The notes below the pieces were generated by a model. The model made no database searches, had not been told where the DNA came from, and saw nothing but the letters and a program-made list of their open reading frames with translations. The position numbers and the translations under genes were made by a program. From the NCBI RefSeq assembly GCF_900104055.1, contig NZ_FNJQ01000002.1, forward strand, positions 1-64,000: a stretch of 64,000 nucleotides of DNA, given 5' to 3'. This DNA is from Pseudoselenomonas ruminantium. Lineage in GTDB: Bacteria > Bacillota > Negativicutes > Selenomonadales > Selenomonadaceae. Below, one piece after another: positions 1 through 64,000 of this stretch (positions are counted from its first letter, which is position 1; each line of letters opens with the position of its first letter).

Positions 1-287
1 CGAGGACTGCGAATTTTGTAATTTTTACAGACATCCAACAGACTCCCTTCACCATTCAAGTAGGAAAGAACCGCTTTTGTCTTCACTTCTGCTGTATAAG
101 TACGATTCTTCTCATATGGCAGGAATGCAGCTTCCCCTTCAGCCTCGTACTGCTTAATCCATCGCTGAATGGAGGCAAGACTTACCTCTAGCTCACGAGC
201 TGCGGCTCGTTGTCCAATTTTTCCAGCTAAGTATTTGCGGATAGTTTTTAATTTATCTTTCGCTGACACTTTTGACTTGTGTAACAT
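1..287 (-). CDS. IS3-family transposase OrfA (partial)
   Basis: This open frame starts with ATG at 285-287 on the minus strand and runs off the left edge. It encodes about 95 residues beginning MLHKSKVSAKDKLK. A helix-turn-helix follows, with the segment GQRAAARELEVSLASIQRW, and then the YEAEGEAAF linker common in OrfA of the IS3/IS150 group. OrfA binds the IS ends and is normally fused by frameshift to the DDE catalytic OrfB, which would lie outside the window. I can identify the family, not the specific element. Confidence 0.75.
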   Translation of the reverse strand, partial: MLHKSKVSAKDKLKTIRKYLAGKIGQRAAARELEVSLASIQRWIKQYEAEGEAAFLPYEKNRTYTAEVKTKAVLSYLNGEGSLLDVCKNYKIRSP

Positions 288-353
288 AAAAAATACTCCC
301 CCCAATGATGACAGTTTAATTTTTTTACTGTCTCTCATAAGGGGAGCATATCA
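1..353 (-). mobile_element. IS3-family insertion sequence, left end
   Basis: The minus strand carries the first part of an IS3-type OrfA. The outer end of the element is probably at position 353, because read on the minus strand the sequence there begins TGATATGCTCCCC, with the TG start usual for IS3-family inverted repeats. Between this end and the transposase start lies a small hairpin (GACAGT...ACTGTC, about 312-331). The other end is outside the window, so the terminal repeat cannot be confirmed. Seen: transposase start and TG end. Inferred: exact boundary. Confidence 0.6.
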
Positions 354-398
354 AATTTGACTGGTCAATCGTGTATCTGAAATTAAGGAGTAAAGAAG

Positions 399-755
399 AT
401 GAAAAAGCTGACCTTTGTATGTTATCCCCGTTGCACAACCTGCCAGAAGGCACAGAAATGGCTGATGGAGAAGGGGATTGCCATTGATGTCCGGGACATA
501 AAGAAAAACAACCCCACAGAAGCAGAACTGCGTAAGTGGCATCAGCTAAGCGGCCTGCCCTTGAAGCGCTTATTCAACACCAGCGGCCTGAAGTACAAGG
601 AACTGGGCCTGAAGGACAAATTGCCCGCCATGAGCGAGGACGAGCAGTATAAGCTGCTGTCTACAGATGGCATGTTGGTAAAGCGGCCAATATTAGTTGG
701 TGATGATGTAGTATTGGTAGGCTTCAAGGAAAATGAGTGGTTAGCAGTGGAATAA
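399..755 (+). CDS. ArsC/Spx-family thioredoxin-fold protein (arsenate reductase-like)
   Basis: This 118-residue protein has the ArsC/Spx/YffB fold signature. An N-terminal beta strand leads to CTTC (Cys11-x-x-Cys14), and KRPILV lies near residues 88-93, where family members have a cis-Pro after a conserved Arg. It starts at ATG 399 with AAGGAG 10-15 bases upstream. Family members are arsenate reductases, Spx-type RNA polymerase regulators or uncharacterised reductases. Both Cys of the CxxC are present, which fits a redox switch, but sequence alone does not separate these roles. It stands alone between the IS end and the defence island. No arsB or arsR is beside it, so an arsenic role is not supported. 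Confidence 0.75.
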   Translation: MKKLTFVCYPRCTTCQKAQKWLMEKGIAIDVRDIKKNNPTEAELRKWHQLSGLPLKRLFNTSGLKYKELGLKDKLPAMSEDEQYKLLSTDGMLVKRPILVGDDVVLVGFKENEWLAVE

Positions 756-891
756 GCAAAATGGAAATGAGACAGAGTCCTTTACAAAGCCAATTCTAAA
801 AGGTATACTTTTACATATGGCATTTTTTGAAATCGAAGTCTATTAGAAGATACCATTTTTAACACGAGCACAAAAATTTACAAAGTCAGGA

Positions 892-934
892 GCTGTGAGG
901 ATGTGGACACATGATGAGGCACTATCTTCACAGC
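892..934 (+). other. Leader hairpin upstream of the DUF499 gene
   Basis: The 216-base gap before the DUF499 ATPase holds one clear inverted repeat, GCTGTGA (892-898) with TCACAGC (928-934), about 38 bases before the start codon. It has no T-tract, so it is not a standard terminator; it could be an operator or leader structure. I see no convincing sigma-A promoter in this gap. Confidence 0.3.
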
Positions 935-971
935 ATCTTATTTTTATGCCACAGAGGGAAGGATTTTTGCA

Positions 972-3900
972 ATGAAGACTGTTATAGAAGCATGCAGGCC
1001 GCATCAGGGGCTTATTGATGGAACTCTAAATTTGGAAGTTTTTACTGCAGCTTTGGGGCCAGTAATTGATTTCTATCATAAAAAGGGTAAATCCAATATT
1101 GATAGAGTATATACTGATGCGGAGATGTTTTTTCGTGATGCAACTTATCCTACTGATGGCTTGAAACGAATATTAGACAATGTTTTTCGGCGTATCGCTG
1201 GTGACATGACGGCTGGTTCTGTGATGAAACTGGAAACTGCCTTCGGTGGTGGTAAGACTCATTCGCTTATTTCCTGTGTTCATATTGCGTATCGTGGTCG
1301 AGAGTTGGAACCTGTTACGAAGGGCATTATTGACAGTGATTATTTGCCTGAACCCGGTACAGTAAGTGTAGTTGGTATCGCAGGTGACGAATTACCTGTA
1401 AGAAAAACACAGGGGGATAAACTCAGTCCATACACGATTTGGGGTGAGATGGCTCTGCAGCTCGGTGGGGAAAAACTTTATCGGGAAGTGCAAGCAGAGG
1501 CGGAAGATTATGCAGCTCCGGGGAGCGAATTCTTTGAAAAGGTGTTGGGCAATCGCAAGGTTATCCTGATGTTTGATGAATTAGCTCAATATGCTGCCCG
1601 GTTGGAAGTTGTAATGCCAGGGCATGGATCTGATCAGTTAAGTGCTTTTCTTATGTCCTTAAATAATCATGCACAAAATCATCCAGGAATTGCGGTGATT
1701 GTGACTTTAGCCAGCGCCAGTGATGCGTTTGCTAAACAGACAGAGGCGCTTTCACAGAAGCTGAATGAAATTATAGGTAAAAACAAGTTTACAAAAGAGG
1801 ATGCAGGGGCAATTGCACAGCGTGCAAATAAAAGTGTAATCAGTGTTGTCAATCGCAATGTCAAGGTGGAGACACCTGTGCAGGCCAGTGAAATTGCGCC
1901 TATACTGGCTAAGAGATTATTTACTAGCATAGATATGTCAGCTGCAGAGGAAGTAAGTCGTGCCTATGGGGATATGTATGTCAAGAATGCCTCATTATTG
2001 CCAGAAGAGGCTAATATGGCAAATTTTGCGCAGAGAATGGTGGAAAATTATCCGTTTCACCCAACGTTCATTGACTTCCTTAACAACAGGTTATCGTTAG
2101 CGGAAAATTTTCAAGGCACTCGAGGTGTATTGCGTGTGCTTGCCTTGACAATCCGGGATATTTGGCAGAAAAAATTGCCGATAAGTCTCATCCATACCTG
2201 TAACATAGATATGCGCAATGCAGCTACAGTCAATGAAATCTTAGGCAGGACGGGCAGTGCTGACTTGAAAACGGCACTTAATACAGACATAGGTTCCGTA
2301 GAAACAACTAGTCTTGGTAGTGGCCTAAGTCAGGCAGAGCGTGCTGATAGGAAAAATCCCCATCCGGATGGGCTTCCGATGTATGAACTGACTTGGAAAA
2401 CGGTATTCCTTAATAGCCTGGTAGCCAGAGGCGAAGGAAAGACGGCGAAAGCATTCGGCATCAATCAGCAGGATGCACTATTTATGATTAGTTCTCCTGT
2501 TTTGCCACCTGCTCAGGTTGATATCGCCTTGGAAGAAATCAGTAATAGTGCCTTCTATTTGCGTTGTGAAGATGGCAAATATTTTGCGCATCAGGATCCT
2601 ACGCTCAACAGTGTCTTGGCTCAGATCCGGGAAAATGTAAATAGTAAGCGGATTCAGCAGAAGTTAAAGAGTTTGGCAGGTTCCCTATTGTCAGATAATC
2701 ATTTGTTTTCGATTCAGCAGGATGTACGTCAGCCACAGGATATTCCGGATAACAATACTAAGCCTGCTGTGGCCGTGGTGGCATTGGACGCTCAGGAAAT
2801 AGATCCAATGAAACTGTTGCAGGAAAAGGGGGATGGTATGCCCCGATTGCATCAGAATATGGTAGTTATGCTGATTCCCAGTACGGTAAAGGTTCTACTG
2901 GATAATAGCAGTCAAAATTTGTTTGGTACGGAAAACGATAATAGTCATTCTCTAAGCTATGTGGAGGATTTAGCTCGGCAGGTTATTGCAATTAATGATC
3001 TTAAAGATAGGCCAACTGCCTATGGCATCAATGCACATAAACTGGAAGATCCCGAATTTGTGGAGACAAGCAGGGAACGTGAAATGGCGTTGACAATGGA
3101 AGTAGCGGCGATGTATAACAAGCTCTACTTTGCTAATGGAACGCAAATAGAATGTCGGGAACTTAGAACTGCGGCTGGTGATTCTGGGGCAACGATTCTC
3201 AATCAGGTGGCGCAAACACTGATTGCGTCTAATAAAATGATTCATAAAGAAGCCGGTGGATTTAATGCTACGGATTTGAAGTCCTTACAGAAGATGTTTT
3301 TTGCGAATGGGGATCGTATATCTGTAACAGATGTCAAAAATTGTTTCTATAGGCATCGCATGTGGCCGATGTTGGCGAATACAGCTGATTTGGATCGTTT
3401 GTTACGTGAAGGCGTGCAAAAAGGTACATGGATAGTTTATGCTATGGGAGATAGCAGCGAAGAACTGCCACATGAAATATATACGCAGGAACAGTTGGTG
3501 GATATGAATGCAGATCTTTTGCAGGGCAAATATTCACTTATGACCATAGAGGGGGCGAAACAGCGCCATTGGTTGGAAAAGGATCGTGTACCAGCTGAAA
3601 AGATTCAAGCCAAAATAAAGGAAATTTTGGATGTTAGTGGTGCAGCGCCTGTTAGTGACCTTCAGGAGGCCGTAAAAGCAAGCTATGCCAATGCAAAAGA
3701 TGAGCAGATAATAGAAGGCGTCCGGGAAGTGATGAAAACCGCAGGTTATAGTGCCTATGTGGGAGATGTAAACCAGCAGGACAAACCGGAGAACATGATT
3801 GACAGCTATAGTGCGCAATTCCATGATATACAACTTACCGATATTATCATCACACAACGGGAAAAAAGTGAGCGTGGTTGGTTGCAAAACGCAGCAGGTG

Positions 3901-4229
3901 CGGGCTTTTTGGAAAATATGAGTGATAATGAACGTGCCAATAAACTATACAAGGTATTGAATAATATTAGTGGCTGGTACAATCGTGGTAAGGCGCATCA
4001 GGATATTGAGGAACTGGAATTCACGGATTTGCGTCTGCCTAGTGGTGCTACCATGCGTATCTGCTTTAATAATCTGACTCCGATGGATATCAAAAAGCTG
4101 GATGAGCTTTTTCTGGATATTCTGGGTGTGGCCAAGGTATCAGATAATACATGCGGCTATATCACGATTCAAGATACTTCGGATGATGAGGATGAACTTA
4201 TCAAAGAACTTAAAAAGCAAGGAGAATAA
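972..4229 (+). CDS. DUF499-type AAA+ ATPase of a defence island
   Basis: This 1085-residue protein belongs to the large predicted-ATPase family DUF499 (COG1483). The Walker A motif FGGGKTHSL lies near residues 90-98 and Walker B VILMFDEL near residues 197-204. The opening segment, with YHKKGK and a conserved acidic YxDAEMFFRDA stretch, is typical. The long C-terminal half has no motif I recognise. Family members are usually encoded beside DUF1156 adenine methylases and SNF2-type helicases in defence islands, as here, and are thought to couple ATP hydrolysis to DNA handling. The next gene begins one base after this stop, so translation is probably coupled. The gene is visibly more AT-rich than the purine genes, which suggests transfer. 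Family recognition is firm; its molecular job is inference. Confidence 0.82.
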   Translation: MKTVIEACRPHQGLIDGTLNLEVFTAALGPVIDFYHKKGKSNIDRVYTDAEMFFRDATYPTDGLKRILDNVFRRIAGDMTAGSVMKLETAFGGGKTHSLISCVHIAYRGRELEPVTKGIIDSDYLPEPGTVSVVGIAGDELPVRKTQGDKLSPYTIWGEMALQLGGEKLYREVQAEAEDYAAPGSEFFEKVLGNRKVILMFDELAQYAARLEVVMPGHGSDQLSAFLMSLNNHAQNHPGIAVIVTLASASDAFAKQTEALSQKLNEIIGKNKFTKEDAGAIAQRANKSVISVVNRNVKVETPVQASEIAPILAKRLFTSIDMSAAEEVSRAYGDMYVKNASLLPEEANMANFAQRMVENYPFHPTFIDFLNNRLSLAENFQGTRGVLRVLALTIRDIWQKKLPISLIHTCNIDMRNAATVNEILGRTGSADLKTALNTDIGSVETTSLGSGLSQAERADRKNPHPDGLPMYELTWKTVFLNSLVARGEGKTAKAFGINQQDALFMISSPVLPPAQVDIALEEISNSAFYLRCEDGKYFAHQDPTLNSVLAQIRENVNSKRIQQKLKSLAGSLLSDNHLFSIQQDVRQPQDIPDNNTKPAVAVVALDAQEIDPMKLLQEKGDGMPRLHQNMVVMLIPSTVKVLLDNSSQNLFGTENDNSHSLSYVEDLARQVIAINDLKDRPTAYGINAHKLEDPEFVETSREREMALTMEVAAMYNKLYFANGTQIECRELRTAAGDSGATILNQVAQTLIASNKMIHKEAGGFNATDLKSLQKMFFANGDRISVTDVKNCFYRHRMWPMLANTADLDRLLREGVQKGTWIVYAMGDSSEELPHEIYTQEQLVDMNADLLQGKYSLMTIEGAKQRHWLEKDRVPAEKIQAKIKEILDVSGAAPVSDLQEAVKASYANAKDEQIIEGVREVMKTAGYSAYVGDVNQQDKPENMIDSYSAQFHDIQLTDIIITQREKSERGWLQNAAGAGFLENMSDNERANKLYKVLNNISGWYNRGKAHQDIEELEFTDLRLPSGATMRICFNNLTPMDIKKLDELFLDILGVAKVSDNTCGYITIQDTSDDEDELIKELKKQGE

Positions 4230-4230
4230 G

Positions 4231-4806
4231 ATGTCAGACCTCAGCAAGCGACAAGCGGAAATCATAAGGACGGTAGAGCCTTTATTAAAATCTTCCCCTT
4301 GGGTTATGCGGATTACGGTAAGAAAGGATTATACGGGGCCAGTTTTGGTCCTTTCTGAACGTTACAGCACAGAAAAAAAGACAGAGAAGTTGCGGGAGTA
4401 TGGTTGTATCTATAATGGAGCTTTGCGTTATTGTCGCAAGGCGATACAGATAATGTTATCTGAAGTAACAGATGAAGCAGGTCGCAGCTTGGGTTTGGAT
4501 GAATTGATTGATGATAAAATTGTTTATCGAGGCAACCTGCCGCTCAATGAAACCATTGGAGCGAAGTTGGCGTTATTGGCCAAGCTTCATCCGCAGGTAC
4601 GCCGGGCAGATAGACTGGAGCTGATGGCGTGGCGTATCGAGCGCTTCACTCGGGAAGAAACGCTTTATTGGCTTACGAAGGTCAGTGTTCCCACCTATGG
4701 CAGACGAGGTATAGAGTGGGCAAAATCTGGACTGAGGCTCATGCTGGCCGGACGGCAGGATGATAAAAAAGTTATTCAGGACATATTGGACAAGATTCGC
4801 AAATAA
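4231..4806 (+). CDS. Small unknown protein between DUF499 ATPase and methylase
   Basis: The 191-residue product starts at ATG 4231 with GGAG 8 bases upstream. An in-frame earlier start inside the DUF499 gene is possible but lacks a ribosome site. The sequence is soluble and charged, with no signal peptide or membrane segment. Visible features are a basic stretch ITVRKDYTG, the segment REYGCIYNGALRYCRKAI, and a C-terminal Arg/Lys-rich helical region. I do not recognise the family. A small protein in this position is a common companion of DUF499/DUF1156 pairs, so it is likely a dedicated subunit or adaptor, but nothing in the sequence shows an activity. Confidence 0.7.
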   Translation: MSDLSKRQAEIIRTVEPLLKSSPWVMRITVRKDYTGPVLVLSERYSTEKKTEKLREYGCIYNGALRYCRKAIQIMLSEVTDEAGRSLGLDELIDDKIVYRGNLPLNETIGAKLALLAKLHPQVRRADRLELMAWRIERFTREETLYWLTKVSVPTYGRRGIEWAKSGLRLMLAGRQDDKKVIQDILDKIRK

Positions 4807-4828
4807 TAAGTTTTAGGGAGAGACGGCT

Positions 4829-7800
4829 ATGGAATATCAGCAGAAACTAATCGAGGGAAAATTCCCGTGCCAACAGGTAGGGGCGGAGACCAATAGAGAA
4901 TTAGCAGTAGGTAAGCAGCCACCGGTACAAAGGCTACATGTCTGGTGGGCACGTCGTCCTCTTACTCCCAGCCGGGCAGCAGTGTTGGGAAGCATTTTGC
5001 CAGCAGATACCAATCCTGAGGTGTTTTTGAAGGATTTAGGGATAGTTAAGAAACAGGCTGTAATAGGTAATAAGCGTTGGACTCTGGTGGGAAAAAATCT
5101 GGAGCTTATTGAACGAGATGGAAATAGTGAGTATATTCTTGTTACTGAAAAATTAACAAAGGCTATAGCTAAAGAAAATCGTAGAAGGGATATTGTCCGT
5201 GAAAAACTTTTCAAGGTGGCTATGGATAATCCTTTGCTAAGAAGAGATGAGACTTATAAAAAATGGCTCGAAGATGTAGAGAATTTAACGTTGAATATGT
5301 TGGCTACGTCGTATGATGTGAAAACAGTTGCTGCAAATCCAGCTGCAACCAATGAAAGGTTGAATCTTGCTTCATCTCAGGTAGTAAGGGAATCTTTGGG
5401 AAATGAGATAAGGTTAGATGATGAAGACCGTTATGGGTATAGTAGAGCATATAGTACCTATGTAGAACCGTTAGCTGATAATGATATTTGCATATTGGAT
5501 CCGACTGCAGGTGGTGGGTCAATTCCATTTGAGGCACTTCGTTTGGGGGGTAAAGTAATTGCAAATGATCTTAATCCTGTCGCGACAGGGATTCAGTATG
5601 CTACGTTGAGATATCCAAGTATTTATGGAATGGAATTGTTGCCCTACTTAGAAAAATATGGCGATATATTATGTAACAAGGTAAGGAAAGAAATCGGAGA
5701 TTTTTTTAAGAACCCAGTAGATTCACAAAATGACGCATATCTATATTGTCGTGAAATAACATGCCCTCATTGCGGAGAACGCGCGCCACTTTTAAATTCA
5801 TTTGCCTTGGCCAAGAAAAAAGATGGCTGGATGGTCGTGCCGAAGATTGAGGGCATAACTGGACATAAGAAAGTTCGGTTTGTTCCTGTGCGGCTTGTAA
5901 ATGGCAAGGGGCCGAATGGGGAAAATCCTGAAGAAGGAACGGTAAAAAAGGGAACAGGCCGTTGTTTGCATTGTGGACAGGCGATTGACAGTGAGGAAAT
6001 CAAGCGTCAGGCCAGAGGTGAATCTGATTATGGCACCTGGCAGGATAAGCTTTACTGCGTGGTTGGTGTTCGCCTTCAGCCCAAGAAGGACAAGGCCGGT
6101 AATATTATGCGTTATGCCAGCGGTGCCCATAAAGGAGAAATCCGTACAGAGAAGGTAACATTTTTCCGGGAACCAACCGAGGCTGACTTTGCTGCTCTGC
6201 AGCGAGCGGAGGAAAAGCTAAAGGAGAATTGGAACCGTTGGGAGGATATGGATCTTATTCCTACGGAGAAAATTCCTGAGATGAATGATAATCGCCCTCG
6301 TATCTATGGGATGGAACGTTGGTGCGATATGTTCACTGCTCGCCAGTTGCTGGGCCATCTTACTGCTATGGAAACCTTGCGAGATATGAGCAGGGAGATA
6401 CTTGCGGTAGAAGGCCAGAATAAGGGGACGGCTATTGTCCATTACTTGCAGTATATGATTGATAAATGCCTGGACTATAATAGCCGACAAACTCGTTGGG
6501 AATACACTCGTAGTGTTGTTAAAGGAACTTTTGGCCGTCATGATTTTTCCTTGAAGTGGACGTTTGGTGAGCTTATATATGGTGGCGAAAATTCAGGGCT
6601 GGCTTGGGGGAAAAGTCAGGTTTTAGATGCCTATAAGGGAATTTGCGGTTTATTGGAAGGTAGCAAAGCAAAACCGGCCGAGGTATTGCATGGTTCTGCG
6701 GCTAATTTATCTGTAGAAGATAAGACTGTGGATATTATATGTGTCGATCCCCCATACTATAACAATGTGCAATATGCCGAGCTTTCGGATTATTTTTATG
6801 TGTGGCAGAAACGTACTTTCGGTGAATTGTATCCTGATATTTTTAATCGTCGCCTGACAAATAAGAGGGACGAGGCTGTGGCAAATCCAGTGCGTGATGG
6901 TTCTGCTAAGGAGGCTAATGCTGTATATGAACAGCGTATGGGCGAGATTTTTGCTGAATGTCGTCGTGTCCTCAAAGATGATGGTATTTTGACAATGATG
7001 TTTACCCATAAAACTCAGGACGCTTGGGAAACATTGACTCGTTCGTTAGTGCTTAATGGGTGGAATATAGCATCTACTTTCCCTGTAGAATCCGAAGGCT
7101 CAAACTCAATGCACCAAAAAGATATGGCTGCTGCAGCTACTTCAATATTCATAGCTTGCCGCAAGCGTGACATGACAGAGCGGGAGCCTGCCATTTGGAC
7201 AGGCTTTGGCGGTACTGGTGTCCGTCAGCTTATTCATAAGGCAGTGGAGCAGAGTTTGCAGGAATTTGCCGTGCTGAAACTGAACGCTGTTGATGAAATG
7301 GTGGCCAGCTATGGCAGTGCCTTGAAAGTCCTCTCGGAACATTGGCCAGTTATGGACGGAGATGAATTGGTTTCTCCGACTACAGCCATGCGGGAGGCCA
7401 GTACAGTGGTGGCGCAATATCAGATGAGTCGTATCAGCGGTGGACAGATGTCGATAAATGACCTCAAGCCGGAGGCGGGGATTGCGCTGACCATGCTGGG
7501 AATCTATGGGACAGGCTCTTTTGCTTATGATGATGCACTCAGCCTTTCTAAGTCTTTGAATATTCGTCTTGAAAACAAGGTAGGCGGCTATCACGAAGAA
7601 GATGCCATGATTGGTATCAATGATGAATCTGGCAGCCGCAGCAGACGGGATGATGAGGAAGAAGGTTACTATGCCCCTGTAGTAAAGAAGGGTAGCAAGC
7701 TGCGGTTGGTGCTTCCTGAGGAACGCAACCATCGTCGGCTGGCTAATCCTCAGCAAGAATGGGATATCGTGCAGGGCATGATTATGGCCTATCGTGAAGG

Positions 7801-7951
7801 TGATATTCCTGTGGCCAGAGCCTACTTGCAGAAACATGGTGCTGGCAGTGAGAACAAGCTGTTTAACATTCTGCAGATCTGGGCAGATAACTGTGGCAGC
7901 GAAGACCTGCGCAAAGAAACGCAGAGACTTATCTTTGGCTTGAAGGCATAA
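4829..7951 (+). CDS. DUF1156 Zn-ribbon adenine-specific DNA methylase
   Basis: This 1040-residue protein is a DUF1156/COG1743 methylase. The N-terminus has the family hallmark HVWWARRP (about residues 36-43). The AdoMet-binding motif I, DPTAGGGS, is near residue 222, and the catalytic motif DPPYYNN begins at Asp640, as expected for N6-adenine methyltransferases. Between them lie two Zn-ribbon knuckles, CPHCG and CLHCG, and a long insert likely to recognise the target. It starts at ATG 4829, 22 bases after the previous stop. In these islands the methylase is expected to mark host DNA so that the ATPase/helicase arm acts only on unmodified DNA. No separate nuclease is present, so the effector may be the PLD domain of the downstream helicase. 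Confidence 0.88.
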   Translation: MEYQQKLIEGKFPCQQVGAETNRELAVGKQPPVQRLHVWWARRPLTPSRAAVLGSILPADTNPEVFLKDLGIVKKQAVIGNKRWTLVGKNLELIERDGNSEYILVTEKLTKAIAKENRRRDIVREKLFKVAMDNPLLRRDETYKKWLEDVENLTLNMLATSYDVKTVAANPAATNERLNLASSQVVRESLGNEIRLDDEDRYGYSRAYSTYVEPLADNDICILDPTAGGGSIPFEALRLGGKVIANDLNPVATGIQYATLRYPSIYGMELLPYLEKYGDILCNKVRKEIGDFFKNPVDSQNDAYLYCREITCPHCGERAPLLNSFALAKKKDGWMVVPKIEGITGHKKVRFVPVRLVNGKGPNGENPEEGTVKKGTGRCLHCGQAIDSEEIKRQARGESDYGTWQDKLYCVVGVRLQPKKDKAGNIMRYASGAHKGEIRTEKVTFFREPTEADFAALQRAEEKLKENWNRWEDMDLIPTEKIPEMNDNRPRIYGMERWCDMFTARQLLGHLTAMETLRDMSREILAVEGQNKGTAIVHYLQYMIDKCLDYNSRQTRWEYTRSVVKGTFGRHDFSLKWTFGELIYGGENSGLAWGKSQVLDAYKGICGLLEGSKAKPAEVLHGSAANLSVEDKTVDIICVDPPYYNNVQYAELSDYFYVWQKRTFGELYPDIFNRRLTNKRDEAVANPVRDGSAKEANAVYEQRMGEIFAECRRVLKDDGILTMMFTHKTQDAWETLTRSLVLNGWNIASTFPVESEGSNSMHQKDMAAAATSIFIACRKRDMTEREPAIWTGFGGTGVRQLIHKAVEQSLQEFAVLKLNAVDEMVASYGSALKVLSEHWPVMDGDELVSPTTAMREASTVVAQYQMSRISGGQMSINDLKPEAGIALTMLGIYGTGSFAYDDALSLSKSLNIRLENKVGGYHEEDAMIGINDESGSRSRRDDEEEGYYAPVVKKGSKLRLVLPEERNHRRLANPQQEWDIVQGMIMAYREGDIPVARAYLQKHGAGSENKLFNILQIWADNCGSEDLRKETQRLIFGLKA

Positions 7952-7958
7952 GATTTTC

Positions 7959-7988
7959 TTGACATTTTTGTATGGTCAAGTCTATAAT
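7959..7988 (+). promoter_or_regulatory. Consensus promoter for the AbiF-associated RNA
   Basis: TTGACA at 7959-7964 and TATAAT at 7983-7988 are both perfect sigma-A consensus hexamers, separated by 18 bases. The promoter starts only 8 bases after the methylase stop. Transcription would begin near 7995, about 100 bases before the AbiF start codon, giving a long structured leader or separate small RNA. Confidence 0.85.
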
Positions 7989-7993
7989 ATATG

Positions 7994-8090
7994 CAGAGCG
8001 ATTCGGGAATCGGTGTTCGTAGCCGTACCCCCGGACAAACGATAGCCCCCTTTGCTTATGGCATGGGGGGCTATTCGTATGTAAAGGAGC
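7994..8090 (+). ncRNA. Structured RNA upstream of abiF (abiF RNA candidate)
   Basis: Three stems follow the promoter: CGATT/AATCG (7999-8003 with 8008-8012); TGTTCG/CGGACA (8014-8019 with 8032-8037); and a strong ATAGCCCCC/GGGGGCTAT (8042-8050 with 8066-8074) with a nested TGC/GCA. The loop of the second stem contains ACCCCC, which could also pair with the G-run of the third, so a pseudoknot or switch is possible. No open frame of note is present. A conserved RNA motif upstream of abiF genes is known from comparative RNA searches, and such RNAs have been proposed as antitoxin partners of AbiF, a relative of Cas13 ancestors. Position and fold fit that class; I could not check the covariance model. 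Confidence 0.65.
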
Positions 8091-8097
8091 AATAGGT

Positions 8098-9066
8098 ATG
8101 AATAAACCCTTTAGAACGGTAGATGAGCAAATAGCTATTTTAGAAAGTCGTAACATCATTGTAAGCAATAAAAAATTTGCAAAACAGGTCTTGACATATG
8201 AAAACTATTATTATGTAGTGAATGGATATAAGACACCGTTTATAAGCTCTACTAATAATGTGGATGCTTATAAGCCAGGGACATCTTTTTATGAAATAGT
8301 GGCGCTTTACTCTTTTGACCGCAGGCTTAGGGAACTGTTATTGCCAGAATTGTTACGCATAGAGCACTGTGTAAAAGCTATGATTATTGATGTGTTTTCG
8401 AGGCAGCATGGTGAGGATCATACCACATATTTGCGTCCTGAAGCTTTTAATGCTAGAGGGTTTAGTAATTTTAAGCGTGTCAATGCACTTATTTTCGATT
8501 TACTGAAGCTTATTGATAAACAACGGAGACACCATAATGCTATTCAGCATTACATGGATAAATATGGTTCTGTTCCGTTGTGGGTACTATCCAAAGTTAT
8601 GACTTTTGGTAAAATCAATTCCTTTTATGCTTGTATGTGCAAGGAGGATAAGGAAAAGGTAGCAGGTGCGTTTCATTTATCTTCGTTAGAATTTAAGTCT
8701 CTAATTGACTTCATCGCTGTATTTAGAAATAAATGTGCACATGGTGAGCGTGTATATTGTCATATAAGGGATCAAAAAAGACCTACGCCGATAAATAATC
8801 TTCCATTGCATGAATTATTAGATATTCCACGTAATGAAAAAGGTTATAAGTATGGTACACAGGATATTTTGGCCTTGTTGATTGCTATGAAGTATTTTTT
8901 GCAACCTACACGTTATAAGAATCTGATTCATCATATCGATTATGACTTAAACAAGAAGTTGAATTATCGCTTAAAATCAATAAGTTGTGATGATATACGT
9001 AAGATTATGGGATTGGAAAGTGATTGGCAGAGTTTGTCCGTGATGACATTACCAACAGAAGATTGA
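8098..9066 (+). CDS. abiF: AbiF/AbiD-type abortive infection protein (Abi_2, HEPN)
   Basis: The 322-residue product shows Abi_2 family features: an N-terminal VDEQIAILESRNI segment, the hallmark LYSFDRRLRELLLPELLRIEH near residues 72-95, and a C-terminal HEPN ribonuclease motif RNKCAH (Arg210 to His215, the R-x4-H form). HEPN motifs of this form cut RNA in many toxins and in Cas13. The ATG at 8098 has AAAGGAG upstream. The gene sits between the methylase and helicase of the defence operon and is preceded by its own promoter and a structured RNA. It is probably an RNA-cleaving abortive-infection effector kept in check by that RNA. The gene is AT-rich relative to the rest of the chromosome. Symbol given by family, not by demonstrated function. 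Confidence 0.85.
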   Translation: MNKPFRTVDEQIAILESRNIIVSNKKFAKQVLTYENYYYVVNGYKTPFISSTNNVDAYKPGTSFYEIVALYSFDRRLRELLLPELLRIEHCVKAMIIDVFSRQHGEDHTTYLRPEAFNARGFSNFKRVNALIFDLLKLIDKQRRHHNAIQHYMDKYGSVPLWVLSKVMTFGKINSFYACMCKEDKEKVAGAFHLSSLEFKSLIDFIAVFRNKCAHGERVYCHIRDQKRPTPINNLPLHELLDIPRNEKGYKYGTQDILALLIAMKYFLQPTRYKNLIHHIDYDLNKKLNYRLKSISCDDIRKIMGLESDWQSLSVMTLPTED

Positions 9067-9083
9067 AAGGCGGTTTAGCATAT

Positions 9084-12000
9084 ATGGCAGATTTTACTGA
9101 TTATCCTTGGCAGGTGAATTATCAGACATCTTCAATAAACGATGATGGTAGTGCTGTGGATATTTTGCGTGACTTCTACATACCGGCTTTAAAGCGGGCA
9201 GAAAAATATGACAGAGTAGCTGGGTACTTTCGTTCAACTTCCTTGGCAGCCGCTTCAGAAGGATATACCGCTTTCCTGGACAACCAAGGAGAAATGAGAC
9301 TTATCGTCGGTGCGGATATGGCACTTGCGGATGTAGAAGCAATTCTAGCTGGGGATAAGACACGATTTGATAATGCATTGCTTAGTGAACTGGAAAATAG
9401 TGAGACTTGGCCAGAAAATGTTAAGGCAGGGGTGTCTCTTTTAGCGTATATGGTGGCAAGTGGGCGCTTGGAGGTAAAGGTTGCTTTTCGTAAGCATAGC
9501 CGGACTGGAAAAGCACTTTCTGTAGAGGCTAGGGAGGATGGATATGTTCATGAGAAATGGTTTATCATGGACGATAGCAATGGGAATAGCATACGAGGAT
9601 CTGGCTCACTTAACGAGTCTAGGCAGGCACTGGAGCTTAATGCAGAAAATGTAGATGTAAATTGTTCCTGGGAAGGTGGCCGTGAATTACAGCGTGTCAA
9701 CAAGGCCAAGGCAGATTTTAACCGGCTGTGGAAAAATGAAAATCCCCATATGGAGGTAATGTCTCTGCCTAAGGCGGTGAAGGAAAAACTGGTAAAGCTC
9801 CGCAATCTTAAAGGGCAGTTGACAGAAATCGATGGCACAAGTGCAGCGCATACCAGCAATTTATTAGAGCCGAGCCTTGAAGAATTACTTAAATTTGCTG
9901 TGCTGAGGGATGCTCCTCGTATGCCGGGGGGAATATATATTGGTATGTATTCTGCGCCAGTAGAGCCTTGGCCGCATCAGGAAATGGTAAGTCGGCATTT
10001 GGTGGAGAGTTGGCCTTATTCCTATATGCTATGTGATGAAGTCGGTTTGGGAAAGACAATTGAGTCGGCTTTGGCCATCCGAAGCTTGCTGCTCGCTGGC
10101 AGAATAAAGCGGGTACTGATTGCTGCACCTGCCAGTCTTACATCGCAGTGGCAACGGGAACTGGCAGAGAAAGCTATGTTGGATTTTTATAGCAGCAAGT
10201 CTAAGGCGGGGCAGAGTGGAAAAATCCTACATAGAAATTTAGAGGAGAGTGAATACACAGATCAAGATCTTTATGAACCTGAATTAAACATTGTTTCCAC
10301 AGGGCTGGCCAGCCGTAAGGAACGAAGAACTATGCTGCGACATACAAAAATGGCTGATGTGATACTGGTAGATGAGGCACATTATGCCAGACGCTCCAAT
10401 ACGCAGAAAGGATATATGGAAGAGCCAAAGTACGGCAAGCTTTATGATTGTATTGAAAAAGGTTTTTCTCCCAAAACGAAAAGTTTGTGGCTGGCTACGG
10501 CAACCCCCATGCAGATAGATCCGATTGAGGTATATGATCTGACAAAGCTTATGGGAAGAACGGCATATTTCCGTTATGAACCTTATTTGTTAGAGCAATA
10601 TTATGAAATGCTTTCCAAAATTGCACAAGGAAAAAATTTGAATACAGATGATTGGCGCTTGTTGGGGAGAAGCTATGCGGCTTTGGAAGCCACAGATCCT
10701 TATTTATTGCGTCTTTTGGACAAGACAGTAGTAAATGGCAAAAATAGACGAGCCTTGCAAACTTTAGTTATGCGTGAACCAAGAGGCAGTGATGCTAAAG
10801 AAGTATTAAAACCATTGTTTGCTGCGGCACCATTGTCCAGGGTAATGATGCGTCATACTAGAAAGCTACTGGAAGAGTACAAAAAGCATGGTAAATTGAA
10901 AAGTAATTTGGCTAAACGTCATGTATTGCCATTGGATATTATTGCTTTTAGTTCGCAGGAGAATTATTTCTATGGTCAGCTGGAAGCATATTGTGTTGGC
11001 CTTATGCAGCAGATTCATGCTCATAAGGCTGATTCAAAACAAATGATGGCTTTTTATTTGAATTTTCTCCAGCTCCGTTTTGCTTCAAGTTTATATGCAA
11101 TACAGCAGACACTCATCAGGCGATTGAAGCGAGTAAAGGCAACACTGAAATGTGCGGCGTATGAATTTTCCTCTCAAGATGAATTGCAGGAGTGTTTGAG
11201 TGAGATGGAATATGACGGAGAAGATACGGATGAGGATGATATTGGAGAAATATCAGTAGATGCACTGTTGAAGGATCGATCTCATGATGATTTAGTATGG
11301 GAACAGGAACGTTTGGAAGAAATGCTGGCCCAGCTTAACTCTATGTCACAGACAACACCAACGAAAATACAGGAGTTGTTGGGGGTGTTATCTCAGAGGC
11401 GTATTGCGGGTAGTAACAATCGCATGAAACAGACAGTTGTATTTACGCGATTCTTTGACAGCTTGTATAGTATTCTGTCATTCTTAGATGCCAGGGCTCC
11501 TGGCCTTCACGTAGGTGTGTATTCGGGGAAGGAAACAAAATGGTATGATGAAGAAGCTGGGCGGTATTGCCGGGCATCCCGTGAGGAGATAAAGAACCTT
11601 TTTTTGGCTGAGAAAAGAGATGTGCTTCTTTGTACCGATGCTGCAGCTGAAGGTTTGAACTTACAGACAGCGGATATGCTTATAAATTTTGATATGGGCT
11701 GGAATCCTATGAAAATTGAGCAGCGTATTGGTCGTATAGATCGTATTGGGCAGAAGCACAGGGATATATCAGTTCTTAATATGTGCTATAAAGGCAGCAC
11801 GGAAGAAATTGTTTATGGTAGGTTGGCCACCCGATTGAAAAAAGCGGGACAGATTGTGGGCGAACAGCAGGTGCCTTTACTGCCTATTGAACCGCAGGAT
11901 TTCGTTGATTTGCATTCAGGGAAAATTGACGAAAAACAATTAGAAAAAATTGCTAGGGAGCGGCTGAAGAAACAAAAAGAAAATGCCAAGAAGATGGAGA

Positions 12001-12893
12001 TGAGTGCTGAGGATCAGTATGAGATATATCGGAAAGAGCACATATTGATGTTGCAAAAGAAGCAACCAGCGAAAGTGGAAGATTTGCAAAAGGCCATCAT
12101 GGATTCAGCATATTTGCATTCACTGGGGCTGATGACAAGAGATCTTGCTGATGGTTGGGTACTAGAAATGCCATCGGCAGACAAAATAGAAGGTTGGTGT
12201 GGAACTACCAATAGGAATATGGCATCTGCAGGACACCCTTTCATTACTTGGGGAAATAAGTCTATTGATAACATACTTAATAACATGTCTGAAAGACTTG
12301 AGAAGTATGATGGTTATGTACGTCGTATCAGCGTTCCATTAGCAGGCAGCGAGGCAGTAGGTTACTTAGTGGCTACTGATGAAGAACCGGTACTGGTTAC
12401 TTCATATGAGATGCTTGCTGGATTGGGTGTGGCTAAGGTGCTACTTACGGAGGATGATGTAGAAAAAGCTAAAGAAAAGCTTATTAATATGGTAGCTGAT
12501 GAACAGATACATTATGAACAAAGGGAACAGGCTAGACAGATAAATGAAGAATATGCTTCGATGCAGCGGGAGTTGATCAAATATGTTGCAAAGGGGATGT
12601 TGCAAAAAACAGGGGAAGAATTAGCTTTACAGGCAATTAGAAAGCTGGAGGAGCATCCACGTAAGACATATACGTTGCAACTTCCTGAAAGAATGCAGGC
12701 ATATCGTAATAGAACGTTGTTTACAGTTAGTTCCTCAGGCGGCAAGGTTTACATCTGTACAACACCTGTTCTTAATGAAGCAGCAGTGGCATTGTGTCAT
12801 CGGGTATCTAACAGGTTGTTGTCTAATCATAAAAAGAAAAAAGATCAGACATGTCAAGACCTTATAGATGGTCTGTTTCATTCGAGAAAGTAA
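9084..12893 (+). CDS. PLD-domain SNF2/DEAH helicase of defence system
   Basis: A 1269-residue protein with an N-terminal phospholipase-D-like domain (HEKWFIMDD at residue 156 followed by GSGSLNES, the HxK...D...GSxN pattern) fused to an SNF2-type helicase. Motif I DEVGLGKT is at residue 318, motif II DEAH at residue 430, motif III ATPM follows, and motif VI QRIGRIDRIGQ is near residue 880. I chose ATG 9084 (AAAGGCGG 10 bases upstream) over a TTG at 9024 that would overlap abiF by 43 bases. One PLD half-site is seen, so activity would need dimerisation. PLD-helicase fusions are recurring effectors in methylase-linked defence such as DISARM-type systems. No DUF1998 (drmB) gene is present, so this is not canonical DISARM. 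Confidence 0.88.
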   Translation: MADFTDYPWQVNYQTSSINDDGSAVDILRDFYIPALKRAEKYDRVAGYFRSTSLAAASEGYTAFLDNQGEMRLIVGADMALADVEAILAGDKTRFDNALLSELENSETWPENVKAGVSLLAYMVASGRLEVKVAFRKHSRTGKALSVEAREDGYVHEKWFIMDDSNGNSIRGSGSLNESRQALELNAENVDVNCSWEGGRELQRVNKAKADFNRLWKNENPHMEVMSLPKAVKEKLVKLRNLKGQLTEIDGTSAAHTSNLLEPSLEELLKFAVLRDAPRMPGGIYIGMYSAPVEPWPHQEMVSRHLVESWPYSYMLCDEVGLGKTIESALAIRSLLLAGRIKRVLIAAPASLTSQWQRELAEKAMLDFYSSKSKAGQSGKILHRNLEESEYTDQDLYEPELNIVSTGLASRKERRTMLRHTKMADVILVDEAHYARRSNTQKGYMEEPKYGKLYDCIEKGFSPKTKSLWLATATPMQIDPIEVYDLTKLMGRTAYFRYEPYLLEQYYEMLSKIAQGKNLNTDDWRLLGRSYAALEATDPYLLRLLDKTVVNGKNRRALQTLVMREPRGSDAKEVLKPLFAAAPLSRVMMRHTRKLLEEYKKHGKLKSNLAKRHVLPLDIIAFSSQENYFYGQLEAYCVGLMQQIHAHKADSKQMMAFYLNFLQLRFASSLYAIQQTLIRRLKRVKATLKCAAYEFSSQDELQECLSEMEYDGEDTDEDDIGEISVDALLKDRSHDDLVWEQERLEEMLAQLNSMSQTTPTKIQELLGVLSQRRIAGSNNRMKQTVVFTRFFDSLYSILSFLDARAPGLHVGVYSGKETKWYDEEAGRYCRASREEIKNLFLAEKRDVLLCTDAAAEGLNLQTADMLINFDMGWNPMKIEQRIGRIDRIGQKHRDISVLNMCYKGSTEEIVYGRLATRLKKAGQIVGEQQVPLLPIEPQDFVDLHSGKIDEKQLEKIARERLKKQKENAKKMEMSAEDQYEIYRKEHILMLQKKQPAKVEDLQKAIMDSAYLHSLGLMTRDLADGWVLEMPSADKIEGWCGTTNRNMASAGHPFITWGNKSIDNILNNMSERLEKYDGYVRRISVPLAGSEAVGYLVATDEEPVLVTSYEMLAGLGVAKVLLTEDDVEKAKEKLINMVADEQIHYEQREQARQINEEYASMQRELIKYVAKGMLQKTGEELALQAIRKLEEHPRKTYTLQLPERMQAYRNRTLFTVSSSGGKVYICTTPVLNEAAVALCHRVSNRLLSNHKKKKDQTCQDLIDGLFHSRK

Positions 12894-12912
12894 AGTTGCT
12901 GGAGATACAAAT

Positions 12913-14115
12913 TTATAAATACAGATTCAACCGATAATAATGTGTTTTTTCCTGTCTGTCGACAATCAACAAGTCGGCAGGCAGTTTTTTTAGGTGGGTA
13001 TAGATGGTGTTTTCGCTTTTATGCAGGGCTTGGGTAATATCCGTCATGGCAATGCCGTTAGGAGCGAAGATGGTGGCCTGCAGCAGCAGGTCACAGAGGG
13101 AAAGTGTAGTCTTGTTGGTAAGACCAAGCAGGGACAGCTGGGTAGCAGCTTTGCAATAATGTTGATATTTATCTTGCAGGCTGTTGGTGGTATGGATGAT
13201 AGCAGTTTGTGTGAATTCCAGCATGCCGATGATGAAAGGAGTCAGGTCGCCACGGTTGATGTCAGAGTCGGTAATGGTAAAAAATTCATAGTATGTCTTT
13301 CGCTGGGATTTCAACAGCACGGATAGTTGCAGGGCCACGGCCGGATGCAGCCTTTGGGCAAGGAAATAGGCCGTGATGAAGCGGGAGAGGCGGCCATTGC
13401 CGTCATAGAAGGGATGAATATAACCGAAAAAGTAATGGAAGATGGCCACCCGGATAAATATGGGAATGGTGTGGTCGTTCAGAATTGCCAAGGCTGTATC
13501 CATATGACAGATGATTTCATCTTCGGGGAAAATGCCACGATGAACAGTCTTTTGGGAAGCGGATACGATATCCACACTGCTTTTGCGGAAGATTTTGCCG
13601 TCGGGGAGATTGTGAGGATTGTCCCGGTTGATTTCATCAGCCATCAGTTCATCGAAAAGCTGGCGGATGTCCTGACTGCAGTTCAGTACCAGCTGTTCGC
13701 CACGGATGATTTGTTCGTATTTGTCTACCAGACTGCCTAAGCGGTAATTGCTGCGGGCAGAAGTTGGGAGATTCAGGGCAGTCAGTATTTCTTTGCGGGT
13801 GCTGCGGACGCCCTCGATGTCGTTGGTGGATTTTATCTCTTCAATGAGACTGGCACGCAGATAATGAGGCATGGCAAAGGCTGGAAGCTTATGAGCAATG
13901 TCAAGGAAGCTGCGGAAGGCGCTCATGATCTTATCCTGTAGAACAGCGATTTTCTCTGTATAGCAAAAGAATGCAGGATTGCTGCGGGAGCGGCCATATT
14001 GCTTGATGGACAGAGAGAGCTTTCGGGCGGAAGGACTGTTTAGCCTTTGTTGATAGGTGTCTTCCCATTCCTGGTTGCGTTTGTAATATATATGATGCAG
14101 TGATTCATAATCCAT
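12913..14115 (-). CDS. Fic-family AMPylase with N-terminal inhibitory motif and C-terminal wHTH
   Basis: The 400-residue product has the full catalytic Fic motif HPFYDGNGRLSR and, upstream of it, an inhibitory helix motif TNDIEG ((S/T)xxxE(G/N)) of the kind that blocks ATP positioning in self-inhibited Fic proteins. The last 60 residues resemble a winged helix (ITQALHKSENTIYTHLKKL). The start is ATG 14113-14115 with GGAGGG upstream; a longer reading to 14169 has no ribosome site. It converges on the helicase gene (19-base gap) and its promoter region holds a perfect palindrome, so autoregulation through the C-terminal domain is plausible. Fic enzymes AMPylate target proteins; the target here is unknown. 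Stand-alone Fic proteins are common in accessory islands. Confidence 0.85.
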   Translation of the reverse strand: MDYESLHHIYYKRNQEWEDTYQQRLNSPSARKLSLSIKQYGRSRSNPAFFCYTEKIAVLQDKIMSAFRSFLDIAHKLPAFAMPHYLRASLIEEIKSTNDIEGVRSTRKEILTALNLPTSARSNYRLGSLVDKYEQIIRGEQLVLNCSQDIRQLFDELMADEINRDNPHNLPDGKIFRKSSVDIVSASQKTVHRGIFPEDEIICHMDTALAILNDHTIPIFIRVAIFHYFFGYIHPFYDGNGRLSRFITAYFLAQRLHPAVALQLSVLLKSQRKTYYEFFTITDSDINRGDLTPFIIGMLEFTQTAIIHTTNSLQDKYQHYCKAATQLSLLGLTNKTTLSLCDLLLQATIFAPNGIAMTDITQALHKSENTIYTHLKKLPADLLIVDRQEKTHYYRLNLYL

Positions 14116-14160
14116 GATTAAACCCTCCAAAAGTTTTATTTTTGAGGAGATAAAATTTTT

Positions 14161-14190
14161 CAACCTCAAAAATCGCGAAAATTGAGGTTG
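14161..14190 (-). promoter_or_regulatory. Palindromic operator at the fic promoter
   Basis: CAACCTCAA (14161-14169) and TTGAGGTTG (14182-14190) form a perfect 9-bp inverted repeat with a 12-base spacer. It lies just downstream of a minus-strand TATAAT (about 14195-14201), covering the likely transcription start of fic. A further TTGAGG half-site lies nearby at about 14152-14157. This looks like a repressor site. Confidence 0.55.
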
Positions 14191-14260
14191 TATAAATTAT
14201 AGCATAGATTCCACGACAAACAAGCAAAACATAAATCAAGGACACATGTCCTAAAAATCA

Positions 14261-14289
14261 TTGACAGGTCAAAAAAATCTCGTTATTAT
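14261..14289 (+). promoter_or_regulatory. Promoter of the purine operon
   Basis: TTGACA (14261-14266) and TATTAT (14284-14289) are spaced by 17 bases. The leader to purC is about 65 bases and contains one 6-bp hairpin (GGAACT 14304-14309 with AGTTCC 14316-14321). I see no purine riboswitch. An imperfect inverted repeat GGACA-CA-TGTCC near 14240 lies upstream of the -35 and could be an operator. Confidence 0.75.
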
Positions 14290-14359
14290 GGAATAGTCGG
14301 AAGGGAACTTTTCACAGTTCCGCAACAACTTTATATTTTTATGGGAGACGATATAACTC

Positions 14360-15235
14360 ATGAAAACCTACAAACCTTTCAAATCTGGTAAAGTCCGTGA
14401 AGTCTATGAGGCTGATGGCAGCATCATCATGGTGGCAACAGACCGTATTTCGGCTTTTGACCACATCCTGAAGAACAAGATCACGGACAAGGGCGCGGTC
14501 CTGACCCAGATGTCCCGCTTCTGGTTTGATTTCACCAAAGACATCATTCCAAACCACATGCTTTCAGTGGACAATGCGGATATGCCGGAATTTTTCCAGC
14601 AGGAGGAGTTTAAGGGCAACAGCATGAAGTGCAAGAAACTGCACATGATTCCGATGGAATGCATCGTGCGCGGCTATATCACGGGCAGTGGCTGGGAAAG
14701 CTACAAGGAAAACGGTACCATCTGCGGCATCGAGCTGCCGGAAGGCCTCAAGGAGTCCCAGAAGCTGCCGGAACCGATCTTCACCCCGAGCACGAAGGCA
14801 GAACTTGGTGACCACGATGAGAACGTCTCCCTGGAACAGGGCGCAAAGGTTTTGGAAAAGGAATTCCCAGGCCATGGCATGGAATATGCGGAAAAGATTC
14901 GCGATTACACGATTGCCATCTACAAGAAGTGTGCAGAATATGCACTGACGAAGGGCATCATTATTGCCGATACGAAGTTTGAATTTGGCGTGGATGAAGA
15001 AGGCAATATCGTATTGGGCGATGAGGTGCTGACGCCGGATAGCTCCCGCTTCTGGCCGCTGGAAGGTTATGAAGCAGGCAAGAGCCAGCCGTCTTATGAT
15101 AAGCAGTTCGTGCGTGATTGGCTGAAGGCTAATCCGGACAGCGACTTCAATTTGCCGCAGGAGATTATTGATAAGACTATCGCAAAATACAAGGAAGCTT
15201 ACGAAGTTTTGACGGGTAAGACGTTTACCCGCTAA
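14360..15235 (+). CDS. purC: Phosphoribosylaminoimidazole-succinocarboxamide synthase
   Basis: The 291-residue protein joins CAIR with aspartate using ATP to make SAICAR. Its start, YKPFKSGKVREVY, carries the KVRxxY motif, and VATDRISAFD and VRGYITGSGW are conserved in SAICAR synthases of the eukaryotic/longer type. It has 40-50 residues more than the short Bacillus form. The ATG at 14360 follows GGGAGAC. It is the first gene of a purine cluster running to purD, and is separated from purE by a hairpin-rich repeat. Confidence 0.96.
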   Translation: MKTYKPFKSGKVREVYEADGSIIMVATDRISAFDHILKNKITDKGAVLTQMSRFWFDFTKDIIPNHMLSVDNADMPEFFQQEEFKGNSMKCKKLHMIPMECIVRGYITGSGWESYKENGTICGIELPEGLKESQKLPEPIFTPSTKAELGDHDENVSLEQGAKVLEKEFPGHGMEYAEKIRDYTIAIYKKCAEYALTKGIIIADTKFEFGVDEEGNIVLGDEVLTPDSSRFWPLEGYEAGKSQPSYDKQFVRDWLKANPDSDFNLPQEIIDKTIAKYKEAYEVLTGKTFTR

Positions 15236-15242
15236 GTTCGAG

Positions 15243-15435
15243 GCGATACTTTTCTTTGGCGCAAAGAAAAGTACCCAAAAGAAAACGCGGACTGAAATCA
15301 CATCACGTGATTTACGTCCGCCTGCGCCCTTCCTTGGGCGCTGGGCAACGGGTACGCTTTATCTTTTCGAGGTATCCTCGCAGTTCCCTTTGGGGAAGGT
15401 GACACGCGCAGCGTGATGGATGAGGTGTAAGAACG
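15243..15435. repeat. Hairpin-rich intergenic repeat between purC and purE
   Basis: Four strong hairpins lie in a row: ACTTTTCTTTG/CAAAGAAAAGT (15248-15272), GCGGAC/GTCCGC with nested AAATCAC/GTGATTT (15287-15321), GCGCCC/GGGCGC (15324-15341), and a TTCCC-TTT-GGGGAA block followed by CGCGCAGCG and GATGGATGAGGTG (15381-15435). The first and last blocks look like dispersed repeats that I recall from many Gram-negative and Firmicute intergenic regions. No T-tract follows, so the operon probably reads through. It most likely arrived as a mobile intergenic element. Confidence 0.6.
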
Positions 15436-15478
15436 TAGGTTATTTTTTATATAATTGTGGGAAGGAGAATTTACTTTA

Positions 15479-15964
15479 ATGAAAGCAGCAATCATTATGG
15501 GCAGCGATTCGGATTGGCCAATCCTGAAGCCGGCGGCGGATATTTTGAAGCAGTTTGGCATTGAGGCTGAGGTTGTGGTGGCTTCTGCTCATCGTACGCC
15601 GGCCAAGGTGCGGGATTTTGTACTGTCTGCACCGGAGAAGGGGATTTCTGTCTTTATTGTGGCGGCAGGTGCGGCTGCGCATCTGGCAGGTGTGGTGGCC
15701 AGCTATACCATTCTGCCGGTTATTGGTGTGCCCATCAACGCAACGGCTCTCAATGGTATGGATGCCCTGTTGAGCACGGTGCAGATGCCCTCTGGCGTGC
15801 CGGTGGCTACGATGGCCATCAATGGTGCCAAGAATGCGGCGATTTTTGCCGTGCAGATTTTTGCGGTGGGCAATGAGGAGCTTGCCGGTAAACTTGCGGC
15901 ATATCGCGAAAAAATGGTCGAAGAAGTGGAAAAGAAAGCAGCCCGTGTCGCTGCGCAGCTTTGA
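15479..15964 (+). CDS. purE: 5-(carboxyamino)imidazole ribonucleotide mutase
   Basis: The 161-residue protein has the class I PurE motifs GSDSDWP near the N-terminus, ASAHRTP and the MDALLSTVQMPSGVPVATM loop. PurE isomerises N5-CAIR to CAIR. Class I enzymes depend on PurK, which is not in the window. The ATG at 15479 has GGAAGGAG upstream; an in-frame TTG at 15455 is earlier but would place the ribosome site inside the gene. Confidence 0.95.
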   Translation: MKAAIIMGSDSDWPILKPAADILKQFGIEAEVVVASAHRTPAKVRDFVLSAPEKGISVFIVAAGAAAHLAGVVASYTILPVIGVPINATALNGMDALLSTVQMPSGVPVATMAINGAKNAAIFAVQIFAVGNEELAGKLAAYREKMVEEVEKKAARVAAQL

Positions 15965-16020
15965 TGCGCACGGCAGTGGACTGTTTTTTAGTAGAAAAAA
16001 AGTGAGAGATTAACATAACC

Positions 16021-17463
16021 ATGTATGAAAATGGCTATAACTTAGAACCGAAATGGAAAGAGGAGTGCGGTGTTTACGGGGTGTTTTCCCACACCGAAGA
16101 TGTGTCGGGGCTGACTTACCTGGGGCTTTATGCCCTGCAGCACCGCGGTCAGGAAAGTGCGGGCATCGCCATCACGGATGGTGCCTGGATGGACGTGACC
16201 AGAGGCATGGGGCTGGTCAATGAGGTGTTCCGCCATCAGGTGCCCCATATGGAAAATCAGTGCATTGCCATCGGCCATGTGCGTTATTCCACTACGGGCT
16301 CGAGCCTGCTCTGCAACACTCAGCCTTTGATGGTCAACTATGCGGGCGGCAAGATTGCCTTGGCGCATAACGGCAACCTGACCAATGCCGCAGAGATTCG
16401 TCATGAACTGGAGCAGCAGGGGACGATCTTCCAGACTTCCATTGACTCCGAAGTCTTCGTGAACCTCATTGCCCGCAGCCGGGCCGAAACCGTGGAAGAA
16501 AAAATCATCGAAAGCCTGAAGAAAATCAAAGGCGCTTACTGCCTGACCATCATGACAGAGGACAAGCTTATCGGCGCCCGCGATCCGCAGGGCTTCCGTC
16601 CCTTGTGCCTGGGTAAGACCGAGGAAGGCAGCTATATCCTGTCTTCGGAAAGCTGCGGCCTCGATGTGGCCGGTGCCGAGTTCGTCCGCGATATTGCGCC
16701 GGGCGAGATGGTGGTCATTGATGACAGCGGCGTGAAGTCCTATCCTTTCGCGATGGATGAGAAGAAGGCTTCCTGCATTTTCGAATACATTTACTTTGCC
16801 CGTCCGGATTCCGTGATTGATGGTCAGAGCGTCCATGATGCCCGCTTTATGATGGGCCGGGTGCTGGCCCGCGAGTCCCAGTTCAAGGGCGACATCGTGA
16901 TTTCCGTGCCGGACTCCGGTACGACGGCAGCCACGGGTTATGCTTATGAGTCCGGGATTCCCTTTGTGGAAGGCCTCATCAAGAACCGCTACATTGGCCG
17001 TACCTTTATCCAGCCCACGCAGAAGAAGCGCGATACCAGCGTGAAGCTCAAGCTCAACGCCATCCGCTCCGTGGTGCAGGGCAAGTCGGTCATTATGGTG
17101 GATGATAGTATCGTACGTGGTACTACCAGTGGCAAGATCGTCAAGATGCTGCGGCAGGCCGGGGCAAAAGAGGTGCATATGTGCATCAGCAGCCCGCCCA
17201 TTGGCTATCCCTGCTTCTATGGCATTGACACTTCCGTGCGCAAGGAACTCATTGCGGCTACCAAGACGGTGGAGGAAATCCGTCAGTTTATCGGTGCGGA
17301 CAGCCTGCACTTCCTGTCCCTGGAAGGTCTGAAATCCTGTGTATCGGCAGTCAATGCAGACGATATGTGCTACGCCTGCTTCAACAGTGCGTACCCCATC
17401 GCCGAGGGGGAAAAGCCCGCCGGCGACAGCAAATATGTGTTTGAACAGCGCAAAGCAAAGTGA
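16021..17463 (+). CDS. purF: Amidophosphoribosyltransferase
   Basis: The 480-residue protein is the first enzyme of purine synthesis. It transfers glutamine amide nitrogen to PRPP. The glutaminase nucleophile is Cys16 in ECGVYG, after a 15-residue propeptide that must be removed. The PRPP loop [13 protein letters not shown] is near residue 360. Cysteines at ASCIFEY, YPCFYG and CYACF match the iron-sulfur ligands of the Bacillus-type enzyme, so an oxygen-sensitive 4Fe-4S cluster is expected. ATG 16021, 56 bases after purE. Confidence 0.96.
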
Positions 17464-17477
17464 GGAACAAGAGGACA

Positions 17478-18530
17478 ATGACGGAAAAACTTACCTATAA
17501 AGATGCCGGTGTGGATATTGATGCGGGCAATCGTTCCGTAGAGCTCATCAAGAACAGCGTCCGGGCAACCTATCGCCCGGAAGTGCTCGGCGATCTGGGC
17601 GGCTTTGGCGGCCTGTTTGCCTTGAACAGCGGCAAGTACAAGGAACCAGTGCTGGTATCCGGTACGGACGGCGTGGGCACGAAACTCAAGCTGGCCTTCA
17701 TGCTGGACAAGCATGATACCATCGGTCAGGATGCCGTGGCCATGTGCGTCAACGACATTCTGGTGCAGGGCGCAGAACCCCTGTTCTTCCTCGATTATCT
17801 GGCCGTGGGCAAGCTGCTGCCGGAACAGGTAGCCGATGTGGTCACCGGTGTAGCGGGCGCCTGCAAGGAGTCCGGCTGTGCCCTGATTGGCGGCGAGACT
17901 GCGGAAATGAACGGCTTCTATCCCGAAGGGGAATACGATATCGCCGGCTTTGCCGTAGGTGTCGTGGAAAAGAGCAAGCTGATCACCAGTGCCAAGGTAA
18001 AAGAGGGCGATGTGATTCTCGGCCTGCCGTCCTCCGGTGTGCATTCCAACGGCTATTCCCTCGTGCGCCGTATCGTATTTGACCACAAGGGCTTCAAGGG
18101 CGACGAATACATGGAAGAACTCGGCAAGACCATCGGCGAGGAACTTTTGACGCCGACGCGCCTGTATCCGAAATCCTGCCTGCCGCTGATTGAGAAATTC
18201 GACATCCATGGCATGGTGCATATCACGGGCGGCGGTTTCTACGAGAATATTCCCCGCGCTCTGCCGGAAGACTTGGCCGTGGAAATCGACACGAGCAAAT
18301 GGGAAATGCCTGCCATCTTCCATCTCCTGCAGCAGTGGGGCAATGTGGATTGGCCGGAAATGTACCGCACCTTCAATATGGGCATCGGCATGATCCTGAT
18401 CGTGTCTGCGGAAGAAGCAGAAGCCGTCAAGGCGCATTTGCAGGATGCTGACGAAACGGTCTATGAGATCGGCAAAGTAGTAAAAGGCAACCATGATGTA
18501 ACTTTGCAGGGCGGTGTGTTCGTTGGCTAA
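17478..18530 (+). CDS. purM: Phosphoribosylformylglycinamidine cyclo-ligase (AIR synthetase)
   Basis: This 350-residue protein closes the imidazole ring, making AIR from FGAM with ATP. Conserved features are [11 protein letters not shown] at the N-terminus, the glycine-rich [26 protein letters not shown] and [14 protein letters not shown] 17478 is chosen: GAGG lies 4-7 bases upstream, and a GTG at 17460 would overlap purF. Its 3' end overlaps the purN start by 8 bases, so translation is coupled. Confidence 0.96.
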
Positions 18531-19131
18531 GGAAAAATTAGGTGTTCTTTGTTCCGGCCGCGGCACGGATCTGCAGTCCATCATCGATGCCATTGAGGCA
18601 GGGCAGGTTCCTGCCGAGATTGCCATCGTGCTGGCGGATAAGGAAGCCTATGCTTTGGAACGGGCCAGAAAGGCCGGCATCGAGGCGGTCTGTGTAGACC
18701 GTAAGCAGTTCGACGGCCGGGAGCCCTTTGAGCGGGCGTTGATTGAAAAGCTTGAAGCCGCAGGTGTCACGCTTGTGGTGCTGGCAGGCTTTATGCGGAT
18801 TCTGACACCGTATTTCGTGGGGCATTTTGCCGGACGCATCATGAATATCCATCCGGCGCTGCTGCCGAGCTTCCCCGGTGCTCATGCCCATCGTGATGTG
18901 CTGGCCTATGGCGTGAAAGTCAGCGGCTGTACGGTGCACTTCGTCGATGAAGGCACGGATTCCGGCCCCATCATCATGCAGGCGGCTGTGCCCGTGTTGG
19001 ATGATGATACGGAGGAAACTTTGGGTGCCAGGGTGCTCAAAGAGGAACACCGGATTTATCCCGAATGTATCCGGCTCTACTGCGAAGGCAAGTTGCAGGT
19101 AGATGGCCGTAAAGTGACGATTTTAGAGTGA
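18523..19131 (+). CDS. purN: Phosphoribosylglycinamide formyltransferase
   Basis: The roughly 200-residue protein formylates GAR using 10-formyltetrahydrofolate. Family motifs are [12 protein letters not shown] near the start, [12 protein letters not shown], and [16 protein letters not shown], where the Asn-His pair is catalytic, followed by [20 protein letters not shown] 18523 is the likely start, with AGGGCGG 8 bases upstream; GTG 18514 is the alternative. Part of the purMNHD run. Confidence 0.94.
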
Positions 19132-19143
19132 GGAGTAGAATAA

Positions 19144-19737
19144 ATGCAGATTAAGCGTGCCCTGATCAGTGTATCCAATAAAGAAGGCGTAGTTGAGTTC
19201 GCCCGCCAGCTCCATGAAGCTGGTGTGGAAATCATCTCCACGGGCGGCACCATGAAAGCCATCAAGGAAGCCGGCATTCCCGTGACCTATGTCAGCGATG
19301 TGACAGGCTTCCCGGAAATCATGGACGGCCGTGTGAAAACCCTGAACCCCTATATCCATGGCGGCATCCTGGCTGTGCGCGATAATGCCGAACATGTGGC
19401 GCAGATGGAAAAGCATGGTATCAAGGGCATTGACCTCGTAGCCGTCAATCTCTATCCCTTCAAGGAAACCATTGCCAAACCGGATGTCACTCTGGCAGAG
19501 GCGATTGAGAACATCGATATCGGCGGCCCGGCTATGGTGCGCGCTTCGGCCAAGAACTTCAAGTTCGTCACCATCGTCACCAATCCGGCCAAATATGATG
19601 AAGTCATTGCCCAGATCAAGGAAAATGGCGGCGTAAATGACCGTACCCGCATGGAACTGGCTCAGGAAGCCTTTGCGCATACGGCGGCTTATGACGATAT
19701 GATTCAGGACTATCTGGCGAAACAACTGGCAAAATAA
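19144..19737 (+). CDS. purH: IMP cyclohydrolase, stand-alone N-terminal domain of PurH
   Basis: The 197-residue product matches only the MGS-like IMP cyclohydrolase domain of Pur[35 protein letters not shown], and [13 protein letters not shown]. Bifunctional PurH is about 510 residues; the AICAR transformylase domain is absent. The stop falls in a clean linker position (after DYLAKQLAK) and purD starts 11 bases later, so there is no room for a remnant. This is either a natural split with the transformylase encoded elsewhere, or replaced by another enzyme. The cyclohydrolase reaction, FAICAR to IMP, should be intact. Confidence 0.9.
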
Positions 19738-19748
19738 GGGGCGGAAGC

Positions 19749-21020
19749 ATGAATATTTTAGTAATCGGCGGCGGCGGCCGGGAACACACTCTGGCGTGGA
19801 AGCTCTCCCAGTCGCCCAAGGCAGACAAGATTTACGCTCTCCCGGGCAATCCCGGCATGGCCGATGTGGCCATGTGCGTGGAGGGCATCAGTATTACGGA
19901 TAATGAAGCCATCGTGGCTTTTGCCCAGAAGCAGGATATCGGCCTGGTGGTCGTCGGCCCGGAAGTGCCGCTGACCAATGGCCTCGTAGATGCAGTCAAT
20001 AAGGCTGGCATCAAAGCTTTCGGCCCGACGCAGGCAGCTGCCCAGATTGAAGGTTCCAAGGCATTTTCCAAGTCCCTGATGAAAAAATACGGGATTCCCA
20101 CGGCTAAGTACGAAGTGTTCACCGAGGCAGAGGCGGCCCGGGAGTACATTCGCAAAGAGGGCGCTCCGATTGTCATCAAGGCTGACGGCCTGGCCGCCGG
20201 CAAGGGCGTTATCGTAGCCATGACCGAAGAAGAGGCTTTGCAGGCCATTGCCGATATCATGGAAGACAAGGAATTCGGCAATGCCGGTTCCCGCGTGGTC
20301 ATCGAAGAATTTATGGAAGGCGAAGAGGCTTCGCTGCTGTGCTTTACCGATGGCAAAACCATCAGCCCCATGATCAGCTCCCAGGACCACAAGCGCGCCT
20401 ATGATGGCGACAAGGGCCCCAATACGGGCGGCATGGGTACCTATGCGCCGGCGCCAGTCATGACGGAAGCCATGGTGCAGGAAAGTTATGACAAGATCCT
20501 CGTGCCGACCATCAAGGCCATGGAGCAGGAAGGCAAAACCTATAAAGGCTGCCTCTATGCTGGCCTGATGATTACAAAGGAAGGCCCCAAGGTTGTGGAA
20601 TTCAATGCCCGCTTCGGCGATCCCGAAACCCAGGTGGTCCTGCCCTTGCTGGAAAGCGACCTGGTGGAAATCATGCTCGCCTGTGCGGACGGCACTTTGG
20701 CGGAGCAGCAGATTGACTGGTCAAAAGAGGCGGCAGTCTGCGTGGTCATGGCTGCGGGCGGTTATCCGAAAGCCTATCGCAAGGGTGATGCCATCACGGG
20801 GCTGGAAGATGCCAAGGCTGCAGGCGCATTGGTGTTCCATGCCGGGACTGCCCATAAGGACGGTCAGGTGGTAACCGATGGCGGCCGTGTGCTCGGCGTC
20901 GTAGCCAAGGCCGAAAACGTGCGGGCGGCAGTGGATAAGGCTTATGCCGGCGTAGAGAAAATCTCCTTCAAGGATGCATTCTATCGCAAGGATATCGCTC
21001 ATCGTGCCCTGGAACGTTAA
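19749..21020 (+). CDS. purD: Phosphoribosylamine-glycine ligase (GAR synthetase)
   Basis: A 423-residue ATP-grasp enzyme that joins phosphoribosylamine and glycine. The N-terminus MNILVIGGGGREHTLAWKL is the family signature; IKADGLAAGKGV is the ATP-grasp loop near residue 140 and EFNARFGDPETQ is the metal-binding segment. ATG 19749 follows GGGGCGG. Last gene of the purine cluster; a new promoter begins shortly after it. Confidence 0.96.
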   Translation: MNILVIGGGGREHTLAWKLSQSPKADKIYALPGNPGMADVAMCVEGISITDNEAIVAFAQKQDIGLVVVGPEVPLTNGLVDAVNKAGIKAFGPTQAAAQIEGSKAFSKSLMKKYGIPTAKYEVFTEAEAAREYIRKEGAPIVIKADGLAAGKGVIVAMTEEEALQAIADIMEDKEFGNAGSRVVIEEFMEGEEASLLCFTDGKTISPMISSQDHKRAYDGDKGPNTGGMGTYAPAPVMTEAMVQESYDKILVPTIKAMEQEGKTYKGCLYAGLMITKEGPKVVEFNARFGDPETQVVLPLLESDLVEIMLACADGTLAEQQIDWSKEAAVCVVMAAGGYPKAYRKGDAITGLEDAKAAGALVFHAGTAHKDGQVVTDGGRVLGVVAKAENVRAAVDKAYAGVEKISFKDAFYRKDIAHRALER

Positions 21021-21038
21021 GTATACAGAGATTCGATA

Positions 21039-21067
21039 TTTACAAGCTGACAGAAGTCTATTATAAT
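21039..21067 (+). promoter_or_regulatory. Promoter upstream of the AGCS symporter
   Basis: TTTACA (21039-21044) and TATAAT (21062-21067) with a 17-base spacer. The expected transcript start is about 20 bases before the terminator-like hairpin at 21095. Confidence 0.65.
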
Positions 21068-21094
21068 ACTACACATAGACGTCAACGAGGGACG

Positions 21095-21128
21095 CTCTTC
21101 TGCGTGATTCATAGCAGAAGAGTTTTCT
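21095..21128 (+). terminator. Terminator-like hairpin in the symporter leader
   Basis: CTCTTCTGC (21095-21103) pairs perfectly with GCAGAAGAG (21114-21122), followed by TTTTCTT. It sits after the promoter at 21039-21067 and 34 bases before the symporter start, so it may act as an attenuator rather than only ending the purine transcript. Confidence 0.65.
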
Positions 21129-21161
21129 TATGCGTAAAACGATAAAAAGGGATGTGAGACT

Positions 21162-22580
21162 ATGGATTTTGCAACGTTGATGGCGGACATCAATAACTTC
21201 GTCTGGGGACCGGTTATGTTGGGATTGCTGGTGGGCACGGGCGTATTCCTGACCGTCCGTTTGAAATTCCTGCCCTGGCGTAATCTTGTGTATGCTATCC
21301 GCATGATTTTCCGTCATAGGGATGAACATGAGGGAGATATTTCGCCGTTCCAGTCGTTGATGACGGCGCTTTCGGCCACTGTGGGTACCGGTAACATTGT
21401 CGGTGTGGCTACCGCTATGGTGCTTGGCGGCCCCGGTGCTCTGGTCTGGATGTGGATCAGCGCGGCTTTTGGCCTGTCCACGAAATACGCGGAGTCGGTA
21501 CTGGCGGTCAAATACCGTGAGACGAATTCCGTCGGCGAGATGTCCGGCGGCCCCATGTACGCAATGCGTCATGGCATCAAGAATAAATTCGTTGGCCGTA
21601 CACTGGCGTTCCTGTTTGCCCTGTTCGTGGTCCTGTCGTCCTTTGGCATCGGCAATATGACGCAGGCCAATTCCATTGCGGCGGCCCTGTCTTCAAGTTA
21701 TGCAGTGCCTGCCTGGCTGACGGGCGGCGTGATTGCTTTCTTTGCGATGGTGGTGCTGATTCGTGGCATCCGCAGTATTGGTAAGGTGTCGAGCGTTGTG
21801 GTGCCGGGCATGGCGGCGTTTTACTTCGTAGCGGCCACTATCGTGATCATCGCCAATATCGAGGCCGTGCCCGCGGGGATTGTGGAAATGTTCCGCATGG
21901 CTTTCTCCTTTGATTCTGTGGCCGGTGGTGTCGGCGGCTCCATCGTGGCTACCATGCTGACCTCCATGCGCTGGGGCGTGGCCCGTGGCGTGTTCTCCAA
22001 TGAGGCCGGCCTTGGCTCGGCGCCCATTGCGGCAGCTGCTGCCCGTACCGACCATGCTTCCCGTCAGGGATATGTCAATATGACCGGTACGTTCTTTGAT
22101 ACCATGATCGTCTGCATGCTGACCGGTTTGGTTATCGCATCTTCCGGTATGCTCGGGGCCACGAACCCGGCCACGGGCGAGCTGCTCTCCGGTGCGGAAC
22201 TTACGATTGCGGCCTTCAGCACGGTTTTCGGCGACTATGGCAAGCTGATCATCTCCATTTCCTTAAGCTTGTTTGCATTCTCTACGATTCTGGGTTGGGA
22301 ATACTACGGCGAAAAGGCCTTGGAGTATTTGATCAAGACACGCCCGGTCATCATGGGCTACCGCATCCTGTTCAGTCTCGTGACCTTTGTGGGTGCGACG
22401 ACGGCACTCGAAGTGGTCTGGAACTTCTCCGATACCATGAATGGCCTGATGGCAATCCCTAACCTTATCTGCCTCTTGTGGCTCAATAAGGATATTGCCG
22501 ACGAATGCTTTGAATTCCAGCGCGAAGTCGTGGTGAAGGAAAAGCAAGGGGAAGTCGTGGATATGAACTGCGGATCTTAA
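21162..22580 (+). CDS. AGCS-family sodium:alanine (amino acid) symporter
   Basis: The 472-residue protein is an alanine or glycine:cation symporter of the AGCS family (AlsT type). Signature segments are SALSATVGTGNIVGVA, GGPGALVWMWISA, KYRETNSVGEMSGGPMY and RGVFSNEAGLGSAP, which form the substrate and Na+ sites in this family. About ten hydrophobic segments span the inner membrane. ATG 21162 follows GGGATG. It stands alone between the purine operon and a convergent gene; the substrate, alanine versus glycine or glutamine, cannot be set from sequence. Confidence 0.93.
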   Translation: MDFATLMADINNFVWGPVMLGLLVGTGVFLTVRLKFLPWRNLVYAIRMIFRHRDEHEGDISPFQSLMTALSATVGTGNIVGVATAMVLGGPGALVWMWISAAFGLSTKYAESVLAVKYRETNSVGEMSGGPMYAMRHGIKNKFVGRTLAFLFALFVVLSSFGIGNMTQANSIAAALSSSYAVPAWLTGGVIAFFAMVVLIRGIRSIGKVSSVVVPGMAAFYFVAATIVIIANIEAVPAGIVEMFRMAFSFDSVAGGVGGSIVATMLTSMRWGVARGVFSNEAGLGSAPIAAAAARTDHASRQGYVNMTGTFFDTMIVCMLTGLVIASSGMLGATNPATGELLSGAELTIAAFSTVFGDYGKLIISISLSLFAFSTILGWEYYGEKALEYLIKTRPVIMGYRILFSLVTFVGATTALEVVWNFSDTMNGLMAIPNLICLLWLNKDIADECFEFQREVVVKEKQGEVVDMNCGS

Positions 22581-22602
22581 TAATACATATCAGTACAAAG
22601 GC

Positions 22603-22681
22603 GCCCGCCCCGCTGGTAATACTTTCCTTCACTTTGACAAGCTTGTCAAACGTTACGGAAAGCATCACCAGCGGGGCGGGC
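22603..22681. repeat. Structured terminator element, copy 1
   Basis: GCCCGCCCCGCTGGT (22603-22617) pairs perfectly with 22667-22681. Inside is CTTTCC/GGAAAG (22622-22627 with 22657-22662) around an 18-base perfect palindrome at 22633-22650. T-runs flank both sides, so it can serve as a bidirectional terminator for the convergent symporter and OstA-like genes. Its loop sequence is shared with the element at 28798-28879, while the outer stem differs. Confidence 0.75.
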
Positions 22682-22700
22682 TTTGTATATCCTTATTCAG

Positions 22701-23234
22701 TTAGCGAACCACATCGTCTTTTTCCAGGTCGAATTCCAAATGGCTCGTGGTATTGCTCTTGCCACGATGAACCCATAGCACATGTCCATCAAAGATGACG
22801 ATATGCGTTTCCCAGTTATACTGCATATTGTCTCCATGAATCACGAGCCCGGGCCGTTCCACGCCACAGCGGTTGCCGAAGAACCAGACCGTATTGCCGG
22901 AAAGCTCGGCATAGAGGGCATCGCCCGTGAAAGTGAGTTCCCCTTCGGTGATGGTTGCCCGTCCGTCTGCCCAAACCTGTAGGGTGTTGGCATTGACTTT
23001 GGCATTGTTGGCGGCGATGGTGCGTCCTGCACATTGAATGCGCACATTGCCTGTGAGCTGGTAAAGTCCGCTCTCTTCATTATAGCTAGTGCGGTCAGCG
23101 CTGATAACAGGCTGGTACCTGCTTTTGGCCATATCGGTGTTTATCGTATGGCCGGGGGTGCCAGCTTCGCTGAGGCCGGGGGCTATAAACATCAGGGAGA
23201 TGATCAGTAACAGGGAAATGCGTATTTTCATCAT
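22701..23234 (-). CDS. OstA/LptA-like periplasmic protein
   Basis: The 177-residue product has a signal peptide (MMKIRISLLLIISLMFIAPGLSEAG, cleaved near residue 24) followed by an OstA/LptA-like beta-jellyroll: repeated strands such as GLYQLTGNVRIQCAGRTIAANNAKV and GELTFTGDALYA. LptA-family proteins carry lipopolysaccharide across the periplasm. The gene is not in an lpt cluster, so it may be a paralogue rather than the main LptA. ATG 23234 has AAAGGAG upstream. It supports a diderm envelope. An inverted repeat CCCTA-AAA-TAGGG (23274-23286) lies in its promoter region. Confidence 0.75.
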   Translation of the reverse strand: MMKIRISLLLIISLMFIAPGLSEAGTPGHTINTDMAKSRYQPVISADRTSYNEESGLYQLTGNVRIQCAGRTIAANNAKVNANTLQVWADGRATITEGELTFTGDALYAELSGNTVWFFGNRCGVERPGLVIHGDNMQYNWETHIVIFDGHVLWVHRGKSNTTSHLEFDLEKDDVVR

Positions 23235-23332
23235 CGGTGCCGCTCCTTTACAGATTTTCTTATCTCTATTTTACCCTAAAATAGGGATTTTGGCAAAAAT
23301 GTCTGCGGAAACATACATCCATGCCAAATTTC

Positions 23333-23362
23333 TTGTCTTAATTTCTTATTTTATGGTAAAAT
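23333..23362 (+). promoter_or_regulatory. Promoter of the tgt-secF run
   Basis: TTGTCT (23333-23338) and TAAAAT (23357-23362) with an 18-base spacer, about 95 bases before tgt. It is the only clear promoter I see before secF. Confidence 0.5.
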
Positions 23363-23419
23363 GATAACTATGCGAGAAATTTTAAACCCCTTAGACATTT
23401 AAACCAGGGGCAAAAGTGA

Positions 23420-24571
<1,152 letters not shown>

Positions 24572-24592
24572 TTTAAAGAAGAGGTGCTTACT

Positions 24593-24880
24593 ATGACTCC
24601 GGAAACCATGACAGCTTTGGGCACTTGGGGCCCTATCTTTGTGATGATTGCCATTTTCTATTTTCTGCTGTACCGCCCGCAGAAGGCGGCCCAGAAACGC
24701 CGGCTGAGCATGCTGGACACGCTGGAAAAGGGCAATAAGGTAATGACCATCGGTGGTATCTATGGTACAATCGTGGGACTGGAAGAGAAAGTGATCAAGC
24801 TGAAGATTGCGGAGAACACCGTGATCGAGGTTTCCCGGGCTTCCATCAATGCCAATATCACCCAGGACAAGCAGGCCTGA
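24593..24880 (+). CDS. yajC: Preprotein translocase accessory subunit YajC
   Basis: A 95-residue protein with one membrane segment (IFVMIAIFYFLLYRPQKAAQKRR), the family signature being FYFLLYRPQ(K/R). YajC associates with SecDF in the inner membrane. ATG 24593 has GAAGAGG 8 bases upstream. Its neighbours tgt upstream and secDF downstream are the usual context. Confidence 0.95.
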   Translation: MTPETMTALGTWGPIFVMIAIFYFLLYRPQKAAQKRRLSMLDTLEKGNKVMTIGGIYGTIVGLEEKVIKLKIAENTVIEVSRASINANITQDKQA

Positions 24881-24881
24881 G

Positions 24882-25478
24882 ATGGCAGGGGAGATAAACG
24901 GCCCGCAGGCTGAGAAAAAGGCGCTGCGGTCAGAAATCCTGGCCAAACGGCGGGCGCTTACAGCAGCTTACCGCCAAAAGGCCAGCACGCGCATTATTGA
25001 TGTATTCTGTGCCCTGCCGGATTTCAAAGAACCGCGCAAGGTCATGTGCTATGCCTCGATGGCAGATGAAGTGCAGATCCTGCCGTTGGTTCAGAAATGG
25101 CTGGAGGCAGGGGTTACGGTAACCATGCCCCGGGTTATCCGCAAGGGAGAGATGGAGGCTGTGACAGTGCCTTCGCTGGACGCCCTTGTGGAAGGGGAAT
25201 ATGGAATCCTTACTCCTGATCCGGCTAAGTGTCAGGTCGTTGCGCCAGAGGAGCTCGATTTGATTATCGTGCCCGGGGTGGCGTTTGACACTCGTGGGGA
25301 ACGACTTGGCATGGGCGCGGGGTTCTATGATGCATATATGGCGAAGGCCATTAAGGCGAAGAGGATTGCGCTGGCTTATTCGTGCCAGCTGGTGTCTTCC
25401 GTGCCTATGGAAGAGCATGACGCTCTGGTGCATAAAATAATTACCGAGCAAGGGATATATAACTGCTTATTGGGGTGA
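24882..25478 (+). CDS. 5-formyltetrahydrofolate cyclo-ligase
   Basis: This 198-residue protein converts 5-formyl-THF to 5,10-methenyl-THF with ATP. Motifs: KKALRSEILAKRRAL at the N-terminus (folate and ATP site) and PGVAFDTRGERLGMGAGFYD near the C-terminus, the G-x-G-x-GxYD nucleotide loop of the MTHFS family. ATG 24882 lies one base after the yajC stop, implying coupled translation. Confidence 0.93.
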   Translation: MAGEINGPQAEKKALRSEILAKRRALTAAYRQKASTRIIDVFCALPDFKEPRKVMCYASMADEVQILPLVQKWLEAGVTVTMPRVIRKGEMEAVTVPSLDALVEGEYGILTPDPAKCQVVAPEELDLIIVPGVAFDTRGERLGMGAGFYDAYMAKAIKAKRIALAYSCQLVSSVPMEEHDALVHKIITEQGIYNCLLG

Positions 25479-25484
25479 TTTTGT

Positions 25485-26195
25485 ATGGAAGTTAAGATTG
25501 GCATGGCGAAGACTTCTAAATATGCAACGGAAGTCTGTGGTGATACCTGCGATATCGTGGAGCGTCCTCATGGGGGGATCTCGGCGATCATTGCGGATGG
25601 GCAGGGCAATGGGCTCGCGGCCCATCATACCAGCAGCTGGGTGGTGAACAAGGCGACGCAGTTGATTTCCGACGGAGCACGTGACGGGGCAGTGGCCCGG
25701 GCGGTGCATGACTACCTTTATGCCATGAAGGATAAGAAGGTATCCTGCACGCTGACGGTGGTCAGTGCTGACCTCGATACAGAAACGGCCGTGATCAGCC
25801 GCAATTCCAACTGCCCCGTGATCATCAGGACGCCGGAGTATGAGACGGTCTATGATGAGAATGTGGAGCCGATTGGCGTCAACCGGCATATGAAGCCATT
25901 GATGTATGAGGTGCCGCTGACGGCGGGCATGATTATCGTGTCCTATACGGATGGCATTGCCCATGCTGGGCGGAAACGTCTGGGACATCCGGCGGATTTC
26001 GAGAAGATCATGGAGATCGTCCGCAAGAATGAAGCAGAGGATGCCGCGTTCATCGCCAAGAGCATCATGGATTATGCGCTGGAGCTGGATGCGGATAAAG
26101 CATCGGATGATATGACGGTGCTTGTTATGGGAGTTACGGATGGTTCACCGTCCAGCCCCAAGATTGAACAGCTTGAGGTAACATATCCATATTAA
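25485..26195 (+). CDS. SpoIIE-type PP2C serine phosphatase
   Basis: A 236-residue stand-alone SpoIIE/PP2C phosphatase domain. The Asp motifs ISAIIADGQGNG (metal site), YTDGIAHA and DKASDDMTVLVM match the family, which dephosphorylates anti-sigma antagonists or similar Ser-phosphoproteins. No sensor domain is fused and no anti-sigma or STAS partner is adjacent, so the target is unknown; RsbX-like short phosphatases are the nearest comparison. ATG 25485, 6 bases after the previous stop. Confidence 0.8.
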   Translation: MEVKIGMAKTSKYATEVCGDTCDIVERPHGGISAIIADGQGNGLAAHHTSSWVVNKATQLISDGARDGAVARAVHDYLYAMKDKKVSCTLTVVSADLDTETAVISRNSNCPVIIRTPEYETVYDENVEPIGVNRHMKPLMYEVPLTAGMIIVSYTDGIAHAGRKRLGHPADFEKIMEIVRKNEAEDAAFIAKSIMDYALELDADKASDDMTVLVMGVTDGSPSSPKIEQLEVTYPY

Positions 26196-26252
26196 GTTAA
26201 AACGATATACCATTACTACTTTATCTATGTAAACTGGATAGGAGTGATTGTC

Positions 26253-26621
26253 TTGAAGATTGCGATTGTAGGAGTTTGTGCTTCGGGGAAGACTACGCTG
26301 GTTGCCGGACTTAAGGCGGCTGGCTATGATGCTTATAATGTTGCGCAGGAACATTCCGGGATTCATGATTTTTGGGCGAAGCGCCATCCAGATATTTTGG
26401 TGATGATTGATGCCACCATGCCCGCTATCCATAAGCGGCGGGTTGTCTATTGGGATGAAAGCAGGCTGGAGGTGCAGCATAAGCGACTGGCAGATGCCAA
26501 GGCGCATGCCGACCTCTATATCCAGACGGACCAATACAACGCGCAGCAGGTGCGGGACAAGGTCATCAACTTCATTCAGGAATATAGAAAACGAAAGACA
26601 AAAGGGGATGAACTCTCTTGA
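26253..26621 (+). CDS. Small P-loop NTPase of unknown role
   Basis: The roughly 122-residue protein begins LKIAIVGVCASGKTTL, a Walker A loop (GxxxxGKTT) close to the N-terminus, followed by DILVMIDAT as a Walker B candidate. It ends in a basic helix. TTG 26253 is favoured with TAGGAG 8 bases upstream; GTG 26244 is the alternative. It overlaps the secD start by 4 bases. Length and layout recall small kinase-like or GTPase-like proteins, but I recognise no specific family and no substrate motif. Confidence 0.65.
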   Translation: MKIAIVGVCASGKTTLVAGLKAAGYDAYNVAQEHSGIHDFWAKRHPDILVMIDATMPAIHKRRVVYWDESRLEVQHKRLADAKAHADLYIQTDQYNAQQVRDKVINFIQEYRKRKTKGDELS

Positions 26622-27877
26622 GAAAGAACAATCTCATGAAGCTGATTGTCTGTGTCGTCGCCATCATTGGCATTTTCCTGGCCTTTGTAAAGCCGCTGGC
26701 TTTCTCGATTCGTCAGGGCCTCGATCTGCAGGGCGGTACCCATGTGGTGCTCGAAGCAGAGGACACAGATATTGCAAAAGTAAATGATGACGCCATGAAC
26801 CGTGTGGTCACGATCATGGAAAAGCGCGTCAACTCTTTGGGCCTTACGGAGCCGATTATTCAGCGCGAAGGTGAGCGCCGGGTGATCATCGAACTGCCGG
26901 GCGTCAAAGATCCGGATGCGGCCATCAAGACCATCGGCAAGACTGCTATGCTGGAATTCAAGGATGAAGAAGGCAATACCGTGCTCACGGGTACGGACCT
27001 GAAGGATGCCCAGGCGGCAACCAATCAGCAGAGCGGCCAGAACGTGGTCAATCTGGAATTCTCCGATGAAGGTGCACAGAAGTTTGCCGACCTCACGACG
27101 AAAAACGTCGGCCGCACGATTGCCATCCTGCTGGACGGCGAAGTGCTGACGGCGCCGAATGTCCGCGAGCCGATTCTCGGCGGCAAGGCGGAAATCACGG
27201 GGCAGAAGACGCTGGAAGAAGCGCAGAACCTGGCTGTCGTGCTCCGAAGCGGTGCCCTGCCGGTCAAAGTCAACATCATCGAAACCCGTACGGTTGGCCC
27301 GACGCTTGGTCAGGACTCCAAGGATAAATCCGTCTTTGCCTTTGCTGTCGGCATTGGTGCGGTATTGATCTTCATGCTGCTGTTCTACCGCCTGTCCGGT
27401 TTTATCGCTGACGTGGCGTTGATGGCTTATACGGTAGTGCTGCTGGCGTTGCTGTACCTGCTCGATGCTACGCTGACTCTGCCTGGTGTAGCTGGTATCA
27501 TCTTGTCCATCGGTATGGCCGTAGATGCTAACGTGCTGATTTTCGAGCACTTCAAGGAAGAATATCAGATTCAGGGCAAGACTCTGCGTCTGTCCATGGA
27601 TGCAGGCTTCAAACGTGCGTTCACGACCATCTTTGACTCCAATATCACGACGATTATCGCCGCCGGTGTGCTGTTCTTCTTAGGCACAGGCACGATTCGC
27701 GGCTTTGCCATCACCCTTGGCTTGGGCACGATGCTGTCCATGTTGACGGCTATCACGCTTTCGCAGTATCTGCTGAAGCTCATGATCAATTCCAAGATTT
27801 CGGAAAATCCCGGTGCATATGGTGCTAACGGCTATATGCTGTGGAAAAAGGAGGACTTGAAGCATGAACAAGCTTGA
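26618..27877 (+). CDS. secD: Protein translocase subunit SecD
   Basis: The 419-residue RND-type inner membrane protein helps complete Sec export using the proton gradient. It has an N-terminal membrane segment, the conserved FSIRQGLDLQGGTH motif, a periplasmic P1 region, and five C-terminal membrane segments ending in GMAVDANVLIFEH. The start is TTG 26618 inside the previous stop; ATG 26636 is an in-frame alternative. Overlaps secF by 14 bases. Confidence 0.96.
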   Translation: MRKNNLMKLIVCVVAIIGIFLAFVKPLAFSIRQGLDLQGGTHVVLEAEDTDIAKVNDDAMNRVVTIMEKRVNSLGLTEPIIQREGERRVIIELPGVKDPDAAIKTIGKTAMLEFKDEEGNTVLTGTDLKDAQAATNQQSGQNVVNLEFSDEGAQKFADLTTKNVGRTIAILLDGEVLTAPNVREPILGGKAEITGQKTLEEAQNLAVVLRSGALPVKVNIIETRTVGPTLGQDSKDKSVFAFAVGIGAVLIFMLLFYRLSGFIADVALMAYTVVLLALLYLLDATLTLPGVAGIILSIGMAVDANVLIFEHFKEEYQIQGKTLRLSMDAGFKRAFTTIFDSNITTIIAAGVLFFLGTGTIRGFAITLGLGTMLSMLTAITLSQYLLKLMINSKISENPGAYGANGYMLWKKEDLKHEQA

Positions 27878-28781
27878 TATTGCCGGACGCTCCAAACTCT
27901 GGTTTGCCATTTCCAGCATCATCATCGTCGCCGGACTCATCTGCATGTTTACCCGGGGCTTTAACTTCGGTATCGACTTCACGGGCGGTACGATTATCGA
28001 TCTGAAATTTGAACGCCCGGTGGCTATCGCTGAGGTGCGTACGAGTCTTGCTAAGTTTGGCCTCGAAGGTTCTCAGATCCAGCTGACCGGCGCAGAATCC
28101 GGAGTGACCGAAGCAGAAAATGTCATGATCCGTACAACGGACATGGAAGAGGAACAGCGCAAGGATGTCATGGCGGCCATCAAGACCGATGTGGGCAATT
28201 ATGATGTGCTGCGCGAGGAAAAAGTCGGTGCCACGATTGGCGGCGAGCTGATTACCAATGCCGTATTGGCCCTTGTGGTTTCCTGGGCGCTGATCATTGC
28301 CTATGTAGCGTACCGCTTTGAATGGCGCTTTGGCGTGGCCGCGGTATTGGCCCTCGTTCACGATATCCTCATCGTGCTGGCGGTGTTCTCCTTCACGGGA
28401 CGGCAGATCGATTCTTCGTTCATTGCAGCGCTGCTGACGATTGTTGGTTATTCCATCAACGATACCATCGTTATCTTTGACCGCATCCGAGAGAACCTCA
28501 AGCTGCATTTCCGCCGTGGCGGCGATGTGAACCATCTGGTCAACACTTCCGTATTCCAGACGCTCACGCGCTCTCTGTACACGGTGTTCACGGTTATGTT
28601 CACGACGTTTGCCCTGTATTTCTTCGGCGGCGAAACGACGAAGGACTTCGCCTTTGCCCTGCTGATCGGTTTCGGCAGCGGCTGTTATTCGTCCATCTTC
28701 ATCGCCAGCCCGCTCTGGGTGGCACTCCGTAAGATGGGGGACAAGAAAAAGGTTGTGGCCAGTGCGGCTGCAGCCAAATAA
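27864..28781 (+). CDS. secF: Protein translocase subunit SecF
   Basis: The 305-residue partner of SecD. Six membrane segments; conserved NFGIDFTGGTIID after the first, and SINDTIVIFDRIREN plus TLTRSLYTVFTV near the C-terminus are SecF hallmarks. ATG 27864. Followed by the structured terminator element copy 2. Confidence 0.96.
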   Translation: MNKLDIAGRSKLWFAISSIIIVAGLICMFTRGFNFGIDFTGGTIIDLKFERPVAIAEVRTSLAKFGLEGSQIQLTGAESGVTEAENVMIRTTDMEEEQRKDVMAAIKTDVGNYDVLREEKVGATIGGELITNAVLALVVSWALIIAYVAYRFEWRFGVAAVLALVHDILIVLAVFSFTGRQIDSSFIAALLTIVGYSINDTIVIFDRIRENLKLHFRRGGDVNHLVNTSVFQTLTRSLYTVFTVMFTTFALYFFGGETTKDFAFALLIGFGSGCYSSIFIASPLWVALRKMGDKKKVVASAAAAK

Positions 28782-28797
28782 TACGATATGCTAAGAC

Positions 28798-28879
28798 GCC
28801 CGGTGGGCTGGTAATATTTTTTCTCCGCTTAGACGTAAGCCGTCAAACGTTGCGGAAAAACATCACCAACCCGCCGGGC
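28798..28879. repeat. Structured terminator element, copy 2
   Basis: GCCCGGTGGGCTGGT (28798-28812) pairs with 28865-28879 (one wobble, one mismatch). The 52-base loop again contains TTTTTTC...CCGC/GCGG and a GAC...GTC hairpin, and shares AATA-TTT, GTCAAACGTT-CGGAAA and CATCACCA with the element at 22603-22681. It ends the secF transcript. The outer stem sequence differs from copy 1 but the pairing is kept. Confidence 0.75.
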
Positions 28880-29021
28880 TTATTGTGTTGTAATGGACTT
28901 TGGCTGGACATACTGTTTGATTTTACAGCGAATAAAATTAGTTGTTTGGCAGGAATTGGCAGACACGCTGGAGAACTTACCAACGTAGATATATTTATGG
29001 AAAGGGAAAAGGAGGTTTAGT

Positions 29022-29357
29022 ATGTTCAAACGTATATTGATAGCCTTTGCTGTTGCAGTATCACTGATGTTCACCGTGGTGCCGGATGGCTGTGCGGAGG
29101 CAGATTCGGTTTATATGGGGACATACAGTGATGGTACGAATGCCTATCTCTTGACGGAAAGTGTATATCTGAAGAGCAGAAGCCCATACACTTTCGATTG
29201 CACCATCGTCTACTCGGGAGTCAGCCTGTATTACTCTTTTTATCCCGTGAATGGCAGCCCGTATTACCGTAATTCTGAAGGGTATGAGGGCTATGTTTTT
29301 GGGGGCCAGTCGCCGGTGGCTTCGAATATCTATCAATATGTGGTGAATCACTGGTAA
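29022..29357 (+). CDS. Small secreted protein of unknown function
   Basis: The 111-residue product has a signal peptide (FKRILIAFAVAVSLMFTVVP, then CAEADS) and a short mature domain rich in Tyr and Ser, with repeated beta-strand-like stretches (YMGTYSDGTNAYL, YSGVSLYYSFYPVNG). GGAGG lies 7 bases before ATG 29022. I do not recognise the family. The Cys in VPDGCAEA is not in a clear lipobox. It stands alone between the secF terminator and a convergent gene; export to the periplasm or cell surface is likely. Confidence 0.75.
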   Translation: MFKRILIAFAVAVSLMFTVVPDGCAEADSVYMGTYSDGTNAYLLTESVYLKSRSPYTFDCTIVYSGVSLYYSFYPVNGSPYYRNSEGYEGYVFGGQSPVASNIYQYVVNHW

Positions 29358-29373
29358 AATTCTACAGACAAAA

Positions 29374-29402
29374 AATGCGGTCCCTGACGTGGGGACCGCA
29401 TT
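29374..29402. terminator. Bidirectional terminator
   Basis: AATGCGGTCCC (29374-29384) pairs with GGGACCGCATT (29392-29402). It lies between two convergent genes and has A-rich and T-rich flanks on either side, so it can end both transcripts. Confidence 0.8.
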
Positions 29403-29408
29403 AATTAT

Positions 29409-30326
29409 TTAGTTGGCCATAACGCTTTGCGCCATGGCTTTCATGGTTTCAATTGCCCGATACCGGTTGGAGTAATGTTCTGTCATGATCACGAGGATTA
29501 TGGCTCTGCCGTTTTGATAGATAATGCCGCCGTCATCATAGAGCCCGCCCAGTTCGCCGGTTTTATGCGCGATAACAGCCCCAGGAAGTGCTGCAGGGAA
29601 ACATTCGGTGTCGGTCTGTCCTTTTAGATAGGAAAGCATGATCTCATCCTGTTCGTAACCGACACATTCGTGGTTATAGATGCGCTGAAAAATATTTCCC
29701 AAATCGGTTACCGAGGTGTAATTGTCCCGTCCTGCATTTACAGCAGCAAAATCCATCATCTTTCTGGCCAGAGTGGTATCATTGTAGCCGTTGCGCCGGA
29801 TATAGGCGTTGATGTCATCCATCCCGAGTAAATCGATGATAAGATTGGTGGCGGTATTGTCACTTTCGGTTATCATCAGGCGCAGGACGGTATCCAGCGG
29901 CAGGACGGTTCCGCTGGCATAGCCGCAGAGTACGCCGGCACCGCCGACCTTGTCCTTGCTATGGAGAGTTATGCCTGTATTCAGGGCAAGCTGCCCATCA
30001 CGGACTTTTTCCATAGCATCTGCCAGCAGGAAGACTTTGATCATACTGGCGGAGCGCATGGGCTCGGATTGGTATATATATGGTTCACGGCTTTCCTGAG
30101 GATAAGCGGCGTAGAGTGAGTAGCGCGTGCTGTCGGCATTGGATAAGCCTGTAATCGCCTCGGCCAATGCCGTGTTGCTGTTATCTGCATTGGCATGAGC
30201 CTCGGGCAGACTTGCAGGCAGCGACGCGGTCTCCTTTGTTAGCAGGCTGGGAAGGATAAACAGCGCCAGCATGATAATTCCTGCGGGTAAGATAAACTTA
30301 GGGAAAATGACTTTTTTGCTTCTCAT
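29409..30326 (-). CDS. Class A beta-lactamase-like serine hydrolase, membrane-anchored
   Basis: The 305-residue protein has one N-terminal membrane segment (PAGIIMLALFILPSLL) and a penicillin-binding-type fold: S94-M-I-K97 (SxxK), S155-D-N157 (SDN) and K255-T-G257 (KTG). The omega-loop Glu (position 166 in class A numbering) that deacylates beta-lactams appears replaced: the aligned segment reads ARKMMDF with Met. A true beta-lactamase is therefore doubtful; a DD-peptidase-like or orphan serine hydrolase fits better. Anchored with the catalytic domain outside the inner membrane. Confidence 0.8.
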   Translation of the reverse strand: MRSKKVIFPKFILPAGIIMLALFILPSLLTKETASLPASLPEAHANADNSNTALAEAITGLSNADSTRYSLYAAYPQESREPYIYQSEPMRSASMIKVFLLADAMEKVRDGQLALNTGITLHSKDKVGGAGVLCGYASGTVLPLDTVLRLMITESDNTATNLIIDLLGMDDINAYIRRNGYNDTTLARKMMDFAAVNAGRDNYTSVTDLGNIFQRIYNHECVGYEQDEIMLSYLKGQTDTECFPAALPGAVIAHKTGELGGLYDDGGIIYQNGRAIILVIMTEHYSNRYRAIETMKAMAQSVMAN

Positions 30327-30455
30327 AGTAACACGCCCTTCTTGTTGATATATCTGATTCCTATTGTAACAGATAAGGAAGGATTTTGACTTAGCAATGC
30401 TAATTATTCGGCATGAGCTTGATGATTCCTGCTGAAAGTTGCAAAAAAATGTCTT

Positions 30456-30484
30456 TTGAAAAATTTCAAAATTTATGTTAAAAT
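30456..30484 (+). promoter_or_regulatory. Promoter of carD
   Basis: TTGAAA (30456-30461) and TAAAAT (30479-30484) with a 17-base spacer, about 55 bases upstream of the carD start. Confidence 0.55.
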
Positions 30485-30540
30485 AATAGCAATGGCTTCC
30501 TGGATCGTTATTATTTCTTCTTGATAATGGGGGTGGGTGC

Positions 30541-31032
30541 TTGTTACAAATCGGTGATAAGGTGGTCTATCCAATGCATGGTGCCGGCATCATTGCCGGC
30601 ATTGAGAAGTGTGAGGTTTTGGGTGAGGGCAGGTCATACTATGTTCTGCAGATGCCGCTCGGGGATATGAAGGTGATGATTCCTGCGGATAAGGCAGACC
30701 ATATTGGCCTCAGGGATGTGATTCCGGAAGAACGGGTGGACGAAGTGCGGGATGTGCTTGAGGATGAGCCGGACCGCCTGCTGGGCACCTGGAACCGGCG
30801 GTATCATACGAATCTGGAACGGCTGAAGTCCGGGGATATTTGCGATGCGGCGGCTGTAACCCGCAATCTTGTGGTGCAGGAACGGGAACGGCGCATATCA
30901 GCAGGCGAGCGCAGGCTTTTAGATCTGGCCCGTCAGATCGTGGTCAGTGAACTCGTATATGCCTGCGATAAGAGTCCGGCAGAAGTAGAGGACTGGATGG
31001 ATGATATCCTGGCGGCTAATGGAAGCAAGTGA
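30541..31032 (+). CDS. carD: CarD-family transcription regulator
   Basis: This 163-residue protein carries an N-terminal CarD/CdnL RNA polymerase-interacting domain (QIGDKVVYPMHGAGIIAGIE, a Tudor-like fold) and an all-helical C-terminal DNA-backbone-binding region. CarD proteins bind the RNAP beta subunit and stabilise open promoter complexes. TTG 30541 is the only in-frame start with a plausible ribosome site (GGGGGTGG). The carD-yacL-ispD-ispF order is conserved in Firmicutes. Confidence 0.92.
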   Translation: MLQIGDKVVYPMHGAGIIAGIEKCEVLGEGRSYYVLQMPLGDMKVMIPADKADHIGLRDVIPEERVDEVRDVLEDEPDRLLGTWNRRYHTNLERLKSGDICDAAAVTRNLVVQERERRISAGERRLLDLARQIVVSELVYACDKSPAEVEDWMDDILAANGSK

Positions 31033-31038
31033 ATAAGG

Positions 31039-31068
31039 GGCAGGTAGTTGCAACTATCTGCCTTTTTT
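31039..31068 (+). terminator. Terminator after carD
   Basis: GGCAGGTAGTTG (31039-31050) is followed directly by its near-perfect complement (31051-31062, one wobble) and a TTTTTT run. Confidence 0.85.
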
Positions 31069-31072
31069 ATCG

Positions 31073-31102
31073 TTGACAGTGGCAGGTGAAATTTACTATA
31101 CT
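31073..31102 (+). promoter_or_regulatory. Promoter of yacL
   Basis: TTGACA (31073-31078) and TATACT (31097-31102) with an 18-base spacer, immediately after the carD terminator and 41 bases before yacL. Confidence 0.8.
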
Positions 31103-31143
31103 TAAAGTTATGCAAGTAAATATCATAGGAAGGAGGTGATCTG

Positions 31144-32295
31144 ATGTTAGACCGAGTTTTGCGTTTCTTCATTATCCTGTTGTTCGCGATTGCGGGCGGG
31201 GCACTTCTCAATATGGCCACGCCGTTTCTGACCTTTTTTATCAGCACTGAGATCCTGGAAACAGAGATGGGCTTTTTCAAGCTGTCCATTGCTGGTTTCC
31301 TGAGCATTCTCTTTGGGGCCGCCCTGGGCGCAGCCTCTGGTTTTCTCTTATCTCCTTTTTTCATCCGCAAACTCAAGGGCTTTGCCGTGTTTGTGGAGGC
31401 ACAGCTAAACAAGATGCCGACGCATGACGTGATAGCTGGTGCCATTGGTTTACTTATCGGACTCATTATTGCAAATCTGCTGGGGTATGCTTTCTCGAAG
31501 ATTCCTGTGGTAGGGGAGTATATCCCGGTCGTGTTCAGCATCGTGCTGGGCTATCTTGGCATTCATATCATGATAAAAAAGCGCTCGGAGCTCGTGAGCA
31601 TCTTTGACTTCATTCCGAAGTTCATGAAGGAATTGGTCAAGATCCGGGAGGCCAAGCAGGCGGCAGCGCCGAAACTAGCGGCGGCTGAAACTGGTGAGCA
31701 GCCTTGTTATAAGCTGCTGGATACCAGCGTCATCATCGATGGGCGCATTGCCGATATTTGCGAAACGGGCTTTTTGGAAGGCACGCTGTTGATTCCAGTG
31801 TTCGTGCTGGAAGAACTCCAGCATATCGCCGATTCGGCCGATGCCTTGAAGCGGGTACGCGGCCGCCGGGGGTTGGATATCCTGCAGAAAATCCGCAAGG
31901 AATCCCGCATGAAGGTGGAAATCACCGAGGTGGATTTCGAGGATATCCCTGAAGTGGATTCCAAACTCGTGCAGTTGGCACAGCAGGTGGGGGGCAAGAT
32001 CATCACCAATGATTTCAACCTCAACAAAGTAGCGCAGCTGCGGGGCGTGGAAGTCCTGAACATCAATGCTCTGTCCAATGCCGTGAAACCTGTGGTCATC
32101 CCTGGGGAAACCATGCAGGTGGCGATTGTCAAATCCGGCAAGGAGGCAGGCCAGGGCGTGGCCTATCTCGAAGACGGCACCATGATTGTCGTGGAAAACG
32201 GCAACCATTACATGGGCGAGACCATTGAGGTGGAAGTGACGTCTGCCCTGCAGACAGCGGCAGGCCGAATGATTTTTGCCAAGCCGAAAAATTAA
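31144..32295 (+). CDS. yacL: PIN/TRAM-domain membrane protein YacL
   Basis: The 383-residue protein has about four N-terminal membrane segments, then a PIN nuclease domain starting LLDTSVIIDGRIADI (catalytic Asp) and ending in a TRAM domain near YLEDGTMIVVENG. YacL homologues are membrane-linked putative ribonucleases of unknown substrate. ATG 31144 follows GGAGGTGA. It lies in the conserved block with carD and ispD. Confidence 0.92.
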   Translation: MLDRVLRFFIILLFAIAGGALLNMATPFLTFFISTEILETEMGFFKLSIAGFLSILFGAALGAASGFLLSPFFIRKLKGFAVFVEAQLNKMPTHDVIAGAIGLLIGLIIANLLGYAFSKIPVVGEYIPVVFSIVLGYLGIHIMIKKRSELVSIFDFIPKFMKELVKIREAKQAAAPKLAAAETGEQPCYKLLDTSVIIDGRIADICETGFLEGTLLIPVFVLEELQHIADSADALKRVRGRRGLDILQKIRKESRMKVEITEVDFEDIPEVDSKLVQLAQQVGGKIITNDFNLNKVAQLRGVEVLNINALSNAVKPVVIPGETMQVAIVKSGKEAGQGVAYLEDGTMIVVENGNHYMGETIEVEVTSALQTAAGRMIFAKPKN

Positions 32296-32303
32296 GTATG
32301 TGG

Positions 32304-32340
32304 TTAAGCCTTCCCCTCGGAGGGAAGGCTTAATTTCTTA
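32304..32340 (+). terminator. Terminator after yacL
   Basis: TTAAGCCTTCCC (32304-32315) pairs with GGGAAGGCTTAA (32322-32333), followed by TTTCTTA. It lies 13 bases before the ispD start, so some readthrough is expected. Confidence 0.75.
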
Positions 32341-32352
32341 GGAGTTGATTTC

Positions 32353-33108
32353 ATGGTCAGTGTTATTTTCCCGGCCGCTGGGCAGGGAAAACGAATGCAG
32401 GCTGGTATAAATAAAGTGCTCTTGACTTTAGCGGGAGAGCCTATATTGGTGCGCACCTTAAAGACGTTCGCCGCGGTGGAAGAAGTGGGAGAGCTTATCG
32501 TGGTAGTCGCTGCTGATGAAGTGGCGACAGTGGAAACGCAGCTGCGCAAGGTACGCGGGCTGAAGCCTTTGCAGGTGGTGGCCGGCGGCAGCGAGCGCCA
32601 GTATTCCATCTACAATGGGCTGCAGAAGGTGGCCCAAGATGCTGATGTGGTGCTGGTGCATGATGCGGCCCGGCCCATGGTGACGGCCAAGACCATTCAG
32701 GCAGTTATCGATACGGCTCGCACTAAGGGCGGCGCCATTGCGGCAGTGCCCGCCAAGAACACCATCAAGGTGGTGGATGCTGACGGACTGGTGGTGGATA
32801 CGCCGCCGCGCAGCACCCTTTGGGAAGTGCAGACGCCGCAGGGCTTCCGCAAGGAAATCCTGCTCGAGGCCAATGAGGCGGCCATTGCCGATGATTTCCT
32901 GGGCACGGATGATGCGAGTCTCGTAGAGCGCATCGGTGTTCCTGTGGCCGTGGTGCAGAGTGATTACCGCAATATCAAGGTGACCACGCCGGAAGACCTG
33001 CTGATTGCTGAAGCCTTCCTGAAATGTACGGCTGAGGATGAAGCACGGAGCCTGCAGGCAGCGGCCGCTGAGGCGCGCGAAGCGTGGTTGAAGGAGGCAA
33101 AATCATGA
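32353..33108 (+). CDS. ispD: 2-C-methyl-D-erythritol 4-phosphate cytidylyltransferase
   Basis: The 251-residue enzyme uses CTP to activate MEP in the non-mevalonate isoprenoid pathway. Motifs: [16 protein letters not shown] at the nucleotide-binding N-terminus, [11 protein letters not shown], and [16 protein letters not shown] 32353. Its TGA overlaps the ispF ATG. Confidence 0.96.
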
Positions 33109-33581
33109 CAAGATTTGGCATGGGCTATGATGTCCATCGTCTGGTGGAAGGACGCAAGCTCATTATCGGGGGCGTGGAAATCCCCCATACGTTAGGCCTG
33201 TTGGGCCATTCCGATGCAGATGTATTGCTCCATGCGGTGGCAGATGCCCTGCTCGGCGCGGCAGCTTTGGGCGATATCGGCCGTCATTTCCCCGATACAG
33301 ATCCGCAGTTCAAGGGCGCTGACAGCATGAAGCTGCTGGCGCATGTGGCGGAACTGATCAAGGAAAAAGGCTATGTGACGGGCAACGTGGATGCGACCAT
33401 CGTGGCCCAGAAGCCCAAGATGAAGGATTTTATCCCGCAGATGAACGCAAATATCGCTCGTGTGCTCGGGATTGAACTAGACCAGGTAAATGTCAAGGCC
33501 ACCACTGAGGAAAAGCTCGGCTTTACCGGCAGTGAGGAAGGTATCTCCGCCTATGCGGTGGCAGGTATCGAAAAGGTCTGA
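33105..33581 (+). CDS. ispF: 2-C-methyl-D-erythritol 2,4-cyclodiphosphate synthase
   Basis: The 158-residue trimeric enzyme follows IspD in the same pathway (IspE is elsewhere). Family signatures: GMGYDVHRL with metal-binding Asp and His, [13 protein letters not shown], and [14 protein letters not shown] 33105 overlaps the ispD stop, showing coupled translation. Confidence 0.96.
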
Positions 33582-33596
33582 CCAGGAGGAATCTCA

Positions 33597-35024
33597 ATGT
33601 TAAAAGTATACAATACCATGACACGCAGCAAAGAAGAGTTCAAACCCTTGAAAGAGGGGGAGGCCAGCATCTACTGCTGCGGCGTCACGCCTTATAACCA
33701 TCCCCATATCGGCAATGCCCGTCCGTTCGTGACCTGGGATGTGATTCGCCGTTACCTTGCCCACAAAGGCTACAAGGTACGCTATATCCAGAACTTCACG
33801 GATGTGGATGACAAGATCATCCGCACGGCCAACGAAGAAGGCGTGAAGTGGAGCGATATTTCCGGCCGTTATATTGACGCATACTTCAAGGCCATGGATG
33901 CCCTGAACGTCAAGCGGGCGGATATCTATCCCCGGGTAAGTGAAACGATCCCTGACATCATCGCTATGGTGCAGAAGCTCGTGGACAAGGGCTATGCCTA
34001 TGCCGTGGATAATGGGGATGTATTCTACCGCGTGGAAAAATTTGCGGGCTATGGCAAACTCAGTGGCCGCAAGCTCGAAGACATGCAGGCCGGTGCCCGC
34101 ATTGATGTCGATGAGCGCAAGGAACATCCGATGGACTTTGCCCTCTGGAAGGCCGCTAAGCCCGGCGAACCGAGCTGGGACAGCCCCTGGGGCAAAGGCC
34201 GTCCGGGCTGGCATATCGAGTGCTCCACCATGTCCCTGAAATATTTGGGTGAGAAGTTCGACTTCCATGGCGGCGGCAGCGACCTGATCTTCCCGCATCA
34301 TGAAAATGAGATTGCCCAGAGTCAGGCCTGCATCGGGGACGAGCACAGCTTTGCCCAGTATTGGCTGCACAATGGCTTCATCACCATCCATAACGAGAAG
34401 ATGTCCAAGTCCAAGAACAACTTCTTTACGGTGAAGGATATTTTGGCTGAGTACCCGGGTGAGGTGGTGCGCTTCTTCATCCTGCAGACGCATTACAGAA
34501 GCCCGCTGGATTTCAGCGACGAGCGCCTCAAGGAAGCGCAGACGAGCCTGAACCGTCTGGCCCAGTCCAAGGGCTTTATGGATGAACTGCTGGCCAAATC
34601 CGGCCAGAGCGATACGGCCAAGGAATTGGCAGACAAAGCTGCCGGCTATGTCAAGGAATTCCATGAAGCCATGGATGATGACTTCAATACGGCCCTGGCC
34701 ATCAGTCAGATCTTTGCCTTGTCCAAGGACATCAACATTTACTATCAGGATGTCATGAACAAGGGCACGGCTTTCGACAGCGAAAACTTTGCCAAGGTGG
34801 CAGCGGCTTACAAGCTTATGACGAGCATTATCGGCATCTTCGAACAGGCAGAGGCTGCGGATGATGAACTGGCCAACAAGCTCATGGATCTCATCATCAA
34901 TATCCGTCAGGATGCCCGCAAGGAAAAGAACTGGGGCCTGGCTGACAAGATCCGCGATGAACTGAAGGAAGCCGGGGTAATCCTTGAGGATACGCCCAAT
35001 GGGGTACGGTGGAAAAAGGCATGA
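33597..35024 (+). CDS. cysS: Cysteinyl-tRNA synthetase
   Basis: The 475-residue class I synthetase charges tRNA-Cys. It shows the zinc Cys and HIGH-type signature YCCGVTPYNHPHIGNARPF near residues 27-45, GWHIECSTM with a further zinc ligand, and KMSKSKNN. ATG 33597 follows AGGAGG. Its last bases overlap mrnC. I see no T-box, consistent with expression from the upstream operon. Confidence 0.97.
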   Translation: MLKVYNTMTRSKEEFKPLKEGEASIYCCGVTPYNHPHIGNARPFVTWDVIRRYLAHKGYKVRYIQNFTDVDDKIIRTANEEGVKWSDISGRYIDAYFKAMDALNVKRADIYPRVSETIPDIIAMVQKLVDKGYAYAVDNGDVFYRVEKFAGYGKLSGRKLEDMQAGARIDVDERKEHPMDFALWKAAKPGEPSWDSPWGKGRPGWHIECSTMSLKYLGEKFDFHGGGSDLIFPHHENEIAQSQACIGDEHSFAQYWLHNGFITIHNEKMSKSKNNFFTVKDILAEYPGEVVRFFILQTHYRSPLDFSDERLKEAQTSLNRLAQSKGFMDELLAKSGQSDTAKELADKAAGYVKEFHEAMDDDFNTALAISQIFALSKDINIYYQDVMNKGTAFDSENFAKVAAAYKLMTSIIGIFEQAEAADDELANKLMDLIINIRQDARKEKNWGLADKIRDELKEAGVILEDTPNGVRWKKA

Positions 35025-35509
35025 AGTTTGACCATTTTAAGATGCTCGTCGAGATGATGTTTCAGCCGGATGGCGACGGGGGCATTTTGCAGCGTTATCA
35101 GGATGTGGATGTAAAGCAGCTCAACCCTTTGGTATTGGCCTATGTGGGGGATGCCTACTTCCATCTCTTTATGCGTACGCGTCTGCTCTCCTATGAGCAG
35201 GCCAAGGTGCAGGCACTCCACTCCTTCAGCGCCCAGATGGTTTCGGCGGTCTGGCAGGCCAAGGCCTATCAGGGCATTGAGGGAGCACTCACCGAGGAGG
35301 AGAAAGCCATCTACCGCCGGGGCCGCAATGCCAAGAGCCATGCGCCGCGCAGTGCGTCCGTGGCCGAATATCATGCCAGCACCGGCTTTGAGGCCCTGCT
35401 CGGCAGCCTCTATCTTTCCGAGCAGCATGAACGGCTCTACGAGATTGCGGAAATGTCCTTCCAGATTATCTCGCAGGCCATGATGAAGGAAATACGGGAG
35501 AAGAATTAA
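35021..35509 (+). CDS. mrnC: Mini-ribonuclease III
   Basis: The 162-residue protein is an RNase III catalytic domain without the RNA-binding domain, typical of MrnC, which trims 23S rRNA ends. Motif LVLAYVGDAYFHLFMR holds the metal-binding Asp; FEALLGSLYL holds the Glu. ATG 35021 overlaps the cysS stop (ATGA). Confidence 0.95.
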   Translation: MKFDHFKMLVEMMFQPDGDGGILQRYQDVDVKQLNPLVLAYVGDAYFHLFMRTRLLSYEQAKVQALHSFSAQMVSAVWQAKAYQGIEGALTEEEKAIYRRGRNAKSHAPRSASVAEYHASTGFEALLGSLYLSEQHERLYEIAEMSFQIISQAMMKEIREKN

Positions 35510-35512
35510 CGA

Positions 35513-36205
35513 ATGATCAAGGTAAAATTACTGAACTATACGCCGGAGCCGGAGCGGGCTGTGGCGATGGCCGCAAGGCTCTGCTACTCGGCTAGTGGTG
35601 CCGAGGAATTGGCGGAAAAACTGAGTGACGAAAAGGTGAAGGAAATGGTGCGCCGTATGGTGGCTTTGGGCCATGGCTCCACTTTGGAACACGCCAGCTT
35701 CACTTTCGGCATTGAAGGCGTGAGCCGCGTGCTGACGCATCAGCTCGTGCGTCACCGCATCGCTTCCTATGACCAGCAGTCCCAGCGCTATGTGGCAGCT
35801 CATGGCTTCCAGTACATCACGCCGCCATCCATTGCCGAAAAGCCCGAGGCTCTGGCCAAATATGAGACGCTGCTCGAAGAAATCCGCAAGACTTATGACG
35901 AGCTTACGGAAATGGGCGTGCCCAAGGAAGATGCCCGCTATGTGCTGGCCAATGCCACGGAGACGAAAATCCTCGTGACCATGAATGCCCGCAGCCTCAT
36001 GCACTTCTTCAACCTGCGCTGCTGCAACCGGGCTCAGTGGGAAATCCGCGAGATGGCCTACAAGATGCTGGCCGAGGCCAAGAAAGTTGCGCCGACGCTG
36101 TTCTTCAATGCAGGGGCCAGTTGCGTCAACACAGGGCGCTGTCCGGAAGGTGCCATGACCTGCGGCAAGCTCAGCGAGATGCTGAAACTGCGGGAGAAGG
36201 AATAA
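35513..36205 (+). CDS. thyX: FAD-dependent thymidylate synthase
   Basis: The 230-residue flavoenzyme makes dTMP without consuming the THF reducing power as ThyA does. The ThyX motif RHRxxSxxxxSxR is at residues 80-92 ([13 protein letters not shown]). ATG 35513, three bases after mrnC. Conserved neighbour of cysS, mrnC and rlmB. Confidence 0.96.
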
Positions 36206-36209
36206 GATT

Positions 36210-37148
36210 ATGCGAAACGACAATAAAAAGGAAACGACGCGTGCCAAAAGACGCGATAACCAGAAAAATGCGCGGGGCGGAGTGCGCAAGAATGTTCCAG
36301 CTGAGCGTTCCAGCCGGGAAAAACTGACGCGTCAAAAATTGACAAGTCAGGCTTTTGCGCACGAAGTCCGGGAATCCCGGAGCGTGCAGGATGTACGGGA
36401 ACTGCCCGAAGACGTGCTGATTGGCCGCAATGCCGTGACCGAAGCCCTGCGCGCCGGCCGTGGCATCAACAAGATCCTGCTGGCCGACGGCGACCGGGAA
36501 GGGCAGGTCAGTGAAATCGTGGCGCTGGCCAAGGAGCGCGGCATTGTCCTGCAGTTCGTGGAGCGCGGCAAGATTGAGTCTGTAGCGTCCGGCTTGCGCC
36601 ATCAGGGCGTGTTGGCCTATGTGGCCCCGGTAGCCTATGCCGAACTCGACGATATCCTGGCCAAGGCCGAAGCAGCTGGGCAGCCGCCTTTCCTGCTGTT
36701 GCTGGATGAATTGGAAGATCCGCATAATCTCGGCGCACTCCTGCGTACGGCCGATGCTACGGGCGTACATGGCGTGCTGATCCCGAAGCGCCGCAGTGTG
36801 CCCCTTACGGCCACTGTGGCCAAGACTTCTGCCGGTGCTGTGGAATATGTGCCCGTCGCTCGTATCGGCAATATTTCCCAGACCTTGAAAGCGCTCAAGG
36901 AAAAAGGCTTCTGGGTGGCTGGTGCCGATATGGATGGCAGCCAGAATTACTATGAAGCTGACCTGACTGGCCCGCTGGTCCTCGTGGTAGGCAGCGAGGG
37001 CAAGGGTATGGGGCGTCTGACCAAAGAGCAGTGTGATTTCATCGTGAAGATGCCGATGGTGGGCAAGATCAATTCGCTCAATGCTTCCGTAGCTGGTTCC
37101 ATCCTGATGTATGAATCCATGCGTCAGCGTTTGGCAAAGAAAAGTTGA
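36210..37148 (+). CDS. rlmB: 23S rRNA (guanosine-2'-O-)-methyltransferase, TrmH/SpoU family
   Basis: A 312-residue SPOUT methylase. An unusually long, basic, low-complexity N-terminal tail of about 65 residues (Lys/Arg/Asn-rich) precedes the L30e-like substrate domain (DVLIGRNAVTEALR) and the knotted AdoMet domain (DELEDPHNLGALLRTADA, VVGSEGKGMGRL, and NSLNASVAGSILMYE). The tail may bind RNA. ATG 36210, 4 bases after thyX. Confidence 0.94.
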   Translation: MRNDNKKETTRAKRRDNQKNARGGVRKNVPAERSSREKLTRQKLTSQAFAHEVRESRSVQDVRELPEDVLIGRNAVTEALRAGRGINKILLADGDREGQVSEIVALAKERGIVLQFVERGKIESVASGLRHQGVLAYVAPVAYAELDDILAKAEAAGQPPFLLLLDELEDPHNLGALLRTADATGVHGVLIPKRRSVPLTATVAKTSAGAVEYVPVARIGNISQTLKALKEKGFWVAGADMDGSQNYYEADLTGPLVLVVGSEGKGMGRLTKEQCDFIVKMPMVGKINSLNASVAGSILMYESMRQRLAKKS

Positions 37149-37197
37149 TACTTTACAACAAATATTGCTTAAGGGGACTAAAGTCCTATGACCTTCC

Positions 37198-37227
37198 TTG
37201 ACTATTACCTTGTAATAGGGGTATAAT
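37198..37227 (+). promoter_or_regulatory. sigH promoter with palindrome in the spacer
   Basis: TTGACT (37198-37203) and TATAAT (37222-37227), spacer 18. Between them lies CTATTAC-CTT-GTAATAG (37202-37218), a perfect 7-bp inverted repeat that would be occluded by a bound regulator. A second small repeat, GGACT-AA-AGTCC, lies just upstream at about 37174-37185. Confidence 0.65.
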
Positions 37228-37252
37228 CAAAACGTATTAGGGGATTGCAAGA

Positions 37253-38041
37253 ATGAAAACTGGGGAAGTTTTCAGTAAAGGGGAACGTGCGATGGAAGCA
37301 GAACAAACTACAGAAGATTTATTTGTAGAAGAAATCTACAGTGAATTCGCCAAACTCACGGACGAGGAGATACTGCTGGCCATCAAGGATAGCAACGACA
37401 AGGCCGCGTTGGATTATTTGATCAACAAATATCGTAATTTCGTGCGCGCTAAAGCTCGTTCCTATTTCTTGATTGGGGCAGATCGTGAAGACATCATTCA
37501 GGAAGGCATGATTGGCTTTTACAAAGCGATACGGGATTTTCGCAATGATAAGCTGTCCTCCTTCCGGGCTTTTGCGGAATTGTGTGTCACACGGCAGATC
37601 ATCACGGCTATCAAGACCGCAACGAGGCAAAAGCATATTCCACTCAACTCTTATATCTCGCTGAACAAGCCCATCTATGATGAGGATTCGGATCGAACCC
37701 TATTGGATGTCCTTTCCGGGGCCAAGGTAACGGATCCGGAAGAACTGGTCATCAGCCGGGAAGAGTTTGTGGATATCGAAAAGAAGATGGAAGAGATCCT
37801 CTCCGATTTGGAATGGAAGGTCCTCATGAGCTATCTTGATGGCAAGAGCTATCAGGAGATTGCCGAAGACCTGCACCGCCATGTGAAATCCATTGACAAC
37901 GCTTTGCAGCGCGTAAAGCGGAAGCTGGAGAAATACATGGAAAAACGCGGGGATGAACTCGACGTAACCACCATCTACCGGGGGCTTAGCTCCATTAACC
38001 GCCGCCTGCGCGGCATTGATGAAGACGATTATCTGCGTTGA
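37253..38041 (+). CDS. sigH: RNA polymerase sigma factor SigH
   Basis: The sigma-70 factor is highly similar to Bacillus SigH through region 2 (ALDYLINKYRNFVRAKARSYFLIGADREDIIQEGMIG) and region 4 (SYQEIAEDLHRHVKSIDNALQRVKRKLEKY). It has a roughly 28-residue C-terminal extension absent from the Bacillus protein. ATG 37253 is the longer start; ATG 37292 has a better ribosome site (AAAGGGG 8 bases upstream) and may be the true start. SigH drives early sporulation in sporeformers; in non-sporulating Negativicutes it probably serves competence or stress. The usual downstream rpmG-secE-nusG genes are missing here. Confidence 0.92.
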   Translation: MKTGEVFSKGERAMEAEQTTEDLFVEEIYSEFAKLTDEEILLAIKDSNDKAALDYLINKYRNFVRAKARSYFLIGADREDIIQEGMIGFYKAIRDFRNDKLSSFRAFAELCVTRQIITAIKTATRQKHIPLNSYISLNKPIYDEDSDRTLLDVLSGAKVTDPEELVISREEFVDIEKKMEEILSDLEWKVLMSYLDGKSYQEIAEDLHRHVKSIDNALQRVKRKLEKYMEKRGDELDVTTIYRGLSSINRRLRGIDEDDYLR

Positions 38042-38065
38042 AATCATTTATAAGAATTGTAGGAT

Positions 38066-38097
38066 TGACCGGTCAATTTTGACCGGTCAGTTTTTTT
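38066..38097 (+). terminator. Terminator after sigH
   Basis: TGACCGGTCAA (38066-38076) pairs with TTGACCGGTCA (38079-38089), followed by GTTTTTTTG. Each arm is itself a palindrome. Confidence 0.85.
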
Positions 38098-38135
38098 GTA
38101 ACAAGAACAAACAATACTGTCTATGACAAATTACA

Positions 38136-38164
38136 TTGAATGGCAAAAATATCTATGCTATAAT
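38136..38164 (+). promoter_or_regulatory. Promoter of the mod operon
   Basis: TTGAAT (38136-38141) and TATAAT (38159-38164), 17-base spacer, directly upstream of the Moco-type leader. Confidence 0.7.
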
Positions 38165-38174
38165 TTTATTCGTG

Positions 38175-38277
38175 ATATCTCCGAGCCAAGTGATCTAAGG
38201 CAGGGCGCATTGCTATGATGCTTGGCCGGAACGGGATTCCGTTCCCGGGTGCAGGGAGAAATCCTTACACCTTCCGC
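38175..38277 (+). promoter_or_regulatory. Molybdenum cofactor (Moco) riboswitch-type leader
   Basis: The leader shows CTCCGAGCC, AGGCAGGGC, a long-range CCAAG/CTTGG pairing (about 38186-38190 with 38221-38225), hairpin GGAACGG/CCGTTCC (about 38227-38244), and the near-invariant GGTGCAGGGAGAAATCC...TTACACC block. These segments fit the Moco RNA motif as I recall it, and the downstream molybdate transporter is a typical target. With Moco or tungsten cofactor bound, expression should fall. I could not run the covariance model; the tungsten-preferring variant cannot be excluded. Confidence 0.72.
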
Positions 38278-38299
38278 AATTTGAAAAGGAGTGGTAGAA

Positions 38300-39085
38300 A
38301 TGAGAAAAATTTTTGCGCTGGTGATGTCTGTGGTGATGATGCTGGCCTTAGGCTGTGGCAGTGAACAGGCTAAGCCGGAGAAAAAGGCTGAGCCCGTGGA
38401 ACTGCATGTGGCAGCGGCGGCCAGCCTGACGGATGTGATGCAGGAAATAGCGGCAAACTACGAGAAGGAACATCCAAATGTGAAGATCACCTTCAATTTC
38501 GGCAGTTCCGGTGCTTTGCAGCAGGCCATCCAGAACGGTGGTCAGACGGATTTGTTCTTCTCGGCGGCGCAGAAGCAGATGAACGCACTGGAAAAGGATG
38601 GATTGCTGGCTGATGGGACCCGCAGGGACTTATTGGTCAATGAAGTGGTGCTGATCGTACCGCGTGAGGGCGGCAAGGCAATCACGGATTTCCAGCAGCT
38701 GACAGGCGCAGATATCCGGCATATCGCCTTGGGCGAGCCCAAGGGCGTGCCGGTGGGGCAGTATGCTGAGGAAGTATTCACGAAATTAGGCCTTCTTGAG
38801 TCCATCAAGGGCAAGGCAGTCTATGGTTCGGATGTGCGGCAGGTGCTTTCCTGGGTGGAATCCGGTGATGCTGATTGCGGTGTGGTCTATGCAACCGATG
38901 CAGCCGTGTCCAAAAAGGTCAAAGTCGCAGCCAAGGCACCGGCGGATACCCATAAGCCGATTATCTATCCGGCAGCTGCCCTGAAGGAATCCAAGCATCT
39001 GGCTGAAGCTAAGGATTTTTTGGCGTATGCTGCTAATGATGCAAATAAGAAGCTCTTTGAAAAATATGGTTTTGAAGTGAAGTAA
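38300..39085 (+). CDS. modA: Molybdate-binding lipoprotein
   Basis: The 261-residue substrate-binding protein of the molybdate ABC importer. A lipobox LALGC puts the lipidated Cys at position 19. The mature N-terminus ELHVAAAASLTDVMQEIA and FNFGSSGALQQQI-like segment near residue 70 form the oxyanion site of ModA. ATG 38300 with AAGGAG upstream; GTG 38291 is too near the ribosome site. Confidence 0.95.
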   Translation: MRKIFALVMSVVMMLALGCGSEQAKPEKKAEPVELHVAAAASLTDVMQEIAANYEKEHPNVKITFNFGSSGALQQAIQNGGQTDLFFSAAQKQMNALEKDGLLADGTRRDLLVNEVVLIVPREGGKAITDFQQLTGADIRHIALGEPKGVPVGQYAEEVFTKLGLLESIKGKAVYGSDVRQVLSWVESGDADCGVVYATDAAVSKKVKVAAKAPADTHKPIIYPAAALKESKHLAEAKDFLAYAANDANKKLFEKYGFEVK

Positions 39086-39095
39086 GAGGTAGATC

Positions 39096-39767
39096 ATGGA
39101 ACTGTCACCGCTTTTGATTACCCTGCAGACGGCAGGCGCAGCAACGGTAGCAACGTTCTTCATCGGCATTGGCCTGGCCCTGATGGTGGTGCGCCTGAAG
39201 CGCTTTCAGGGACTGGCTGATGCCGTTATTACGTTGCCGATGGTTTTGCCGCCTACCGTTGTCGGTTTTTTCCTGTTATTGTTGTTTGGCAAGCGCAGCC
39301 TGATTGGCCGTTTTTTGCTGCAATTCGATATTACACTGGTTTTCACCTGGAAAGCGGCGGTTATCGCGGCCATCGTGGTATCCTTGCCGTTGATGTACCG
39401 CACGGCCCGCGGGGCCTTTGAGCAGATCGATCCGCATATCATCCATGCTGCCCGCACCTTGGGCGTATCGGACTGGCGGATCTTCTGGCATATCCTGCTG
39501 CCCAATGCCAGGGCAGGGATATTAGCCGGATTGGTGCTTTCCTTTACGCGGGCGTTGGGCGAGTTTGGCGCGACCATCATGTTTGCGGGCAATATCCCCG
39601 GTGTCACGCAGACCATGAGCACGGCCATCTATGCAGCGGTGCAGGCCAACGACTATGATCTGGCCGGGGAGTGGGCTATCATCATCGTGGCGTTCTCGCT
39701 GTTTTTCGTTGTGCTCATGAACTGGTGGATTGCCCGCAAGGCAAAAGGAGTGGCCGTATGGAATTGA
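39096..39767 (+). CDS. modB: Molybdate ABC transporter permease
   Basis: The 223-residue inner membrane permease with about five membrane segments. The EAA coupling loop reads AARTLGVSDWRIFWHILLPNARAGILAG, and LGEFGATIMFAGNIPG is typical of ModB. ATG 39096; it overlaps modC by 10 bases. Confidence 0.95.
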   Translation: MELSPLLITLQTAGAATVATFFIGIGLALMVVRLKRFQGLADAVITLPMVLPPTVVGFFLLLLFGKRSLIGRFLLQFDITLVFTWKAAVIAAIVVSLPLMYRTARGAFEQIDPHIIHAARTLGVSDWRIFWHILLPNARAGILAGLVLSFTRALGEFGATIMFAGNIPGVTQTMSTAIYAAVQANDYDLAGEWAIIIVAFSLFFVVLMNWWIARKAKGVAVWN

Positions 39768-40804
39768 GCGTGAAGATTGAAAAGAAGCTGAGGAACTTCA
39801 CCCTGCGGGCGGATTTTTCGGCTAAGGATGAGGTCTTTGCCTTGTTGGGGGCTTCGGGCTGTGGCAAGAGCATGACGCTCAAATGTATTGCGGGCATCGA
39901 AACACCGGACAGGGGGCGCATTGTGCTGAATGGCCGGGTGCTCTTCGACAGTGAGGCGGGCATCAATCTGAAACCGCAGGCGCGCAAGGTCGGCTATCTC
40001 TTTCAGAATTATGCCCTGTTTCCCAATATGACCATTGCCGAAAATATCGCCTTTGTGGCCAGCGGGGACAAGGCTGAAAAAAAGCGCAAGGTGCAGGCGA
40101 ATCTGGCAAGGTTCAAGCTGACGGAAGTGGCGCAGGCCTATCCCCACGAACTATCCGGTGGCCAGCAGCAGCGTGCGGCCTTTGCCCGCATCCTGGCCGC
40201 TGATGTGGAACTGCTGCTGTTGGATGAACCCTTCGCTGCCCTGGACAGCTATCTGAAATGGCAGCTGGAAATGGAACTGGGCGATGTGCTCGCGGATTAC
40301 GATGGCGCTGCCCTGCTGGTCTCTCATGACCGGGGCGAGGTCTATCGCCTGGCCGACCGCATCGCCGTGATCGACCAGGGGCAGATGGAGGCGGTGCACA
40401 CAAAGCATGGCCTGTTCCAAGATCCTGCGACATTAGCGGCAACTTTGCTGACCGGCTGCAAGAATATATCTGCTGTGAAACGGATTGCCCCGGATAGGAT
40501 ACTGGCTGTTGACTGGCAGCTGGAACTGCAGGTGGCCGGTGCGGTGTCCGAGGATGTCCGTTTTGCTGGTATTCGTGCCCATTATATGGAAGTGGCCGCC
40601 GGCCCGGGCGAAAACACCTATGCCATGGAGGTAATCAAGGTGGTTGAAGATGTTTTTTCCTATTTAATTATGCTGCGCCGGCAGGGGACCGAGGCCAGGC
40701 CCCTGCGTCTGGAACTGGCAAAGGATGAATGGCAAAAAATAAAAAATCCCACAACTCTTTATCTGCGCCTGCCTGCGGCGAAGCTCATGCTGATGGAGCA
40801 CTGA
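39758..40804 (+). CDS. modC: Molybdate ABC transporter ATPase
   Basis: The 348-residue ATPase has Walker A GASGCGKS (residues 31-38), signature ELSGGQQQR, Walker B LLLLDEPFAALD and a C-terminal regulatory domain of about 110 residues (MOBE/TOBE-like). ATG 39758 with AGGAG 7 bases upstream is inside the end of modB. Completes modABC. Confidence 0.95.
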   Translation: MELSVKIEKKLRNFTLRADFSAKDEVFALLGASGCGKSMTLKCIAGIETPDRGRIVLNGRVLFDSEAGINLKPQARKVGYLFQNYALFPNMTIAENIAFVASGDKAEKKRKVQANLARFKLTEVAQAYPHELSGGQQQRAAFARILAADVELLLLDEPFAALDSYLKWQLEMELGDVLADYDGAALLVSHDRGEVYRLADRIAVIDQGQMEAVHTKHGLFQDPATLAATLLTGCKNISAVKRIAPDRILAVDWQLELQVAGAVSEDVRFAGIRAHYMEVAAGPGENTYAMEVIKVVEDVFSYLIMLRRQGTEARPLRLELAKDEWQKIKNPTTLYLRLPAAKLMLMEH

Positions 40805-40820
40805 AACGTGATATTTGATA

Positions 40821-40890
40821 TTGCACAACGGGCGGGAATTTGCTACAATATATACCGTTACGACAAGTATTAACCACAATATATAGAGGG
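40821..40890 (+). promoter_or_regulatory. nrdD promoter with two NrdR-like boxes
   Basis: TTGCAC (40821-40826) and TACAAT (40844-40849), spacer 17. Two identical cores ACAATATATA occur at 40845-40854 and 40876-40885, exactly 31 bases apart. NrdR boxes (consensus resembling ACACwATATATwGTGT) occur in pairs spaced about three helical turns apart, as here, and the first covers the -10. Repression of nrdD by NrdR when dATP is high is the likely role. Confidence 0.7.
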
Positions 40891-40931
40891 GGCGTACGGA
40901 AATACCGCAAATATAGTGGTATCCATAATTT

Positions 40932-43193
40932 ATGAATCTGAAAACAGTTACGAAGCGTTCCGGCCATACAGTGCCATACAATCGCGAGAAAATCTATAAC
41001 GCCATTGCCGGCGCCAATAACGACGGCGGTAAAAAAATGACGGAAAAGGATATCGATGAAGTCACCAGCCAGGTGGAGTGGGATATCCAGAACCGCGAAA
41101 ACGTCAGCGTGGAAGAAATCCAGGATATCGTTGAACAGGAACTCATGAAATATGACTTCTACGATATCGCCAAGAAATACATCACCTACCGTCAGAAGCA
41201 TGCCGAGCGCCGTATCGCGCAGAAACATCTGATGTCCTCTTATAAGGATATCTTCTTTGCCGATGCCGTGGATGTGGACTCCAAGCGCGACAACGCCAAT
41301 ATCAACACCGATGCTTCCATGGGCATCATGCTGAAGCTGGGCGCCGAAGGGGCCAAGCATTTTGTGGATAACTATGTGCTGACCGATGAATTCCGCGAGG
41401 CCGACAAGGAGAACTGGATTCATATCCATGACAAGGATTTCTCCCTGATCACCTTCAACTGCTGCCAGATTGACCTGTTGAAGCTCTTCAAGGGCGGCTT
41501 CTCCACGGGGCATGGCTTCCTGCGTGAGCCGAATTCCATCCGCTCCTATGCATCTCTGGCTGCGATTGCCATCCAGTCCAACCAGAATGATATGTTCGGC
41601 GGCCAGTCCATCAATGCCTTCGACTATGCGATGGCTGATGGTGTGCGCAAGTCTTTCCGCAAGGCCGTGATTTCCGAGGCACATAAGGCCTTGATGTACC
41701 AGTTCGACACCCATGATTTCGGTACGGAAAAGGAATTCAAGACGCACTTCAAACCGGCCATGGATTTCGCTGCTTGCAGCTATACGGAATCCCAGGAAGA
41801 TCCCCGGGCTGTTGAATCCGTAGAGGCCATCAAGAAGGCGCTGGAAACGGTGCTTAGCGAAACTTACCAGCTGCCCACTGAGGAAGCAGAACGTCTGGCC
41901 CGCAATATTTACCGCATGGCCTGCGCCGATGTGGTGGAGGAAACCCATCAGGCCATGGAAGCGATGATCCACAACTTCAACACGCTCCATAGCCGTGCCG
42001 GTGCGCAGGTGCCCTTCAGCTCCCTGAACTACGGCATGGACACGAGCCCTGAAGGGCGGCTGGCCACCCGTGAGGTGCTCAATGCCATCTGGGCAGGCCT
42101 GGGCAACGGCGAAACGCCGATTTTCCCGATTTCCGTGTTCCAGCTCAAGGCTGGTGTCAACTACAATCCCGAAGATCCAAATTACGACCTGTTCCAGCAG
42201 GCCTGTGAGACCAGTGCCAAGCGCCTGTTCCCGAACTTCGTGAACATCGATGCTCCTTACAATCTCCAGTATTACAAGCCCGGTGACTATAATTCCACCG
42301 TGGCAACCATGGGCTGCCGCACGCGTGTCATGAGCAATGTCAATGGTCCGGAAGAATCCGGAAGCCGCGGCAACTTTGCTTTCACGACGCTGAACCTGCC
42401 GAAATTTGCCCTCGAAGCCAAAGGCGATATGGACAAATTCTGGCAGCTGCTGGATAAGTACATCGACATCAGCCATGACTACATCCTGGCCCGTCTCGAT
42501 GTCATTGCTGAAAAGCATGTCTACAACTACCCGTTCCTGATGGGGCAGGGTGTCTGGATGGACAGCGAGAAGCTCAAAGCCGACGACAGCATCAAGGACG
42601 TGCTGAAGCATGCTTCCTATTCCATCGGCTTCTGCGGCCTGGCTGAATGCCTCAAGGCCCTGGTCGGCAAACATCACGGCGAAAGTGAAGAAGCCCAGCA
42701 GCTGGGGCTCAAGATCGTGGGCCATATCCGTGAGCGCGTGGATCAGTACACTGCTGACGAGCATATGAACTGGACCTGCTTCGGCACTCCGGCAGAATCC
42801 ACTGCCGGCCAGTTCCAGCGTTCCAACCGCAAGACCTACGGCGTGATCGAGGGCATCACGGACCGGGATTACATGACCAACTCCAGCCATGTGCCCGTTT
42901 ACTATCCCATCAAGGCCATCGACAAGATCCGCATCGAAGCGCCTTACCATGCTTTGGAGAATGCCGGCCATATCGCCTATATCGAAATGGACGGCGATCC
43001 CACGAAGAACGTCAAAGCCTTCGAGCGTCTCGTTCGTGCCATGCACGATGCCGACATGGGTTACTTCTCCATCAACCACCCCGTGGACCGCGATCCTGTC
43101 TGCGGCTATACCGGTTTGATTGAAAACGAATGCCCCCACTGCCACCGCAGGGAAGTAGAGAGCGGCCGCTTCACCATCAAACGCATGAAGTAA
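40932..43193 (+). CDS. nrdD: Anaerobic (class III) ribonucleoside-triphosphate reductase, C-terminally short
   Basis: The 753-residue protein has an N-terminal ATP-cone (VTKRSGHTVPYNREKIYNAI) and a complete NrdD barrel: FNCCQIDLLKLFKGGFSTGHG, PIFPISVFQLKAGVN, TPAESTAGQF and INHPVDRDPVCGYTG. The end reads CPHCHRREVESGRFTIKRMK and stops. In family members I know, about 30 further residues follow with the glycyl-radical motif (RITGYL or RVCGYL type). Neither the frame nor the next 60 bases contain it, and a terminator follows at 43208. No nrdG is adjacent. Activity may need a separate radical-bearing protein, or the gene may be newly inactivated. Confidence 0.9.
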   Translation: MNLKTVTKRSGHTVPYNREKIYNAIAGANNDGGKKMTEKDIDEVTSQVEWDIQNRENVSVEEIQDIVEQELMKYDFYDIAKKYITYRQKHAERRIAQKHLMSSYKDIFFADAVDVDSKRDNANINTDASMGIMLKLGAEGAKHFVDNYVLTDEFREADKENWIHIHDKDFSLITFNCCQIDLLKLFKGGFSTGHGFLREPNSIRSYASLAAIAIQSNQNDMFGGQSINAFDYAMADGVRKSFRKAVISEAHKALMYQFDTHDFGTEKEFKTHFKPAMDFAACSYTESQEDPRAVESVEAIKKALETVLSETYQLPTEEAERLARNIYRMACADVVEETHQAMEAMIHNFNTLHSRAGAQVPFSSLNYGMDTSPEGRLATREVLNAIWAGLGNGETPIFPISVFQLKAGVNYNPEDPNYDLFQQACETSAKRLFPNFVNIDAPYNLQYYKPGDYNSTVATMGCRTRVMSNVNGPEESGSRGNFAFTTLNLPKFALEAKGDMDKFWQLLDKYIDISHDYILARLDVIAEKHVYNYPFLMGQGVWMDSEKLKADDSIKDVLKHASYSIGFCGLAECLKALVGKHHGESEEAQQLGLKIVGHIRERVDQYTADEHMNWTCFGTPAESTAGQFQRSNRKTYGVIEGITDRDYMTNSSHVPVYYPIKAIDKIRIEAPYHALENAGHIAYIEMDGDPTKNVKAFERLVRAMHDADMGYFSINHPVDRDPVCGYTGLIENECPHCHRREVESGRFTIKRMK

Positions 43194-43207
43194 ATAAGAT
43201 TTTCCTG

Positions 43208-43246
43208 ACTGCTCAGTTTATCGGAAAGATAGACTGAGCAGTTTTT
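43208..43246 (+). terminator. Terminator after nrdD
   Basis: ACTGCTCAGT (43208-43217) pairs with ACTGAGCAGT (43233-43242), followed by TTTT. Confidence 0.85.
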
Positions 43247-43284
43247 AGATAAATGAAGATAATTTTTTTATTTTATCCGACCTA

Positions 43285-43330
43285 TGGCAAAAATATTCTA
43301 ATTGCGCTATAATGTTACACTGTAGTGTAA
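43285..43330 (+). promoter_or_regulatory. Promoter and palindromic operator of the HD gene
   Basis: TATAAT (43308-43313) with a weak TGGCAA -35 (43285-43290, spacer 17) is followed at once by TTACACT-GT-AGTGTAA (43315-43330), a perfect palindrome over the transcription start. A dedicated repressor is likely; I cannot name it. Confidence 0.6.
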
Positions 43331-43351
43331 TATAGTAAGGAAGGCTGTAAA

Positions 43352-44146
43352 GTGAAAGAATTACTAAAGAAAATGCATATCTGGATGGACGAGTACATGC
43401 ATCGCTTTGTTACGGATGACGAAGAAGTCATGCAGGGCATCCGGATCAAGATGGAGCATACCGGCTATGTTACGGCTATTGCCCGGGAGCTTGCGCAGCA
43501 TTTGCAGCTCAGTGAGCATGATGTGCAGCTGGCGGAAATCATGGGGCTCTTTCATGATGTAGGGCGGTTCCGGCAGTACAGCATCTATAAGACTTTCAAT
43601 GATGCGCAGTCGGAAGACCATGCGGATCTGGGACTGAAGGTGCTGGCCGAGGAAATGCCGTATATGGCCGACCTGTCGGCGGAAGATGCTGAGCTCGTGC
43701 GCTATGCGATAAAGTATCATAATAAGAAGGAAATCCCCGCTGACGCTGCAGGCAAGAAACTGCTCTTTGCGCGGCTCTTGCGTGATGCGGACAAGCTGGA
43801 TATCTATCGGGTCTTGTCGCCGTTCCTGGACCCGGATAAGGCCGATCAGGCGCCAAAATTCATCCGGGCAGATGCCAGCCAGCTGATCAGTCCGGACTTT
43901 ATGGTGGCTTTTAAGGAAGGCCAGCAGGCGGATTATCATATGCTGAAAACTCTGGGGGACCGCAAGTTGGTGCGCCTGTTGTGGGTTTATGATGTGAATT
44001 TTGCCTGGACACTGCAGAAGATGGTGGAACGTGGTTATATCCAGAAGGTTATCGACCATCTGCCGGAGCAGGAAGGCGTTGACGTGGGCGTAAAGCGCAT
44101 GTGGAATTATATTGAAGAAAAATGTGCGGCTGCGGATGTAATCTGA
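43352..44146 (+). CDS. HD-domain phosphohydrolase
   Basis: The 264-residue protein has a single HD domain: [30 protein letters not shown] (His-Asp pair), and YHNKKEIP, then [12 protein letters not shown] phosphohydrolases of this type act on nucleotides or cyclic-di-nucleotides; the substrate is not clear. The GTG start at 43352 follows AAGGAAGG. Its own palindrome-controlled promoter separates it from nrdD, and glnS follows 25 bases later. Confidence 0.8.
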
Positions 44147-44171
44147 CCGCCTTTTAGAAGGAGAGAATATC

Positions 44172-45848
44172 ATGGCAGAGAATACGACAATCGCCAATAA
44201 CTTTGTGCAGAATGCGATTGAGGAAGACCAGAAGAATGGGAAATACACGGAAGGAATCCATACCCGTTTCCCACCTGAACCAAACGGCTATCTGCATATC
44301 GGTCATGCCAAGTCTATTTGCCTGAACTTTGGTCTGGCAGAATACAACCATGGCCTTTGCAACCTGCGTTTTGACGATACGAATCCGACGAAGGAAGACA
44401 CGGAATATGTGGACTCCATTCAGGAAGATATTCGCTGGCTGGGCTTCAGCTGGCAGAAGCGCATGTTCTATGCGTCCGATTACTTCGACAAACTTTATGA
44501 CTATGCCGTGGAGCTCATCAAAAAAGGTCTGGCCTATGTGGATGATTTGACGGCTGAGCAGATCAAGGAATACCGCGGCACGCTGACCGAGCCGGGCAAG
44601 GAAAGCCCTTACCGCAACCGCAGCGTGGAGGAAAACCTCGACTTGTTCGCCCGCATGAAGGCCGGGGAATTTGCCGATGGGGAAAAGGTGCTGCGCGCCA
44701 AGATTGATATGGCTTCGCCGAATATGGTGATGCGCGATACGGTCATCTACCGCATTGCCCATGCGCATCATCATCGCACGGGAGACAAATGGTGCATCTA
44801 TCCGATGTATGACTTTGCGCATCCGCTGTCCGATGCCATCGAGGGCATCACGCATTCCGTCTGCACGTTGGAGTTCGAGGAACATCGTCCGTTCTATGAC
44901 TGGCTGCTGGAAAATCTGGACTTTGATGTGAACACGCGTCCCCGTCAGATCGAGTTTGCCCGCCTGAACCTCACGAACACCGTGACGAGCAAGCGCAAAC
45001 TGCGTCAGCTCGTGGAAGAGGGGCATGTGCGCGGTTGGGACGATCCCCGTATGCCGACCATCTCCGGCTTGCGCCGCCGCGGCTTCACGCCGGCAGCCCT
45101 GCGCAAGTTCTGTGAGGAAATCGGTGTGGCCAAGGGCAACAGCCTCGTGGATGTCGCGATGCTGGAATCCTGCGTGCGCGCGGACCTCAACGAAAATGCG
45201 GACCGCATCATGGCGGTACTGCGCCCGCTGAAGGTCGTGATCACGAACTATCCGGAGGATCAGGAAGAGTGGCTGCTGGCAGACAACAATCCGATTCATG
45301 GCGGCCATCGCTTCGTACCGTTCTCCCGTGAGCTCTATATCGAGCAGGATGATTTCATGGAAGAGGCACCGAAGAAGTTCTTCCGTCTGAAGCCGGGTGG
45401 GGAAGTGCGTCTCAAGCATGCTTACATCATCAAATGTGAGGAAGTCATCAAAGATGAAGCCGGCAATGTGGTGGAACTGCGCTGCACGGCTGACCTCGAA
45501 TCCAAGACCGGCGGTGCTACGGCCGGCCGCAAGATCAAAGGTACCATCCATTGGGTAGCCGCCAAGACGGCTGTGCCCGCCGAAGTACGGCTCTATGATT
45601 ATTTGCTGGAAACCGATGAGAACGGGAACCTGCCCGCTGACTTTATCGGTGCTCTCAATAAAAATTCCTTGGAAGTCATTGAAAATGCCTTAGTGGAACC
45701 CAGCGTGAAGCTGCAGGCAGCAGGCAAGCATTATCAGTTCCTGCGCACAGGCTATTTCGTGATTGACCCGGATACCACGCCGGACAAGCTGGTTTTCAAC
45801 CGCGTGGTCGGCCTCAAAGATACCTGGGCTAAGGAAAAGAACAAATAA
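44172..45848 (+). CDS. glnS: Glutaminyl-tRNA synthetase
   Basis: The 558-residue class I enzyme charges tRNA-Gln directly. It carries [16 protein letters not shown] (HIGH motif), RFDDTNP, and [13 protein letters not shown] as the KMSKS equivalent, plus a C-terminal anticodon-binding beta-barrel. Length matches bacterial GlnRS. Many Firmicutes lack GlnRS and use GatCAB transamidation; its presence here suggests an old acquisition. ATG 44172 follows AAGGAGAG. Confidence 0.97.
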
Positions 45849-45875
45849 TCCTACAGAGAAAGAAGTGAAGATACT

Positions 45876-47159
45876 TTGGAAAGCAGTACAATGATTGCAA
45901 TCGTTATCTTCGTGGCAGCTTATGCCCTGATTATCTCCGAGAAGGTACACCGTACCATCGTGGGTATCTTTGGCGCCATGCTGATGATCCTCTTCGGCAT
46001 CATCAGCCAGGAGACGGCAATCCATCACATTGACTTTAATACATTGGGCCTGCTGATGGGCATGATGATTATCGTCAATATCACGAGTGAAACGGGCCTG
46101 TTCAATTTCCTGGCCATCTGGGCGGCCAAGAAAGTCAAGGCCAAGCCGGTAGCCCTGCTGGTGGCTTTGTCCGCCATCACGGCTGTATGCTCGGCCTTGC
46201 TCGATAACGTGACCACGGTGCTTCTCACCGTGCCCATCACGTTCAGCATCACATCGCAGCTGAAAGTAGATGTGAAGCCCTATCTGATGGCGCAGATCAT
46301 TTCCTCCAATATCGGCGGTACGGCTACCCTTATCGGTGACCCGCCGAACATCATGATCGGCAGTGCCGTGGGGCTGAGCTTTATGGATTTTCTCCAGAAC
46401 ATGACGCTGGTATCCGTGGTCATCTTCATCGTGGTGCAGGCGGTGCTCGTGGCAATCTATGGCAGTAAGCTCAAGACTACGCCGGAGCTGCAGGATAAGG
46501 TCATGCGGCTCAATGCCAAGAGCCAGATTGCGGACAAGGCGCTGCTGAAAAAATGCCTGGCCGTTATCTTCTTCACCATCACCCTGTTCACTTTGCATGG
46601 TGCCCTGGGGCTCGAAACGGCTACGGCAGCTCTTACTGGTGCGGGCCTGCTGCTGCTGATTACTTACACGCGCAATGAGGCTATGATTGCCAAGGTGCTC
46701 TCCAAGGTAGAGTGGCTGGCCATCTTCTTCTTTGCCGGTCTGTTCGTGCTGGTTGGCGCGCTGGTGGAGACAGGCGTCATCAAGGCGATGGCGGCAGAGG
46801 CACTGACTGTGACCAATGGCAATGTGCCCATGACGGCGATGTTGATTCTTTGGATGAGTGCTTTCGCTTCGGCCTTTATCGATAACATTCCTTTTGTGGC
46901 TACGTTGATTCCGTTGATTCAGGATATGGGGCAGATGGGCCTTAGCAACCTCGAACCCATGTGGTGGAGTTTGGCATTGGGCGCCTGCTTGGGCGGCAAT
47001 GGTACCCTGATCGGTGCTTCCGCTAACGTTGTCGTGGCTTCTTTGGCCGCACAGCATGGCAAGCAGATCTCCTTCATCGGCTTTATGAAGGTTGCCTTCC
47101 CGGTGATGATCCTGACCATTATCCTGGCCAATATCTACATCTGGATCTGGCATCTGTAA
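45876..47159 (+). CDS. ArsB/NhaD-superfamily ion permease
   Basis: The 427-residue protein has about eleven membrane segments. The motifs ALLDNVTTVLLTVPI and SSNIGGTATLIGDPPNIMIG, with a mirror FIDNIPFVATLIPL and LGGNGTLIGASANVV in the second half, place it in the ArsB/NhaD ion-transporter superfamily. The inverted repeat of motifs is typical. Substrate (anion, citrate-like or Na+/H+) cannot be set. TTG 45876 is used; ATG 45891 is an in-frame alternative. Confidence 0.85.
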   Translation: MESSTMIAIVIFVAAYALIISEKVHRTIVGIFGAMLMILFGIISQETAIHHIDFNTLGLLMGMMIIVNITSETGLFNFLAIWAAKKVKAKPVALLVALSAITAVCSALLDNVTTVLLTVPITFSITSQLKVDVKPYLMAQIISSNIGGTATLIGDPPNIMIGSAVGLSFMDFLQNMTLVSVVIFIVVQAVLVAIYGSKLKTTPELQDKVMRLNAKSQIADKALLKKCLAVIFFTITLFTLHGALGLETATAALTGAGLLLLITYTRNEAMIAKVLSKVEWLAIFFFAGLFVLVGALVETGVIKAMAAEALTVTNGNVPMTAMLILWMSAFASAFIDNIPFVATLIPLIQDMGQMGLSNLEPMWWSLALGACLGGNGTLIGASANVVVASLAAQHGKQISFIGFMKVAFPVMILTIILANIYIWIWHL

Positions 47160-47187
47160 TCTTTTGGAAAAAAATTAAAAAAAGCCC

Positions 47188-47216
47188 TTTACAAGGTGCG
47201 TCCAATGTAGTATTAT
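47188..47216 (+). promoter_or_regulatory. Promoter of tRNA-Pro
   Basis: TTTACA (47188-47193) and TATTAT (47211-47216), spacer 17, ending 10 bases before the tRNA. Confidence 0.75.
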
Positions 47217-47226
47217 ATTACTTGTT

Positions 47227-47303
47227 CGGGACGTAGCGCAGTTTGGTAGCGCGCTTCCTTGGGGTGGAAGAGGTCGTGGGTTCAAATCCCGTCGTTCCGA
47301 CCA
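47227..47303 (+). tRNA. tRNA-Pro (anticodon GGG)
   Basis: A complete cloverleaf: acceptor CGGGACG/CGTTCCG with discriminator A and encoded CCA, D-arm GCGC/GCGC, anticodon stem CTTCC/GGAAG with loop TTGGGGT (anticodon GGG), and T-arm GTGGG TTCAAAT CCCGT. Confidence 0.95.
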
Positions 47304-47316
47304 TTTAGTAAATTCG

Positions 47317-47350
47317 AGAGCTGTTCTTTGGAACAGCTCTTTTCTTTTAA
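47317..47350 (+). terminator. Terminator after tRNA-Pro
   Basis: AGAGCTGTTC (47317-47326) and GAACAGCTCT (47331-47340) with a 4-base loop, then TTTCTTTT. Confidence 0.9.
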
Positions 47351-47375
47351 TGAATCAGGTAAGGAGAAAGCATCA

Positions 47376-48932
47376 ATGAGTATTTTGAACGTTTCCCATT
47401 TATCCCACAGCTATGGCGGCCGGGAGATTTTTGAGGACGTTAGTTTCCGTCTGCTGAAGGGCGAGCATGTAGCGCTCGTCGGGGCCAATGGTGAGGGCAA
47501 GTCCACGTTTCTTTCCATTATCACCGGTCAGTTGACGCCGGATGCCGGTACCGTTGAATGGGCGCGCCGGGTGAAGGTAGGTTACTTAGACCAGCATGCG
47601 GTCCTGAAACCGGGCATGACCATCCGTGATACCCTGCGCACGGCCTTTGATGATATGGTGAAGGCGGAGCAGGAAATGCTGGCAGCCTACGACAAGATGG
47701 GGGATGCCACGCCGGAGGAAATGGATGCGCTGATGCGGGATGTGGGCGATATCCAGGATATGCTCGAGGCTGGCAGCTACTATACCATTGATGCGCGCAT
47801 CGAGGAAGTGGCCGGCGGTTTGGGGCTTAGGGATATTGGCCTCGATAAACAGGTGGATGAACTCTCCGGCGGTCAGCGCACAAAGGTCCTGCTGACGAAG
47901 CTGCTGCTGCAGAACCCTGAGATCTTGATTCTCGACGAGCCCACCAACTATCTGGACGTGGAGCATATCAACTGGCTCCGGAATTATCTTGTGAACTATG
48001 AGAATGCATTTATCCTCGTGTCCCATGACGTGCCGTTCCTCAATGCCGTGACCAACGTGATCTATCATGTGGACAATCTGCATCTCGACCGCTATACGGG
48101 CAGCTATGAGAAGTTTGAGGAAATGGCAGCCCTAAAGCGCCGTCAGGAAGAAGCAGCCTACGAGCGCCAGCAGGCGGAAATCAAGAAGGAGCAGGACTTT
48201 ATCCAGCGCAACAAGGCAAGAGTGGCTACCCGCGGCATGGCCAACAGCCGCCAGAAGAAGCTGGACAAGATGGAAGTGCTCACGAAGCGTCAGGAGAAGC
48301 CGAAACCGCATTTCAACTTCCAGTCTGACCGCACGCCTTCCCGTTTCGTGATTGAAGCCAAACGCCTGGTGCTGGGCTATGATACGGCGCTCACGAGCCC
48401 TGTGGATATCCAGATCGAGCGCGGCAAGAAGATTGCCATCCGCGGTACGAATGGTCTGGGTAAGTCCACCCTGCTCAAGACGCTGCTCGGGATGATCAAG
48501 CCTATCAGCGGCAAGATTGAGCAGGGCGAGTTTGTCAGCGTGGGCTACTTCGAACAGGAGAGCGCTGCAGGCAATCAGAACACGGCCCTGGAAGAAGTTT
48601 GGCAGGAATATCCCGGCATGACCAATTTTGAAGTGCGGGCGGCGCTGGCTTCCTGTGGCCTGACCAATGACCATATCACGACCAAGATGCTGGCCCTGTC
48701 GGGCGGTGAGGCAGCCAAGGTGCGTCTCTGCAAGATCATGCAGAAGCCCGTGAACCTGCTGGTGCTGGACGAGCCGACCAACCATCTGGATGTGGAGGCC
48801 AAGAAGGAACTCAAGCGCGCCATCAAGGAATACAAGGGCACTGTACTTCTCGTTTCCCATGAACCGGATTTCTACGAGGATTTCGTGGATTCGGTCTGGA
48901 ATATCGAGCGCTGGACGACGAAAATTATTTGA
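47376..48932 (+). CDS. ABC-F family ATPase
   Basis: The 518-residue protein has two ABC domains without membrane segments: Walker A GANGEGKST and GTNGLGKST, signatures LSGGQRTK and LSGGEAAK, joined by the charged coiled-coil linker (KKEQDFIQRNKARVATRGMANSRQ) of ABC-F proteins, which act at the ribosome. Similar to YkpA/YbiT (EttA-like translation factors) more than to antibiotic-resistance members, though this needs phylogeny. The ATG at 47376 follows AAGGAG and is the true start; an earlier reading frame runs through the tRNA. Confidence 0.9.
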   Translation: MSILNVSHLSHSYGGREIFEDVSFRLLKGEHVALVGANGEGKSTFLSIITGQLTPDAGTVEWARRVKVGYLDQHAVLKPGMTIRDTLRTAFDDMVKAEQEMLAAYDKMGDATPEEMDALMRDVGDIQDMLEAGSYYTIDARIEEVAGGLGLRDIGLDKQVDELSGGQRTKVLLTKLLLQNPEILILDEPTNYLDVEHINWLRNYLVNYENAFILVSHDVPFLNAVTNVIYHVDNLHLDRYTGSYEKFEEMAALKRRQEEAAYERQQAEIKKEQDFIQRNKARVATRGMANSRQKKLDKMEVLTKRQEKPKPHFNFQSDRTPSRFVIEAKRLVLGYDTALTSPVDIQIERGKKIAIRGTNGLGKSTLLKTLLGMIKPISGKIEQGEFVSVGYFEQESAAGNQNTALEEVWQEYPGMTNFEVRAALASCGLTNDHITTKMLALSGGEAAKVRLCKIMQKPVNLLVLDEPTNHLDVEAKKELKRAIKEYKGTVLLVSHEPDFYEDFVDSVWNIERWTTKII

Positions 48933-49038
48933 TTATAGTGGCCTGTGACACAGCAGGAAAAAATACGCTGATAGAGAATTTACACAGTAGAGATTCCTAT
49001 CAGCGATTTTTTGTGCCCAAACAAGGACGGTGGAAAAG

Positions 49039-52000
49039 ATGCTTCTGGGACGAAAGCTTCATATAAAAGAAATTATTAGATTTTTGCTAATATTTATGGT
49101 GATAGTGGGCGTATGCCAGCTGCCGATGCAGACGGCTGTATCGATGGAATTTTTCCCGCATCGTCAGACCGTACGGGTGGGCTTTTATCGCATGTCCGGT
49201 TACCATGCCATTGCTCCGGATGGACACCGCTATGGGTATGGCTATGATTATCTGCATCTGATCAGCCGTTACATGGACTGGCGTTATGAATATATAGGCT
49301 ATGAAAAAGGCTGGCTGGATATGTTCGCGATGCTGGATTCAGGCGAGATCGACCTGATCACGGCTGCGCAGAAGACGCCGGAACGGGCGGTAAAATATAT
49401 CTTTTCGGATAAGCCCATGGCGTATAGCTCCTTGATGATGACGACGCTGGAATCGAACAAGAAGTACCATCCTGGCAGTCCGGCGACCTATGATGGCATG
49501 CGGGTGGGGCTGCTGAAAGGGAATATGCGCAGTGTGGAGTTCATCAAGTTTGCGGAGGAAAATGGTTTCAGTTATACGCCGGTGTATTATGACAGCATAA
49601 CCAAGGAAGAGGACGGTCTGCGGAGCGGTGAGGTGGATGCCATTGTCACCAGCAGCAAGCGGATCCTGCATGATGAGAAGATTTTGGAACTGCGGAGTCC
49701 TACGCCCTTGTATGCCGTTTCGACACCGGATAAAAAAGACATCATCAAGGCTATCGATATTGCCCAATATAAATTGTCCAGCCTTGATCCGGGCTGGGAA
49801 GTGGCCTTGTCCAGCCGTTACTATGCTGATGTGTCCGGCCGGATGATGGCCTTGTCACCGGACAGTCAGGCCTTTTTGCAGGGCCTCAAGGATTCCGGGA
49901 GGGTATTCCGTGTCGTCATGATGCCGAATGCCAATCCTTATGCCTATTTTGATAAGAATGGCAGGGCACAGGGCATCCTGCCGGATATTTTTGCCTTGAT
50001 TGCCAAGACGGCCGGCATCCGTTATGAAATCATACCTGCGGCCAATCAGGCAGAATATGAGCGTCTCTTACAGGATGAGAAGACGGATATTATACTGGGG
50101 ATGAGCGCGAACTTCTATGAAGCGGAAAAGGTGGACTATAAGCTGACGCAGGCAATCCTGCGTTCCTCGATTGTCCAGTTGTCGCTGAAAAATAAAGATG
50201 TCGAAGGCAAGATCGGCATGACCGCTAATCTGAAACGGAAACTGACCATGGTCGGGCGTTTGCCGGAAAACGCAACCCGGCAGAATTATGATACCCCCGA
50301 GGAAGCTGTGGCAGCCCTCAAAGCCGGGAAATGTTCCAGCGTTTATATGCTGGAGCTTATCGGGGAGAAGTATGTCAACATGAACAAGCATAACAGCTTG
50401 CGCATCAGCATTGTCCCCAATCAGAATCTGGATATGCGTCTGGGAATCCGGGCTGCCTACGACCACCGGCTCTTTGAAGTGCTGTCAGCAGCAATGCCGC
50501 CGATTGGTTCGCCTGCGGTACAGAATATCATCTATCGGCATACGGCGATACATGCCCGGGAAATGACCTGGGAAGAAATGATTTACAGTTATCCGTTGCA
50601 ATTCATTTTGCTGGCCATCCTGTTGGTCATGCTGGCTGGTCTGGCCATGGTTACACTGATCCGCAATAATGCCGCCCGTCAGGACGAAAAGCGGCGTCAG
50701 GAAGTGGATGCGGTGATGAGTTACGTATGCCGGCTCAACGAGATGGTGGTGAAGGTCGATCTGCGCACCAGTACGGCTACCGAGTACCATATTGACCGGG
50801 ATGGCCGTGTCTTCGTGGATATCCTGCCCCATAGCATTGAACGCTACACGAATTATCTGCATCCTGATGATAAGGTGAAATTCATGGAGGGCGGCCAGTA
50901 TTGGAATGAAATGCATAATGCCTTCCAGGAAAAGCGTATTTACTACTGTGAGGTGCGCAAACAGTCAGAGGGCGGTATATACCGCTTCTTTTCCTGCCGT
51001 TTCCAGCCTTATTTCCAGAAAGGCGAGCTGGTGGGGTTCTATTTTTACCGGCAGGATATCGATGATGAACGGCGGCAGGAAATCAGCCAAAGGGAAGCAC
51101 TGACCAATGCGTTGGAAATGGCCCGTCATGCCAGTGAGGCCAAGGGGGATTTCCTCTCCCGGATGAGCCATGAGATCCGCACACCGCTCAATGCCATTAT
51201 CGGTTACTTGATGTTGGGTTCCCAGGAAAATAACACGGAGGAAGATCTGCGTCAGGTCATCGGCAAGAGCCAGATTGCTGCGCATCATCTGCTGGGGCTG
51301 ATCAATGATATCCTGGACCTGTCATCCATTGAGCAGGGCAAGCTGCAGCTGGCACAGGACGAATTCTCGTTGAAGGATATGGTGGCGGAGATCCAGGCTA
51401 TCTTCAATGGGCAGTTGCAGCAGAAGAATATAACGCTGAATATTGATGAACAGGGAGTACAGCATTTCTGCCTGAAGGGCGATTACATGCGCATCAAGCA
51501 GGTGCTCATGAATATCTTCTCCAATGCGGTGAAATTCACGCCGGATGAGGGCACGATAAGCCTGGTCATGAAACAGGTCCTGCGGCCGAACAATGTGTTC
51601 ATCACGACCTTTGAGATCACGGACTCCGGCATTGGCATGAGCAAGGAATACCTCGACAATATCTTCAAACCCTTCGAGCAGGAAAGTGCCAAGGTAGCAC
51701 GGCGCTATGGCGGCAGCGGTCTGGGGCTGGCCATCAGCCAGAATCTGGTCAAGATGATGCAGGGCTCCATCGAGGTGCGCAGCACGCAGGGCGTCGGAAC
51801 CAGCTTCTATGTCTCCCTGCCGTTGCAGGCGGTGAAGGAGCTGACGGAGGAAGCCGAAGAAAAAGCGGCAGAAGTGATTTCCTTCGCTGGGATACGCCTG
51901 CTGCTCGTGGAAGATAACGAAATGAACCGGGAGATTGCCGAGACCATCCTGGAACAGCATGGTTTTGTCATCGATACGGCGGTTGACGGTCAGGATGCGG

Positions 52001-52263
52001 TGGATAAATTCACTGCCGAGCCCGCTGGCACCTACAAGGCCATCCTGATGGATGTGCAGATGCCGGTCCTCGATGGCTATGGTGCGACCAAGGCTATCCG
52101 CCGCAGCAGCCATCCGGAGGCGGAGACGATTCCCATCATTGCGGTGACCGCCGATGTCTTCACCGATGATGTGGCCAGAGTCATGGCCTGCGGCATGAAC
52201 GACTATCTGAGCAAGCCCATCGATTTTGACAAATTGCTGGCCAAGCTGCGGAAATATATGTAA
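49039..52263 (+). CDS. BvgS-like hybrid sensor histidine kinase
   Basis: A roughly 1074-residue unorthodox kinase. In order: an N-terminal membrane segment, two tandem periplasmic SBP_bac_3 domains (about 45-265 and 290-510), a second membrane segment (near 525-545), a PAS-like region, HisKA with phosphoacceptor His711 (FLSRMSHEIRTPLNAIIGY), HATPase (MNIFSNAVKF and the G-box DSGIGMS), and a receiver domain with Asp1005 (ILMDVQMPVLDG). Ligand binding by the paired SBP domains should control the kinase. No Hpt domain is seen and no response regulator is adjacent, so the phosphorelay partner is elsewhere. ATG 49039 is preferred over GTG 49030. Confidence 0.9.
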   Translation: MLLGRKLHIKEIIRFLLIFMVIVGVCQLPMQTAVSMEFFPHRQTVRVGFYRMSGYHAIAPDGHRYGYGYDYLHLISRYMDWRYEYIGYEKGWLDMFAMLDSGEIDLITAAQKTPERAVKYIFSDKPMAYSSLMMTTLESNKKYHPGSPATYDGMRVGLLKGNMRSVEFIKFAEENGFSYTPVYYDSITKEEDGLRSGEVDAIVTSSKRILHDEKILELRSPTPLYAVSTPDKKDIIKAIDIAQYKLSSLDPGWEVALSSRYYADVSGRMMALSPDSQAFLQGLKDSGRVFRVVMMPNANPYAYFDKNGRAQGILPDIFALIAKTAGIRYEIIPAANQAEYERLLQDEKTDIILGMSANFYEAEKVDYKLTQAILRSSIVQLSLKNKDVEGKIGMTANLKRKLTMVGRLPENATRQNYDTPEEAVAALKAGKCSSVYMLELIGEKYVNMNKHNSLRISIVPNQNLDMRLGIRAAYDHRLFEVLSAAMPPIGSPAVQNIIYRHTAIHAREMTWEEMIYSYPLQFILLAILLVMLAGLAMVTLIRNNAARQDEKRRQEVDAVMSYVCRLNEMVVKVDLRTSTATEYHIDRDGRVFVDILPHSIERYTNYLHPDDKVKFMEGGQYWNEMHNAFQEKRIYYCEVRKQSEGGIYRFFSCRFQPYFQKGELVGFYFYRQDIDDERRQEISQREALTNALEMARHASEAKGDFLSRMSHEIRTPLNAIIGYLMLGSQENNTEEDLRQVIGKSQIAAHHLLGLINDILDLSSIEQGKLQLAQDEFSLKDMVAEIQAIFNGQLQQKNITLNIDEQGVQHFCLKGDYMRIKQVLMNIFSNAVKFTPDEGTISLVMKQVLRPNNVFITTFEITDSGIGMSKEYLDNIFKPFEQESAKVARRYGGSGLGLAISQNLVKMMQGSIEVRSTQGVGTSFYVSLPLQAVKELTEEAEEKAAEVISFAGIRLLLVEDNEMNREIAETILEQHGFVIDTAVDGQDAVDKFTAEPAGTYKAILMDVQMPVLDGYGATKAIRRSSHPEAETIPIIAVTADVFTDDVARVMACGMNDYLSKPIDFDKLLAKLRKYM

Positions 52264-52269
52264 ACGAAA

Positions 52270-52302
52270 AAGTTGACCAGTCAAAAATTGACTGGTCAAC
52301 TT
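52270..52302 (-). terminator. Terminator of the reverse rubrerythrin gene
   Basis: A 14-bp perfect stem: arms 52270-52283 and 52289-52302, loop AAAAT. On the minus strand it is followed by TTTTTCG, so it ends the rubrerythrin transcript; the T-run on the plus strand is poor. The core resembles the TTGACCGGTCAA terminator after sigH. Confidence 0.8.
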
Positions 52303-52318
52303 AAAGCCTATGTGATTA

Positions 52319-52861
52319 TCAGCCGAAATAACGATCTAGCAGGCCTTTGAAGCCGCGGCCATGACGGGCTTCATCCTTGCACATCTCGTGAACCGTATCA
52401 TGAACGGCATCGAGATTGAGTTGTTTAGCCAGCGTAGCCAGCTCCTTCTTGCCAGCGCAGGCACCGTGTTCGGCATCTACACGCATGGTCAGGTTCTTCT
52501 TCGTGCTGTTGGTCAGGACTTCGCCGAGCAGTTCCGCAAATTTTGCTGCGTGTTCGGCTTCTTCCCAAGCATAGCGCTTGAAAGCTTCGGCGATTTCCGG
52601 ATAACCTTCGCGGTCAGCCTGACGGCTCATAGCCAGATACATGCCAACTTCTGAGCATTCGCCCGTGAAGTTCTGGCGCAGGCCTTCGAGGATGCGGGGA
52701 TCTACATCCTTGGCCGTACCTACATGATGTTCATCGGCGTAGTTCATTTCACCGCTCTGTTCCACAAACTTGGAGGCAGGCGCTTTACAGATCGGACATA
52801 CATCCGGTGCTGCATCGCCTTCATGAACATAACCGCAAACCGTACAAACAAATTTCTTCAT
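52319..52861 (-). CDS. Reverse rubrerythrin (peroxide reductase)
   Basis: The 180-residue protein begins with a rubredoxin-type iron site (CTVCGY at Cys6/Cys9 and CPICKAP at Cys22/Cys25), followed by the four-helix diiron domain ([34 protein letters not shown]). The rubredoxin-first order is the reverse rubrerythrin layout, an NADH-linked peroxide and oxygen detoxification system of strict anaerobes. ATG 52861 with AGGAGG upstream. A Fur-family-like box lies at 53059-53073. Confidence 0.94.
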
Positions 52862-53166
52862 AATATAAACCTCCTAAAATATATTGCACATTGATGATAC
52901 TCAATTATATGGTGTGCTCATCACCATGCCTTAATTATAGGGGACAGTGGGCAAAAGATAAATGACTATATTTAGCTGTTTAAATAAAATAACTCATAAA
53001 TTCTTGCGATTATAGCTATTTTCTACGAATTACATAGTTTATTAAGATTATTATCAACGGATAATGATTATAGATTACTGCGCCCAAATTTATATGGTAA
53101 AATGGGCATAATAGTGTTACAATGAAAAAGATAATGTTTAATTCTTATACAAGGAGAAAGGAAACT
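52862..53166. promoter_or_regulatory. Divergent control region between rubrerythrin and tsaE
   Basis: This 305-base gap has no gene. Minus-strand TATAAT (52904-52909) with inverted repeat ATGGTG/CACCAT (52909-52914 and 52922-52927) probably serves rubrerythrin. A near-Fur/PerR box GGATAATGATTATAG lies at 53059-53073 (about 11 of 14 positions to either consensus). TTACTG (53075-53080) with TAAAAT (53098-53103) is the plus promoter for tsaE. Confidence 0.5.
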
Positions 53167-53649
53167 ATGTTTACCTGTATGACAAGTTCTCCCGAGGAAA
53201 CTGGTCACCTAGCCGAGCTGGTGGGGCAGAAGATTCGGGAAGGAACCGTGCTTTGCCTGGAGGGCGACTTAGGGGCGGGCAAGACTTTGTTCGTGCAAAG
53301 TTTGGCCAGAACCCTGGGCGTCGAGGGAGATGTGACGAGTCCGACATTCAATCTGATGAATGTATATGAAGGGATTTGCCGCATTTACCATTTTGACCTC
53401 TACCGGCTGGAAACAGAAGAAGAACTGGATGATATCGGCTTTTATGAATACACGGAGGAGCCGGAGGGAATCGTGGTCATTGAATGGCCGGATAAGTTCC
53501 CGGAATCGCTGCCAGATGATTACATTGAAGTGAGGATTCGCAAGTTAGGCGAAGACAGCAATGAACGGCAGATTGATTTTTCCAGTATCGGCGAGAAGAA
53601 TCAGGAGTTTATAAAGGAGTTGGAAGACTTTGTCCATACTGGCCATTGA
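53167..53649 (+). CDS. tsaE: tRNA t6A synthesis ATPase TsaE
   Basis: The 160-residue P-loop ATPase has Walker A GDLGAGKT (residues 33-40) and the switch segment SPTFNLMNVYEG. With TsaB and TsaD it makes the t6A37 modification. ATG 53167 has AAGGAG upstream; an earlier start at 53122 has none. It overlaps tsaB by 20 bases. Confidence 0.95.
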   Translation: MFTCMTSSPEETGHLAELVGQKIREGTVLCLEGDLGAGKTLFVQSLARTLGVEGDVTSPTFNLMNVYEGICRIYHFDLYRLETEEELDDIGFYEYTEEPEGIVVIEWPDKFPESLPDDYIEVRIRKLGEDSNERQIDFSSIGEKNQEFIKELEDFVHTGH

Positions 53650-54364
53650 TACAGCTACGCAGGTTTCGAGCGTGGCGGTGGCTAAGGAGAGGCGGCTGCT
53701 TTCCGAGCTGACCATGCAAGGCAAGCTCACGCATTCGGAAACGCTGCTTCCCCATATTGAAAGTGCATTGAAGATGGCCGCAACGGCCAAAGAAGATCTA
53801 GAGGGGATTGCCATCAGCATTGGCCCGGGTTCCTTCACGGGATTGCGTATTGGGCTCGCGGCGGCCAAGGCCATGAGCTATGCCCTGAACATTCCCCTGG
53901 TGGGCGTGTCGACCTTGAAGGCGCTGGCCTATCAGTTGCCTGTGCCGGGCGTGCGCCTCATGTGCCTGCTCGATGCCCAGAAAGGCAATGCCTATGTCGA
54001 AAGTTATCGCTGGGAGCAGGATGAACTGCAGGTTGTGGAAACCGTCAGGGTGGCAAAAATCAGCGATATCGTTGCTGCCGCTGGTAAGCTTGATGAGCAG
54101 GTAATTCTCTTAGGGGATGCCGTGCAGAAGAAGATTGCGGGCAAGCTGGAATTGCCCGCAAATGTCCGCGTGGCGATGCCGCATCTGGTGATGCCGCGGG
54201 CGGCTTGTGTGGCGATGCTGGGACAACGCGAACTGGCGGCTGGCCATGTGGATAATGTGATGGACTTAGAGCCGGTCTATATCCGCCGTAGTGAGGCGGA
54301 AGTGCTCTGGGAAAAACGCCATCCGGAAGAAGCCAAGGCCACGAAGCCAACGGAAGAAATGTAA
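53630..54364 (+). CDS. tsaB: t6A complex subunit TsaB
   Basis: The 244-residue ASKHA-fold partner of TsaD: ILAIDTATQVSSVAV at the N-terminus and SIGPGSFTGLRIGLAAAKAM are hallmarks. TTG start at 53630. The C-terminal half shows the usual divergence (VRVAMPHLVMPRAA). In the tsaE-tsaB-rimI-tsaD operon. Confidence 0.94.
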   Translation: MSILAIDTATQVSSVAVAKERRLLSELTMQGKLTHSETLLPHIESALKMAATAKEDLEGIAISIGPGSFTGLRIGLAAAKAMSYALNIPLVGVSTLKALAYQLPVPGVRLMCLLDAQKGNAYVESYRWEQDELQVVETVRVAKISDIVAAAGKLDEQVILLGDAVQKKIAGKLELPANVRVAMPHLVMPRAACVAMLGQRELAAGHVDNVMDLEPVYIRRSEAEVLWEKRHPEEAKATKPTEEM

Positions 54365-54402
54365 GTGAATCAGATTAGCGTATAAGAATGCGAGGAGATG
54401 TA

Positions 54403-54879
54403 ATGGACGCTGTTCCTTTAGATAGTACCAATACGGAGCAAATCGAATTTCGGGAGATGGCTCCCGAGGATGCCGATGCGGTGGAAATCGTGGAAAAGGC
54501 TTGCTTTGCCATTCCTTGGTCAAGGGAGTCCTTCTGGAAGGAAGCCCAGAATGAGAACACTTTGTATCTGCTGGCTTTGGATGGTGAACGGGTTATCGGC
54601 TACGTGGGCTGCTGGATTTCCTATGAGGAGGCGCAGGTCACCAATGTGGCCATCCTACCGGCTTACCGGGGCAGGCGTATCGGTACCCGGATGTTCGGTG
54701 AGCTGATCGACCGCATCAAGGAAAAGGGCGTTACGGCGCTCACCTTGGAGGTGCGTCCCACCAATGCGCCGGCGTTGGCACTTTACAAGGGCTATGGCTT
54801 CAAGGAAGCGGGCCGTCGTCCGAAATACTATCAGGATAACGGCGAAGATGCCATCATCATGTGGAATACGAAACTTTGA
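54403..54879 (+). CDS. rimI: Ribosomal-protein-alanine N-acetyltransferase RimI
   Basis: A GNAT-fold acetyltransferase of 158 residues with the AcCoA motif VAILPAYRGRRIGTRM and the motif LEVRPTNAPALALYKGYGF, both typical of RimI. The ATG at 54403 has GAGGAG 6 bases upstream; ATG 54388 is earlier. RimI acetylates the N-terminus of ribosomal S18. Confidence 0.9.
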   Translation: MDAVPLDSTNTEQIEFREMAPEDADAVEIVEKACFAIPWSRESFWKEAQNENTLYLLALDGERVIGYVGCWISYEEAQVTNVAILPAYRGRRIGTRMFGELIDRIKEKGVTALTLEVRPTNAPALALYKGYGFKEAGRRPKYYQDNGEDAIIMWNTKL

Positions 54880-54907
54880 TTGTAAATAAAGGTGACGAGT
54901 AGTTTTT

Positions 54908-55939
54908 ATGGAGAAGAAAAAGGAAGAACTGCTGACGCTGGCGATTGAGTCCAGCTGCGATGAGACTTCGGCAGCAGTTTTGCGGGGCGGACGGGAGATA
55001 CTCTCTAACATCATCTCCACGCAGATTCCCATTCATCAGAAATTTGGCGGGGTGGTTCCGGAAATCGCCTCCCGCAAACATATCGTGAATATCATGCCGG
55101 TGATTGACGAGTGCCTGCGCGAAGCGAAGGTGGAACTCAAGGATATCGACCAAGTTGCCGTGACCTATGGGCCGGGGTTGGTCGGTGCGCTGCTTGTGGG
55201 TGTATCGGCGGCAAAATCGCTGGCGTTCTCGTTGGGCAAGCCGTTGATTGGCGTCAATCATCTGGAGGGACATATCTTTGCTAACTTCCTGGCCACGCCG
55301 AATCTGGAGCCGCCGTTTATGGCGCTCGTGGTATCCGGCGGGCATACGGCACTCGTGGATGTGCAGGGCTATAATCGCTTCCGCATGATGGGGCAGACGC
55401 GCGATGATGCGGCGGGCGAAGCCTTCGACAAGATTGCCCGAGTGATGGGCCTGCCGTATCCTGGCGGCCCGCGTATCGATGCACTGGCCAAAGAGGGCAA
55501 TCCCATGGCCATTGATTTCCCGCAGGCATTGACGGAGAAGGGCAATTATGAGTTCAGCTTCAGCGGTCTCAAGTCGGCCGTGCTCAACTACATCAATAGC
55601 GAGAAGATGAAGGGGCATGAGCTCAACAAGGCCGATATTGCGGCTTCCTTCCAGCGTTCGGTGATTGAAGTGCTGGTGGGCAAGGCCTTCCAGGCCGTCA
55701 AAGAGGCGGGCCGTGATACGCTGGTATTGGCCGGTGGTGTGGCTGCCAACAGCGGTTTGGAAGCACGGCTCCGCGAAGAAGCCGAAAAACGCGGCGTACG
55801 CTTCCTCTATCCGAGCAAGATCCTGTGTACCGATAATGCAGCCATGATTGGCTGCCGTGGGTACTATCAGGCACTCGACGGCGGGTACAGCGATTTGTAT
55901 CTCAATGCTGTGCCGGGGCTTAGTTTGACAGATAAGTAA
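54908..55939 (+). CDS. tsaD: tRNA N6-adenosine threonylcarbamoyltransferase TsaD
   Basis: The 343-residue transferase has the metal motif NHLEGH (His118 and His122), the N-terminal AIESSCDETSAAV and GVVPEIASRKH, and C-terminal TDNAAMIGCRGY. ATG 54908. Ends the t6A operon; the 15-bp inverted repeat at 55959 follows. Confidence 0.96.
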   Translation: MEKKKEELLTLAIESSCDETSAAVLRGGREILSNIISTQIPIHQKFGGVVPEIASRKHIVNIMPVIDECLREAKVELKDIDQVAVTYGPGLVGALLVGVSAAKSLAFSLGKPLIGVNHLEGHIFANFLATPNLEPPFMALVVSGGHTALVDVQGYNRFRMMGQTRDDAAGEAFDKIARVMGLPYPGGPRIDALAKEGNPMAIDFPQALTEKGNYEFSFSGLKSAVLNYINSEKMKGHELNKADIAASFQRSVIEVLVGKAFQAVKEAGRDTLVLAGGVAANSGLEARLREEAEKRGVRFLYPSKILCTDNAAMIGCRGYYQALDGGYSDLYLNAVPGLSLTDK

Positions 55940-55958
55940 ATAAGTTACGTTCCAATGG

Positions 55959-56015
55959 CGGAACAGAGATATTTTTCACGCTGTTAAGATGTGGGGAAGG
56001 AATATCTCTGTTCCG
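55959..56015. repeat. 15-bp inverted repeat upstream of the PdtaS-like kinase
   Basis: CGGAACAGAGATATT (55959-55973) and AATATCTCTGTTCCG (56001-56015) are perfect complements around a 27-base loop. It starts 20 bases after tsaD and ends 24 bases before the kinase ATG. There is no T-run after it, so it may be an operator, a leader stem or an RNA target of the downstream ANTAR protein rather than a simple terminator. Confidence 0.6.
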
Positions 56016-56039
56016 TTGTGCTATATTTTAGAGGATATT

Positions 56040-57464
56040 ATGAATAAAGATTTTTTGCTAACCAACAAACAAAAGAATATGCTCGACCGCTTAAAGCAGA
56101 TTCTGCCATTCGTGGCCGACTTGTCCCATGGGCACACGACCATCTATATTCAGGAGGAAGCGGGCAGAAAGCTTCGTCTGCTTGCCCATGCCAATCCGCA
56201 TACGGTCTATATGCAGACGGCAACGGAACTGGACGAAACAGTCGTGGATGCGATTTCCGAACCGTTGGTCACCGAAGGCTTCCAATCCTCGCAGTTCGTC
56301 CATGGCAAGCGGGAGCAGGACTATGGGCACTTTATCGATATGTATGTATTCCCCATCGTGGATAATAATCAGGTCATTGCCGTGATCAGCATCGAAGTGG
56401 ACAAGGAACATCTGAATATCGATGATTTCTCTCAGCTGATCCGGACGACGCGGGACGTGCTGGATTATGCGGTCAAGGATGTGGATCTCGCACCATTTAT
56501 TCCCTTGTCGGCCAGTGATGGCATCATCATCACGGATCAGTTCAGCCGCATCATCTTTGCCAGTGCGGCGGCACAGCGAATCTATCGGGTGCTTGGCGTG
56601 GGCAGTCTCAAGGGCTGTCATCTGTTTGACCGGCAATTGACGCGTCATGTGACACGGGAGGCCTTTGAGCGGGAGCGGCCCTGGCAGAAGGAGCTTACGG
56701 CGGGCGGCTTGTACCTGATCCGGCGGCAGATCGATCTGCAGGCTGGGGGGACGCTTTTGCGGCGGATCGTGGTGCTCTCGGATCTGACGGAAGTCCGGGC
56801 CAAGGAGCAGGAAATCCGCATCAAGTCGGCGGTAATCCAGGAAATCCATCATCGTGTCAAGAACAACCTGCAGACGGTGGCCAGCCTGCTGCGCTTGCAG
56901 GCTCGGCGCAGCGGTTCGGAAGAAGTGAAGTCAGCTTTGTCGGAAAGCGTCAATCGGGTGCTTTCCATTGCGGCCGTGCATGATTTCCTCTCCCGTCAGC
57001 AGGACGAGAGCATGGATCTGCAGCAGGTGATGACGGAGATCTTTGCACAGGTCAGGGCCAGCATGGTGGCGACGGATTTTGAGCTGCGGCAGGAATTTTG
57101 CGGCGAGTCCGTGAACCTGCCGCCGAAATACGCCAGCTCACTGGCGCTGGTGCTCAATGAACTCATCATCAATGCTGTGGAACATGCCTTTGCCGGACGG
57201 CAGGCGGGACTGGTCGGTTTGCAGGTGGAACTGGCCGATGAGTTGAAGCTGGATTTCTATGATGATGGTTGTGGCCTGCCGGAAGATTTTTCCACGCAAA
57301 AGCGCCGCTCGCTGGGGCTCTCCATCATTCGCACCTTGATTGAAGGAGACTTGGGGGGCAGCTTCCGGCTGGAAAATGATGCGAGCGGCCGGGGAACCCA
57401 TGCTTATATCGTATTGCCGAAGCCGGAATTGAGAGGACAGGTTGTAGCTAGTTTGGAGGAATGA
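56040..57464 (+). CDS. PdtaS-type sensor histidine kinase (HisKA_2)
   Basis: The 474-residue soluble kinase has an N-terminal GAF_PdtaS-like domain (from about residue 1), a PAS-like middle (SASDGIIITDQFSRIIFASAAA), the HisKA_2 motif EIHHRVKNNLQTVASLLRLQ (His270 region) and a HATPase domain ending SLGLSIIRTLIEGDLGGSF. This family pairs with ANTAR regulators, and one follows 3 bases later. No membrane segment, so the signal is cytoplasmic. ATG 56040 with GAGG 6 bases upstream. Confidence 0.9.
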   Translation: MNKDFLLTNKQKNMLDRLKQILPFVADLSHGHTTIYIQEEAGRKLRLLAHANPHTVYMQTATELDETVVDAISEPLVTEGFQSSQFVHGKREQDYGHFIDMYVFPIVDNNQVIAVISIEVDKEHLNIDDFSQLIRTTRDVLDYAVKDVDLAPFIPLSASDGIIITDQFSRIIFASAAAQRIYRVLGVGSLKGCHLFDRQLTRHVTREAFERERPWQKELTAGGLYLIRRQIDLQAGGTLLRRIVVLSDLTEVRAKEQEIRIKSAVIQEIHHRVKNNLQTVASLLRLQARRSGSEEVKSALSESVNRVLSIAAVHDFLSRQQDESMDLQQVMTEIFAQVRASMVATDFELRQEFCGESVNLPPKYASSLALVLNELIINAVEHAFAGRQAGLVGLQVELADELKLDFYDDGCGLPEDFSTQKRRSLGLSIIRTLIEGDLGGSFRLENDASGRGTHAYIVLPKPELRGQVVASLEE

Positions 57465-57467
57465 GTT

Positions 57468-58061
57468 ATGCAGGGGAAGAATAAGTCATTGCGTGTAGTC
57501 ATTGCCGATAATGAATCCATTATCCGTCTGGATATCCGGGAAATGCTCGAAGATGCCGGCCATGAGGTGGTGGGGGAAGCCATCAATGGACGCAAGGCGG
57601 TGGAACTCACGCGCCAGCACCATCCGGATCTCGTGCTCATGGATATCAAGATGCCGGAGATGGACGGTATCACAGCGGCCAGGAAGATCTACGAGACCAA
57701 GATTGCGCCGGTGATTCTGCTCACGGCGTTCAGTCAGGCCGATATCGTGGAGAAAGCCAAGGATTCCGGCGTATTAGGGTATCTCGTGAAACCCGTGCAG
57801 GAAAGCCAGCTGTTCCCTGCCATTGAGATTGCATTGTCCCGTTGGCAGGAGATGCAGGGGTTAGAAGATGAGCTGGAAAAGCTCAAGGATTCCCTCGAAT
57901 CCCGCAAACTCATCGACCGGGCCAAGGGCATCATCATGGCAGCGCACAAGCTTGGCGAACAGGAGGCCTATCGCCGCATCCAGCAATACGCTATGCAGAA
58001 GCGGGTGCCCATCAAGGATGTGGCCCAGTCCATCATCAAAGCCGCCGGAGGAAAAGCCTGA
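57468..58061 (+). CDS. ANTAR-domain response regulator (PdtaR-like)
   Basis: The 197-residue protein has an N-terminal receiver domain (VVIADNESIIRLDIREMLEDAG; Asp in LVLMDIKMPEMDG) and a C-terminal ANTAR RNA-binding domain (LIDRAKGIIMAAHKLGEQEAYRRIQQYAM). When phosphorylated by the adjacent kinase it should bind paired hairpins in nascent RNA and prevent termination. Targets are probably outside the window, except that the inverted repeat at 55959 may be one. Confidence 0.92.
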   Translation: MQGKNKSLRVVIADNESIIRLDIREMLEDAGHEVVGEAINGRKAVELTRQHHPDLVLMDIKMPEMDGITAARKIYETKIAPVILLTAFSQADIVEKAKDSGVLGYLVKPVQESQLFPAIEIALSRWQEMQGLEDELEKLKDSLESRKLIDRAKGIIMAAHKLGEQEAYRRIQQYAMQKRVPIKDVAQSIIKAAGGKA

Positions 58062-58753
58062 TGGAAGCGGCCCTGACAGATGTGCAGGACACACTGTTTT
58101 CCCTGCAGGATAATAAGTATCGGGATTTTCAGGCGAAACTGATTCCCACAGTGCCCCAGGAAAATATTATCGGTGTGCGGACACCGGCTTTGCGGCAGCT
58201 GGCCAGGAAGATCTATCAGGCAGGGCAGGAGAAAAGCTTTTTGTCTGCTCTGCCGCATCGTTACTTCGAGGAAAATCAGATGCATGCGTTCATCATCAGC
58301 CTGCTGCCGGATTATGAGCAATGCGCAGCTGCAGTCGGAGTGTTTTTGCCCTATGTGGATAACTGGGCGACTTGCGACCAGATGTCGCCGAAGGTGTTCA
58401 GGAAGCACCGGCAGGAGCTGGCAGTGCAGATAAAAGAATGGCTGGCCGCGGAGCCCGTGTATGGCAGGCGGTTTGCCATCAAGATGCTGATGGATCATTT
58501 CCTCGATGAGGATTTTTCGCCGGCGTATATGGAGCTGGTGGCAGAGTTGCGTTCCAATGAATATTACATCAACATGATGATTGCCTGGTATTTTGCCACG
58601 GCGCTGGCCAAACAGCCGGAAGCGGCCATGCCGTTCATAGAGGGGAAGCGGCTGGCTGACTGGACGCATAACAAGGCCATCCAGAAGGCCTGCGAGAGCC
58701 GCCGTATCAGTCCGGAGATGAAGGTGGCCTTACGGAAATTAAAAATTTGCTGA
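58061..58753 (+). CDS. AlkD-like DNA alkylation repair protein
   Basis: The 230-residue protein is built of HEAT-like helices, with the family start FQAKLIPTVPQENIIGVRTPALRQLA and FLPYVDNWATCDQM near residue 105. AlkD removes alkylated purines from DNA without base flipping. ATG 58061 overlaps the previous stop by one base, so it is in the kinase/ANTAR operon, an unexpected partner. Confidence 0.85.
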   Translation: MEAALTDVQDTLFSLQDNKYRDFQAKLIPTVPQENIIGVRTPALRQLARKIYQAGQEKSFLSALPHRYFEENQMHAFIISLLPDYEQCAAAVGVFLPYVDNWATCDQMSPKVFRKHRQELAVQIKEWLAAEPVYGRRFAIKMLMDHFLDEDFSPAYMELVAELRSNEYYINMMIAWYFATALAKQPEAAMPFIEGKRLADWTHNKAIQKACESRRISPEMKVALRKLKIC

Positions 58754-58771
58754 TTGTGATTGCAGAAAGAT

Positions 58772-58800
58772 AAGAGGGCGGTTGACGCTCTCTTTTATTT
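58772..58800 (+). terminator. Terminator after alkD-like gene
   Basis: AAGAGGGCG (58772-58780) with CGCTCTCTT (58786-58794, one wobble), then TTATTT. It overlaps the -35 of the next promoter. Confidence 0.7.
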
Positions 58801-58810
58801 GTAGTAAACT
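58782..58810 (+). promoter_or_regulatory. Promoter of the envelope gene cluster
   Basis: TTGACG (58782-58787) and TAAACT (58805-58810), spacer 17, inside the downstream half of the previous terminator. Confidence 0.6.
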
Positions 58811-58851
58811 TGTCTAATGAGTGTTTAGAAGCAGATTGGGGAGGTATCGGC

Positions 58852-59586
58852 GTGGCCGAAAAGATTGATATATTGGGTGTCAGAGTAGATCCTGTCACGA
58901 TGACTCAAGCGGTAGCTCAGGTTGAGGGCTACATGGATGAGAAGAAGAATGTCCTGATTGCCACGGCGAATGCCGAAATGATCATGCGGGCAACCCATGA
59001 TACGGAGCTGAAAGACATCTTGAATGCAGCGGCGCTGGTTGTGCCGGACGGTGCCGGTACCGTGTGGGCAGCACACCATCTGGGCTATGAGATGCCAGAG
59101 CGCGTGGCCGGTTATGATCTGGCCCAGGAACTGATGCGCATTGCTCCGTCCAAGAAGCAGCGCGTGTTCTTCTTCGGTTCCGCGCCTGGCGTGGCAGAAA
59201 AAGCCAAGGCCAAGGCGGAAGCGCTTTATCCCGGGATTGAGATCGTGGGTACCCGTGATGGTTACTTCAAACCCGAGGATGAGCCGGCCATCATCGAGGA
59301 AATCAAGGCGGCCAAGCCGGATCTGTTGCTGGCAGCGCTTGGTGTGCCCAAGCAGGAAAAATGGCTCTATGCGCATCTGCAGGAATTGAATGTACCGGTA
59401 TCTATTGGTGTAGGTGGTACGCTGGATGTTATGGCGGGCGTGATGAAGCGTGCTCCGTACTGGATGCAGAAGGCCAAGCTGGAATGGCTGTTCCGCGGCC
59501 TGTTGCAGCCCAAACGGGCTGGCCGCTTGATGGCACTGCCGAAGTTCGTGTTGAAAGTGCATGGCTATAAATCCCGCCGTGCGTAA
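58852..59586 (+). CDS. WecG/TagA/CpsF-family glycosyltransferase
   Basis: The 244-residue protein contains NAEMIMRATHDTEL, VPDGAGTVWAAHHLG and FFGSAPGVAEKAKAKAEALYPG, and closes with KQEKWLYAH and GGTLDVMAGVMKRAP, all hallmarks of WecG/TagA glycosyltransferases. They add ManNAc or similar to lipid-linked sugars for teichoic acid or surface polysaccharide. GTG 58852 with GGGGAGG 7 bases upstream is the start. Confidence 0.93.
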   Translation: MAEKIDILGVRVDPVTMTQAVAQVEGYMDEKKNVLIATANAEMIMRATHDTELKDILNAAALVVPDGAGTVWAAHHLGYEMPERVAGYDLAQELMRIAPSKKQRVFFFGSAPGVAEKAKAKAEALYPGIEIVGTRDGYFKPEDEPAIIEEIKAAKPDLLLAALGVPKQEKWLYAHLQELNVPVSIGVGGTLDVMAGVMKRAPYWMQKAKLEWLFRGLLQPKRAGRLMALPKFVLKVHGYKSRRA

Positions 59587-59616
59587 TCTTATGTTTTATA
59601 ATCAGGAGGTGGGGGC

Positions 59617-60249
59617 TTGACTCCTATTATTTCCGAGGGCTATCCTTTCATTGGTGCCTGCTTTTTCCTGGCACTGCTGGTGGGGTTCTCCATCAGTCCG
59701 TATGCAGCGGTGATTCCCCTCGTGCTGATGTTTTACTTTTGTTATTTCTTCCGCAATCCCAAGCGGGAAATCACGCAGGATGAAGATGTGATCCTCTCTC
59801 CGGCAGATGGTACGGTCACGGATATCGTGCCCATGGAGACGGATGAATTCGTCAAAGAACCCTGCAACAAGGTCATTATCTTCATGTCCGTGTTCAATGT
59901 GCATGTGAACCGCAGTCCGATCCGCGGGAAAATCAAGCTGCAGAAGTATTTCTGCGGCCGCTTCCGTCCTGCCTATAAGGATACAGTGGGCTTCGAGAAC
60001 GAGCACCATGTATTGGGGATTGAGAATGAGCGCATCCGCATCAGCGTGAAGCAGATTGCGGGTATCCTGGCGCGCCGTATCGTGTCCTTCGTGACGCTCG
60101 ATGACGAGATGCAGCAGGGCGAGCTCTATGGTATGATAAAATTCGGTTCCTGCCTGGAAGTTGTTATGCCGAAGAATGTAGAGATCACCGTGACCAAGGG
60201 GCAGAAGGTTTCTGGCGGTTTGACTGTTTTGGGGAGGATTAAAGACTGA
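59617..60249 (+). CDS. psd: Phosphatidylserine decarboxylase (short, archaeal-type)
   Basis: The 210-residue membrane enzyme makes phosphatidylethanolamine from phosphatidylserine. Two membrane segments open it; SPADGTV, MSVFNVHVNRSP and the pyruvoyl processing site FGSC (Ser178) are conserved. TTG 59617 has AGGAGG upstream. Overlaps pssA by one base. Confidence 0.93.
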   Translation: MTPIISEGYPFIGACFFLALLVGFSISPYAAVIPLVLMFYFCYFFRNPKREITQDEDVILSPADGTVTDIVPMETDEFVKEPCNKVIIFMSVFNVHVNRSPIRGKIKLQKYFCGRFRPAYKDTVGFENEHHVLGIENERIRISVKQIAGILARRIVSFVTLDDEMQQGELYGMIKFGSCLEVVMPKNVEITVTKGQKVSGGLTVLGRIKD

Positions 60250-60959
60250 TGGATTACAGACGTTTTTTACCGAATCTATGCACGTCCATGAACCTGGTGT
60301 TCGGCATGTGCTCCATACTGGCAACCTATGAAAAAGATTTTGTCTGGGCTTCGCTTTTCATCCTGCTGGCGTTGGTCGCTGATGGCCTTGACGGCCGCAC
60401 GGCACGCTTCTTTGGCGTGTCCAGCGAGATGGGCAAGGAGATGGACTCTCTCTGTGACCTTGGTTCCTTCGGTATTGCGCCGGCATTCTTAGCCTGGGCC
60501 TTTGTGCTGCAGAATCATGGCCTGCTGGGCATGGCGGTCGTGATCATCTTCGCAGTCTGCGGCATGTGGCGTCTGGCACGCTTCAATGTCAACGCTGATG
60601 TGGTGCATGGTTACTTCATGGGCCTGGCCATTCCGGCGGGCGGCAATATCGTGGCGATGACCACGTTGCTCTTCGTGAGCCTGGGGGTTGATCCCATGAG
60701 CTTTGGCCTCGCTTATCCCATCATCATGGCCATCGTAGGCTATCTGATGGTCAGCCATGTGCATTACCCGAACTTCAAGGGGGACGGCGCGGAACCCATC
60801 TACATGGTGACGAAGATTTTTGCTTTGGTCATGTTTGCTGCCATCCTGTGGCTGGGGCGCGAAGCCTTGTTGCCGGCTGTAGCCGTAGCAGTATTCTGCA
60901 CCTATGGGGCGGCTGGCATCCTCAATACAATAATTGCTTTGTTTGCAAAGGAAGGCTGA
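60249..60959 (+). CDS. pssA: CDP-diacylglycerol-serine O-phosphatidyltransferase
   Basis: The 236-residue membrane enzyme makes phosphatidylserine, the psd substrate. The CDP-alcohol phosphotransferase motif DG-x2-AR-x8-G-x3-D-x3-D runs from Asp45 (DGLDGRTARFF, then GKEMDSLCD). About six membrane segments. Confidence 0.94.
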   Translation: MDYRRFLPNLCTSMNLVFGMCSILATYEKDFVWASLFILLALVADGLDGRTARFFGVSSEMGKEMDSLCDLGSFGIAPAFLAWAFVLQNHGLLGMAVVIIFAVCGMWRLARFNVNADVVHGYFMGLAIPAGGNIVAMTTLLFVSLGVDPMSFGLAYPIIMAIVGYLMVSHVHYPNFKGDGAEPIYMVTKIFALVMFAAILWLGREALLPAVAVAVFCTYGAAGILNTIIALFAKEG

Positions 60960-60965
60960 TGATTT

Positions 60966-62225
60966 TTGACACATCCATTTGACATCATCATGGTGCCGAT
61001 GCAGATTATGATTTTCCTCTTTACCTTGTACTTCTTCATCATTGGTTTCTGCGGCATGTGGCGGCGGAAAGAACACAAGGTAAAGACGCCGAAGAAAACC
61101 TTCGCACTGGTGGTGGCGGCACATAATGAGTCCGCCGTTATCGGCCAGCTGGTGGAAAACCTCGGCCAGCTCAACTACCCCAAGGATATGTACGATATCC
61201 ATGTGGTAGCGGATAACTGCGACGACAATACCGCAGAGGTGGCGGCCAATGCCGGAGCCATCGTCCATGAGCGCACCCATCCGACGAAAAAGAGCAAGGG
61301 CTATGCCCTCGACTGGATGTTTGACCGCCTGTTCAAGATGGACAAGGAATACGATGCCGTCTGCGTCTTCGATGCGGACAACCTCGTGCATCCCCAGTTC
61401 CTGATGGAAATGAACAATCGCCTCTGCAAGGGCGATAAGGTTATCCAGTGCTATATGGATGCCAAGAACCCTTACGATACCTGGGTGGCCGGTACCTTTG
61501 CTATCGCGTTCTGGGTAATCTGCCATATCTCCCATCTGGCCAAGTCCAATATCGGCCTATCCGCCTGCCTGGGCGGCACGGGCATGTGCTTTGACATGGA
61601 AATCCTCAAGCGTCACGGCTGGCAGGCAACCTGCCTGACCGAGGATATGGAATTCACCATGAAGTGCATGGCCGAAGGCATCAAGACCAGCTGGGCTCAT
61701 GATGCCATCATCTACGATGAGAAACCGCTGACCTTCAAGCAGTCCTGGAATCAGCGCCGCCGTTGGGCGCAGGGACAGTTCGATGTGGGTAACCGCTTCA
61801 TTCCCAAGATGCTCAAAGCGGGTTGGAAGCACAAGGACATCCGCATGTGGGATGAATGTATCTATTTGATGCAGCCTCACTTCCTGATGATTTCGACCAT
61901 CTTCATCATCATCAGCTACATCCAGCTGGCATTCCCACCTTTCTATACCAACATCTACAACTTCATGCCATCCCAGCTTATGACGGCAATCATGCTCGGT
62001 CAGTACATCCTGCCCATGATCATCCTGATCAAGATTCGGGCCAAATGGAAGTCCTGGCTTTACATGTTGCTCTATCCCGTGTTCATCTACTCCTGGATTC
62101 CCATAATCTTCCTGGGCTTCATCCATCGTAACGAACACGAATGGAGCCATACCAAGCATACGCGAGCTATGAGCATGAACGATATTGTGGGCAATGTGAA
62201 GAATACCAAAGATATTGTGAAGTAA
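60966..62225 (+). CDS. Family 2 glycosyltransferase, membrane-bound
   Basis: The 419-residue GT2 protein has an N-terminal membrane anchor, catalytic DXD and TED motifs (VFDADNL, TEDMEF), and QRRRW near residue 263, then about four C-terminal membrane segments. This layout belongs to processive or lipid-linked glycosyltransferases acting at the inner membrane. TTG 60966, 6 bases after pssA; ribosome site AAAGGAAGG. Acceptor is unknown. Confidence 0.9.
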   Translation: MTHPFDIIMVPMQIMIFLFTLYFFIIGFCGMWRRKEHKVKTPKKTFALVVAAHNESAVIGQLVENLGQLNYPKDMYDIHVVADNCDDNTAEVAANAGAIVHERTHPTKKSKGYALDWMFDRLFKMDKEYDAVCVFDADNLVHPQFLMEMNNRLCKGDKVIQCYMDAKNPYDTWVAGTFAIAFWVICHISHLAKSNIGLSACLGGTGMCFDMEILKRHGWQATCLTEDMEFTMKCMAEGIKTSWAHDAIIYDEKPLTFKQSWNQRRRWAQGQFDVGNRFIPKMLKAGWKHKDIRMWDECIYLMQPHFLMISTIFIIISYIQLAFPPFYTNIYNFMPSQLMTAIMLGQYILPMIILIKIRAKWKSWLYMLLYPVFIYSWIPIIFLGFIHRNEHEWSHTKHTRAMSMNDIVGNVKNTKDIVK

Positions 62226-62230
62226 ATGTA

Positions 62231-62256
62231 AAGCCTTCCCATAGGGGAGGCTTTTT
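62231..62256 (+). terminator. Terminator after the GT2 gene
   Basis: AAGCCTTCCC (62231-62240) with GGGGAGGCTT (62244-62253) around ATA, then TTT. Confidence 0.85.
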
Positions 62257-62276
62257 GAACATGAAAGGAAGTAAAT

Positions 62277-62654
62277 ATGTATACGTTAAAAGTCGAGGGC
62301 GCCTTTGAGGCAGCCCATCATGTGGCCGGTTATCCCGGCAAATGTGCGCGGCTGCATGGCCATAACTGGGTGGTGGAAGCCGTCGTCAAGGGGCGCGAGC
62401 TGGACGAGCTGGGCATGCTGGTGGACTTTAAGGTTATCAAGCAGACCTTGAAGGATACCTTGGAGCGTTTTGACCATCGTTACCTCAACGAACTGGAACC
62501 ATTCAACAGCGGCGTGAATCCCACGGCGGAGAATCTGGCCCGCATCATCTTCGAGGAGCTGGCTGGTCATGAAATCTTCCAGCGGGACAGCCAACTGGCG
62601 GCCATCACCGTCTTCGAGTCGCCGAAATCCAGTGTGACTTATACGAGGGACTAA
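62277..62654 (+). CDS. queD: 6-carboxy-5,6,7,8-tetrahydropterin synthase
   Basis: A 125-residue T-fold enzyme of the queuosine pathway. Zinc-binding His15, His27 and His29 are seen, and Cys23 is the catalytic Cys of the CxxxHGH motif (KCARLHGH). It makes CPH4 from dihydroneopterin triphosphate. ATG 62277 with AAGGAAG upstream. Paired with queE. Confidence 0.95.
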   Translation: MYTLKVEGAFEAAHHVAGYPGKCARLHGHNWVVEAVVKGRELDELGMLVDFKVIKQTLKDTLERFDHRYLNELEPFNSGVNPTAENLARIIFEELAGHEIFQRDSQLAAITVFESPKSSVTYTRD

Positions 62655-62656
62655 GC

Positions 62657-63388
62657 ATGAAAGAAAATCTGATTGAAATCTTTTCCTCCATTCAGGGGGA
62701 GGGGAAATACGTGGGCTGCCGTCAGGTCTTCGTGCGCCTTGAGGGCTGCAATCTGGACTGCAGTTACTGTGATACGGAGAATGCGCCCGGCAGCCATCCT
62801 CAGTGCGAAGTGGAAACCTATGCGGGCAGCCGGGAGTTTGCCAAGTTGCCTAATCCCCGCTCGGCAGAACAGGTCGCCATGGAAATCAACCGTCTCTGCA
62901 AGGAAGTACCGCATCAGGCGGTAAGCTTCACGGGCGGTGAGCCCCTGCTGCATGCAGACTTTATCCGGGAAGTAGCCAAGGAAGTGGAAGTGCCCATCTT
63001 TATGGAAACCAACGGCACCTTGTACAAACAGCTGGAGAGTATCATCGATATCACGGATATCATCAGCATGGACATCAAGCTGCCCAGCATCGTGAGCCAG
63101 CCACAGTGGGAAGCGCATCGGAAGTTTATCGAAATCGCGAAAGCCAAAGATTTATATATCAAACTGGTGGTGGCAGATGAAACCACTGAGGAAGAATTCC
63201 GCAAGGCCATTGATTTGGTGGCGGAAACTGCCCCGGAAACGCTGTTCATCATCCAGCCGGTAACGCCTTACGGCGGCTGCAAGGCCGCCAGCCCGGAAAA
63301 AATCCTGATGTGCCAGAACTATGCGCTGACAAAACTCAAGGATGTACGGGTGATTCCTCAGACGCACAAAATGATCGGGCAGATTTGA
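62657..63388 (+). CDS. queE: 7-carboxy-7-deazaguanine synthase
   Basis: The 243-residue radical SAM enzyme has the cluster motif C31-x3-C35-x2-C38 (CNLDCSYC) after SIQGEGKYVGCRQVFVRLEG. It makes CDG from CPH4, the next step after QueD. ATG 62657, 2 bases after queD. queC and queF are not in the window. Confidence 0.95.
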   Translation: MKENLIEIFSSIQGEGKYVGCRQVFVRLEGCNLDCSYCDTENAPGSHPQCEVETYAGSREFAKLPNPRSAEQVAMEINRLCKEVPHQAVSFTGGEPLLHADFIREVAKEVEVPIFMETNGTLYKQLESIIDITDIISMDIKLPSIVSQPQWEAHRKFIEIAKAKDLYIKLVVADETTEEEFRKAIDLVAETAPETLFIIQPVTPYGGCKAASPEKILMCQNYALTKLKDVRVIPQTHKMIGQI

Positions 63389-63427
63389 TTTTGCTTTCCG
63401 CCCGGCACTAAAATTTCATAAACCCTT

Positions 63428-63477
63428 ACACGACAAGGCTCTACGGATATTTTCGCAGAGCCTTGTCGTGTGTTTTT
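63428..63477 (+). terminator. Terminator after queE
   Basis: A 15-bp perfect stem with arms 63428-63442 and 63457-63471, followed by GTTTTTTGG. The rest of the gap to 63617 shows nothing further. Confidence 0.9.
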
Positions 63478-63617
63478 TGGTGCAGGTTTGTCCAAGAGGC
63501 TGGCCAGCTCCATGCGCACGTAAATAACATCATTGTCAGTTGAAATAATCTTCAAAAAAAGCTTAATTTAACCAATATCTAATATTACTTTGTTAGCATG
63601 GGGGTGGAGGTGTTGAA

Positions 63618-63839
63618 ATGGTAGCCCTGTTATTCCTGTTGTTCTTAATGTTGCTGTTCCTTGTATTTTGCCTTATCATTTTCTTTGGCTGGAAATTCGC
63701 CAGACGGACCTGGCCCCAACTGAGCCGGGTACAGACTGCGTTAATCATGACGGCTGTCATATTCACAGGTATAGCGGTCGTCATAGCAGCGATGATATAT
63801 GAATTCTTTAACATACTCAGCCATCTTCCCCATGGCTGA
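63618..63839 (+). CDS. Small two-segment membrane protein of unknown function
   Basis: The 73-residue product has two hydrophobic segments (LLFLLFLMLLFLVFCLIIFFGW and IMTAVIFTGIAVVIAAMIYEF) joined by a basic loop ARRTWPQLSR. A ribosome site GGAGGTG precedes ATG 63618. No family is recognised. A 9-bp stem (63816-63824 with 63832-63840) overlaps the stop codon, without a T-run. Confidence 0.55.
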   Translation: MVALLFLLFLMLLFLVFCLIIFFGWKFARRTWPQLSRVQTALIMTAVIFTGIAVVIAAMIYEFFNILSHLPHG

Positions 63840-63932
63840 GCTTCCGGATATTTCACCCCTATTGTCAATTGCGGAAATGCAGGGGATACGCTAAGATATA
63901 TAAGAAACAGATGTAAAACTGAGGTGATTGCA

Positions 63933-64000
63933 TTGGTAAAACTGACAGGCTATTACCAGCTGCCGGGCACATTGCCGCAGCCGGTGGATTTTGAGGACTT
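63933..64000 (+). CDS. Start of an unidentified gene (partial)
   Basis: TTG 63933 lies 9 bases after GAGGTG and opens a frame reading VKLTGYYQLPGTLPQPVDF up to the window edge. About 22 codons are visible, too few to identify. Confidence 0.45.
   Translation, partial: MVKLTGYYQLPGTLPQPVDFED

Follow-up and report, generated by a model that had tools for sequence, protein, structure and literature searches.

What is the palindrome at 22603–22681 of the window, the 64,000-nucleotide stretch of Pseudoselenomonas ruminantium DNA analyzed here, and why does a sequence much like it follow a second gene at 28798–28879? The initial annotation called the pair a terminator element in which a loop of roughly 50 bases is conserved while the outer stem changes, and offered a regulatory RNA domain, a protein-binding terminator and a mobile palindromic element as possible identities. 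Both sets of coordinates proved exact, and the two copies belong to a single repeat family; aligned over 134 columns they share a mean column identity of 81%, and their outer stems differ in sequence yet each pairs, as had been proposed.

We denote as P the strand with the sense of the upstream gene, which is the plus strand at both copies, and as M the opposite strand. The hairpin of copy 1 (22603..22681), whose P strand reads GCCCGCCCCGCTGGT-AATA-CTTTCC-TTCACT-TTGACAAGCTTGTCAA-ACGTTAC-GGAAAG-CATC-ACCAGCGGGGCGGGC, has its outer stem at 22603-22617 and 22667-22681, with the inner stem and core in between, and is covered by a covariance-model match at 22596-22684 on the minus strand (E 4.5e-20). 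It is preceded on the plus strand by a 5′ linker (22592..22602) that is a reduced form of the family flank, with consensus GGTTTACATCG..TG.TAAGRC, and is followed by a tail (22682..22691, TTTGTATATC) with a weak T-tract on the P side. The stop codon of a gene of the sodium:alanine symporter family (AgcS-like; 21162..22580, plus strand) lies about 20 nt upstream, and a convergent gene (22701..23234, minus strand), which by its appearance we take to encode an LptC/LptA-like export protein, lies beyond. Copy 2 (28798..28879; match at 28791-28882 on the minus strand, E 2.0e-16) begins about 11-16 nt after the stop codon of a gene that, judging by its protein, is secF (27864..28781, plus strand); its linker (28785..28797, GATATGCTAAGAC) agrees with the family consensus, its tail (28880..28892, TTATTGTGTTGTA) again has a weak T-tract, and a small secreted protein-like ORF (29022..29357, plus strand) lies outside the element. 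The nearest relatives of the window's SecF are from S. ruminantium genomes (Selenomonas). Two exact matches to the core word GTCAAACGTTNCGGAAA occur in the window, and three when up to 3 mismatches are allowed, against 0.42 expected.

The supposed loop is itself paired and holds a conserved core, so that the element is one long hairpin: the stem continues through CTTTCC/GGAAAG, a 3x3 internal loop and TTTGAC/GTCAAA. The idea of a conserved loop in a changing stem was therefore right in substance, with a conserved inner stem carrying fixed mismatches taking the place of the loop. A complete unit is made up of a 5′ linker of about 20-25 nt, a hairpin of 75-85 nt and a short T-rich tail. The conserved family core, fixed mismatches included, is CTTTCC-TTCGCT-TAGAC...GTCAAACGCTGCGG-AAAG; the outer stem varies freely yet stays paired, and the outer ends of the family are GCCCG/CGGGC. 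Compared with dinucleotide shuffles, copies 1 and 2 fold with z-scores of -8.7 and -3.9 on the plus strand and of -12.1 and -6.9 on the minus strand. M is more stable than P as RNA (-64.4 versus -53.5 kcal/mol in copy 1) and also as DNA (-37.3 versus -32.3).

Covariation on the stem, a check suggested at the outset, was assessed in a covariance-model alignment of 96 matches (89 distinct copies), used because a MAFFT alignment of all copies put the outer stem out of register. In this alignment, which is fitted to the model and hence leans towards structure, pairing is kept in 94.9% of cells and 26 of 34 pairs have double-sided changes; none of 500 shuffles attains any of five pairing measures, and slid controls drop to 40-50%. 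Despite that leaning, pairing is plainly kept, because outer stems diverge so widely among copies: after one and the same tRNA, for example, they are GCCCGGTGAC/GTCACCGGGC at L008 and GTCCGGGCAC/TGCCCGGAC at L037. Covariation means that pairing is maintained, and does not alone prove an RNA function, since hairpin-templated repair can give the same pattern. As to strand, close to where the outer stem meets the inner one there are two positions that in most copies read A.C on P and hence G.T on M; at the two fixed mismatch positions G.T on M occurs in 54 and 65 of the 89 distinct copies, and the reverse wobble in none. Wobble pairs of the whole stem were tried as a means of telling the strands apart and were rejected, as the bias is confined to these two positions and the outer stem has none; it accordingly does not decide between RNA and single-stranded DNA. 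On M the 3x3 internal loop is GNA/GAA, and most copies retain the G.A and A.G that flank it.

The annotation had made its reading depend on further copies, and these exist: 18 good ones in the window's genome (G000), and numerous others spread over 11 further genomes of its genus. A pattern search gave extra copies in the genome, and a covariance model was built from six copies; as a palindrome often matches on both strands, its 39 matches reduce to 18 good loci and a few degenerate ones, about twenty copies. Among 60 relatives searched, 12 genomes were positive, all in the window's genus, with dozens of copies in relatives, the match numbers there being at-least values that count both strands and hence not copy numbers. 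Across 380 genomes of the class, searched with stricter filters that may lose weak matches, 12 of 22 members of the genus (Selenomonas) and 0 of 358 others were positive. Carriers are separated from non-carriers by one branch in each of two gene trees (support 0.998-0.999); they are one Selenomonas clade, the S. ruminantium group, as fits a single origin or gain, and copy number varies among species of this clade. Rfam 15, at gathering and relaxed thresholds, gave no family for the element, only chance matches to miRNA-type hairpins far below threshold, and in the open-access literature we found no paper describing such repeats in Selenomonas. A search of plasmid DNA with the locus returned matches only to the symporter gene, in Thioclava.

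Where the copies lie was surveyed in 42 distinct clusters, comprising the genome's own loci and retrieved stretches of four relatives, on which genes were called with a simple codon-usage caller; the G003 and G017 stretches were picked for containing matches. In 37 of these clusters a same-sense transcript end (a tRNA in one case) lies no more than 60 nt upstream, and none is inside a gene. Where codirectional genes flank the site, P is the gene-sense strand in 20 of 21 cases, a result with a coin-toss probability of about 1e-5, and the distance from stop codon to element start has a median of 23 nt and is mostly 11-42 nt, compared with 20 nt for ordinary terminator hairpins. The host genes are diverse, including those for the symporter, secF, cheV, a murA-like protein, a tRNA and pgi/adh. 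One well-conserved copy of the window's genome is an exception (L010 1501-1590, C27:30895-30984), lying between the divergent pgi and adh, and a few degenerate copies are also away from gene ends. As about 20 copies follow stop codons in the direction of the gene, the element has the look of a repeat that spreads and at the same time marks where transcripts end.

This position invites comparison with intrinsic (Rho-independent) terminators, which the element resembles in being a stable, GC-rich hairpin that follows the stop codon by 10-40 nt, shortly 3′ of the gene on its sense strand and with a T-rich tail, and in standing where relatives have plain terminators. It differs in being a very long hairpin with a conserved core in place of a short loop, in its usually weak T-tract, and in being a single repeat family at many unrelated genes. 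Separate ordinary terminators were found at 2 of 25 element-bearing ends as against 194 of 405 element-free ends (Fisher p 4.5e-5); the scan itself matched 8 of the 25, and by coordinates only those 2 lie apart from the element. The mean tail score after the hairpin is -2.40 on the P side, -0.91 on the M side and -1.58 for shuffled P tails, so that P is the T-richer side, whereas ordinary terminators here reach -4.20; some copies have full T-tracts. The label of terminator is in part borne out, by the gene-end position, the sense orientation and the replacement of plain terminators. An ordinary bidirectional terminator, AATGCGGTCCC...GGGACCGCATT with a T-tract, lies at 29374-29402 of the window, between the small ORF after secF and a convergent beta-lactamase-like gene, and provides a plain control for the element.

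Orthologous junctions offer a further view. Between the symporter and lptC-like genes (the agcS junction), the element is found in G000, G003, G008, G010, G011 and G020, several of these carriers having in addition a second, T-tracted core hairpin towards the convergent gene; G004 has the plain terminator AAAAAGCCCGATGGACTGTTTTAAAAACAGTTTCATCGGGCTTTTT; in G013 and G017 the family core lies within a terminator flanked by a T-tract on either side; and G006 has a short form with the core deleted. The second hairpin sub-type at this junction (L218-L223), which faces the convergent gene in several relatives, has core TTTCTGAAGCGTTTGAC...GTCTAAGCGGAAGAAA within AAAAGCCCGG...CCGGGCTTTT and T-tracts on both sides. 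Behind secF most carriers have the element or an array, and plain terminators are found in G001, in other Selenomonadaceae and in G004, which carries the element elsewhere. At a third junction G013 is without the element, and G017 and G004 have different versions, that of G004 with a T6 tract. The element thus occupies terminator positions, and intermediates between element and terminator exist.

In several relatives the copies form arrays of 2-5 units, with one unit per 112-124 bp and two or more core sub-types represented. Array units are in tandem and in the same orientation, the last often being inverted and with a different outer stem, and the tail of one unit runs on into the 5′ linker of the next. 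ACATC occurs in the unit's linker in 38 of 81 first copies, compared with 1.9 in shuffles; a conserved GTTTACATCG box, lying after the stop codon and before the hairpin (e.g. L038, L047, L059), is part of the repeat unit. The array 3′ of secF in L078 (NZ_KE384126.1) contains a run of N, probably an assembly gap due to the repeats. Non-allelic copies within one genome are a median of 72% alike, the one 100% pair being a single locus retrieved twice, and up to 97% alike in G003 (94-97% in the hairpin), pointing to a spread that for the most part happened long ago in the window's genome, and more recently in G003. The dispersed and tandem copies lend the mobile palindromic element of the annotation partial support.

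Of the known mobile palindromes, REP/BIME sequences of enterobacteria and Pseudomonas (the GTAG and CGTC super-families) share with this family their many extragenic copies, often soon after stop codons (here 18 good ones in G000, more in relatives and none intragenic), their arrays with inverted members and their lineage-specific copy number. REP elements measure 20-40 bp and carry at one end an unpaired tag, GTAG or CGTC (PMC3733652), whereas the present unit is about 80 bp, has no such unpaired 5′ tag (its 5′ neighbor on P is AAGRC, and CGTC occurs only at the 3′ side of M, overlapping the stem), combines a free outer stem with a conserved core, and forms tandem arrays mostly in the one, gene-sense orientation, closed by a single inverted unit, a partial likeness to the alternating orientation of units in REP/BIME arrays. 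A search for RAYT/Y1 (PF01797) found none in the copy-rich G010, G011, G017 and G005 and no correlation with copies across genomes, and RAYT/Y1_Tnp was rejected as the mobilizer. Failing on size, tags and RAYT, the element is not classed as REP; it is REP/BIME-like and probably doubles as a terminator.

We suggest that the element, as a member of this lineage-specific dispersed family of composite hairpins, acts as the 3′-end signal of the preceding gene's transcript, a role we consider probable but far from certain and one that fits its position, sense, tail and replacement of terminators; a lineage-specific REP/BIME-like palindrome would then have come to stand where transcription terminators stood and probably to do their work. 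The P-strand RNA hairpin may stop RNA polymerase and/or block 3′ exonucleases, and release may be helped by the T-tract, which is weak on the whole but stronger in some copies. The family could have spread by copying, either by transposition in trans or by gene conversion at single-stranded hairpins, and sites at gene ends may have been retained because a copy there replaces a terminator harmlessly, and the core may be kept as a recognition site for the copying machinery or for a host factor. A more far-reaching version, a 'terminator takeover', is offered tentatively: a domesticated mobile palindrome, its core read by a dedicated trans-acting factor (a recombinase or an RNA/DNA-binding protein), would have replaced terminators at many unrelated genes of a bacterial clade, its insertion or retention being confined almost entirely to the sense orientation. 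Against these stands a purely selfish REP/BIME/MITE-like palindrome with no 3′-end role, for which gene ends would be tolerated or targeted insertion sites (e.g. terminator hairpins). The copy number that varies between species of one clade, the tandem arrays with an inverted end copy, the 94-97% likeness of non-allelic hairpins and the lack or shortening of the core at certain orthologous sites (G004, G006) all agree with it, but tolerated insertion alone does not lead one to expect sense orientation at 20 of 21 sites, nor a T-rich tail on the sense side only; as ordinary terminators are also missing at element-bearing ends, and no correlated RAYT/Y1 transposase was found (the copy-rich genomes have none), we regard this explanation as possible but doubtful.

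Two features fit a 3′-end role poorly: the T-tract is weak, and the antisense strand folds better, mRNA termination not predicting the better fold of M, where two conserved A.C become G.T. The copy between pgi and adh and the degenerate copies away from gene ends also count against that role. The core could thus still be the single-stranded DNA recognition site of a recombinase. Integron attC sites lie after stop codons, fold better on the antisense strand and contain a bulged base and an internal loop, all of which the element shares; the ends of the element vary and its core is conserved, the reverse of attC. Selection on a folded M strand as single-stranded DNA, read by a recombinase or transposase as attC sites or REP hairpins are, would account for its better fold as RNA and as DNA, for the G.T mismatches seen on M and never reversed, and for a conserved G-N-A/G-A-A internal loop and bulged G that are ordered on M only. 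We think it unlikely, because outer-stem wobbles are without strand bias, so that the G.T positions may come from the founder, and because no HUH transposase correlates with the copies. An attC-like site as such was rejected: there are no RYYYAAC/GTTRRRY ends (GCCCG/CGGGC instead), no cassettes and no integron layout, the copies following unrelated single housekeeping genes. Quite improbable, in our judgment, is a 3′-end regulon in which a dedicated protein or small RNA, by binding the conserved core of the terminator, would control read-through at many genes together. It would explain why the outer stem drifts but the core and its fixed mismatches do not, and why the core also occurs within full T-tract hairpins at the lptC-like end, but the host genes are diverse with no common pathway seen, no partner gene was identified, and there is no Rfam family; for the regulatory RNA domain and protein-binding terminator of the annotation, the conserved core is the one direct support. 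Scarcely credible at all is a DNA uptake word borne in terminators as in Neisseria and Haemophilus. Uptake words in other bacteria are linked to predicted terminators (PMC1852404), and the element does have a repeated word within terminator-like hairpins, but here the conserved words are not enriched outside elements: GTCAAACG occurs there 22 times against 37.8 expected, and three 11-12-mers have 0 occurrences elsewhere.

A 3′-end role would mean that, in a common rumen bacterium, numerous host genes have a dispersed repeat, fixed in gene-sense orientation, as their working 3′-end signal. The family also adds a new example to the palindromic repeats that lack a RAYT. The orthologous junctions, with a plain terminator, a core-deleted form, a T-tract form, the full element and arrays, form a natural series in which conversion between repeat and terminator can be tested. 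Elsewhere in the window, 38167-38307 on the plus strand matches the Molybdenum/tungsten cofactor riboswitch (RF01055, 71 bits).
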